DNA from: a virus
DNA: 29,434 bases
Virus record (IMG/VR): IMGVR_UViG_3300042691_019219
Location: 1 to 29,434 of that record
Direction: 5' to 3' (one strand)
Shown here piece after piece: positions 1-29,434 of this stretch. Each line of letters opens with the position of its first letter. Position 1 is the stretch's first letter. The translations under genes were made by a program, and so were the position numbers. The notes below the pieces were generated by a model. It was not told the origin of the DNA. It saw only the letters and a program-made list of their open reading frames with translations, and made no database searches.

Positions 1-1751
1 TGGGATACGTCACGCTTAAAGCGGCTAACTGAATCGCGGCTGGATACACTAATACCAGCCTTTTCCATAATTCCCTTAACCTGTGAATCAGGAAGGTCAA
101 GAACCGCCTTAAATCCAATCATGGATACATTACCGTCAGATTCTACCGCTGAGCGAATAACATCCCACTCAGCAGGTCCAATCCCATATTTATTCATGAT
201 CTTGGCGAAAGGCGCTTCTAACTCAGCGAATGACTTTCCGGAGCGCATCCCCATGCCAGCGGCAAGCATCTGAGCGGTCCCGGCCATATTTGCCTCAGTC
301 CACCATTTCAAACCAATAAGCTTAAAATACTTCTGGTGCAGTTTGGAAAACATTCCCGGACTAGAGTCGCTGCTGGAAAATCTGTCGATTACATCACCAA
401 GCATTGCCTCCGCATTAACTCCGGTAAGATGTAATACATCCTTCCTCTGCGATACGGGCACGTTATCAATAAAGCTCTTAAATGAACCAAGCTGGGCGCT
501 TAAAAAGTTTTCTCCACCAGCGCGGATTACACCAGCGCGTGTTCCCAAATCTGGCAAGCTTGACAATACAGAGAATCCCAGCGAACCCATATCAACTACT
601 TTTCTGGCATTTCCAAGCCACTTAGCCATGGGGGAGTGGCCTGGAATAGACGTAGATCCATCCATTTCTGCCATGTAGTTTTGAAGCCGCTTTTGTTCGG
701 CCATATCCATGCCTTTAATTAAATTCTTAAAAGCATTTTTTGGATTTGTGCCCAATGTTTTCATTAATGCCGTGTCGCGTGAAGTGCGCCGAATCATGCT
801 CTGCAATTCTTCAGGAAGTGAGCGCCTTCCGTACTTCATCATAAAATCGTATTCAAACGACGCATTTTTGAAATGAATCAAGCGACCTTGCTCAAGGCGT
901 CTGGCCATGTCAGCGGGACGGCTAACACTTCTTATAATTTCGTCTGCATCGGCTTCGGCTGTGGTGTCTAGGCGTCCATCAACAACATCGTCATAAATTT
1001 TAGATATTACATCTTCGGCGTTTAAGTTTTGAAAGTCTCGCTTAAATGATCGATCAAAGTCGGCCCATTGAAGCATGTCTTTTGTGAACTGTTCTTTTCC
1101 AATTTGCTTCAATAGCTCTGGATCATAAGTTCGCGTAAATGTGAAGCCTTCAAGCTTGTTAACAAAGGCTCCAGCATCATTCTTTTTTACTAAGACAGCG
1201 TCATTAAGCTTTTTTATTGCCCTAGCAATCCCAAGTGCTTCAACAGACTTCGTAATTCCTGGCGTGCCATTTTCTTTAGCAAGTTCCGCCGTTTCAATAA
1301 TGATTTCTCTATCAAGCTGTCGGCCCTTAAACACTTCAAGAAGTCCGGGAGATTTCTCGATTTCAGAAATAAAAAGTTCAGCAAGCTCCGCTTCCGTAGT
1401 CTTTGCGTCATAGTCAATGCTTAGACGGCCCTCATGTACATTTTTAAATGTCCCGCCGAACTTTGCCCTTAAGCCTTCGGCCTTTGTTTTGAATTGTGGA
1501 TCAGAGATAAATTCTTTAAGGCGATTCATCTTTGCAATATTCTGAAGCGTCTTAATTTCGTAAATCTCAGCAGCGCGGCGGTAGCCGTTAAGCATCTCCA
1601 AGGCTTTGCGACGAAACTCAATAGTTGGGTTTCCCCCAGCCTTAAGGAAAGCTTCGCGCCTAGCTTTATTCATAGAATTAAAAACGTCTTCCAGGTCAGC
1701 CCGGTCAGCTTCAGGAAAAGCTTTTAATACTTCTTCAATACAGTTAGCCAT
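1..1751 (-). CDS. Large DNA-ejection (internal virion) protein, gp16-like, 5' part; continues beyond the left edge
   Basis: An uninterrupted reading frame begins at the ATG at 1751 and runs off the left edge, giving at least 583 residues. The start is preceded by a good AGGAG site and overlaps the stop of the upstream gene as TAATG, so translation is coupled. The first 200 residues are charged and helical. Around residues 380-400 there is a hydrophobic stretch (GSLGFSVLSSLPDLG), and near residue 480 the motif GLKWWTEAN, both of the kind seen in the very large last protein of podovirus ejection modules. Position at the end of a gp11-gp12-gp13-gp14-gp15 series supports a role in forming the channel or carrying DNA across the envelope. 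The C-terminal part, where other domains could sit, is not in the window. The role is inferred from position and style, not from a catalytic motif. Confidence 0.75.
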   Translation of the reverse strand, partial: MANCIEEVLKAFPEADRADLEDVFNSMNKARREAFLKAGGNPTIEFRRKALEMLNGYRRAAEIYEIKTLQNIAKMNRLKEFISDPQFKTKAEGLRAKFGGTFKNVHEGRLSIDYDAKTTEAELAELFISEIEKSPGLLEVFKGRQLDREIIIETAELAKENGTPGITKSVEALGIARAIKKLNDAVLVKKNDAGAFVNKLEGFTFTRTYDPELLKQIGKEQFTKDMLQWADFDRSFKRDFQNLNAEDVISKIYDDVVDGRLDTTAEADADEIIRSVSRPADMARRLEQGRLIHFKNASFEYDFMMKYGRRSLPEELQSMIRRTSRDTALMKTLGTNPKNAFKNLIKGMDMAEQKRLQNYMAEMDGSTSIPGHSPMAKWLGNARKVVDMGSLGFSVLSSLPDLGTRAGVIRAGGENFLSAQLGSFKSFIDNVPVSQRKDVLHLTGVNAEAMLGDVIDRFSSSDSSPGMFSKLHQKYFKLIGLKWWTEANMAGTAQMLAAGMGMRSGKSFAELEAPFAKIMNKYGIGPAEWDVIRSAVESDGNVSMIGFKAVLDLPDSQVKGIMEKAGISVSSRDSVSRFKRDVS

Positions 1752-3484
1752 TAGCTCCTACCTACGCATGTGAACATGGCTTTAATAATTCCCTCGCCAT
1801 CGCTGCGAGCTTTTTTGTATCCAGCTAAAACACCGCCCTGCTGCTTGGATTTTCCAGTGATATCTTCAAGCATTGCTTTTTCGCCAGGAGAGAGCGCACC
1901 GGCTGCGTCCAATTCATTCACGATTTCCATAGCCTCCTGCTTTGCTTCAGCAAGCGCCTGGTCTTCCAGGGGAGGCAGTTCAGAGCGACGCTCTAGTTCA
2001 CGCAAGGCGCGAGCGTCATCAAGGCTATAAAAAAGCTTTTCATCTGGCGAATTGTAACGTCCCAGGGATTCGTCAATTTCCCCCTGTTTTAGGCCAGCTA
2101 GATACTTTGGGTCTGACTCAATTGAATTTAGCGCCTTAAGTTTTGACCTGGATTCAGGGAATATCATTACGCTGTTGTGTCTTGCGCTGCCATCTTCTGC
2201 GCCATCTACAAAATGAATTCCGTCATATCCTTGCTCGCGTAACCTGGCGTTAAATTCCTCAGTTTTGCCAGCCGCTTCGAGTGCGTCATATAACCTTGCT
2301 GGATGGACGGGAGCTCCATCATTTAAACGCTTGGCAATGTCATTCGACTTTGGAAGTAGATCAATCGCCGCTTCTGCTGCATTTTTGGGAACATAAGCCG
2401 CATCTCCCAAAGAAAGAAGCTTGGCACCTGACAAATCAAGCTCATGGATTAGGCCGGGAGATTCGTTAAATGTCGAAGCCGCATAGCCATTTGCTACATA
2501 TGGGTCATCAACTAAGTAGATGCCACTTCCAAAGTCGCCGCGAGAGTTTTTGTATTGCTCTGGAGTGATATTATCAAATGCCTCTGCACGAGAAGAGGTT
2601 CCCAAATATAGCTTACGGCTAACCGGAGCAGAAGAATCGATTGGCTCAAATTTGTACCCGGAGCGGCCTGAAAAATCCGTATCGGGCCTCGGTCCAATTC
2701 CAGTGCGCTCACGATTAAACACGTCCTCAAATAGCTTTACATCAGGAAATCTTCCATCAAGGATCTGGCTTGCCGAAGATTCAACCATACGGTGATTTGT
2801 TGGATTTGCGCCCCTTTTGGATTCCAGGTATCGCCCTACGCCATATCCAAAGCCTTCAATTCCAGCGCCAACAAAGCCGCCTAAAGCAATATTTGCCATA
2901 GACTGAGAAAGAGAAACGTCCATCTCCAACTGTCGATTTCTTGCTATCTCAAGTGCTTCAAAAGGTAATTGGGTTACAGCACCCTCAACCGCGCCGCGAG
3001 ATAATGCCCCGGTTAGCGTTGTAGACCGCAATAAAGCAGGCGCGGCTGCGGCAGAGCTAACCGCCCAACCCCCAAGGATATTTGCGCCAAATTCAAGCGG
3101 GTCCATGAGATGTGCGGCCATATTTGCGCCAAAGCCCGCAATGCCGCCACCGCCAGCGGTATAGATTCGATTTTGTAAAACTTGGCGGCGCTTATGCGCA
3201 TCTGCAATATACTCCGCAACCTCTTCTTTTTTGGGCTCAGTCCAAGTAATTCCGGTGCCCATGTACTTTTCATTAAGCTCAGCAACGGACAGCGTTTTTT
3301 GCCCAGGCATTTCATCAATGGTCTTTGTGGCCATCATGTCTGCAATGGTCATCAAGCCAGTTGATTCTTTAGCCAACTCAAATTCAGAGCTAATTACGTC
3401 CCAAGAAGAAGACGGCAGCACGTCTCCGGCATGGTTTTGCCAGAAATCCGGACTAGGTTCTTCTTGTACGAATGGGAGGGCCAT
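1751..3484 (-). CDS. Virion/ejection protein with an ADP-ribosyltransferase-like domain
   Basis: A 577-residue protein. Residues 1-105 are acidic; residues 108-220 are rich in Gly and Ala with hydrophobic helices, fitting a membrane-interacting ejection protein. Residues about 291-450 resemble the ART fold found in phage polyvalent proteins: a first strand KLYLGTS, then FGSGIYLVDDPYVANGYA (the G-x-GIY-x-x-D-x-P-x-x-A pattern of PARP-like folds), and late GYDGIHF and HNSVMIF segments. The usual first-strand His is Leu here, and the usual catalytic Glu near the last strand is not evident, so activity is uncertain. The gene overlaps both neighbours by TAATG. It could be the first half of a large ejection polyprotein that is split here into two genes. 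A virion role is inferred from the operon. Confidence 0.7.
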   Translation of the reverse strand: MALPFVQEEPSPDFWQNHAGDVLPSSSWDVISSEFELAKESTGLMTIADMMATKTIDEMPGQKTLSVAELNEKYMGTGITWTEPKKEEVAEYIADAHKRRQVLQNRIYTAGGGGIAGFGANMAAHLMDPLEFGANILGGWAVSSAAAAPALLRSTTLTGALSRGAVEGAVTQLPFEALEIARNRQLEMDVSLSQSMANIALGGFVGAGIEGFGYGVGRYLESKRGANPTNHRMVESSASQILDGRFPDVKLFEDVFNRERTGIGPRPDTDFSGRSGYKFEPIDSSAPVSRKLYLGTSSRAEAFDNITPEQYKNSRGDFGSGIYLVDDPYVANGYAASTFNESPGLIHELDLSGAKLLSLGDAAYVPKNAAEAAIDLLPKSNDIAKRLNDGAPVHPARLYDALEAAGKTEEFNARLREQGYDGIHFVDGAEDGSARHNSVMIFPESRSKLKALNSIESDPKYLAGLKQGEIDESLGRYNSPDEKLFYSLDDARALRELERRSELPPLEDQALAEAKQEAMEIVNELDAAGALSPGEKAMLEDITGKSKQQGGVLAGYKKARSDGEGIIKAMFTCVGRS

Positions 3485-5970
3485 TACTTAGAGGTTCCTT
3501 TCGTCGGATATTGGTCAATTGCTTTTAACTGCTCATTTGTAATGCCAAGTTTTCTGGCAGAAGCTTCTCGCTCAGGAGGGATATCGCCAGCATTAGCTTC
3601 TGGGGCCGAAAGCTTTGGCATGTTCTTTTCCCAAAAGCTCTTATTGTAGTTAATGGCGTCAACGCTCGGATTAATGCTGGATTTGCTAAAGCTGATTTCA
3701 ACTGGCTTGCCAGATTTGTCCGTTAGAGGAATCCACATTTTTCCAGCAGGCACCATGAAACGAGCGCCAGAAGAATCTTTCTTTGTAACCCAACGACCAT
3801 TTTCAATTGCCAATTTCAGTTTATTGGCCAGTACGCCAGAATCTTTTTCAAGCTGACCGCCAGGAGGTACAATGCCTCTCTCTCCCCAAGTTTGTGGATC
3901 GCGGATCGACTCCATTTCGCCCTTAATGTATTTGGGATTCGTCATCACAGAGCCAATAACCTTGGGCACAAAAACCGTATCTATCGTGTGATAGTGTTGA
4001 CCAATCATTTTCTCAAAAGCAGCATTGGTGGATTCCTCATTTGTAAATCCGCCAGTGTTCTTGGTATTAATTGCCTCAAGAACAATTGCCTCTTTCATAG
4101 TCTCAGCAAGCTTCACGTTTGCTGCCCATGGTCCAGTCGCAGAAAACGCCTTATAAGTATTAGCAAAGGCTGTATCAACCCGCTTCCTAATGTCAGATTC
4201 TTGCTCTTTTCCTACTGACTTAAGCAATGCATCACGGTTTTCTTTTTTGAAATTGGAAAGCATTGATGCCATCGATTCAGGAGATTCCATGTAAAAGGCG
4301 TTACGAAATCTCTGGTCAAGCTTTGGCTCAAGCTGATCCATGACGACTGGCGCAAACCCTTGCGCACGCTCTTTAATGCTAGAAAGATACGCAGCGGCTT
4401 GATTTGGATTTTCCTCGCTGAGTTTATTTAAATTGCCGACAATCGCCTCAACTTCTGGCTTGGTAAGGGGATTAAATGGCATTTCAATTTGATTAGAAAT
4501 CTGACGCCTAGATTCGATTCGAGCAAAGTCTGGAATGGCGTTTGATATGCCGCCGTCCATTTCTTTTTGAAAATGCGACTCAGCATATAATGCCGGGTCT
4601 TTCTGTCGCTCGGACATGACGCGATTCCAAACCTCATTATTTATTGATTCATAGGTTCGCTTATGTTCATAACCAAAGTTTTTACTATCAATGTTCATCT
4701 TTCCAAGCTGAGCGTCATACTCTTGCTCCAATAGCTTGTTGTACTTCTCCCTTTCGCCTGGGCTCATGGACCAAAGCTCATTTCTTACTTGGGCATAGCT
4801 AAGTCCAAGCGCCAAAGTGACCGTTGCCTCGTTAGCTTGGTCTTTGGTGATGACCTTTTTCTTTGCCAGTGCATCAAAACTAATAATCATGGAGCGAGCC
4901 TCTAGCTCATCAAATCTTTGAAGTGCTTCAGGCTTAGGGTCAGTCAACAATGCACGATAGCTTTGAAGTTTTCCATTTAGCATGGCTAGCTGCTTACGGT
5001 CGCCTTGCTCGGAAACATTCAAGAGTCGATTGCGAATTCTATCAATGTCAGACGGCTTAAGAACTGAAGCCACAAGCATTGGGTCTAAATCGGTGCCAAA
5101 AACACCAGACTTCATCCCACCCAAAGAAATGGTTTTTTTGCCATCCTTCTCATCAACGCCGACTTTGTAGTTTTCCTCCTTCGACATGATGAATTCGCCG
5201 GTAGTGGGGTCAACCGGAGCCGTTTCCGTAATATGGTTTAGAATAGCTAAACCTTCGGCGGCCTTTTGTTCATTTTGGGCGTATCCAGAAAACAGAGCAT
5301 CAATGTATGTTTTTGCTCCATTCCGATAAATTTCTTGAGCCTCGCCTGGTGTATTAATTGTGCCAACGCTTCCCTCTAAATCCTGGCGAAGCGCCTCAAT
5401 TTGGTCATAAGCGTTTTGCAGAGAAGGGTTGTTGATTAGGAAATTTGCGCCTGTGTTTGCTCTAATCTCGATGTTTTTCTTGTAGGTAAGGGCCTTGGTT
5501 ACGTTTTCCCATTGTACGCCATTAACATAAGATGACTGGAACATGCGCTCCGTCTGGCCGCGATACATGCGCTGTGCATCGCCTGTTGGCATTGCCTTTA
5601 ATCCCTCTGCTTGGCGAGTATCTAGCTCTTTTCGTAGAGCCTCAGAAAAGCCAGAAACGTCATAGACCAACTCACCATTGGGGCCGAGAATGTCATTCCC
5701 ATCAGCGTCTTTTTTAGTGTAGTTGAGCTTTAGTTCCTGCTCTTTAGCTGTCAGCCAACGGATATCTTCTGAATGCCTGTCAGCAACAGCATCGGATTCC
5801 ATTGCTCGCTTACGGGCCTGCATAAGATTACTGCCCAGCTCGCCCAGGGCACCGCCGAAATTGGCAAGCGCAGCGGCGTCTCTACCGAATCGCTCGGGAG
5901 CAATATCAGTTGCCGGTGGAGCATCTGGAAACTGATTATTTGCGTCTTGAAATACAGGAATTGTCGGCAT
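3484..5970 (-). CDS. Large internal virion protein, gp15-like
   Basis: An 828-residue, largely helical and charged protein, starting with an N-terminal segment (MPTIPVFQDANNQFPDAPPA) of a type common in podovirus internal virion proteins. A coiled-coil-like stretch from about residue 30 to 90 (GGALGELGSNLMQARKRAME) follows. No transglycosylase motif or signal peptide is visible. An AAGGA site lies upstream of the ATG, and the start overlaps the preceding stop as ATGA. Its length and place between the gp14-like and the largest ejection proteins match T7 gp15, which helps build the trans-envelope DNA-ejection tube. The assignment rests on gene order and general composition rather than a diagnostic motif. 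Confidence 0.72.
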   Translation of the reverse strand: MPTIPVFQDANNQFPDAPPATDIAPERFGRDAAALANFGGALGELGSNLMQARKRAMESDAVADRHSEDIRWLTAKEQELKLNYTKKDADGNDILGPNGELVYDVSGFSEALRKELDTRQAEGLKAMPTGDAQRMYRGQTERMFQSSYVNGVQWENVTKALTYKKNIEIRANTGANFLINNPSLQNAYDQIEALRQDLEGSVGTINTPGEAQEIYRNGAKTYIDALFSGYAQNEQKAAEGLAILNHITETAPVDPTTGEFIMSKEENYKVGVDEKDGKKTISLGGMKSGVFGTDLDPMLVASVLKPSDIDRIRNRLLNVSEQGDRKQLAMLNGKLQSYRALLTDPKPEALQRFDELEARSMIISFDALAKKKVITKDQANEATVTLALGLSYAQVRNELWSMSPGEREKYNKLLEQEYDAQLGKMNIDSKNFGYEHKRTYESINNEVWNRVMSERQKDPALYAESHFQKEMDGGISNAIPDFARIESRRQISNQIEMPFNPLTKPEVEAIVGNLNKLSEENPNQAAAYLSSIKERAQGFAPVVMDQLEPKLDQRFRNAFYMESPESMASMLSNFKKENRDALLKSVGKEQESDIRKRVDTAFANTYKAFSATGPWAANVKLAETMKEAIVLEAINTKNTGGFTNEESTNAAFEKMIGQHYHTIDTVFVPKVIGSVMTNPKYIKGEMESIRDPQTWGERGIVPPGGQLEKDSGVLANKLKLAIENGRWVTKKDSSGARFMVPAGKMWIPLTDKSGKPVEISFSKSSINPSVDAINYNKSFWEKNMPKLSAPEANAGDIPPEREASARKLGITNEQLKAIDQYPTKGTSK

Positions 5971-6437
5971 CAGAGTTTTCCTTTATCTTCAATGCGACGG
6001 TCATAAATGTATGGATTCTTAGAGAATCCAGTCAAAATGCTGCTTGCCCCTGATAGCATTCCCGCAACTTCCGCATCATCGCCCATGAATCTGCTTAGTT
6101 CACTTTCAGTCATAAGCGTCTGCTTTCTATATCTAGCCGCAGATTCGATTGTGCGTATTTCATCAAATGCATTAGCCGCAGATTCTTCAAGCATAAGTAG
6201 GGGAGTTCCACTTAATTGAACACCAGAGCGACCAAACGCGGATATTTGCGCACTTTTAATGCGGTCGTATCTTCTCCTGGTTAAGTCGATTTCCCGATTG
6301 GCCGCTATATCTACCTGCGCAGATTGAGCTTCTTTTGCTCTTGCCTCAAGCTGATATGCTTCTGATTTAGATTGCCCGGAACGGATACTTCCGTATGCCT
6401 GAAGTACAGTTCCGATTGCTAATGCTTCGCCTGACAT
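5970..6437 (-). CDS. Internal virion protein, gp14-like
   Basis: A 155-residue protein starting MSGEALAIGTVLQAYGSIRS, followed by a long amphipathic helix rich in Ala, Glu, Gln and Arg (residues 20-80) and a segment ISAFGRSGVQLSGTPLLML. This Gly-Ala hydrophobic start, helix and SG(V/L)xxxGTP turn is characteristic of the small internal core protein family that includes T7 gp14, which inserts into the outer membrane during infection. GAGG lies about 8 bases ahead of the ATG, and the start overlaps the stop of the GNAT-like gene (TAATG). Gene order gp12-gp13-gp14-gp15 supports the call. Confidence 0.78.
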   Translation of the reverse strand: MSGEALAIGTVLQAYGSIRSGQSKSEAYQLEARAKEAQSAQVDIAANREIDLTRRRYDRIKSAQISAFGRSGVQLSGTPLLMLEESAANAFDEIRTIESAARYRKQTLMTESELSRFMGDDAEVAGMLSGASSILTGFSKNPYIYDRRIEDKGKL

Positions 6438-6886
6438 TAGAACAACCTCGCGTATAAATTGGCGTCTGCGCCATCAGGAAGATAACGGCGCATAACGCCC
6501 TCAAGCTGGAACCCAAGAACTTTGGCAAACTTATTGCCTTGACCATAGTCAGTGCGAACATTGACGGATACGCGCTTTAATTCCTGGCGGTCAACCGCAT
6601 AGTCAATAAGCGCCCCGCAAATCTTCGTCAGAGCTAAAGGATATTTTTCGGTTTCTTTGCTAAAAACAGCCCAAAGTTGGGAGCAGCCGCCCCAATGACG
6701 AAGTGATCCTGCAACACCGTGAAGATTTCCGCCGCTTTCACCAAAGCCAACGGCCAGACTATCGTGGTTCATCTTAGAAAGCCGGATAAGATCCTTACTG
6801 CATCCTATCTCTCCGATAGAAAAACAGTCTTTGACGTTTAATTCGTCAATGTCATCAGGGTTAATTTCAAAGACTTTATACTTCAC
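6437..6886 (-). CDS. GNAT-like phage protein in the gp13 position
   Basis: About 149 residues if begun at the GTG at 6886 (MKYKVFEINPDDID). A longer frame reaches a TTG at 6913 but would overlap the upstream gene more and lacks a ribosome site; GGGTGG lies ahead of the GTG. Features of an acetyltransferase fold are visible: a GVAG strand, an amphipathic helix, a basic strand with VSVNVRTD, then NKFAKVLGFQLEGVMRRYLPDG, which matches the late GNAT motif (a helix followed by LGFxxEG). T7-like phages carry such a GNAT-like protein between nozzle and internal-protein genes, often called gp13. It may act as a virion assembly factor rather than as an enzyme. Confidence 0.72.
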   Translation of the reverse strand: MKYKVFEINPDDIDELNVKDCFSIGEIGCSKDLIRLSKMNHDSLAVGFGESGGNLHGVAGSLRHWGGCSQLWAVFSKETEKYPLALTKICGALIDYAVDRQELKRVSVNVRTDYGQGNKFAKVLGFQLEGVMRRYLPDGADANLYARLF

Positions 6887-9002
6887 TGAAAACCACCCGT
6901 GAAGAAAGTCCAAGTATTGTGCAGGGCCATGGTTCTTCCATGGCTAATGCAAATCCAGCATCAGTCCCAGAGCTTCCAGGAATAGATACTTGTTTTGTGC
7001 CAGTGAATGTTCCCCATGGAGGTGCTGCTGTATAGTCAAATGGGATTGGCTCAAAATCTGTATTATCCTCAAATCCAGTTTTGCGTAAATGCCTATCGGG
7101 ACCAATCCGCAATCCCCAAGACTGGTGCAAACGAAGCGTTACTTCATCAGCCCTTTTTTCAGATGCGAGTGGGATTTCTGGATTGTTTCCGCCCTCAATT
7201 TGAAGCAGACGAAGATAGCCGCGTTGCAGGTATCCGAGGGTTACTTTTGTGGCCGCAACGGGAAGGGTAATTTGACCGGAGCCATTTACATCAATTTCGG
7301 CATTATAGACTATTACCCCAGATGCATTCTCGGCTACGCAATATGGGGAAGTGCTGGCAAACATGGTAAATCCACTCCATGCAGTTGCAGATGCACCAAC
7401 TTGCGCATAGGCACAATCAAGAAAAATATTTACCGTGTTGAGTGTGTAATCACCAGTAAGAGTTAAGTGGCTCTTAATGTCGTCTAGATATTCAACGAAG
7501 TAGTGCTGAGTTCCATTGAGATATCTTGAAACAACCAGCCACAGGCGGTCTTTTTTGGTGTCTGTAGACGGAACAACGCAAGCTGCCGCGACAGCAACAA
7601 CCTCTTCATCGTCACTGTTTCCACCCAAAATGTGTGAGTGCCATGCTGCAATTTGCTGTTGCTTGTCTCGGGTAAGCCCATAGAGCCGCCCCGCCGAATC
7701 ATATGCCCATTGAATTACTGCTGGCGATGTTTGTAGGCTCAATCCCAAAACTTCACTTTCCGATTCATAATCGTCATGCGCAGTTGCAATGTGATTTGCA
7801 AATAGCGTCAAATTCGTTGCTTGGTAAGCATCGGCGTCAAAATTAAATCCGATCTCTCGAATGATTTGGCCGGACCTTTGCACAAAACTAATTGCATAGT
7901 CAGATTTAAGGGCCTGAACCTTTGCGCTTCCATGTGTTGTTTCTTCGTCGAACTGAACCCTTAACGTAGTCCCGTCTTCTACAAATACGCCAACCCACTC
8001 AGAGCTTGCCGTTCCGATTGTCAATTTTTTCCCGCCAACCATCCAGCGAATCTGGTTTAAGCGAGCACTTGCAAGCGTGAATCTTTGAGGATCTGCAACC
8101 CCAGCAGTTGCAGGAATGTCATGCATTTGAAAGTAGTCAGAAACTTGACTCGCCCAAAATGTATCTGGCTGTGATGTGTTTCCGCCAAAAACAAGGCGCT
8201 GATTGTATGCCGTTACCGTTCTTGGAAATCCCCTGTAGGTGCTCCATGCGCCCTCTTGCCATTCTGTTAGTGCGCCGGTTCCGCTCAGCGTTGAAGTAAC
8301 GGTAGCACTTACAACCGTTGTGCTTGTGAATCCAGTTACCTTAAAGAAACCGTCAGTTCCGTATCTAAAATAAGTGCCAACATGCCCAGAGTTGAAAAAC
8401 GCAGCCGAAGCTGTAACCGTAATATTTCCAGTTGTTGCAGATGGAGTCAGAGTTGTTGAACTGATATTCGTGTCACGATACGGGATTGAATAATGTGCGG
8501 CCCTGGACGAAACGCTTGCTAGACCAATATAGGCATCTAAGCTAAATGCAGCCGTTGAAGTTCTACGAAGAACATACGGCTCAAAAGCATTACTGGTAAT
8601 AAATAACGTTTCCCCAATTTGGGTGTACTGAATCTCGGGAAGAAATATGCTCGCATCTACCGTAATGGGGCTTCCTGTCGGAGTAATTACTGAATTATCA
8701 GACACTCTGATGCAGCGGAATGTTAGCGACGTGCTGGACGCGGCAGCGACCTCAACAACAAAAATGTCTGCCGCACTATCATAAGAGCAGGCAAATGGAA
8801 TAAGTGTTGCAAATTTATTGCCCTGCGTTTCTTTTACATACCTTGTTCCAGGGCGACGAGTTGCGGCTCCACCAGGCAAGACAATAAAGTTTCTGGCACG
8901 CCTAAGCCCTAATGTATGCTGGGCAAGATCCGAACGCGCCTCTAAAAGAGGGCCTGCCTCGCCTCCGAGAAAGTTTTGTTTTGCAACAACCTTCCTGGGC
9001 AT
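6876..9002 (-). CDS. Tail tubular protein B (nozzle, gp12-like)
   Basis: A 708-residue protein with the family's typical N-terminus: a short basic start, NFLGGEAGPLLEARSDL and ARNFIVLPGGAATRRPGTRY. This conserved region docks the nozzle subunit into the tail. The rest is beta-rich with many Thr, Ser and Gly residues. It forms the distal tail tube through which DNA leaves the particle, beneath the gp11 ring. GAGGA precedes the ATG at 6 bases, and the start overlaps the gp11 stop (TAATG). Length is close to that of T7 gp12 (about 790). The call is firm. Confidence 0.93.
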   Translation of the reverse strand: MPRKVVAKQNFLGGEAGPLLEARSDLAQHTLGLRRARNFIVLPGGAATRRPGTRYVKETQGNKFATLIPFACSYDSAADIFVVEVAAASSTSLTFRCIRVSDNSVITPTGSPITVDASIFLPEIQYTQIGETLFITSNAFEPYVLRRTSTAAFSLDAYIGLASVSSRAAHYSIPYRDTNISSTTLTPSATTGNITVTASAAFFNSGHVGTYFRYGTDGFFKVTGFTSTTVVSATVTSTLSGTGALTEWQEGAWSTYRGFPRTVTAYNQRLVFGGNTSQPDTFWASQVSDYFQMHDIPATAGVADPQRFTLASARLNQIRWMVGGKKLTIGTASSEWVGVFVEDGTTLRVQFDEETTHGSAKVQALKSDYAISFVQRSGQIIREIGFNFDADAYQATNLTLFANHIATAHDDYESESEVLGLSLQTSPAVIQWAYDSAGRLYGLTRDKQQQIAAWHSHILGGNSDDEEVVAVAAACVVPSTDTKKDRLWLVVSRYLNGTQHYFVEYLDDIKSHLTLTGDYTLNTVNIFLDCAYAQVGASATAWSGFTMFASTSPYCVAENASGVIVYNAEIDVNGSGQITLPVAATKVTLGYLQRGYLRLLQIEGGNNPEIPLASEKRADEVTLRLHQSWGLRIGPDRHLRKTGFEDNTDFEPIPFDYTAAPPWGTFTGTKQVSIPGSSGTDAGFALAMEEPWPCTILGLSSRVVFSEV

Positions 9003-9574
9003 TAGTTCCTCACATCAATATATGCATCAGCAATTGGGCCTTCAGGGGTTCTCTTTTTGGAATTTTGATAGCGTGCCGACTTAAGGCTCATTTCGTAGCC
9101 GCGCATCATGGATTCGGCAACGGTAGTGGATTGCGTTAATGCGTAAGCGCACTCGGCTGCAATACGCCAAGAAAGGCACTGAGAAAATGAATAAGACCAC
9201 TGTTGAGGATTGGTATTCTCAAAGATGTATTCCATCTTAAATGGCTCATCATTTGCCAAAATGTATTCATCTCGGATTTCGTAATCCTGCTTCCAGTCTT
9301 CGCCTTTAATGATGTTTATAAAGTCGGCTGGCTTGATGTAGGCAAATGACCATTCGCTCATTGTGTCTTCAAAGTCAGACACAGAAGCCATTTCGACAGT
9401 CTTGGTCGCAAAGGACCAAGGGTAAGCCTCAAGAACTTCATTCCGGCAAAAGCCAAAAATGGCGTTCACAATTCTGGCTGTTTTATTGTCTTGTGATAGA
9501 GAGGTTATTGGCTCCTGACCCAATTTGATTAGGCCAAGATTTGCAACTGCAACTTCGGAAATCGCCAAAGACAT
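9002..9574 (-). CDS. Tail tubular protein A (gatekeeper, gp11-like)
   Basis: A 190-residue protein. The segment AVANLGLIKLGQEPITSL followed by RIVNAIFGFCRNEVLEAYPWSFA matches the gp11 family, which has an N-terminal ALxxLG-x-I helix and a xxxLxxxPWxFA motif. The later FSQCLSWRIAAECAYALTQS helix is also typical. Twelve copies would form the ring between portal and nozzle. The gene directly precedes gp12 and lies behind a strong hairpin (9589-9629) that separates it from the capsid genes. A GGGG run lies very close to the start codon. Confidence 0.92.
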   Translation of the reverse strand: MSLAISEVAVANLGLIKLGQEPITSLSQDNKTARIVNAIFGFCRNEVLEAYPWSFATKTVEMASVSDFEDTMSEWSFAYIKPADFINIIKGEDWKQDYEIRDEYILANDEPFKMEYIFENTNPQQWSYSFSQCLSWRIAAECAYALTQSTTVAESMMRGYEMSLKSARYQNSKKRTPEGPIADAYIDVRN

Positions 9575-9588
9575 TCATTCCCCAAGTC

Positions 9589-9629
9589 TTTGGCCCGCCC
9601 ATACTCCAGAGAAGTATAAGCGGGCCAAA
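9589..9629 (-). terminator. Hairpin between capsid/decoration genes and tail genes
   Basis: Arms TTTGGCCCGC (9589-9598) and GCGGGCCAAA (9620-9629) pair perfectly over 10 bp, with an inner ATACT/AGTAT stem and a 7-base loop. There is no clear U tract on either side, so this may be a partial terminator or a processing or stabilising hairpin. Its place, just after the capsid block and before gp11, is the same as that of the main late terminator in T7. It could lower tail gene expression relative to capsid. Confidence 0.65.
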
Positions 9630-9640
9630 TTAAATTGCAA

Positions 9641-10111
9641 TCAAGCAGATGCGTAAAGAACCATCAATTTGATGGTGCCAGAAGTGGCGTCAGTGTCGCC
9701 GTCGATGCTAACGACGATATCCGCGTCACCCTCGATTTCGTAACCAGCGCCCGCGAGGTTTGCACCTTCTGCGTTCATGGAATACGAAGCAGCCGAGGTT
9801 ACGTCGATATCAACACCAAAGGCATCCAAGTCATCCGTCAGCGAGCTTTCGCCCGAAGCGTTATACTCATAGCCAATATCAATGGTGCCGCCAGAGCCAT
9901 CCAGGTCAGCAAAGTGGCAAACCACTTCAAGAACCCGGTCGCCCTTTTTCAGCTTGCCGAGGTAGATTTTATCGCCAGCGGCCAAGTCAGCAGAAATGGC
10001 GTAGGTGTCATACATACAGCGAACACGGCCACCCCATTTGTTTGCGGGCGCTTTTTCGCTAGGTACGTCTTGGGTTACGTTGGTGTACTCAACACCGTAT
10101 TTAGAGGCCAT
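9641..10111 (-). CDS. Probable capsid decoration or minor head protein
   Basis: A 156-residue, beta-rich acidic protein with many Gly, Ser, Thr and Asp residues. It begins MASKYGVEYTNVTQDVPSEK and contains GDKIYLGKLKKGDRVLEVV, a pattern common in small proteins that follow the capsid gene in podoviruses and siphoviruses. A strong AAGGAGA site lies ahead of the ATG, which suggests abundant synthesis. It lies 38 bases after the capsid gene and before the 9589-9629 hairpin, in the high-expression part of the operon. No catalytic motif is seen; the role is inferred from position and composition. Confidence 0.65.
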   Translation of the reverse strand: MASKYGVEYTNVTQDVPSEKAPANKWGGRVRCMYDTYAISADLAAGDKIYLGKLKKGDRVLEVVCHFADLDGSGGTIDIGYEYNASGESSLTDDLDAFGVDIDVTSAASYSMNAEGANLAGAGYEIEGDADIVVSIDGDTDATSGTIKLMVLYASA

Positions 10112-10149
10112 CTTATATTCTCCTTAAATTATTCAGTTACAGTGTTGGT

Positions 10150-11082
10150 TTAGGCTTCAGAGCAAACGACTTCGACAACCTTCTCTTCTTCAAGACGGGT
10201 TGCGCCAATCGACATGCGAGCGTAAACCTGCGTGGCGTAGCCCTTATCGATACGCTTGTCGATTTTCACTTCCATGTCTTGACCGAGCGACAGGATTACG
10301 CCGTCGCCAATCCAAGCCAAGCAGCGACGAGCATCAGCAAGCGAGCCCGAGCCCGAGCCAATCGTTCCGTCAGTGTCATAGGTGGCGGTTTCAGCCGGTA
10401 GAAGCTGGGTGTGAATGAACTTGAAGCCCATGAACGTATCGATCTGGCCCTGCACAAGAGCCTTCACAGCAGCGTAATCCGAGCTGGTAACTTCAGTTTG
10501 CCCAAGAAGATCTTGCTTTTGCTTTGCCGAGAAAGCGAAGTAACGCGGCAGCGAAGGATCTACGTCGGCTTCGTCGAACTTAAGGGCTACGCGGCGAAGC
10601 GTGTCCACGTTAAGGCCGGTAGGGGTTCCAAGGGCGCCGTCAACGGCAGCTAGAACCTTTTGCGCAGCAGGAAGTGCAACCGTAGTAGCACCGTTTTCGC
10701 CAGAATAAGCATTGCCACGCATAGCGGCAATAAGAACGCTGTCCATCTTGCGGCCCATTCCGTACATGAACGCTTGAGCGTACGGAGAAGCCGGGTCGAT
10801 GAGCATACGGATTTTGTCCTGGTCATCGATCAGGTCGGCGATCTCATAATCATTGAGATCGACGGCGCGACGGCTATGCGGCGTATCCATCTGAGGGGTA
10901 TCAGCGTGGCGGCTTGTGCGAAGTGCCGCTTCAGCAAGACCCAGGCGCTCGAAAAACTGGCGCTTTCCCTTCTGCATTTCAGAGCGAACGGCATTGCGCA
11001 GGCGCGAGCCCTTCTGCTGAGAGAGATGGAACAGGTTGGAGTGAAATTGTTGTACAAATGCTTCAGTGACTTGATGCGACAT
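10150..11082 (-). CDS. Major capsid protein
   Basis: A 310-residue protein. It begins with a helical arm (VTEAFVQQFHSNLFHLSQQKGSRLR) that looks like the N-arm of HK97-fold capsid proteins in this podovirus group, then DTPHSRRAVDLNDYEIADLIDDQDKIR, then the helix AFMYGMGRKMDSVLIAAMRG, and a C-terminal part that ends in a beta strand. These match the phage capsid family found with gp11/gp12 modules. It is the first gene of the leftward late operon and starts 282 bases from the portal, which is on the other strand. A candidate leftward promoter lies at 11219-11247. No scaffold domain is fused to it; the separate scaffold is on the opposite strand. Confidence 0.88.
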   Translation of the reverse strand: MSHQVTEAFVQQFHSNLFHLSQQKGSRLRNAVRSEMQKGKRQFFERLGLAEAALRTSRHADTPQMDTPHSRRAVDLNDYEIADLIDDQDKIRMLIDPASPYAQAFMYGMGRKMDSVLIAAMRGNAYSGENGATTVALPAAQKVLAAVDGALGTPTGLNVDTLRRVALKFDEADVDPSLPRYFAFSAKQKQDLLGQTEVTSSDYAAVKALVQGQIDTFMGFKFIHTQLLPAETATYDTDGTIGSGSGSLADARRCLAWIGDGVILSLGQDMEVKIDKRIDKGYATQVYARMSIGATRLEEEKVVEVVCSEA

Positions 11083-11176
11083 GATGTGTCAGCCCCCAAA
11101 AAGGTAGAATTGTTAAGATTTGGCGGCGGGATTGTCCTGGCGGACCCAGGGTCTACCTAAATGGCTAAGATAGTGG

Positions 11177-11195
11177 ATCTATTGGTGAAATAGAT
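11177..11195. repeat. Perfect hairpin in the divergent late control region
   Basis: ATCTATT (11177-11183) and AATAGAT (11189-11195) form a perfect 7-bp dyad around GGTGA. It sits in the leader of the capsid gene between candidate promoter and start codon, so it could be an operator or a 5' mRNA hairpin. Confidence 0.5.
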
Positions 11196-11218
11196 TGCCC
11201 ACAAGCCATCATGTAACT

Positions 11219-11247
11219 AGTTTAAAAATAATTAAAATTAAAGTCAA
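11219..11247 (-). promoter_or_regulatory. Candidate leftward promoter for the capsid/tail operon
   Basis: On the minus strand, TTGACT (11247-11242) and TAAACT (11224-11219) are separated by 17 bases. This fits a sigma-70 promoter (5/6 and 4/6 matches). The surroundings are very AT-rich. The capsid ATG lies about 135 bases downstream, leaving a long leader with a hairpin. The call is by motif only. Confidence 0.5.
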
Positions 11248-11261
11248 AAGGATTTCTTAAC

Positions 11262-11283
11262 AATGTTAATAAATGTTAACATT
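11262..11283. promoter_or_regulatory. Tandem AATGTTAAYA words with a 12-bp palindrome, possible operator
   Basis: AATGTTAATA (11262-11271) is followed directly by AATGTTAACA (11272-11281), and AATGTTAACATT (11272-11283) is a perfect palindrome. It lies between the two divergent structural operons. Closely related words (CACGTTAACC at 20989, AACGTTAATG at 21041) occur in the repressor/Cro control region, so a shared regulator is possible. Confidence 0.4.
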
Positions 11284-11298
11284 CAAGTTGCCAGGCCG

Positions 11299-11338
11299 CG
11301 CTGACCTTGGAGTTTCCTTGTTTCCTCCTTGGTCAGCG
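11299..11338 (+). promoter_or_regulatory. Long dyad (hairpin) just ahead of the portal gene
   Basis: CGCTGACC (11299-11306) pairs with GGTCAGCG (11331-11338). Inside, a symmetric TT/TT mismatch is followed by GGAG (11309-11312) and CTCC (11325-11328), with a 12-base loop. It lies 16 bases ahead of the portal ribosome site and could be a leader hairpin or a protein-binding dyad. Confidence 0.55.
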
Positions 11339-11364
11339 TTAGGCCGCTTCAAATAAGGGGTCAG

Positions 11365-12978
11365 ATGCTAGAGGCAAAAGACGCTTACAAACGGCTAGAA
11401 GCCCTTAAGAGTAAGCGTTCATCTTGGGATTCGCATTGGCAGGACGTAGGCGACTACTTTCACCCCAATAAAAACACCGTTACGCGTGAAGGATCGCAAG
11501 GTGAAAAGCGCACGCTGCACATTTACGACTCCACTGGCATCAAATCTAATGAGCTTTTGGCTGGCGCACTTCACGGAATGCTCACCAATCCGAGTTCTTA
11601 TTGGTTTGAGTTTACTACCGGACTTCCAGAGCTAGATCGTCAGGACGACGTGCGAAAGTGGCTGCAAAAAACAGCACACGTCTGCCATGAGGTCATGAAT
11701 AACTCCAATTTTCAGACGGAGATTCATGAATTCTACCTAGACCTTTGCTCTTTTGGCACAGCATCTCTCTTTATTGAGCGTGACGACGTAAATGTTGTTC
11801 GCTTCTCAACGAAGCACGTTAAGGATTGCTGGATTGAGGAAAACAACAAAGGCCAAGTAGATACGGTTTTCTATTGCTTTAAATGGAAGCCGCGTCAAAT
11901 CATCCAAGAGTTCGGCGACAAATGCCCTACGTTTGTTTTTGAAAAAGACAAAAAATGTCCTGAAGAAGAAATTGAGCTGCTTCAGGTTGTGGCCCCAAAC
12001 ACCGATTACAAAAAATCCAAAAAGCTATCGGTACAAGGCAAAAAATTTATTTCCTGCACCTACATTAGGGATGGTCAAAACGACCACGCTCGCATTGAGG
12101 AAAAAGGGTTCAACAATCTTCCATTTGCCATTGCTCGCTGGAGTAAAGGTAGCGGTGAAGTATACGGTCGCTCTCCAGCCATGATTTGTCTCTCTGACGT
12201 AAAAATGCTTCAGGAGATGATGAAGGAGACCATTCGGGCGCAGCAGAAGGCCAACAATCCTCCGCTTCTAGTTCCAGACGACGGCATTATTGGCTCACTT
12301 CGCTTAACTCCTGGCGGCATCAACTACTATCGCGCAGGAAATGGGGATTTCATTAAACCCCTACAGACCGAACAAAACCTTCTGCTTTCTTTTGAGACAC
12401 TAAAAGATGTGCGGGAGCGCATTCGCCAGGTTTACTACATCGACCAGCTTCTACTGCGCGAAGGCCCACAAATGACGGCCACGGAAGTTATGCAGCGAAC
12501 TGAGGAGCAAATCCGCCTTCTTGGTCCTGTGCTTGGTCGTCAGCATTCAGAAACTCTTCGCCCGACAATCGAGCGCGTTTACGAAATCGCAGATGAGGCA
12601 AAACTAATTCCTCCGATTCCACGCGCACTGTCAGGAAAAAGAATAGACGTAAAATATCGCAGCATGATTGCAAAAGCGCAGCTTGCGGCAGAGGCAAACA
12701 ATCTCATGCGAGTTGTGCAGGGTGCCTCTCCATTCTTACAGCTTGATCCAAATGCCCGTCACGTAATCGACGCAGAAGAGGGTGTGCGTTGGGTTGCAAG
12801 TCTTTACGGAATGCCCGTTGAACTTACACGAGACAAAGAAGCAGTAGAAAACATCAAAAAAGGAATCGCCGAAGCTCAGGCACAGGCGGTTAATGCAGCC
12901 AGGGAACAGGCTGCCGTGGAGCAAGTATCCAAGCTTACTCCAGCAATTAAAGCTGCCACTGAAGCTGGCGCTGCATAG
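11365..12978 (+). CDS. Portal (head-to-tail connecting) protein
   Basis: 537 residues from the ATG at 11365, which has AAGGGG 4 bases ahead; an upstream TTG at 11329 is less likely. The start is followed by a helical region (RLEALKSKRSSWDSHWQDVGDYFHP) and IYDSTGIKSNELLAGALHGMLTNPSSYWF, which match the bacteriophage head-to-tail connector family (T7 gp8 relatives). The later segment QVYYIDQLLLREGPQMTATEVMQR is a typical portal segment ahead of the crown helix. Twelve copies form the DNA entry channel. The gene heads the rightward packaging and head operon; the C-terminus is a long Ala/Gln-rich helix. Confidence 0.93.
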   Translation: MLEAKDAYKRLEALKSKRSSWDSHWQDVGDYFHPNKNTVTREGSQGEKRTLHIYDSTGIKSNELLAGALHGMLTNPSSYWFEFTTGLPELDRQDDVRKWLQKTAHVCHEVMNNSNFQTEIHEFYLDLCSFGTASLFIERDDVNVVRFSTKHVKDCWIEENNKGQVDTVFYCFKWKPRQIIQEFGDKCPTFVFEKDKKCPEEEIELLQVVAPNTDYKKSKKLSVQGKKFISCTYIRDGQNDHARIEEKGFNNLPFAIARWSKGSGEVYGRSPAMICLSDVKMLQEMMKETIRAQQKANNPPLLVPDDGIIGSLRLTPGGINYYRAGNGDFIKPLQTEQNLLLSFETLKDVRERIRQVYYIDQLLLREGPQMTATEVMQRTEEQIRLLGPVLGRQHSETLRPTIERVYEIADEAKLIPPIPRALSGKRIDVKYRSMIAKAQLAAEANNLMRVVQGASPFLQLDPNARHVIDAEEGVRWVASLYGMPVELTRDKEAVENIKKGIAEAQAQAVNAAREQAAVEQVSKLTPAIKAATEAGAA

Positions 12979-12986
12979 GTGATTGA

Positions 12987-13253
12987 TTGACGAAAGAAAA
13001 GCAAGAAAAAGGTAAGCGCCTTGTTGCGCAATACAAGCAGGTATTTTCTACGCCGGAAGGGAAAGCGGTCCTCTTTGACTTAATGAAGGGGAATTACATT
13101 GTCGCTTCTGATCCGCATGTACCTGGCGACCCTTACGCCACACACGTAAACATCGGTCAGGCAAACGTCGTAAAGAAAATTCTACACATAATTAAAATGG
13201 ACCCGGAGAAATTCTTCCAACTAGTAGAGGAGCAAGAATCACAGCATGTTTAA
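12987..13253 (+). CDS. Bbp19-like small phage protein
   Basis: 88 residues starting at TTG with AGGTGA 4 bases upstream. The sequence YKQVFSTPEGKAVLFDLM, then SDPHVPGDPYATHVNIGQANVVKKIL matches the Bbp19-like phage family (named for a BPP-1 gene), which usually lies between portal and scaffold or capsid genes. Its function is unknown; it may take part in head assembly. It sits 8 bases after the portal gene and overlaps the scaffold start. Confidence 0.7.
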   Translation: MTKEKQEKGKRLVAQYKQVFSTPEGKAVLFDLMKGNYIVASDPHVPGDPYATHVNIGQANVVKKILHIIKMDPEKFFQLVEEQESQHV

Positions 13254-14181
13254 ACAGTTTAACTTAAAAATGGAGAACGCAAACGATGGAGCAGGAGGAT
13301 CTGGTGGAGGAGCTTCAGCCGCCCCGAACATCGCCGATGGTGCGCCTAGTGCGGGGGCCGCTCAGCAACCCGTGGGCGGAAGCCCTGGTAACGGAGGAAG
13401 TAGCGGAGCAAATGGTGGAAGCTGGTTGGACGCGCTGCCCGACGACATAAAAAAAGATCCTAGCCTTGCCATGTTTAAAGAGCCATCGGCTCTAGCTAAA
13501 TCTTGGGTGAATGCCCAAAAAATGATTGGCGCTGACAAGGTCGTAATCCCTAACGACAAGGCAACTGAAGAAGATTGGGGAAATTTCTATAAAAAACTTG
13601 GTCGTCCAGAGGCCGCAGACAAGTACGAAATTAAAACCGCAGATGGTCAGGCGTTAAATGAAGAATTTGCTAAAGGCTTCAAAGAAGCTGCTTTTAAATC
13701 CGGCTTATCTGCAAAGCAGGTTTCTAGCTTGGCTGAGTGGTATATGGGAATGGAAAAGGCCACCGCTGAAAACAGCCAACAGGCGCAAATCACTGCCCTC
13801 CGCAATTCCTTGACGGAATACACTCAAAAGCTTGGTGGCGAAGAGAAGTTTAAGGATCGTGTGGACGATGCCCGCCTTACCTTGAACGCAATTGGCACGC
13901 CGGAACTGAAGGAATTCTTAAAGACATCCGGGCTTGGCTCTCGCCCTGAGATGATTGAATTCTTTGCCGCCCTAAAGCCCATGATGGATGAGGGTAAGAT
14001 CCGTGATGGAACGGGTGTTCCTTTTGCTCAGCAGGACATTACGGTTTTGCAGCGTGAATTGGATGAGATTGAAAAGAACATGTTTAATGCTCCCCCGATG
14101 TCTTCCAATACGGCTGATCTATCTGCGCGTGCATTAGCATTACGCGAGCGCATCAATACGGCGAGACAGAAGAGTGCCTGA
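13246..14181 (+). CDS. Capsid scaffolding protein
   Basis: A 311-residue acidic, helical protein. A Gly/Ala-rich low-complexity start (residues 10-55) is followed by WLDALPDDIKKDPSLAMF and EPSALAKSWVNAQKMIG, then VIPNDKATEEDWGNFYKKLG and RPEAADKYE. These are typical of podovirus scaffolding proteins. It would direct assembly of the capsid shell and leave before packaging. It starts inside the end of the Bbp19-like gene and overlaps TerS at its end. Its client, the capsid protein, is on the other strand, which is unusual. Confidence 0.82.
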   Translation: MFKQFNLKMENANDGAGGSGGGASAAPNIADGAPSAGAAQQPVGGSPGNGGSSGANGGSWLDALPDDIKKDPSLAMFKEPSALAKSWVNAQKMIGADKVVIPNDKATEEDWGNFYKKLGRPEAADKYEIKTADGQALNEEFAKGFKEAAFKSGLSAKQVSSLAEWYMGMEKATAENSQQAQITALRNSLTEYTQKLGGEEKFKDRVDDARLTLNAIGTPELKEFLKTSGLGSRPEMIEFFAALKPMMDEGKIRDGTGVPFAQQDITVLQRELDEIEKNMFNAPPMSSNTADLSARALALRERINTARQKSA

Positions 14182-14836
14182 GCCAAGGTTTAAAAAAGAC
14201 GGCAGCATTGAATTCCTGGATGACCAGGGAGAGGTGACTGCCGTTTCTAAACCCAAAAAGCGCCGCAAAAACGGTGCAAAGGTTACGCATAGAGGCGAGC
14301 AATCCGATGCCTATTTCCAATGGAAGCAGACAAAGGATGGCGAGCATATGCTGCTTCCAAGGGACGTGAATCCCAAGGAAGTAGATGCCTCTTACTCCAT
14401 TTACAAAAACAAGCATGACCTGTGCCTTGAAATCGCTATGGAGATTGCGAATGGCAAGACGCTATCCGACTTGGATAAGTCGAAGGGATTCCCTGCGACT
14501 AGAACTGTGTTTTATTGGTATGCGCGTGATCCACTTTTTAAAAACCTTATCGACGAAGCTAGAAAGGTTCGCGCAGAGTTTTACCATGACAGGTTGGTGG
14601 ACGTAGCCGACAACGTTGTGGAAGAAAACGCTAGAAGCTCAAAGGTGAAGGCCGACGTTTACAAGCACCTAATGAGCGTCAATGACCGTGACCGCTTTGG
14701 CAATCAGACAAAAGTGGTGGGGGATGCGACTGCCCCAATCAATATCACATTCAATACTGGCATTGTGCGTGATGCGCCTGCGCAGATTGACAATGCCGTT
14801 CCTGCTGTAGGGAGGGTAGTTGATGATGAATCATGA
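14174..14836 (+). CDS. terS: Terminase small subunit (Sf6-type)
   Basis: 220 residues from a GTG at 14174 that overlaps the scaffold stop. Residues 1-80 are basic and polar. From residue about 85, KHDLCLEIAMEIANGKTLSDL and FPATRTVFYWYARDPLFKNLI form the helix-turn-helix-like DNA-binding region, and the following RAEFYHDRLVDVAD matches the Sf6-type terminase small subunit family. The protein recognises the packaging site and activates TerL. It lies directly ahead of TerL and the 33-residue peptide. Confidence 0.85.
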   Translation: MPEPRFKKDGSIEFLDDQGEVTAVSKPKKRRKNGAKVTHRGEQSDAYFQWKQTKDGEHMLLPRDVNPKEVDASYSIYKNKHDLCLEIAMEIANGKTLSDLDKSKGFPATRTVFYWYARDPLFKNLIDEARKVRAEFYHDRLVDVADNVVEENARSSKVKADVYKHLMSVNDRDRFGNQTKVVGDATAPINITFNTGIVRDAPAQIDNAVPAVGRVVDDES

Positions 14837-14924
14837 CAGCGATCACGATAGGTTTCTTGCCCTTTGCGTAATCATTTTTTTTATTTCGTCGATAATTTAT
14901 TACATTGATGGCTTCCCAATCTAA
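14823..14924 (+). CDS. 33-residue single-pass membrane peptide between TerS and TerL
   Basis: The reading frame from ATG 14823 to TAA 14924 codes for a 33-residue peptide with a charged N-terminus (MMNHDSDHDR) and one hydrophobic segment (FLALCVIIFFISSIIYYI). A strong GGGAGGG site lies 5-6 bases ahead of the ATG, and the frame overlaps both the end of TerS and the first 17 bases of TerL. The Shine-Dalgarno and the hydrophobic span argue for a real gene. It could be a small membrane effector, or its translation may serve mainly to couple TerL expression. No family is recognised. Confidence 0.6.
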   Translation: MMNHDSDHDRFLALCVIIFFISSIIYYIDGFPI

Positions 14925-16251
14925 AGTCATTGATACAGGCTACAAGCCTCGACCACTCCAGCAGGAGTTACATCGGTCATTAAAGCGCTTTAATGTGCTT
15001 GTATGTCATCGACGTTTTGGAAAGACGGTATTCGCGACAAACGACATGATCGACCAGGCGCTTCACCTGTATGCCTCAAGGAAGCTGCCGCGTCCGAGAT
15101 TTGCTTACATCGCGCCTGATTACGGGATGGCAAAGCGTATCGTGTGGGATTATTTCAAGGCGTATACAAAAAACATTCCTGGCGCTGTAGCTAATGAAAA
15201 TGAGCTTCGCATTGATATTTCGATGTTTGGGGATGAAACAGACACGCTTCGTTTTCAGCTATGGGGTGCAGAGAAGCCCGATAAGCTTGTGGGCACGTAT
15301 CTTGATGGCGCGATTTTAGATGAATTTGGCGTAATGAATCCTGCTGTATGGACTACGGCGCTTCGCCCGCAGCTTTCTGACCGAAAGGGCTGGGCGCATT
15401 TCATTGGGACGCCAAGGGGCAAGAACAGCTTTTATGATTTGCACAAATACGCCATCGACGCAAAAGACCCGGAGTGGTTCACGCGTGTTTATAAGGCTTC
15501 TGAGACTGGATATGTAGACCCTTCGGAGCTCGCATCTGCTCGCCGTACGATGGGCGAAGACGAGTACATGCAAGAATACGAATGCAGCTTTGATGCCGCG
15601 ATCAAGGGCACCTATTACGCGAAGCTGATTAACGACTTAGAAAATAAAGGTCGGATTAGAAACGTCGATTATGAGCCAAGCTTAGGTGTAATGACGGCGT
15701 GGGATTTGGGAATGAATGATTCCCTTGTAATCTGGTTCGCTCAACGCCTCTACTCAGAAGTAAGAATCATTGACTACCTAGAAATGTCCGACATGCCGGA
15801 TGGGTTACATGACGTGGTTAGAGAGCTTCAAAAGAAGCCGTATGTGTACACGACGCATATTCTTCCCCACGACGCGGCTGTGAGGGGCATAAACGATGGT
15901 AAATCCCGCGTAGAGACACTGAGGCGCTTAGGGCTTAAGGGCATTGAGGTACTGGAGCGTAAACCCCTTCAGGATGGCTTAAGCGCGGTTAAGAACCTGC
16001 TTCCCATGTGCTACTTCGATGCAGAGAAGACAGCGCGTGGAAGAGATTGCCTCAGGAATTACAGAAGAGAATGGGACGACAAAGCTCAGGTGTTCAAAGA
16101 CAAGCCGCTTCATGATTGGGCATCTCACGGAGCAGATGGTTTTCGTTACCTAGCGATGGGCATAGATAAAGAGCGGCCATTGATTCAACCAGAGAGACAA
16201 AATCGGGCGATTATGGATTATAATGAATTTGGGGGGGATTCTCATTTATGA
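14908..16251 (+). CDS. terL: Terminase large subunit
   Basis: 447 residues from ATG 14908. The N-terminal ATPase has a Walker A-like CHRRFGKT (residues 33-40) and Walker B GAILDEF (134-140). The nuclease domain shows the first acidic residue in TAWDLGMND (near 266) and the last in LHDWASHGADGFRY (near 410-420). It pumps DNA into the prohead through the portal and cuts the concatemer. The start lies inside the 33-residue peptide gene. The end overlaps the next gene by ATGA. All the main active-site motifs are present and no frameshift is seen. Confidence 0.95.
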   Translation: MASQSKVIDTGYKPRPLQQELHRSLKRFNVLVCHRRFGKTVFATNDMIDQALHLYASRKLPRPRFAYIAPDYGMAKRIVWDYFKAYTKNIPGAVANENELRIDISMFGDETDTLRFQLWGAEKPDKLVGTYLDGAILDEFGVMNPAVWTTALRPQLSDRKGWAHFIGTPRGKNSFYDLHKYAIDAKDPEWFTRVYKASETGYVDPSELASARRTMGEDEYMQEYECSFDAAIKGTYYAKLINDLENKGRIRNVDYEPSLGVMTAWDLGMNDSLVIWFAQRLYSEVRIIDYLEMSDMPDGLHDVVRELQKKPYVYTTHILPHDAAVRGINDGKSRVETLRRLGLKGIEVLERKPLQDGLSAVKNLLPMCYFDAEKTARGRDCLRNYRREWDDKAQVFKDKPLHDWASHGADGFRYLAMGIDKERPLIQPERQNRAIMDYNEFGGDSHL

Positions 16252-16607
16252 GCGGCGCAGTTGATGCAGGAAAAAAGGTTTTAGACGTAACGGCATTTCC
16301 CGTAGTGGCTCCAGCGAAAGCGGCATTTGATTTAGCCACAAAAGGAAAGAATCCGCTTAAAAGCGTAGGAGAGTCCGCAAAGAAGGCCATGGGTTCCGGC
16401 ATGAGCATCCTTGACCCCGCACTTGAAGGCGCAGGACTAGGAAAGAAAGAACTTCCCAATATCGCCGTTGAAGATCCTGCCGCAAAAGCAGAAGCAGATA
16501 AAAGAGAAAGAGAGCGAATCCGTAGACAAGCGGAGATCGACATTCTCACCGACCGCCCAGGGAGAGGCGGAACGATTCTGACCGACAGATATACTTACAA
16601 CGTATGA
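16248..16607 (+). CDS. Conserved phage protein downstream of TerL, unknown function
   Basis: 119 residues with a GGGGGGG site ahead of the ATG. The N-terminal half is hydrophobic and Ala/Gly/Lys-rich (residues 8-30 and 40-65); then a charged helix (ADKRERERIRRQAEIDIL) leads to RPGRGGTILTD at the C-terminus. A similar R-x-GGTILT ending is common in small virion-associated proteins of podoviruses and siphoviruses that sit beside terminase or portal genes. It may be a small internal or tail protein. It overlaps both neighbours by ATGA. Confidence 0.7.
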   Translation: MSGAVDAGKKVLDVTAFPVVAPAKAAFDLATKGKNPLKSVGESAKKAMGSGMSILDPALEGAGLGKKELPNIAVEDPAAKAEADKRERERIRRQAEIDILTDRPGRGGTILTDRYTYNV

Positions 16608-16768
16608 GCTTTGTGACCTTTGTTTTCTATTATGTAATTCTTCACGGTTTCATAGCTCTAAGCCGATTTCTAAGTATTGCCCTTATAGCCGTTATTGCTT
16701 GGTATTTAAAATCGACTCACTTACATAAAATGGACGGATTTTTTAAATCGCATTCTCATAAAGTTTAA
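16604..16768 (+). CDS. 54-residue membrane protein, holin-like size
   Basis: The ATG at 16604 overlaps the previous stop (ATGA), and the frame ends at 16768. Two hydrophobic segments are visible (VTFVFYYVILHGFIAL and FLSIALIAVIAWYL), joined by a short SRF turn. A basic, His-rich tail (KSTHLHKMDGFFKSHSHK) follows. This layout fits a small two-span membrane protein such as a class II holin, but the endolysin is more than 10 kb away, so another role is possible. The gene is the last of the rightward late operon. Confidence 0.65.
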   Translation: MSFVTFVFYYVILHGFIALSRFLSIALIAVIAWYLKSTHLHKMDGFFKSHSHKV

Positions 16769-16790
16769 AGCCTCTCAAAAACAAGGGGGG

Positions 16791-16984
16791 CATTGGGAGA
16801 GACAGGAATACTAGGCTCCCAATGAGGTAGGTAAGCACCAAGAGACGACCCGTAGAGGGCGTAGTGGGAAGGCTTAGAGGTAAACACTCTAAGAGAAACC
16901 ACCAGGGCAAGGAGCAATCACACCCTGAAAGCTTATCCTGGGAACACAAGAATCCCAGAAATACAGGTGTCCATAATGGACATC
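16791..16984 (+). ncRNA. Candidate structured RNA: tandem hairpins after the packaging operon
   Basis: Five stems in a row with perfect pairing: CATTGGGAG (16791-16799)/CTCCCAATG (16816-16824); CTTAGAG (16873-16879)/CTCTAAG (16887-16893); CAGGG (16903-16907)/CCCTG (16923-16927); CTGGGA (16938-16943)/TCCCAG (16953-16958); and GGTGTCCAT/ATGGACATC around 16975. An AAGCCT/AGGCTT pair (16768-16773/16870-16875) could close part of the array. No known RNA family is recognised and there is no U tract after the last stem. A non-coding RNA or a packaging or transcription-stop region are alternatives. Strand is assumed from the neighbours. Confidence 0.5.
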
Positions 16985-17228
16985 CTTCTTATTCCCATTG
17001 GGGGGAAAGGGGGGTGTCCGTCTTCCAGAATTCCATTCTATAAATCATGATTCATAATTTGTAGTTGTTGTGTATTTCTATCAAGCATGAAGTTGGGAAA
17101 TCTTTGAAATGTATAGAGGGGATACAATAATCCACAAGCCATCTCCAACTTTGGGGTGTACCCCCCTGTTAGCAAGCTATGTAGTAGCAAGCACCCCTCC
17201 ACCCCCTATGTAGATAGACAACAAGTAA

Positions 17229-17304
17229 ATGCATTGTATTTATATTGATAGGTATGCATGTATATATAGACATACATTATTTACATGGTATGTAATGAAT
17301 GCAT
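17229..17304. repeat. AT-rich segment with three ATGCAT palindromes and dyads
   Basis: ATGCAT occurs at 17229, 17254 and 17299, among TATGTA and ATACAT words and an imperfect hairpin CATTA...TAATG near 17275-17297. Three more copies follow the next gene at 17622-17639. The mix of AT richness and repeated palindromes resembles an origin or a multi-site regulatory region, but no known origin consensus is recognised. Confidence 0.45.
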
Positions 17305-17409
17305 ACATGAATGAATGCCAATGTAAATATAAATAGGTTACAGCATGGTACAAGTATTGCAGAGTAACTAAGTACGGTAGTCAAACGCCGCATCTAGAAA
17401 GGAAATAAA

Positions 17410-17613
17410 ATGCTGAAATATATTGTAATGGGTATTCTGTTTAGTTATGCTGCTAGCGCAGAGACTTACTTGGTTAACAACAAGCCAGTAAGTGTAGAGA
17501 TTGCTTTAAATGAGGCAATCAAGGGAAAAGAAGTACTACAATGCAAAACTGTAGTTGCCTCTCTCTCAAAATCAGGCAAGTCAATCACTCTCAAAACCAA
17601 GAAAATCAAGTAA
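17410..17613 (+). CDS. Small exported protein, unknown function
   Basis: 67 residues with AAAGGA 8 bases ahead of the ATG. The start MLKYIVMGILFSYAASA is a typical signal peptide (basic residue, hydrophobic core, ASA cleavage site), leaving a mature basic protein of about 50 residues (ETYLVNNKPVSVEIALNEAI onward) with one Cys. Phage proteins of this type in the periplasm often block superinfection, but nothing in the sequence proves that here. The gene stands alone, flanked on both sides by ATGCAT-rich non-coding DNA, which suggests its own promoter. Confidence 0.7.
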   Translation: MLKYIVMGILFSYAASAETYLVNNKPVSVEIALNEAIKGKEVLQCKTVVASLSKSGKSITLKTKKIK

Positions 17614-17621
17614 TGCAATCT

Positions 17622-17639
17622 ATGCATGCATAAATGCAT
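17622..17639. repeat. Second ATGCAT cluster
   Basis: ATGCAT at 17622, 17626 (overlapping) and 17634, just after the stop of the exported protein gene. Together with the cluster at 17229-17304 it brackets that gene. Confidence 0.45.
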
Positions 17640-17683
17640 AAAGGCATTATAAGGTGACAATTTACGCCACCGCAGCGCGTCTA

Positions 17684-17765
17684 GATAATCATAAGAGGGT
17701 TTAATCGGAGCTATCCGGTTACTCCCTGTTGGGATTATCCAACCTAGCTTTTCAAACGGCTAGTT
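17684..17765 (+). promoter_or_regulatory. Structured leader ahead of the ArdC-like gene
   Basis: GATAATC (17684-17690) pairs with GATTATC (17733-17739). An alternative hairpin uses TCCC-TGTT-GGGA (17723-17734), extended by TA/TA and GG/CC with two mismatches (17717-17740). A third stem, CTAGC (17744-17748)/GCTAG (17759-17763), sits just before the GAAAGGAAAG ribosome site. The first two structures share bases and are mutually exclusive, the usual layout of an attenuator or RNA switch. No known riboswitch class is recognised. Confidence 0.5.
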
Positions 17766-17782
17766 ACTGAAAGGAAAGTCTT

Positions 17783-18628
17783 ATGGCGTCACAAGACGTT
17801 TACGAGATAGTTACAAATAAAATCATTCAACTATTAGAAGCCGGTGAGATTCCCTGGCAAAAGCCTTGGAATGCTTCGGGCAAGCTTCCACAAAGCCTAA
17901 TCTCTGGGAAGGAATACCAGGGGATTAATCATTGGAACCTGGCCCTAAGCGGCTACGGATCTCCTTATTGGTTGACCTATAAGCAAGCGAAGGAATTAGG
18001 CGGCAATGTCCGAAAGGGCGAAAAAGGTACGCCGATTATCTTCTTTAAGATTCTCGAAAGGGAGAATTCTAAGGGTGATACCGATTCTATCCCATTAGCC
18101 AGGTATTCCACCGTGTTTAATCTTTCCCAATGCGAAGGGATAGAATCCCCCAAAAGTGAAACACCTGTAAAGGAATTCACTCCCATTGAATCCGCTGAAT
18201 TAGTTTCTGGGCAATACTTGAAACAAGTAGAGCTCCGGCATGGTGGCGATCGGGCCTATTACTCCCCTTCGTTTGACTATATCCAAATGCCTGAGCGCGT
18301 TTCCTTCCGATCTCCCGAGGAATATTACTCCACGCTGTTTCATGAAATGGCGCATTCTACTGGCCATGAGAAGCGTCTGAATCGAGAGGAATTGCAAAAG
18401 ATTGCAGGCTTTGGCTCCCACGATTACTCAAAAGAGGAATTAGTTGCGGAAATGGCTTCCAGTTTCCTTTGCCATAATGCTGGCATCTCTCAACCTGTAA
18501 TTGAAAACCAGGCCGCTTATATCCGCGCATGGCTTTCTAAGCTTAAGAATGATCGGAAATTCCTTGTGTCTGCTGCTTCTAAGGCCCAGAAAGCAACCAA
18601 ATACATCTTGGAAGGGGTGGCGGTATGA
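17783..18628 (+). CDS. ardC: ArdC-like antirestriction protein (ssDNA-binding domain plus zincin)
   Basis: 281 residues with GAAAGGAAAG ahead of the ATG. Residues 1-115 match the ArdC N-terminal domain, with VYEIVTNKIIQLLEAGEIPWQKPW and YQGINHWNLALSGYGSPYWLTYKQAKELGG, a domain that binds single-stranded DNA. Residues about 135-275 are the metallopeptidase-like domain, with zinc ligands in FHEMAHSTGH (HEMAH at 187-191) and the downstream Glu in KEELVAEM (near 223). ArdC proteins of plasmids protect incoming DNA from restriction enzymes; a phage copy would be expected to do so after injection. It heads a short operon coupled by ATGA overlaps and has a folded leader. The length is close to that of the family (about 290-300). 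Confidence 0.9.
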   Translation: MASQDVYEIVTNKIIQLLEAGEIPWQKPWNASGKLPQSLISGKEYQGINHWNLALSGYGSPYWLTYKQAKELGGNVRKGEKGTPIIFFKILERENSKGDTDSIPLARYSTVFNLSQCEGIESPKSETPVKEFTPIESAELVSGQYLKQVELRHGGDRAYYSPSFDYIQMPERVSFRSPEEYYSTLFHEMAHSTGHEKRLNREELQKIAGFGSHDYSKEELVAEMASSFLCHNAGISQPVIENQAAYIRAWLSKLKNDRKFLVSAASKAQKATKYILEGVAV

Positions 18629-18906
18629 TTGCCTTGGCCCCTTGGCATTCCGTTAGGTCTTTTATTGGAAAGAGAAAAGCCCATTGCAAAAATTGTGATG
18701 GGTTCTTTTCTGACAATATCCTTCCCATTGGTGGAAGGCGCATAACGCTTAAGCAGTCTTTCAATAGAACGCTCTATCTATGCATTCCATGCGCTGAATT
18801 TGAGGCGCAAAAACTCGAAAAACTTGTCCACGATATTCGGCGAGCAATGGAAATGGATATTGATACCGAAAAAGAGTTTTATGAAAGGATGGCGTCCAAT
18901 GCTTAG
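18625..18906 (+). CDS. Small protein with a two-CxxC zinc-binding layout
   Basis: 93 residues, coupled to the ArdC-like gene by an ATGA overlap, with AAGGGG ahead. Two CxxC pairs (HCKNC near residue 21-25 and LCIPC near 52-56) enclose a basic hairpin region (GGRRITLKQSFNRTLYL), as in a treble-clef or zinc-ribbon fold; the C-terminus is an acidic helix. No HNH catalytic His/Asn set is evident. Function is unknown; DNA or RNA binding is likely. Being in the ArdC operon suggests an early host-takeover role. Confidence 0.72.
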   Translation: MIALAPWHSVRSFIGKRKAHCKNCDGFFSDNILPIGGRRITLKQSFNRTLYLCIPCAEFEAQKLEKLVHDIRRAMEMDIDTEKEFYERMASNA

Positions 18907-19165
18907 TAAACTGCGAATTTACGACGTAAACGAAGGGCATTGTCAAGTTACTTATGTAACTAAAAACGTCCACAATGAGCGTATTTTTTACTGCTTACAA
19001 GATAATTGGGGCATTAAGCCAATGAGATGCACACAAGACGGTGAGCCGCAAAATGAAGTGCGCCCCAATGATTGGAGCTTATGGGAAATTCCACAAGGCG
19101 ATTCAAAAATTGAAATTAAGGCGCGTGAATTTTTAGAATCAAAGGTGAGCCATGCTAACCAATGA
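18899..19165 (+). CDS. Hypothetical protein in the ArdC operon
   Basis: 88 residues from ATG 18899 (MLSKLRIYDVNEGHCQVTYV), with AAAGGA about 12 bases ahead. A longer frame open from 18800 would overlap the previous gene and lacks a site. The protein looks like a small beta-rich domain with conserved-looking NDWSLWEIPQGDSKIE and a helical tail. No family is recognised. It overlaps both neighbours. Confidence 0.65.
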   Translation: MLSKLRIYDVNEGHCQVTYVTKNVHNERIFYCLQDNWGIKPMRCTQDGEPQNEVRPNDWSLWEIPQGDSKIEIKAREFLESKVSHANQ

Positions 19166-19529
19166 TTTAACCCTAATCATTATTACCGCACCCGCTATGG
19201 GCGCGTTTCTTGGCATTTCCGCATCTATCCTTTCCCGGCATTTGCCTGTTAGGGAATTAGATACTTCTTTTTCCCCTTGGGAATTCGCATCTGTTGACGC
19301 CGATGCAATCGCCCAATGGAAGGAAGTGAATGGAGACGCTAGGCGTGATCTCTTAAAGCTTGCTGATAAGGCTTTACAAGCGTGTCCTGACGTTTCTTGT
19401 GACTCTGTTGCCGATGCCTTTGGATTGCCGCGCCTATCGGTGCGCCGCTTGTCTAAGGGCCATCGTGGGAAAAGAGTTACCTATTACGCACCTGAAGAAA
19501 TCTATAAACTCGCAAAGGAAATTGTATGA
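19152..19529 (+). CDS. Membrane-anchored or HTH-containing hypothetical protein
   Basis: 125 residues, with AGGTGA ahead of the ATG. Residues 6-28 (LTLIIITAPAMGAFLGISASIL) are hydrophobic enough for a membrane segment. The C-terminal part (DSVADAFGLPRLSVRRLSKG) reads like a helix-turn-helix followed by a basic wing. A membrane-tethered DNA-binding protein is possible. An internal start is a further alternative. No family is recognised. Confidence 0.65.
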   Translation: MLTNDLTLIIITAPAMGAFLGISASILSRHLPVRELDTSFSPWEFASVDADAIAQWKEVNGDARRDLLKLADKALQACPDVSCDSVADAFGLPRLSVRRLSKGHRGKRVTYYAPEEIYKLAKEIV

Positions 19530-19825
19530 AAAAGCGAAATCGCTATTACTTAGAAAAACCGTGGCACAAAGCGCTTCCTGATTCTCCGTTGGAAGCCCAT
19601 TTGATTGGCCAATTAATTAAAAGAATTCGATCTAAATCAATCTACGGGACCACAAAAGAAATTTCTGATTACACAAAATTACGACACTTAACCGTACTTA
19701 AGGTTTTAAAGGAGTATGCCACCGAAGAGAATGGCTATACTTCCTGGCGGCCAGCTAAAAAACACAAACGTTATCGCCCAATAAAACCCACGTTTGGCAA
19801 AAATTGCGCGGTTTATTGGTCATGA
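19526..19825 (+). CDS. Small basic protein with a winged-HTH-like core
   Basis: 99 residues, coupled by ATGA. The centre (GTTKEISDYTKLRHLTVLKV) looks like a helix-turn-helix with a recognition helix, followed by a Lys/Arg-rich tail (RPAKKHKRYRPIKPTFG). This suggests DNA binding. No family is recognised. It follows another HTH-like protein, so the pair could act together. Confidence 0.65.
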   Translation: MKKRNRYYLEKPWHKALPDSPLEAHLIGQLIKRIRSKSIYGTTKEISDYTKLRHLTVLKVLKEYATEENGYTSWRPAKKHKRYRPIKPTFGKNCAVYWS

Positions 19826-19998
19826 AACCTATTTTTGAAGCACCCAATGAATGTAATGAAAAAGATTGCAAAGAATTCACTCTAGATGGCTACGACTATT
19901 GCGAGAAGCATCAAGAATACTTCTATTGTGAGTGCGGCCAGGAGTTAGAGGATGCCTATGGAAGCCCCGGCGATGGCTTTTGTATTTTTTGCCGATAG
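19822..19998 (+). CDS. Cys-rich zinc-finger-like small protein
   Basis: 58 residues from ATG 19822, overlapping the previous stop (ATGA). It has seven Cys (CNEKDC, YCEKH, FYCECG, FCIFC) and one His well placed for two metal sites; the last pair forms a CxxC ending two residues before the C-terminus. It is the last gene of the ArdC operon. No family is recognised; a zinc-ribbon DNA- or protein-binding role is likely. Confidence 0.68.
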   Translation: MKPIFEAPNECNEKDCKEFTLDGYDYCEKHQEYFYCECGQELEDAYGSPGDGFCIFCR

Positions 19999-20045
19999 CC
20001 CGTTGTTTTTTGATTGAAAATTAAGCTAAATTTCCCTTTCCCATT

Positions 20046-20175
20046 CATCCCCATGGGTTTGTCTCACGACTTTCCTTTCACATGGGGATGGAAGGGGCAA
20101 TGCTGTTTGAACCGCCGCTTCGGAGCATTGCTTTGGGACCAGGCGGGATGGGGCGAGAGGCGGCGAGCTCCATCC
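20046..20175. terminator. Three strong hairpins in the convergent intergenic zone
   Basis: CATCCCCATG (20046-20055)/CATGGGGATG (20081-20090) pairs over 10 bp; GCAATGCT (20097-20104)/AGCATTGC (20124-20131) over 8 bp with an inner CCG/CGG; and GGATGG (20146-20151)/CCATCC (20170-20175) over 6 bp. The zone lies between the end of the rightward ArdC operon and the end of a leftward gene, where two-way termination is expected. U tracts are missing, so a structured RNA is an alternative. Confidence 0.55.
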
Positions 20176-20184
20176 TATGTCTGG

Positions 20185-20349
20185 CTACTTCTTTTCCTTT
20201 TTCAAAACCGGCAACAGATCCTCCGGTGTCTTAGGCCGGTCTGCAATGTAATCCCGAATACACTGGCGATCGGGATAAAAAATCCCTGGTGCCCACGTAG
20301 CTTCTTTCTGGCATAAAGCAATAATAAGCAATGCTGTTGCTTCTGACAT
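20185..20349 (-). CDS. 54-residue leftward protein near the repressor
   Basis: ATG at 20349 to TAG at 20185, 54 residues, with GAGGT 8 bases ahead of the ATG. The protein starts MSEATALLIIALCQKEATWA, continues GIFYPDRQCIRDYIADRPK and ends in a Lys-rich tail (KKEKK). It has a balanced composition of a real coding frame, unlike the rightward frame over the same DNA (20014-20316), which is a string of rare-looking residues without a ribosome site. No family is recognised. A promoter with a perfect TATAAT lies about 65 bases upstream (20412-20417). It may be an accessory regulator or a lysogeny-expressed gene downstream of the repressor. Confidence 0.65.
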   Translation of the reverse strand: MSEATALLIIALCQKEATWAPGIFYPDRQCIRDYIADRPKTPEDLLPVLKKEKK

Positions 20350-20411
20350 CTCTCTACCTCGCTTGTTAAAACTTTCTACTAGTTAAATATGGTTAATTTA
20401 AAGAATAAATG

Positions 20412-20458
20412 ATTATAAATGGCTATATTGGGGTAAACATTTAAACTTTTGGGGCAAA
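20412..20458 (-). promoter_or_regulatory. Leftward promoter with a consensus -10 and two TTGGGGYAAA repeats
   Basis: On the minus strand a perfect TATAAT lies at 20417-20412; the -35 match is poor. TTGGGGTAAA (20428-20437) and TTGGGGCAAA (20449-20458) are 21 bases apart, two helical turns, and cover the -35 region. This is the arrangement expected of an activator-dependent or repressed promoter for the 20185-20349 gene. Confidence 0.45.
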
Positions 20459-20502
20459 TAATTTAGTTAAAAGGACAATTTACCTCACAACATCTCAAAA
20501 TT

Positions 20503-20739
20503 ATGTCGAAGAATTCAGTAGTGAAGGCGATTAAAAAAGAAGAGTTAGAGGCAATTATTGTTGCGGTCCGTGATGCCTCAGTGCTTTTGCTTTTCGCTAT
20601 GGAGCTTTTGAAAAAGAAGCGCTTACCCGCAACCACTGTTTCTGTCGTCGCTGGCGGGCGAAAGGTAGCTACCAAGAACCTCTCGAATCGCCCCGAGCTT
20701 TTTCTTGTCGGCACCAAAAATGAGAGAAAGAGCCGCTAA
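20503..20739 (+). CDS. Doubtful rightward small gene overlapping the repressor 3' end
   Basis: 78 residues starting MSKNSVVKAIKKEELEAIIV, with a plausible amphipathic helix (ELEAIIVAVRDASVLLLFAM), then a Gly/Lys-rich tail. There is no ribosome site ahead of the ATG, and the last 117 bases are antisense to the repressor gene. The N-terminal composition looks coding, but the overlap with a well-supported gene argues against it. It is kept as a low-confidence candidate. Confidence 0.25.
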   Translation: MSKNSVVKAIKKEELEAIIVAVRDASVLLLFAMELLKKKRLPATTVSVVAGGRKVATKNLSNRPELFLVGTKNERKSR

Positions 20740-20988
20740 ACGTTCCTCTGCCTCTGATGGTTGAAAATCCGGAGGCCGATTGTGGTCCGTAAACAGCCAC
20801 GGGATTGTGACCTCCAAACGCTCTGCTAACTCTGAAATTATCTCTAAACCTATGTTATCGCCGCTAAGGTTACGACTAAGGGCGGCTCCAGACTTTCCCA
20901 TTTGATCGGCCAATTTATTTTGCGTTAGGTCAAGCTCTAAAAGCCTTCTTTTCACATTTTCCCTAAATATTTCAGGAGGCTTTCGCAT
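20623..20988 (-). CDS. CI-like repressor with XRE-type HTH
   Basis: 121 residues from the ATG at 20988, which has AAAGG 8 bases ahead; the frame is open to an ATG at 21039, but that start would cover the operator region and lacks a site. Residues 7-60 form an XRE helix-turn-helix: NVKRRLLELDLTQNKLADQM and SGAALSRNLSGDNIGLEIISELAERL. The remaining 60 residues are short, with no S24 peptidase motif, so RecA-driven self-cleavage is unlikely. It is transcribed opposite to the Cro-like gene across 59 bases. It would keep lytic genes off in a lysogen. Confidence 0.85.
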   Translation of the reverse strand: MRKPPEIFRENVKRRLLELDLTQNKLADQMGKSGAALSRNLSGDNIGLEIISELAERLEVTIPWLFTDHNRPPDFQPSEAEERLAALSLIFGADKKKLGAIREVLGSYLSPASDDRNSGCG

Positions 20989-21061
20989 CACGTTAACCTT
21001 TGCATTTAATATCATCAAAGTATTGACTTCGATTGACATAAACGTTAATGTCTTTGGTGAT
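20989..21061. promoter_or_regulatory. Divergent repressor/Cro control region with dyad operators
   Basis: ATCATCAAAG (21011-21020) and CTTTGGTGAT (21052-21061) form a 10-bp inverted repeat with one mismatch. CACGTTAACC (20989-20998) and AACGTTAATG (21041-21050) are related words. For the rightward gene, TTGACT (21023-21028) and TAATGT (21046-21051) are 17 bases apart, a plausible promoter. That would start RNA at or just beyond the first ATG, so translation may begin at the ATG at 21060. Confidence 0.55.
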
Positions 21062-21296
21062 GATTGGTTTTAACCCTAACAGAGCTGAGCAGCTACGAAT
21101 GAAAAAAGGTTTCCGGCGAGCGTTTATCGCCGGGGAATGCGGAATCACTTCCAACTACCTTTCTCTTCTCATGCATGGGCACAGAGCGCCTTCTGAGCGC
21201 GTTTTAAACCTCATGGCATTGGCCCTTGGAACTTCAACGGACTATCTGACCGGCAAGTCAGACGATCCCTCTCCACCCAAAGGGCAAGTTGCATGA
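21048..21296 (+). CDS. Cro-like XRE-family regulator
   Basis: 82 residues from ATG 21048, or 78 from ATG 21060. An XRE-type helix-turn-helix is visible: GFRRAFIAGECGITSNYLSLLMHGHRAPSE, then RVLNLMALALGTSTDYLTG, an ending common in this family. It is divergent from the CI-like repressor and is the first gene rightward of the switch. It would repress the repressor promoter during lytic growth. Confidence 0.8.
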   Translation: MSLVMIGFNPNRAEQLRMKKGFRRAFIAGECGITSNYLSLLMHGHRAPSERVLNLMALALGTSTDYLTGKSDDPSPPKGQVA

Positions 21297-21341
21297 TTAC
21301 GTTGCATCACAGCAATAGTCAATTTTTTAAATCCCGCCACC

Positions 21342-21403
21342 GGGACGGCGGGGGAGAGCGCCATTGGACCGGCACGCTTTTACCGGAATGCCCTCGCCGT
21401 CCC
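21342..21403 (+). promoter_or_regulatory. Long stable stem-loop in the leader of the early operon
   Basis: GGGACGGCGGGGG (21342-21354) pairs with CCCTCGCCGTCCC (21391-21403): 13 bp with one G-U. Inside, ATT...CCGG pairs with CCGGAAT around a 10-base loop. It lies between the Cro-like gene and the next gene (start 21448). After the stem comes CTCTAAAAAC rather than a U run, so it is more likely an antitermination, attenuation or structured-RNA site than a simple terminator. Confidence 0.6.
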
Positions 21404-21447
21404 TCTCTAAAAACGGGCTGATTTTCAACAAAAACAAGGGGTTTTAA

Positions 21448-21744
21448 ATGATTACACCTGGCGATTTCATTGCACACGATAGCTTTGTTTACACGGCGGA
21501 CGGTATCCAGGTCTGCGTGACTGGCGGGCGATTTAGTCCAAACATAAACAAGCGCCTAAATGAATCTGAGGCCAATGCCCGCTTATTCGCCGCGTCCAAA
21601 GACCTTCTTGCGGTTTCTGAAGCCCTTGTTGATGGCCAGACGCCGATCAAAGCAGTTGTTGAGATGGCTTTTGCCGCACTGAAAAAGGCCAACGTTTCAA
21701 ACGTTTTGCCGATGCGCGAGGGGACTGAAAGTGTCGGCGCTTAG
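21448..21744 (+). CDS. Hypothetical early protein
   Basis: 98 residues with AAGGGG 6 bases ahead of the ATG. The protein has a beta-rich start (MITPGDFIAHDSFVYTADGIQVCV), then a helix rich in Ala and Glu (ESEANARLFAASKDLLAVSEAL). The style is close to that of small phage proteins that bind a host protein, but no family is recognised. It is the first gene after the structured leader. Confidence 0.65.
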   Translation: MITPGDFIAHDSFVYTADGIQVCVTGGRFSPNINKRLNESEANARLFAASKDLLAVSEALVDGQTPIKAVVEMAFAALKKANVSNVLPMREGTESVGA

Positions 21745-21916
21745 CATACAGGGCTTAGATGAACTCTATGAATTAGCACGCGAGAAGGTGGCGCTAAAAA
21801 ACGGCAGCGGAAAAGATGCAATTCGCGGAATTCACTTTGAACGCGCCGTGGAAGAAGAGTTTGAAAACATGAAAGAAGCCCTAGAGGGCGCTGCCCTGCT
21901 TAGGGAGGACGACTAA
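21731..21916 (+). CDS. Small acidic hypothetical protein
   Basis: 61 residues from GTG 21731, with GAGGGG 8 bases ahead, overlapping the previous gene. It is acidic and helical (GLDELYELAREKVALKNGSGKD, then VEEEFENMKEALEGAALL). No family is recognised. The stop overlaps the next ATG (TAATG). Confidence 0.65.
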   Translation: MSALSIQGLDELYELAREKVALKNGSGKDAIRGIHFERAVEEEFENMKEALEGAALLREDD

Positions 21917-22320
21917 TGGCTATCGCTCACTGCCATAAGTGCCATACGAGTTTTAACGACTCCCAATGCCCTAAATGTGGCGTCTTTGGAAACATCAATT
22001 TTGATGAGGATTTTCCCGAGCTAGCGGAACTGGCTGAGAGACACAATCTTGCCTTTCAAAGAGGCGAGGAGATGCGTGCGCGGGAGCTTGCCGACTCGCT
22101 GGCTCGAAATATTGAGCATCAAAAATGGCTGCGCCGTCCAGTTGAGGCATGGGAACTGGAGAAAATGAAGGAATCTATCAGTTGGGCCAAAAGTTTTACC
22201 CGTAAGGCTACTGAATTAGCTGGGATTAAAAAACTTTTAGACGCCGCTTTACTAGAAATCGAGGCCATCAATCAGGCCAATAAAAGGGAAAAAAATGAAC
22301 AAGTCAGAGCAAATAAATGA
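21916..22320 (+). CDS. Zinc-ribbon hypothetical protein
   Basis: 134 residues. An N-terminal zinc ribbon is seen in HCHKCHTSFNDSQCPKCG (residues 5-22), with two CxxC pairs, followed by long charged helices (residues 35-130) suited to a coiled coil. No family is recognised. It overlaps the ERF gene by 26 bases. Confidence 0.7.
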   Translation: MAIAHCHKCHTSFNDSQCPKCGVFGNINFDEDFPELAELAERHNLAFQRGEEMRARELADSLARNIEHQKWLRRPVEAWELEKMKESISWAKSFTRKATELAGIKKLLDAALLEIEAINQANKREKNEQVRANK

Positions 22321-22933
22321 ACTAGCGAAAGCCATGGTTAAAGTCCAGGCGGTACTTGAGGGCGCGGTAAAGGACACGCAAAACCCGTTCTTTAAGGCTA
22401 AATACGCAAATCTAGAAGCCTGCTGGGATGCGATCAAAGAACCGCTAACCAAGAACGGCCTTTGTGTGATTCAGACGATGGGACATTTGAGCGAAGGCGG
22501 GCCTTCGATTATTACCACGCTTATCCATGAGTCAGGCCAGTGGATTTCTGGCGAACAGCCGCTTTGCGCTAAGGCGCTTAGTCCACAGGATATGGGTTCG
22601 GCGATCACATACGGACGCCGCTACGGTCTTGCTGCCATTATCGGCCTAGTGCAAGTGGACGACGATGGCGAAGGCGCGGCTAAACGACCGACATGGGAAA
22701 GCAATTCCACCACAGTCGCGCCGCCCTCTGGAGATCCAGGCGAGTATCGAATCACGTTCGGTAAGTTCAACGGCAAATCACTTAAAGAAGTGACTGAAAA
22801 AGATATCCGTTCCTATATCGAATACCTTGAAAAGAAAGCCGCTGCCGATGGAAAGCCCGCAGGCAAAAACGTGCTGGAGCTCAAGTCCGTCTGTGATGCC
22901 TTCTACAGCAAAGACGAAGAAATACCATTTTAA
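22295..22933 (+). CDS. erf: ERF-family single-strand annealing recombinase
   Basis: 212 residues with AAGGGA ahead of the ATG. Residues 1-130 match the ERF superfamily: INELAKAMVKVQAVLEG, NPFFKAKYANLEACWDAIKE, NGLCVIQTMG, and the core motif QDMGSAITYGRRYGLAAIIGL with DDDGEGA after it. Residues about 145-200 (FGKFNGKSLKEVTEKDIRSY) form a small domain often fused to ERF proteins. The C-terminus ends DEEIPF, like the SSB tip DDDIPF. It anneals complementary single strands in recombination and concatemer formation. A terminator-like hairpin follows. Confidence 0.9.
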   Translation: MNKSEQINELAKAMVKVQAVLEGAVKDTQNPFFKAKYANLEACWDAIKEPLTKNGLCVIQTMGHLSEGGPSIITTLIHESGQWISGEQPLCAKALSPQDMGSAITYGRRYGLAAIIGLVQVDDDGEGAAKRPTWESNSTTVAPPSGDPGEYRITFGKFNGKSLKEVTEKDIRSYIEYLEKKAAADGKPAGKNVLELKSVCDAFYSKDEEIPF

Positions 22934-22937
22934 CTTT

Positions 22938-23008
22938 TGAACCGGCTGGCCGGGTCTAACGGCCCTTCCTTACTCAATACTTAAACCTGTCAGCCGGTTC
23001 ATTTTTTT
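22938..23008 (+). terminator. Rho-independent-type terminator after the ERF gene
   Basis: TGAACCGGCTG (22938-22948) pairs with CAGCCGGTTCA (22991-23001) over 11 bp, followed by a run of T. The 42-base loop holds an inner GGCC/GGCC stem. The genes downstream are on the same strand, so it may be an internal or regulated terminator. Confidence 0.8.
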
Positions 23009-23018
23009 AGGCACAAAC

Positions 23019-23345
23019 ATGGAAATAAAACTTTTCACAATCCAGGAAGCGGCCAAGTTGCTGAAGCGCAGCAAAAGCACCCTCTACAAGTGGAGGATGG
23101 ATGGCATCGGCCCTAAGTCCAGAATGAAGAGTGGAGCAATTTACTACACGTCTGACGCGCTATTCCAATTTTTAAAAAAAGATATGGAAAAACGCGTCGC
23201 AGAAAAACGCCCCGAAAGGGCTCCAACGCGACCGCCGATGCCTTGGATTGGCGCTGCGCCCAAGCGCAGGGAGTCACGAGAGGAGCAGCGGCAGTTTGCT
23301 AAAGAATTACATCAATTTATGCAGGACATCAAAAAGTTAAGATGA
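23019..23345 (+). CDS. Excisionase/AlpA-like HTH protein
   Basis: 108 residues. The N-terminal region (FTIQEAAKLLKRSKSTLYKW, then GIGPKSRMKSGAIYYTSDALFQFLK) matches the MerR-like helix-turn-helix used by excisionases and AlpA regulators. A basic, Pro-rich linker and a Gln/Glu-rich helix follow. A terminator lies just ahead, so it probably has its own control or depends on antitermination. It could be a DNA-bending factor, or a regulator of the next block. No integrase is in the window. Confidence 0.75.
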   Translation: MEIKLFTIQEAAKLLKRSKSTLYKWRMDGIGPKSRMKSGAIYYTSDALFQFLKKDMEKRVAEKRPERAPTRPPMPWIGAAPKRRESREEQRQFAKELHQFMQDIKKLR

Positions 23346-23351
23346 GTGGGC

Positions 23352-23501
23352 GGGAAGGGAAAAAATTTTGCTTACTTATACGCGATAATTTTACTTATAG
23401 CGTGTAAGGCTAAAAATTGAGTGTTTGAAATATTAGAGGATTTTTACAGGCTGTTTTTTAATAAAACGCCTTAACAATCTTAGTTTAAACACTCCCTTCC
23501 C
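23352..23501 (+). ncRNA. Candidate multi-branched structured RNA
   Basis: An outer stem GGGAAGGGA (23352-23360)/TCCCTTCCC (23493-23501) closes a 150-base segment. Inside are CTTATACGC (23375-23383)/GCGTGTAAG (23400-23408) with one G-U, GAGTGTTT (23419-23426)/AAACACTC (23487-23494), and AGGC-T-GTTTT (23448-23457)/AAAACGCCT (23463-23471). The stem GAGTGTTT/AAACACTC shares two bases with the outer stem. TTACTTATA is also repeated at 23372 and 23391. No known RNA family is recognised; an origin or leader are alternatives. Confidence 0.5.
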
Positions 23502-23530
23502 TCTGTGCAAGGAATTTTTCCGGGGGGGAT

Positions 23531-23707
23531 ATGTTTCTAAATCTGTTTCGTAAATTTTTGGGTCGGAACCCGAAAAAAGCAATCAAAAAAGACACCGCAA
23601 TTAGACTTATTTGCGCATACGCCGAGCTGACTTCTGAGCAGGCAGAGGGCGCTTATGAGGCATTGGATTCGATTGGTCTAATCGACCACTCCAGGGAGTC
23701 AGCGTGA
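23531..23707 (+). CDS. 58-residue hypothetical protein
   Basis: ATG 23531 to TGA 23707, with a GGGGGGG site 2-3 bases ahead. The protein starts with a basic amphipathic segment (MFLNLFRKFLGRNPKKAIKK) and continues with a helical acidic part (LTSEQAEGAYEALDSIGL). It overlaps the GIY-YIG gene by GTGA. No family is recognised. Confidence 0.62.
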   Translation: MFLNLFRKFLGRNPKKAIKKDTAIRLICAYAELTSEQAEGAYEALDSIGLIDHSRESA

Positions 23708-24072
23708 GCGTCCGTAAGTCCACCATGCACGTTTATTTTATGCGCCAGGAGGGTACGGGCTTTATGAAAATTGGACGCGCTAATGACCCGTTACGGCGCT
23801 TAGGTAACGTCCGAGTGGGCTCCCCGCAGCCAGTTTATTTGGTTGGCTCAGTTCTTGAGCATAATGGCTTCAGCGAAAAAATCGCGCATCAAGTTTTTTC
23901 CGAATATTGGTTTCGCGGCGAGTGGTTTCGGGAGGAGGGCCGCTTGGCGGATTTCGTAGGCAATTCCCTGCCGTGGTTTGTAGAAAATTCCAGAAACATA
24001 AAAGACGGTATTTTTGAGAGTAAGCCGGAATGGGATAGGCGCTGCTTCCAATTGGTTCGGGAGGCAACATGA
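23704..24072 (+). CDS. GIY-YIG superfamily protein (T5orf172/Mug113-like)
   Basis: 122 residues from GTG 23704. The pattern HVYFMRQEGTGFMKIGRANDPLRRLGNVRVGSP matches the T5orf172/Mug113 branch of the GIY-YIG nucleases, with the KIGRxxDPxxRL helix and an acidic residue in a later helix (GFSEKIAHQVF), then GEWFREE. The family's role in phages is uncertain; some are nicking enzymes or DNA-binding parts of composite proteins. Here it stands alone and is placed next to the replication initiator. Confidence 0.8.
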   Translation: MSVRKSTMHVYFMRQEGTGFMKIGRANDPLRRLGNVRVGSPQPVYLVGSVLEHNGFSEKIAHQVFSEYWFRGEWFREEGRLADFVGNSLPWFVENSRNIKDGIFESKPEWDRRCFQLVREAT

Positions 24073-24770
24073 TCCGCCTCACTGTTTTAAATTGGGAGCG
24101 ATTCAATGCGCGAAGCGATGTGAAATCGCCAAGCTGGTTCCGCCTTTCGCATAACATTTTTGAAGACCATGAATTTTACGATTTCACGCACGTAGAGCTC
24201 GTTAGCTGGATTTATATTCTTTGCTTAGCGTCAAAGACTAGTAGCGGAAATGTTTTAGTTAATCTCCAGCACCTAGATCGCGTCGGTCGAATTAAGGAAA
24301 AAGACTTCAGAAGTGCGATTGAAAAACTAGAAAGAAATCAATGCATTCTCGTGGACGGTACGCGCCCGGTACGCGCCCGTGACGCATCCGATACGATCAC
24401 GGCCTCTACATTACATAACAAGACAAGACAAGACATAACAAATACGCCGCCTCCGGCTGTTTTCGATTTCGAGGCTGTTTACAAAAAATACCCGAGAAAA
24501 GAAGGCAAGGCCCAGGGCATGAAAGTCTGCAAAGCTCAAATCCGCTCCCAGGATGATTACAACCTGCTTTCCAGGGCTGTTGAGCGATACGCGGAGCATG
24601 TTTCTAAAAACGGCACAGAAGCAAAGTTTATAAAGCACTTCAGTACCTTCATGAATTCCTGGAGGGATTGGCTGGACCCCGACACGGGCACAGTGAAAAC
24701 TTCAGCCGCGCCTAGCGCATCGCTGGATTGGGATTTCATCTACGGCGATAAAAACGGCGGTGCAGCGTGA
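24069..24770 (+). CDS. Replication initiator, phage O-like
   Basis: 233 residues. The N-terminal 100 residues look like a winged-HTH DNA-binding domain (WERFNARSDVKSPSWFRLS, VELVSWIYILCLASKTSSGN). A linker (residues 110-140) precedes the typical C-terminal segment AVYKKYPRKEGKAQGMKVCK and FIKHFSTFMNSWRDWLD, common in phage O-like initiators. It would open the origin and recruit the helicase loader next to it. Internal DNA could hold the origin, as in lambda, but no iterons are evident. It overlaps the GIY-YIG gene by ATGA. Confidence 0.8.
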   Translation: MIRLTVLNWERFNARSDVKSPSWFRLSHNIFEDHEFYDFTHVELVSWIYILCLASKTSSGNVLVNLQHLDRVGRIKEKDFRSAIEKLERNQCILVDGTRPVRARDASDTITASTLHNKTRQDITNTPPPAVFDFEAVYKKYPRKEGKAQGMKVCKAQIRSQDDYNLLSRAVERYAEHVSKNGTEAKFIKHFSTFMNSWRDWLDPDTGTVKTSAAPSASLDWDFIYGDKNGGAA

Positions 24771-25144
24771 ATAAGCCGCAGTTTGAATGCCAGATTGAAC
24801 GCCTACGGAAATGCTATAGCCCCGCCGCGCTAAACGAAGAACGCGTAAAACTCATGTGGGACGCGTTTAAGCACGTAGAAGAATCGGTTTTTGAAAAAGC
24901 TGTGAACTTCCTGATTGGGGAGGCAACCACGCAGGCACTCCCGGCGCTTTCCCGCTTTAAGGAAGCCGTTGCCATGTTTCAGGAGCGTAAGCGCTCCGAG
25001 ACGGGCGGGCACCCTAACGACATACCGAAGCGAACGCCCGAGGAGCAGGCGGCAGTTGACCAAGCCCGCTACGAAGCGATGGGCGTGCTGCTGAAATGGC
25101 CGAAGACCCTTCCCTATAACCCTAACGACAGGAGCGGAGCGTGA
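24767..25144 (+). CDS. Probable helicase-loader-like protein
   Basis: 125 residues from GTG 24767, overlapping the initiator stop by GTGA. Residues 5-70 ([47 protein letters not shown]) are similar to the small helical domain of G39P-type helicase loaders, and the gene follows an initiator, as in SPP1 and lambda (O then P). The C-terminus is flexible and Pro-rich. No ATP-binding motif is seen, which is expected of this class. The call is by domain style and position. Confidence 0.6.
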
Positions 25145-25969
25145 TGGATAGGCCTTTGCTTAGATACTTCGGCGGTAAGTTCCGCATCGCGCCTTGGATT
25201 ATCGGCCATTTCCCCGAGCACCGCATTTACGTGGAACCTTTCGGGGGGGGGGGCGAGCGTGCTGCTGCGTAAGCCCAGGTCTTATGCCGAAGTTTACAAC
25301 GACTTAGATGGCGAGATTGTAAGCGTCTTCCGCTGCTTCCAGTCGCCGGATGCGTTCCGGGCACTGAAGCGCCGCTTAGTAAATACGCCGTTCGCGCGTA
25401 GCGAGCATGATTTGTCTTATGAGGCGACTCCGGACCCGATTGAGGCGGTGGCGCGTACCATTGTGCGATCGTGGTTTGGGTTTGGAAACTCCGCGCAGCG
25501 CACGTCTGGAAAATCCGGGTTTCAGGCGATGACCGAAATGACTGGCAGCTCCAAATCAATGCAATGGAAATCCTACCTAACCAGGCTAGATGAATTCCGT
25601 GATCGCTTAATGGGCGTTGTAATTGAAAACCGCGACGCTGGCGAAGTAATCGCGCACCAGGATACTGAGGGCACGCTGTTCTATGTGGATCCGCCTTACG
25701 TTTCTGAAACGCGCAAAAGCGGCACTTACAAATTTGAAATGACTACCGAAGACCATGCGGCGCTATGCGAGAGGCTTAGCCAAGTGAAAGGCATGGTCAT
25801 CTTAAGCGGATACGATAATCCCGTTTACAACGCGCTGGGATGGCACCGGGAAGAGATTGACACGCAATCAATGGCGAGCATTAACCGCGAGCGGAAAGAA
25901 ATTATTTGGCTGAATCCCGCAGCGGTCAGGGCGCGTCCGCAGCCATCACTTTTCTCGGAGGCGCTATGA
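25141..25969 (+). pseudogene. dam: Dam-type DNA adenine methyltransferase, frame interrupted at an 11-G tract
   Basis: The first part (ATG 25144 or GTG 25141 to TAA 25272) holds [15 protein letters not shown], typical of the D12/Dam family, and IYVEPFGGG, the SAM-binding motif I. The rest is in another frame from about 25253 to 25969: [20 protein letters not shown], then the catalytic DPPY (LFYVDPPYVSETRKSG, near 25690) and ILSGYDN. The 11 G at 25243-25253 would be in frame with 10. With the frames joined the protein has about 275 residues, a normal length. The change could be a sequence error, true inactivation, or a phase-variable switch. It lies between the helicase-loader-like gene and small genes. 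Confidence 0.85.
25243..25253 (+). repeat. Homopolymeric G11 tract in the Dam gene
   Basis: Eleven consecutive G at the codons of the EPFGGG motif of the methyltransferase. Both frame parts join across it if one G is lost. Such tracts are prone to slippage. Confidence 0.95.
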
Positions 25970-26202
25970 CCAAAGGAAACGAGCAGGCATTTCCTATTAT
26001 TGGCCACAATTATATTAGGGAAGGCCAAAAATTCAGCGTTACTCCGCATGGCGGGCTAACCAAGCGCGAGTACTTCGCGGCGTTGGCTATGCAGGGGTTG
26101 CTTTCGCAAAGAGCCGAGTACACCAGCTTTGTAATCGCCGCTGATGATGCAGTTGACTTTGCCGACGCGCTTCTAGCCGCACTGGAAAAGCCATGCACGT
26201 AA
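25966..26202 (+). CDS. Small phage protein with GLTKREYFAALAMQGLL motif
   Basis: 78 residues from ATG 25966, with GGAGG 4 bases ahead, overlapping the Dam stop by ATGA. A longer frame open from 25906 lacks a site. GGLTKREYFAALAMQGLL and a helix with Ala-Asp repeats (DDAVDFADALLAALEK) match a common family of small early phage proteins of unknown function. It may work with host factors, but there is no direct clue. Confidence 0.75.
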   Translation: MTKGNEQAFPIIGHNYIREGQKFSVTPHGGLTKREYFAALAMQGLLSQRAEYTSFVIAADDAVDFADALLAALEKPCT

Positions 26203-26354
26203 TCCGCAAAGTTAACCGTGGCGATGGACGCACTAACGCTTTCTGGATTTTAGAAATTCTAAACGAAAGCGGCGAAGTGAAAACGCGCTATTCGTATTTC
26301 CTGGACGAAACAGAGGCCGCTACTTTTTGGGCAATGAATAGGGGGAGATTGTGA
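26193..26354 (+). CDS. 53-residue hypothetical protein
   Basis: ATG 26193 to TGA 26354, overlapping both neighbours. It contains MHVIRKVNRGDGRTNAFWIL and EVKTRYSYFLDETEAATFW, a small beta-rich domain of plausible coding style. GGAAAAG lies ahead of the ATG. No family is recognised. Confidence 0.62.
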   Translation: MHVIRKVNRGDGRTNAFWILEILNESGEVKTRYSYFLDETEAATFWAMNRGRL

Positions 26355-26761
26355 GTTTTAGAATATGCCTAGAAATCCCAACTATCGCAGTAGCTAAGGC
26401 GCGTCCGCGTTTTACTAAGAAGGGATTCGCCTTCACTCCTCAAAAGACTAGTTCCTTTGAGGCTGAAGTGCGCTGGGCTTGGAAGGCGCATGGCCATCCC
26501 ATGATTCCAAAGGTACCTACAGCGTTGGAAATTGTATGTGAGCTCCCGCGACCCAAGTCGCTTAAGAAAAGCATAAAAATCCCAATTACTAAGCCCGACG
26601 TGGACAACTACGCCAAGGCCATTTGTGACGCGCTCAACGGCTTCGCATGGGAGGACGACAACCAGATTACGGACCTGACGATTCGTAAGCGTTTCGCTCT
26701 AGGGGCACCACAAATTAAAATTTCTATCATGCCAACAATGGGGGAAGACAATGCAGCATGA
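26351..26761 (+). CDS. rusA: RusA-family Holliday junction resolvase
   Basis: 136 residues from GTG 26351, with AGGGGGAG ahead. The family's central motif is present: KPDVDNYAKAICDALNG (residues 81-97) and WEDDNQITDL (100-109), giving the acidic catalytic set D83, D85 and D102 or D103. Early residues KARPRFTKKG give a basic DNA-binding surface. It cuts four-way junctions from recombination or replication. It overlaps both neighbours. It would complement the ERF annealing protein. Confidence 0.92.
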   Translation: MSFRICLEIPTIAVAKARPRFTKKGFAFTPQKTSSFEAEVRWAWKAHGHPMIPKVPTALEIVCELPRPKSLKKSIKIPITKPDVDNYAKAICDALNGFAWEDDNQITDLTIRKRFALGAPQIKISIMPTMGEDNAA

Positions 26762-26963
26762 ATTCGTAACGGGGCAAAAAGTAATCCACACAGTTAAGGA
26801 GTTACACACTATCGGGAAACATCAAGTAGATAGGACGCGGATTAATGAGTTTCCCGCCGAAGTGGAAGCAGTAAACGCTAAGACGCTGAAACTAAGATTT
26901 AATAACGGCGTAACAAAGATTGCAGCGAAAGAAAGCTGCCGACCAATGGAACAAACCGCATGA
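26751..26963 (+). CDS. 70-residue hypothetical protein
   Basis: ATG 26751 inside the RusA end, with GGGGGAAG 6 bases ahead. It reads as a small beta-barrel-like domain: FVTGQKVIHTVKE, then FPAEVEAVNAKTLKLRFNNG and VTKIAAKESCRPM. No family is recognised. Confidence 0.65.
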   Translation: MQHEFVTGQKVIHTVKELHTIGKHQVDRTRINEFPAEVEAVNAKTLKLRFNNGVTKIAAKESCRPMEQTA

Positions 26964-27145
26964 GCCAGAATCAATACGGCGAATCCCAGCAGACGCAAGA
27001 ATACATTTGGTCACTAGGGGAATTATTTTGGCTGCATGAATCAACAATCACGGACGCCTTGCAATTGTGCGTGGACCGACTGCCGCACACACAGATTAGT
27101 AAATACGAGCGCGTCTTAGATCAAATTAAGAGGCTGAAGAAATGA
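26960..27145 (+). CDS. 61-residue hypothetical protein
   Basis: The start overlaps the previous stop by ATGA. It has a Gln-rich N-terminus (MSQNQYGESQQTQEYIW) and a helical C-terminus ending in KYERVLDQIKRLKK. No family is recognised; it precedes the lysis genes. Confidence 0.62.
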   Translation: MSQNQYGESQQTQEYIWSLGELFWLHESTITDALQLCVDRLPHTQISKYERVLDQIKRLKK

Positions 27146-27279
27146 CTCATTCACTAGAGCAATATCTACACTGGAGCGTTCCTGTCTTAGCAATGATTGG
27201 AATAGTCGCGGCGGTAATCTTGTTTATGTACGTGCTGCACCTGGCGTGCGACGAACTTGAATCGTGGTGGAGGAAATAA
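27142..27279 (+). CDS. 45-residue single-pass membrane protein ahead of the endolysin, holin candidate
   Basis: ATG 27142 to TAA 27279. It has a short polar start (MTHSLEQYLHW), one strong membrane segment (SVPVLAMIGIVAAVILFMYVLHLA) and an acidic tail (CDELESWWRK). The start overlaps the previous stop (ATGA) and the end overlaps the endolysin start (TAATG). Position right before the endolysin makes it a holin or antiholin candidate, though two other small membrane genes (16604 and 28233) are also candidates. Confidence 0.7.
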   Translation: MTHSLEQYLHWSVPVLAMIGIVAAVILFMYVLHLACDELESWWRK

Positions 27280-27833
27280 TGGGCGCAGGGCAAAACGGGG
27301 AAACTCCGTACAACAAAGAACTAGACGAAATCCGGGAAGAGGCACCTGTGTACAGGCCGACGCTTCCGAAGAAAGCTAGCAAAGAGTGCCTGGAACTTAT
27401 CGAGCACTTCGAGGGGTTCTACCCGCAGGCTTATCTAGACCCTGTGGGAATACCCACAATCGGTATCGGCACGATTAAGTACCCCAACGGCGAAAAAGTA
27501 AAACTAGGCGAAAGCTGCACGCGTGAACAGGCTTTCGATTGGTTAATGTGGGAGCTTTCCGAGAAGACAAGCGAAGTAAACGAAATGGTTAAGGCAGAGA
27601 TCACGCAGGCGCAGTTCGATGCGTTGCTAAGCTTTGCGTATAACTGCGGTACAAACGCGCTGCGGAACTCCACGCTACTTAAGAAACTAAACGCAGGCGA
27701 TTACAACGGCGCTGCGGATCAGTTCCTACGCTGGGACAAAGCAGGCGGGGCTAGCCTACCGGGGCTTACGCGTCGTCGTAAAGCGGAGCGCGAAATGTTC
27801 CTTGGCGGTGATTGGAGGGTGTTTAAGACATGA
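27279..27833 (+). CDS. GH24 endolysin (lysozyme)
   Basis: 184 residues from ATG 27279, with GGAGG 7 bases ahead. The catalytic set of T4-type lysozymes fits exactly: E45 in HFEGFY, D54 in AYLDP and T60 in PTIGIGT (spacing 9 and 6). FDALLSFAYNCGTNALRNSTLLKKLN is also typical of the family. The protein would cut the peptidoglycan sugar backbone at lysis. No signal peptide or membrane anchor is seen in the first 35 residues, so a true holin is needed for export. The neighbour genes are small membrane proteins. Confidence 0.93.
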   Translation: MGAGQNGETPYNKELDEIREEAPVYRPTLPKKASKECLELIEHFEGFYPQAYLDPVGIPTIGIGTIKYPNGEKVKLGESCTREQAFDWLMWELSEKTSEVNEMVKAEITQAQFDALLSFAYNCGTNALRNSTLLKKLNAGDYNGAADQFLRWDKAGGASLPGLTRRRKAEREMFLGGDWRVFKT

Positions 27834-28180
27834 GCAAGTTAAAAGTGGGAAATAGAGTAAGAGTTTATGGAAGGCCAAGCCCAGGCTGCGGTATTAGCCC
27901 GTGGTCAGGGGTTGTTGTTGAGCAAGACAAGGGTCCGCACGAAGGCGATTCAATATCAGTCAAGGCAGAATTTGGCGGCAAGGTTTTTGATGTTCACCCC
28001 AAGCAATGTAGAAAGCTCAAAAAGAAAGAGAAGCCGCTGAGCGTGGAGTTTGAGACTAAGCTTTATCAAGCAACGGAGACAACCGCCAGGATAATTGAGA
28101 CAGACGAGGTAACCAAAAAACTTTATGAATTTTATAAATCAAACAGACGCGTCCGCGTGACGGTTACGGAGCTGAAATGA
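27830..28180 (+). CDS. 116-residue hypothetical protein with a KOW/SH3-like N-terminus
   Basis: The start overlaps the endolysin stop by ATGA. Residues 1-65 (LKVGNRVRVYGRPSPGCG, SPWSGVVVEQDKG) look like a small SH3 or KOW-like barrel with a Lys-rich end. Residues 75-116 are mixed. A place in the lysis cassette does not fit a known spanin: no signal or lipobox is seen. Function is unknown. Confidence 0.65.
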   Translation: MSKLKVGNRVRVYGRPSPGCGISPWSGVVVEQDKGPHEGDSISVKAEFGGKVFDVHPKQCRKLKKKEKPLSVEFETKLYQATETTARIIETDEVTKKLYEFYKSNRRVRVTVTELK

Positions 28181-28236
28181 CCGACATAATTCTAGCGGTG
28201 GCGCAGGAGAAGGAAACAACAAAGGGGATGGAATGA
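28177..28236 (+). CDS. 19-residue leader-like frame, doubtful
   Basis: ATG 28177 (overlapping the previous stop by ATGA) to TGA 28236 (overlapping the next ATG by ATGA), reading MTDIILAVAQEKETTKGME. It fills the gap exactly between two genes, and the next ribosome site (AAAGGGG) lies inside it. It could be a short coupling peptide or just chance. Confidence 0.35.
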   Translation: MTDIILAVAQEKETTKGME

Positions 28237-28463
28237 AGAAAGAAATCGACACATTTAAGCTAGGACAACTTTTCGACGTATTCAAAAACGCCATGCTTTG
28301 GGCTTGGTATCTATCAGCTATCGTTGCTGCTGCGGCGCTGTGGTTTTTCCCTATCCCACAATCACGCATCCAGACATTTGCTTTCGCTGGTAGTTTCATT
28401 TTCTACACGCTTCTGAGCGTCTGCATATCTAAGCTGGAAGCGATCCGCACGGAGATTAAATGA
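28233..28463 (+). CDS. Two-span membrane protein, holin candidate
   Basis: 76 residues with AAAGGGG 7 bases ahead. Two membrane segments are seen, AMLWAWYLSAIVAAAALWFF and TFAFAGSFIFYTLLSVCI, separated by a short PIPQSRIQ loop, with charged ends (MKKEIDTFK and KLEAIRTEIK). The size and layout are those of a class II holin, and it lies near the endolysin. It is the best holin candidate in the window. Confidence 0.72.
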   Translation: MKKEIDTFKLGQLFDVFKNAMLWAWYLSAIVAAAALWFFPIPQSRIQTFAFAGSFIFYTLLSVCISKLEAIRTEIK

Positions 28464-28663
28464 CCCCCCAGGAGAGAATCGCCGCTAGGATTAAGGAGAT
28501 GCGGGATCAAGGGGAACATTCAATCGCGCTACTCGACGCGGTGGATAAGCTAGTTAATGCGCACAACCTGCATATATCAAACTGCCATAGCGGGCTGTAT
28601 TATTCAGAGCGTGCGTTGGAAGAAGTAGCCGACCTGCTCGCGCCGGAGGGGAAGCATGACTAA
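28460..28663 (+). CDS. 67-residue hypothetical protein
   Basis: The start overlaps the previous stop by ATGA. A helical protein (PQERIAARIKEMRDQGEHS, ALLDAVDKLVNAHN). No signal sequence or membrane segment is visible. No family is recognised. Confidence 0.62.
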   Translation: MTPQERIAARIKEMRDQGEHSIALLDAVDKLVNAHNLHISNCHSGLYYSERALEEVADLLAPEGKHD

Positions 28664-28949
28664 CCCCACCCCCGAACAGCTCGCCGAGTGGAAGCGGAAG
28701 CGGGCAACGGACTATGCAGAAAAGAATCGTGTGAAGTATGGCCGCGATTTTAAGCAAGCCGTTGACTGTGTGGAGGCAGGCATCGACGCCGCGCTGGAGC
28801 TAGGTTTTGTACGCGGGGCTTTAACGGCCATGCAGGAGCTAAAGAGCGGCGGCATGGTGGACATTAGAGCAATGAAAGAATTTGATGAGGCACTAGAACA
28901 CGCACGCTCCGAAATGGCGCGGCTGATGGGGGAGGGCATTAATGTCTGA
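28656..28949 (+). CDS. 97-residue helical hypothetical protein
   Basis: ATG 28656 with GGAGGGGAAG ahead. It is charged and helical (EQLAEWKRKRATDYAEKN, VEAGIDAALELGFVRGALTA). No family is recognised. It overlaps both neighbours. Confidence 0.65.
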   Translation: MTNPTPEQLAEWKRKRATDYAEKNRVKYGRDFKQAVDCVEAGIDAALELGFVRGALTAMQELKSGGMVDIRAMKEFDEALEHARSEMARLMGEGINV

Positions 28950-29121
28950 TAAGGAGTTTCATATTTTTAAGCAAGCTCCGAATCAGCGGGAGGCTGCTTG
29001 TGGGTATATCGCTAAGTCCGATCCTAAATCATTTCCGCAAGATAAAGCATATCCTCGCTGTGAGAAATGCATGGAATGGTTCAAAGGCATCTGCTGGAAG
29101 CGAGAGGAACACAAGCCATGA
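28942..29121 (+). CDS. 59-residue Cys-rich protein
   Basis: ATG 28942, with GGGGGAGGG ahead, to TGA 29121. The C-terminal half has CEKCMEWFKGICW; with C20 this could bind zinc. It ends REEHKP, like the related ending EPKP of the gene at 29245-29409, and the following ATG overlaps its stop by ATGA. Confidence 0.68.
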   Translation: MSDKEFHIFKQAPNQREAACGYIAKSDPKSFPQDKAYPRCEKCMEWFKGICWKREEHKP

Positions 29122-29143
29122 CTAAGAAAACCCACAAACGCGG
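29112..29143. repeat. 32-bp direct repeat, copy 1
   Basis: CAAGCCATGACTAAGAAAAC followed by CCACAAACGCGG, identical to 29400-29431 and 288 bases away. It spans the end of one small gene and the start of the next (MTKKTHKR). Confidence 0.95.
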
Positions 29144-29248
29144 AAGGTGGGGGAAGGTATTAAGTGAGCCCCAGACGTAGACTTGAAAAGCAAACTCAGA
29201 GATTGCACCAGTGCCGCGCTGCTGAAGCGGGAGGGCGTGCAAACATGA
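29118..29248 (+). pseudogene. Small MTKKTHKR gene, probably frameshifted at a C run
   Basis: The frame from ATG 29118 ends after 20 codons (TAG 29178-29180). If one base is added at the C4 run (29169-29172), the frame runs through DVDLKSKLRDCTSAALLKRE to a TGA at 29246-29248 that overlaps the next ATG by ATGA, as almost every gene pair here does. The restored protein has about 43 residues. The sequence starts inside a repeat that recurs at 29400. Either a one-base error or a real break explains this. Confidence 0.45.
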
Positions 29249-29409
29249 AGCGGATTATTTGTTTTTTCATCGGTCACGATATCGTTTTCCGAAAGATTTA
29301 CGACCCGCTTCGGAATGCAATGAACGCGCATTTGTCGCATGAATATTCCAGCGCAGGGTATTGCAAGCGGTGCAGTTACACTTGGGACGATAAGGAGCCC
29401 AAGCCATGA
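29245..29409 (+). CDS. 54-residue Cys-containing protein
   Basis: ATG 29245, with GGAGGG 8 bases ahead. It begins MKRIICFFIGHDIVFRKIYD and ends YCKRCSYTWDDKEPKP. Such small proteins with a hydrophobic start and a late CxxC are common in phage accessory regions. A GTG at 29164 would give an 81-residue frame, but the ribosome site favours the ATG. Confidence 0.65.
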   Translation: MKRIICFFIGHDIVFRKIYDPLRNAMNAHLSHEYSSAGYCKRCSYTWDDKEPKP

Positions 29410-29431
29410 CTAAGAAAACCCACAAACGCGG
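29400..29431. repeat. 32-bp direct repeat, copy 2, at the right edge
   Basis: Identical to 29112-29143. It again holds the end of a gene (EPKP stop) and an ATG for MTKKTHKRG, whose gene continues beyond the window. Confidence 0.95.
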
Positions 29432-29434
29432 GAG
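29406..29434 (+). CDS. Start of a second MTKKTHKR gene, cut by the right edge
   Basis: ATG 29406 overlaps the previous stop (ATGA) and reads MTKKTHKRG into the window edge. It is a tandem relative of the gene at 29118. Only nine codons are visible. Confidence 0.5.

What the first reader, a model, noticed from the sequence alone, without database searches (positions are those of the whole stretch)
1751..3484. ADP-ribosyltransferase-like domain in a phage ejection protein
Residues 291-450 show LYLGTS, FGSGIYLVDDPYVANGYA and GYDGIHF, the ART fold pattern of phage polyvalent proteins, inside a gene of the ejection operon. An enzyme domain injected with DNA could modify host proteins or DNA at once. 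The usual His and Glu are not obvious, so it might also be a degenerate or non-enzymatic binding domain.
Basis: partly seen in the sequence, partly recalled or inferred. Interest (0 to 1): 0.7.

Follow-up and report, generated by a model that had tools for sequence, protein, structure and literature searches.

The report
Degenerate ART-fold domain in ejection protein
A short-tailed phage carries, in the middle of a protein that it probably shoots into the host cell with its DNA, a domain folded like ADP-ribosylating enzymes but lacking a key catalytic residue; related phages carry intact or different effector domains at the same spot.

Summary
The gene is on the minus strand (3484-1751, 577 aa). 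Residues about 291-445 are a remote but real member of the ADP-ribosyltransferase (ART) fold. Evidence: 18-21 bits to Pfam ART-PolyVal (below its 31.2-bit cut-off), 22.2 bits to an independent profile against 4.6 for the best of 3000 shuffles, and a predicted fold whose best PDB match is a cyanophage A4 pre-ejectosome protein (E 5.5e-6), followed by RES toxins, diphtheria toxin and PARPs. The N-terminal part is an epsilon15-type ejection protein by profile (67 bits) and gene order. In relatives the middle of this protein is variable. Most have no recognisable domain there, but at least four besides this one have an ART, and single members have ParB, zeta-toxin-like or PBECR nuclease domains. 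The active site of the family is His-Tyr-Asp, so the missing Glu is not informative; Tyr323 and Asp421 are present, but the His, kept in 72 of 73 family members, is Leu294. Best reading: a delivered ART-fold module that is catalytically impaired or non-enzymatic here. Virion packaging, ejection and activity are inferred. ARTs delivered with phage DNA are known; the ejection-protein setting and degenerate occupant make this a new variant.

The parts
1751..3484 (-). Gene for the 577-aa epsilon15-gp16-slot ejection protein that carries the ART-fold domain (P0001)
   Evidence: ORF; phrog_342 (internal virion protein with endolysin domain) E 6e-11 and phrog_3003 E 7e-8; gene order
2780..3424 (-). 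Conserved N-terminal ejection-protein domain (residues about 21-235), rich in Gly/Ala helices; membrane or ejectosome role inferred
   Evidence: HMM of 58 orthologues built without P0001: 67.4 bits against 5.0 for the best of 3000 shuffles; conservation by column
2150..2614 (-). ART-fold domain, PolyVal-like (residues about 291-445)
   Evidence: Pfam PF18760 18.0-20.6 bits, under cut-off; own HMM 22.2 bits; AF2 pLDDT 71.8, pTM 0.68; Foldseek to 9k3a_B, RES, diphtheria toxin, PARPs
2603..2605 (-). Leu294, at the strand-1 catalytic His position
   Evidence: His in 72 of 73 family members; motif table
2516..2518 (-). Tyr323, strand-2 catalytic Tyr position, kept
   Evidence: Y 38, F 20, W 9, H 5, S 1 of 73 in the family
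2222..2224 (-). Asp421 of GYDG, the invariant Asp of the family (taken as the strand-5 catalytic Asp), kept
   Evidence: D in 73 of 73; H-Y-D triad from PMC5512222
1754..1852 (-). C-terminal tail shared by orthologues (AxxC near the end; Cys573)
   Evidence: Nearly invariant Cys573 in 59 orthologues
3484..5970 (-). gp15-like large ejection protein by position (828 aa), no family match
   Evidence: gene order; no PHROG at E 0.1
5970..6437 (-). gp14-like internal virion protein
   Evidence: phrog_418 E 7e-18
3..1751 (-). Virion structural protein phrog_684, the gene after the ART-bearing one; cut by the end of the contig
   Evidence: E 2.6e-71; 58 phage records by tblastn

Best explanation
P0001 is the epsilon15-gp16-type ejection protein of a podovirus. 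Its N-terminal domain and C-terminal tail are the conserved ejection parts; the middle is a variable segment into which effector-type domains have been placed in some lineages of the family. Here the occupant is a PolyVal-like ART-fold domain. Inferred sequence of events: the protein is packaged in the head, leaves through the tail ahead of the DNA with the gp14/gp15-like partners, helps to form the trans-envelope conduit, and presents the ART-fold module to the host periplasm or cytoplasm. In this phage the strand-1 His that holds NAD+ is Leu294 while Tyr323 and Asp421 remain, so canonical ADP-ribosylation is unlikely. The module most likely acts as a non-catalytic binding or structural domain, or is a decaying former enzyme. 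Shown here: ART fold (prediction and profiles), ejection-protein homology, gene order, His loss, different occupants of the segment among relatives. Inferred: packaging, ejection, location, loss of activity, any ligand.
For: Profile matches well above shuffles for both parts. AF2 model of residues 269-483 with 51 sequences matches a solved ejectosome protein with an ART-like C-terminal domain (9k3a_B = Anabaena phage A-4L tail protein A4L_27), RES toxins, diphtheria toxin and PARPs, and viral ART-PolyVal models. Orthologues at the same operon slot carry clear ART-PolyVal domains over the cut-off: Vibrio phage 1.182.O 64 bits, IMGVR_UViG_3300019762_000017 54 bits, L051 54.6 bits. Gene order conserved. 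His 72/73, Asp 73/73 in the family; P0001 Leu, Tyr, Asp.
Against: Pfam score is under the curated cut-off; identity to family members is about 16-26%. The AF2 model is of moderate confidence (pLDDT 71.8) and TM-scores to solved ARTs are only 0.3-0.5. No virion proteomics for this phage. An ART superfamily member can perhaps reach activity with other residues (L051 and its relatives have Lys or Arg at the His position), so loss of activity is not proven. No close homologue of this ART exists in the collections searched, so selection on it could not be measured.
Confidence: 0.6

Rival explanations
1. Active injected ART: the domain still ADP-ribosylates host proteins (T4 Alt-like) with a changed strand-1 residue, using Tyr323 and Asp421.
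For: Asp is invariant in the family and kept; Tyr kept; ARTs delivered with phage DNA are established (T4 Alt) and ARTs are the commonest protein-modifying domain of polyvalent proteins (PMC5512222). The L051 ART subtype lacks the His (Lys/Arg) yet forms its own well-conserved lineage, so the His may be dispensable in some subfamilies.
Against: His is kept in 72 of 73 canonical members; Leu cannot make the hydrogen bonds of His, Lys or Arg.
Confidence: 0.2
2. Pure decay: the ART insert is a neutral remnant in a tolerant middle segment, with no function beyond spacing.
For: The middle segment is variable and in many orthologues has no recognised domain; one relative (L017) has an in-frame stop inside its ART; GC3 of the domain is slightly lower (0.38 against 0.44).
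Against: The reading frame is intact over 577 aa, and the strand-2 Tyr and invariant Asp motifs and predicted fold survive, which pure drift would erode.
Confidence: 0.15
3. Not an ART: chance resemblance in a helical ejection protein.
For: Only the whole-domain profiles detect it; phmmer of the whole protein against the PDB finds nothing, and of the region only non-ART chains.
Against: 22.2 bits against 4.6 for the best of 3000 shuffles; independent fold match to ejectosome, RES, diphtheria toxin and PARPs; ART at the same slot in orthologues.
Confidence: 0.05

Closest known systems
ART-PolyVal (PF18760; Tox-ART-HYD2 clade, Iyer et al. 2017, PMC5512222)
   Same: Three-block pattern, Tyr and Asp positions, phage late-gene setting, predicted fold
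   Different: Score under the family cut-off, strand-1 His replaced by Leu, and carried in a small podoviral ejection protein rather than a large multi-domain polyvalent protein
Vibrio phage 1.182.O protein AUR93058.1 (L002 5121-6818) and IMGVR_UViG_3300019762_000017 (L010)
   Same: Same operon slot, same N-terminal ejection domain, ART at the same position
   Different: His kept, Tyr to Phe; over the Pfam cut-off
Anabaena phage A-4L tail protein A4L_27, PDB 9K3A chain B (pre-ejectosome of cyanopodophage A4; Hou et al., PNAS 2025, doi 10.1073/pnas.2423403122, citation seen in PMC12810830, paper not readable here)
   Same: Podoviral ejectosome component with an ART-like domain (YHGT...GTYF...GVDA); best PDB fold match
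   Different: 1717 aa, ART at residues about 1420-1600, triad motifs intact, no detectable N-terminal homology to P0001
Epsilon15 gp16 slot protein (phiV10 p19) and T7 gp16-like internal virion proteins (phrog_342)
   Same: Operon position and, by PHROG, part of the N-terminal domain
   Different: No ART domain found in phiV10 or Tyrion; T7 gp16 carries a peptidoglycan hydrolase instead
T4 Alt
   Same: ART delivered with phage DNA (functional analogy only)
   Different: R-S-E class, different clade, proven activity; P0001 lacks direct evidence of either delivery or activity
PARP13 (ZC3HAV1)
   Same: ART fold with a degenerate active site (my own knowledge); weak profile hit E 0.46
   Different: Human antiviral protein, unrelated setting

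Membership tests
ART superfamily (fold) | ART fold | tested here: met
   AF2 with alignment, Foldseek hits to RES, diphtheria toxin and PARP ARTs; moderate confidence
ART-PolyVal PF18760 | Score at or above the curated cut-off of 31.2 bits | tested here: not met
   18.0 and 20.6 bits
ART-PolyVal PF18760 | Strand-1 His of the H-Y-D triad | tested here: not met
   Leu294; His in 72 of 73 members
ART-PolyVal PF18760 | Strand-2 Tyr (or aromatic) | tested here: met
   Tyr323
ART-PolyVal PF18760 | Strand-5 Asp | tested here: met
   Asp421, 73 of 73 in the family
ART-PolyVal PF18760 | NAD+-dependent transferase activity | not testable with these tools
   needs purified protein
Epsilon15-type ejection protein (gp16 slot) | Gene order tubular A, tubular B, (GNAT), gp14-like, gp15-like, this gene, phrog_684 | tested here: met
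Epsilon15-type ejection protein (gp16 slot) | N-terminal domain homology | tested here: met
   67.4 bits against 5.0 for shuffles, HMM without P0001; the Uetakevirus proteins themselves align poorly
Epsilon15-type ejection protein (gp16 slot) | Packaged in the virion and ejected | not testable with these tools
   inferred from orthology; no proteomics for this phage
Polyvalent protein (Iyer et al.) | Several disparate effector domains in one polypeptide | tested here: not met
   Only one recognised effector-type domain in P0001

The most novel reading that the evidence does not exclude
The middle of the epsilon15-gp16-type ejection protein is a general cargo bay by which small podoviruses deliver exchangeable effector domains (ARTs of several subtypes, ParB, zeta-toxin-like kinase, PBECR nuclease) through the ejectosome, and the P0001 occupant is a selected pseudo-ART that binds NAD+, ADP-ribose or an ADP-ribosylated host target, for example to blunt NAD-based host defence.
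Probability: 0.2. Interest if true: 0.8.

Novelty: new variant of a known kind. Interest (0 to 1): 0.5.

Why it matters
Ejection proteins of short-tailed phages are usually treated as channel parts, sometimes with a peptidoglycan hydrolase. A conserved ejection protein whose middle segment holds different effector-type domains in different phages, with a solved ejectosome that also carries an ART-like domain, suggests that the conduit itself delivers host-directed modules. This can be tested directly by virion proteomics and domain deletion. The degenerate copy also raises the question whether pseudo-ARTs are used as binding domains in infection.

Tried and rejected
Single-protein scans of viral contigs with P0001, its ART part alone and its downstream neighbour found no relatives, and no phage record matched P0001; relatives came only through the neighbour's distant phage hits and the Vibrio protein. 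Folding P0001 without an alignment was useless (pLDDT 36). phmmer against the PDB gave nothing for the protein and only non-ART chains for the region. An alignment of all orthologues was too divergent to scan with. A tree of the N-terminal domain was built to count ART gains: P0001 sits on a very long branch and cannot be placed, the four other ART carriers fall in one moderately supported group of six with L066 and the zeta-toxin carrier L091, and a single origin is not ruled out, so I do not claim repeated independent gains from the tree. The L051 ART is about 50% identical to ARTs outside ejection proteins, which argues for at least one separate import or swap. Virion evidence for the related Dickeya phage LIMEstone1 ORF173 ('confirmed structural protein') rests on one unique peptide (PMC3296691), so it is weak. 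Beta-ketoacyl and YjcQ matches in the gp15-like protein were dismissed as noise under the cut-offs.

Full report
What is there. The finding points to 1751-3484. The gene is on the minus strand, ATG at 3484, 577 aa. The three quoted motifs are present: KLYLGTS at residues 291-297, FGSGIYLVDDPYVANGYA at 317-334 and GYDGIHF at 419-425. The window is a whole IMG/VR virus record of 29,434 bases with no name, cut at the left end inside the next gene.

Setting. On the minus strand the order is tubular A (9574-9002, phrog_394), tubular B (9002-6876, phrog_376), a GNAT-like protein (6913-6437), a gp14-like protein (6437-5970, phrog_418), a large gp15-like protein (5970-3484, by position), P0001 (3484-1751) and a phrog_684 virion protein (1751 to the contig end). 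The same order, with a protein of 424-600 aa in the P0001 slot, is found in phiV10 and Tyrion (Uetakevirus, epsilon15-like), Pseudomonas Tr60_Ab31, Pelagibacter HTVC035P, HTVC100P and Skadi-4, Vibrio phage 1.182.O and a podovirus from Manatee Spring, which lacks an annotated GNAT-like gene. P0001 itself matches phrog_342 (internal virion protein with endolysin domain, E 6e-11) and phrog_3003.

The ejection part. Patterns from five relatives recovered 80 viral and 15 genome loci with this protein. In an alignment of 59 slot proteins, residues about 21-235 of P0001 and the last residues (Cys573 nearly invariant) are shared, and the middle is variable. An HMM of the N-terminal part made without P0001 gives P0001 67.4 bits; the best of 3000 shuffles gives 5.0. 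So P0001 is an orthologue of this ejection protein, though a distant one.

The ART part. Pfam ART-PolyVal aligns to residues 291-431 with 18.0 bits (E 0.0053) or 20.6 bits (E 1e-5) when only this record is searched; the curated cut-off is 31.2. I built a separate HMM from 73 PolyVal-type ARTs of other viral contigs: P0001 scores 22.2 bits, best shuffle 4.6. AlphaFold2 with 51 sequences gave pLDDT 71.8 and pTM 0.68 for residues 269-483. Its best PDB match is 9k3a_B, cyanophage A4 pre-ejectosome (E 5.5e-6, probability 1.00, TM 0.50 by query), followed by Xre-RES toxins, the diphtheria toxin catalytic domain, PARP4 and tankyrases. I traced 9k3a_B to the 1717-aa tail protein A4L_27 of Anabaena phage A-4L, which has YHGTR, GTYFS and GVDAL at residues 1424-1583. 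In the viral structure library 34 models match at E 0.001 or better, several named ART-PolyVal-like. TM-scores are moderate, so the fold assignment rests on the agreement of profile, motifs, orthologues and structure.

Active site. Iyer et al. 2017 (PMC5512222) give the family triad as His in strand 1, Tyr in strand 2 and Asp in strand 5. In my 73 sequences the His column is H in 72 and R in 1; the Tyr column is Y 38, F 20, W 9, H 5, S 1; the Asp of GYDG is D in 73; the later column where a Glu is sometimes seen is variable. I take the GYDG Asp as the strand-5 Asp. P0001 has Leu294, Tyr323 and Asp421. The leucine codon is not a single substitution away from a histidine codon, so a simple sequencing error is an unlikely cause (sequence). 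The Vibrio and L010 orthologues have His and Asp with Phe in place of Tyr; L051 has Lys, Phe, Asp.

What else sits there. Scanning 59 slot proteins with Pfam at E 0.001: ART-PolyVal in 4 (P0001 itself falls below this threshold), ddrB-ParB in 1 (L099, 116.6 bits), zeta toxin in 1 (L091, 35.8 bits, residues 352-446), PBECR1 nuclease in 1 (L110, 26.3 bits against a cut-off of 27.6) and LPD3 in 1 (not traced to its member). Most have no recognised domain, so 'cargo bay' describes a minority. L066 may hold another ART-like stretch (RFYHGG...GGSRWLTEDPKYALGYA) but it scored only 3.5 bits. ART-PolyVal is rare in bacterial genomes: 2 of 299 genomes of one phylum sampled. A tree of the N-terminal part does not settle how many times ARTs entered.

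How it most likely works. By analogy with T7 and epsilon15 ejection proteins (PMC8954989, a review that also notes that peptidoglycan-hydrolase domains move between gp15 and gp16 homologues) P0001 is packaged, leaves before the DNA and joins a trans-envelope conduit, taking its middle domain to the host. T4 Alt is the proven case of an ART delivered with phage DNA, and ARTs in polyvalent proteins are predicted to modify host proteins (PMC5512222). In P0001 the loss of the His argues against canonical transfer. I give 0.6 to a non-catalytic or impaired module within an ejection protein, 0.2 to an active enzyme, 0.15 to a neutral remnant and 0.05 to no ART at all.

Known or new. The ART family, its delivery in virions and domain swapping in ejection proteins are known. 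ARTs were reported in only about 3% of podoviruses (PMC9503650). I found no paper that describes this slot as a place for effector domains, but the library holds open papers only, and the A4 ejectosome paper could not be read. I class it as a new variant of a known kind. By strict tests P0001 is not filed as a member of PF18760 (score and His not met), while it does have the ART fold.

Noticed in passing
window 17783-18628 (+): Stand-alone ArdC-type anti-restriction protein: ArdcN (114 bits) plus MPTase-PolyVal zincin (135 bits), another polyvalent-type protein in the same phage.
   Followed up: partly
L091 3839-5815: The slot orthologue carries a zeta-toxin-like domain (PF06414, 35.8 bits, residues 352-446) in an ejection protein.
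   Followed up: partly
L099 3488-5788 (Niveispirillum MAG contig): ddrB-like ParB domain (116.6 bits, residues 300-426) in the middle of the slot orthologue.
   Followed up: partly
L110 1770-3902 (Pseudorhodoplanes MAG contig): PBECR1-like nuclease stretch (26.3 bits, just under cut-off) in the slot orthologue.
   Followed up: partly
L017 3971-5770: Slot orthologue with an ART start (AYHGSPHKFETF) and an in-frame stop at 5033-5035 inside the domain; the frame stays open after it to the usual C-terminal tail.
   Followed up: partly
L214 20116-25269 (Anabaena phage A-4L, PDB 9K3A chain B): Ejectosome 'tail protein' with an ART-like domain and intact His-Tyr-Asp motifs near residues 1424-1583; the local HMM sees only the first blocks (5 bits), Pfam does not see it.
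   Followed up: partly
L116-L122 and L051: A well-conserved ART-PolyVal subtype with Lys or Arg at the His position and GFF at the Tyr position (YKGM / YRGG ... WAGFFTS).
   Followed up: no
window 6440-6913 (-): GNAT-like gene between tubular B and the gp14-like gene, matching phrog_308 'internal virion protein' (E 1e-5) and kept in most of the podoviruses compared; role unknown.
   Followed up: no
window 25259-25969 (+): D12-class adenine-specific DNA methyltransferase (33.5 bits), matched only over its C-terminal half.
   Followed up: no
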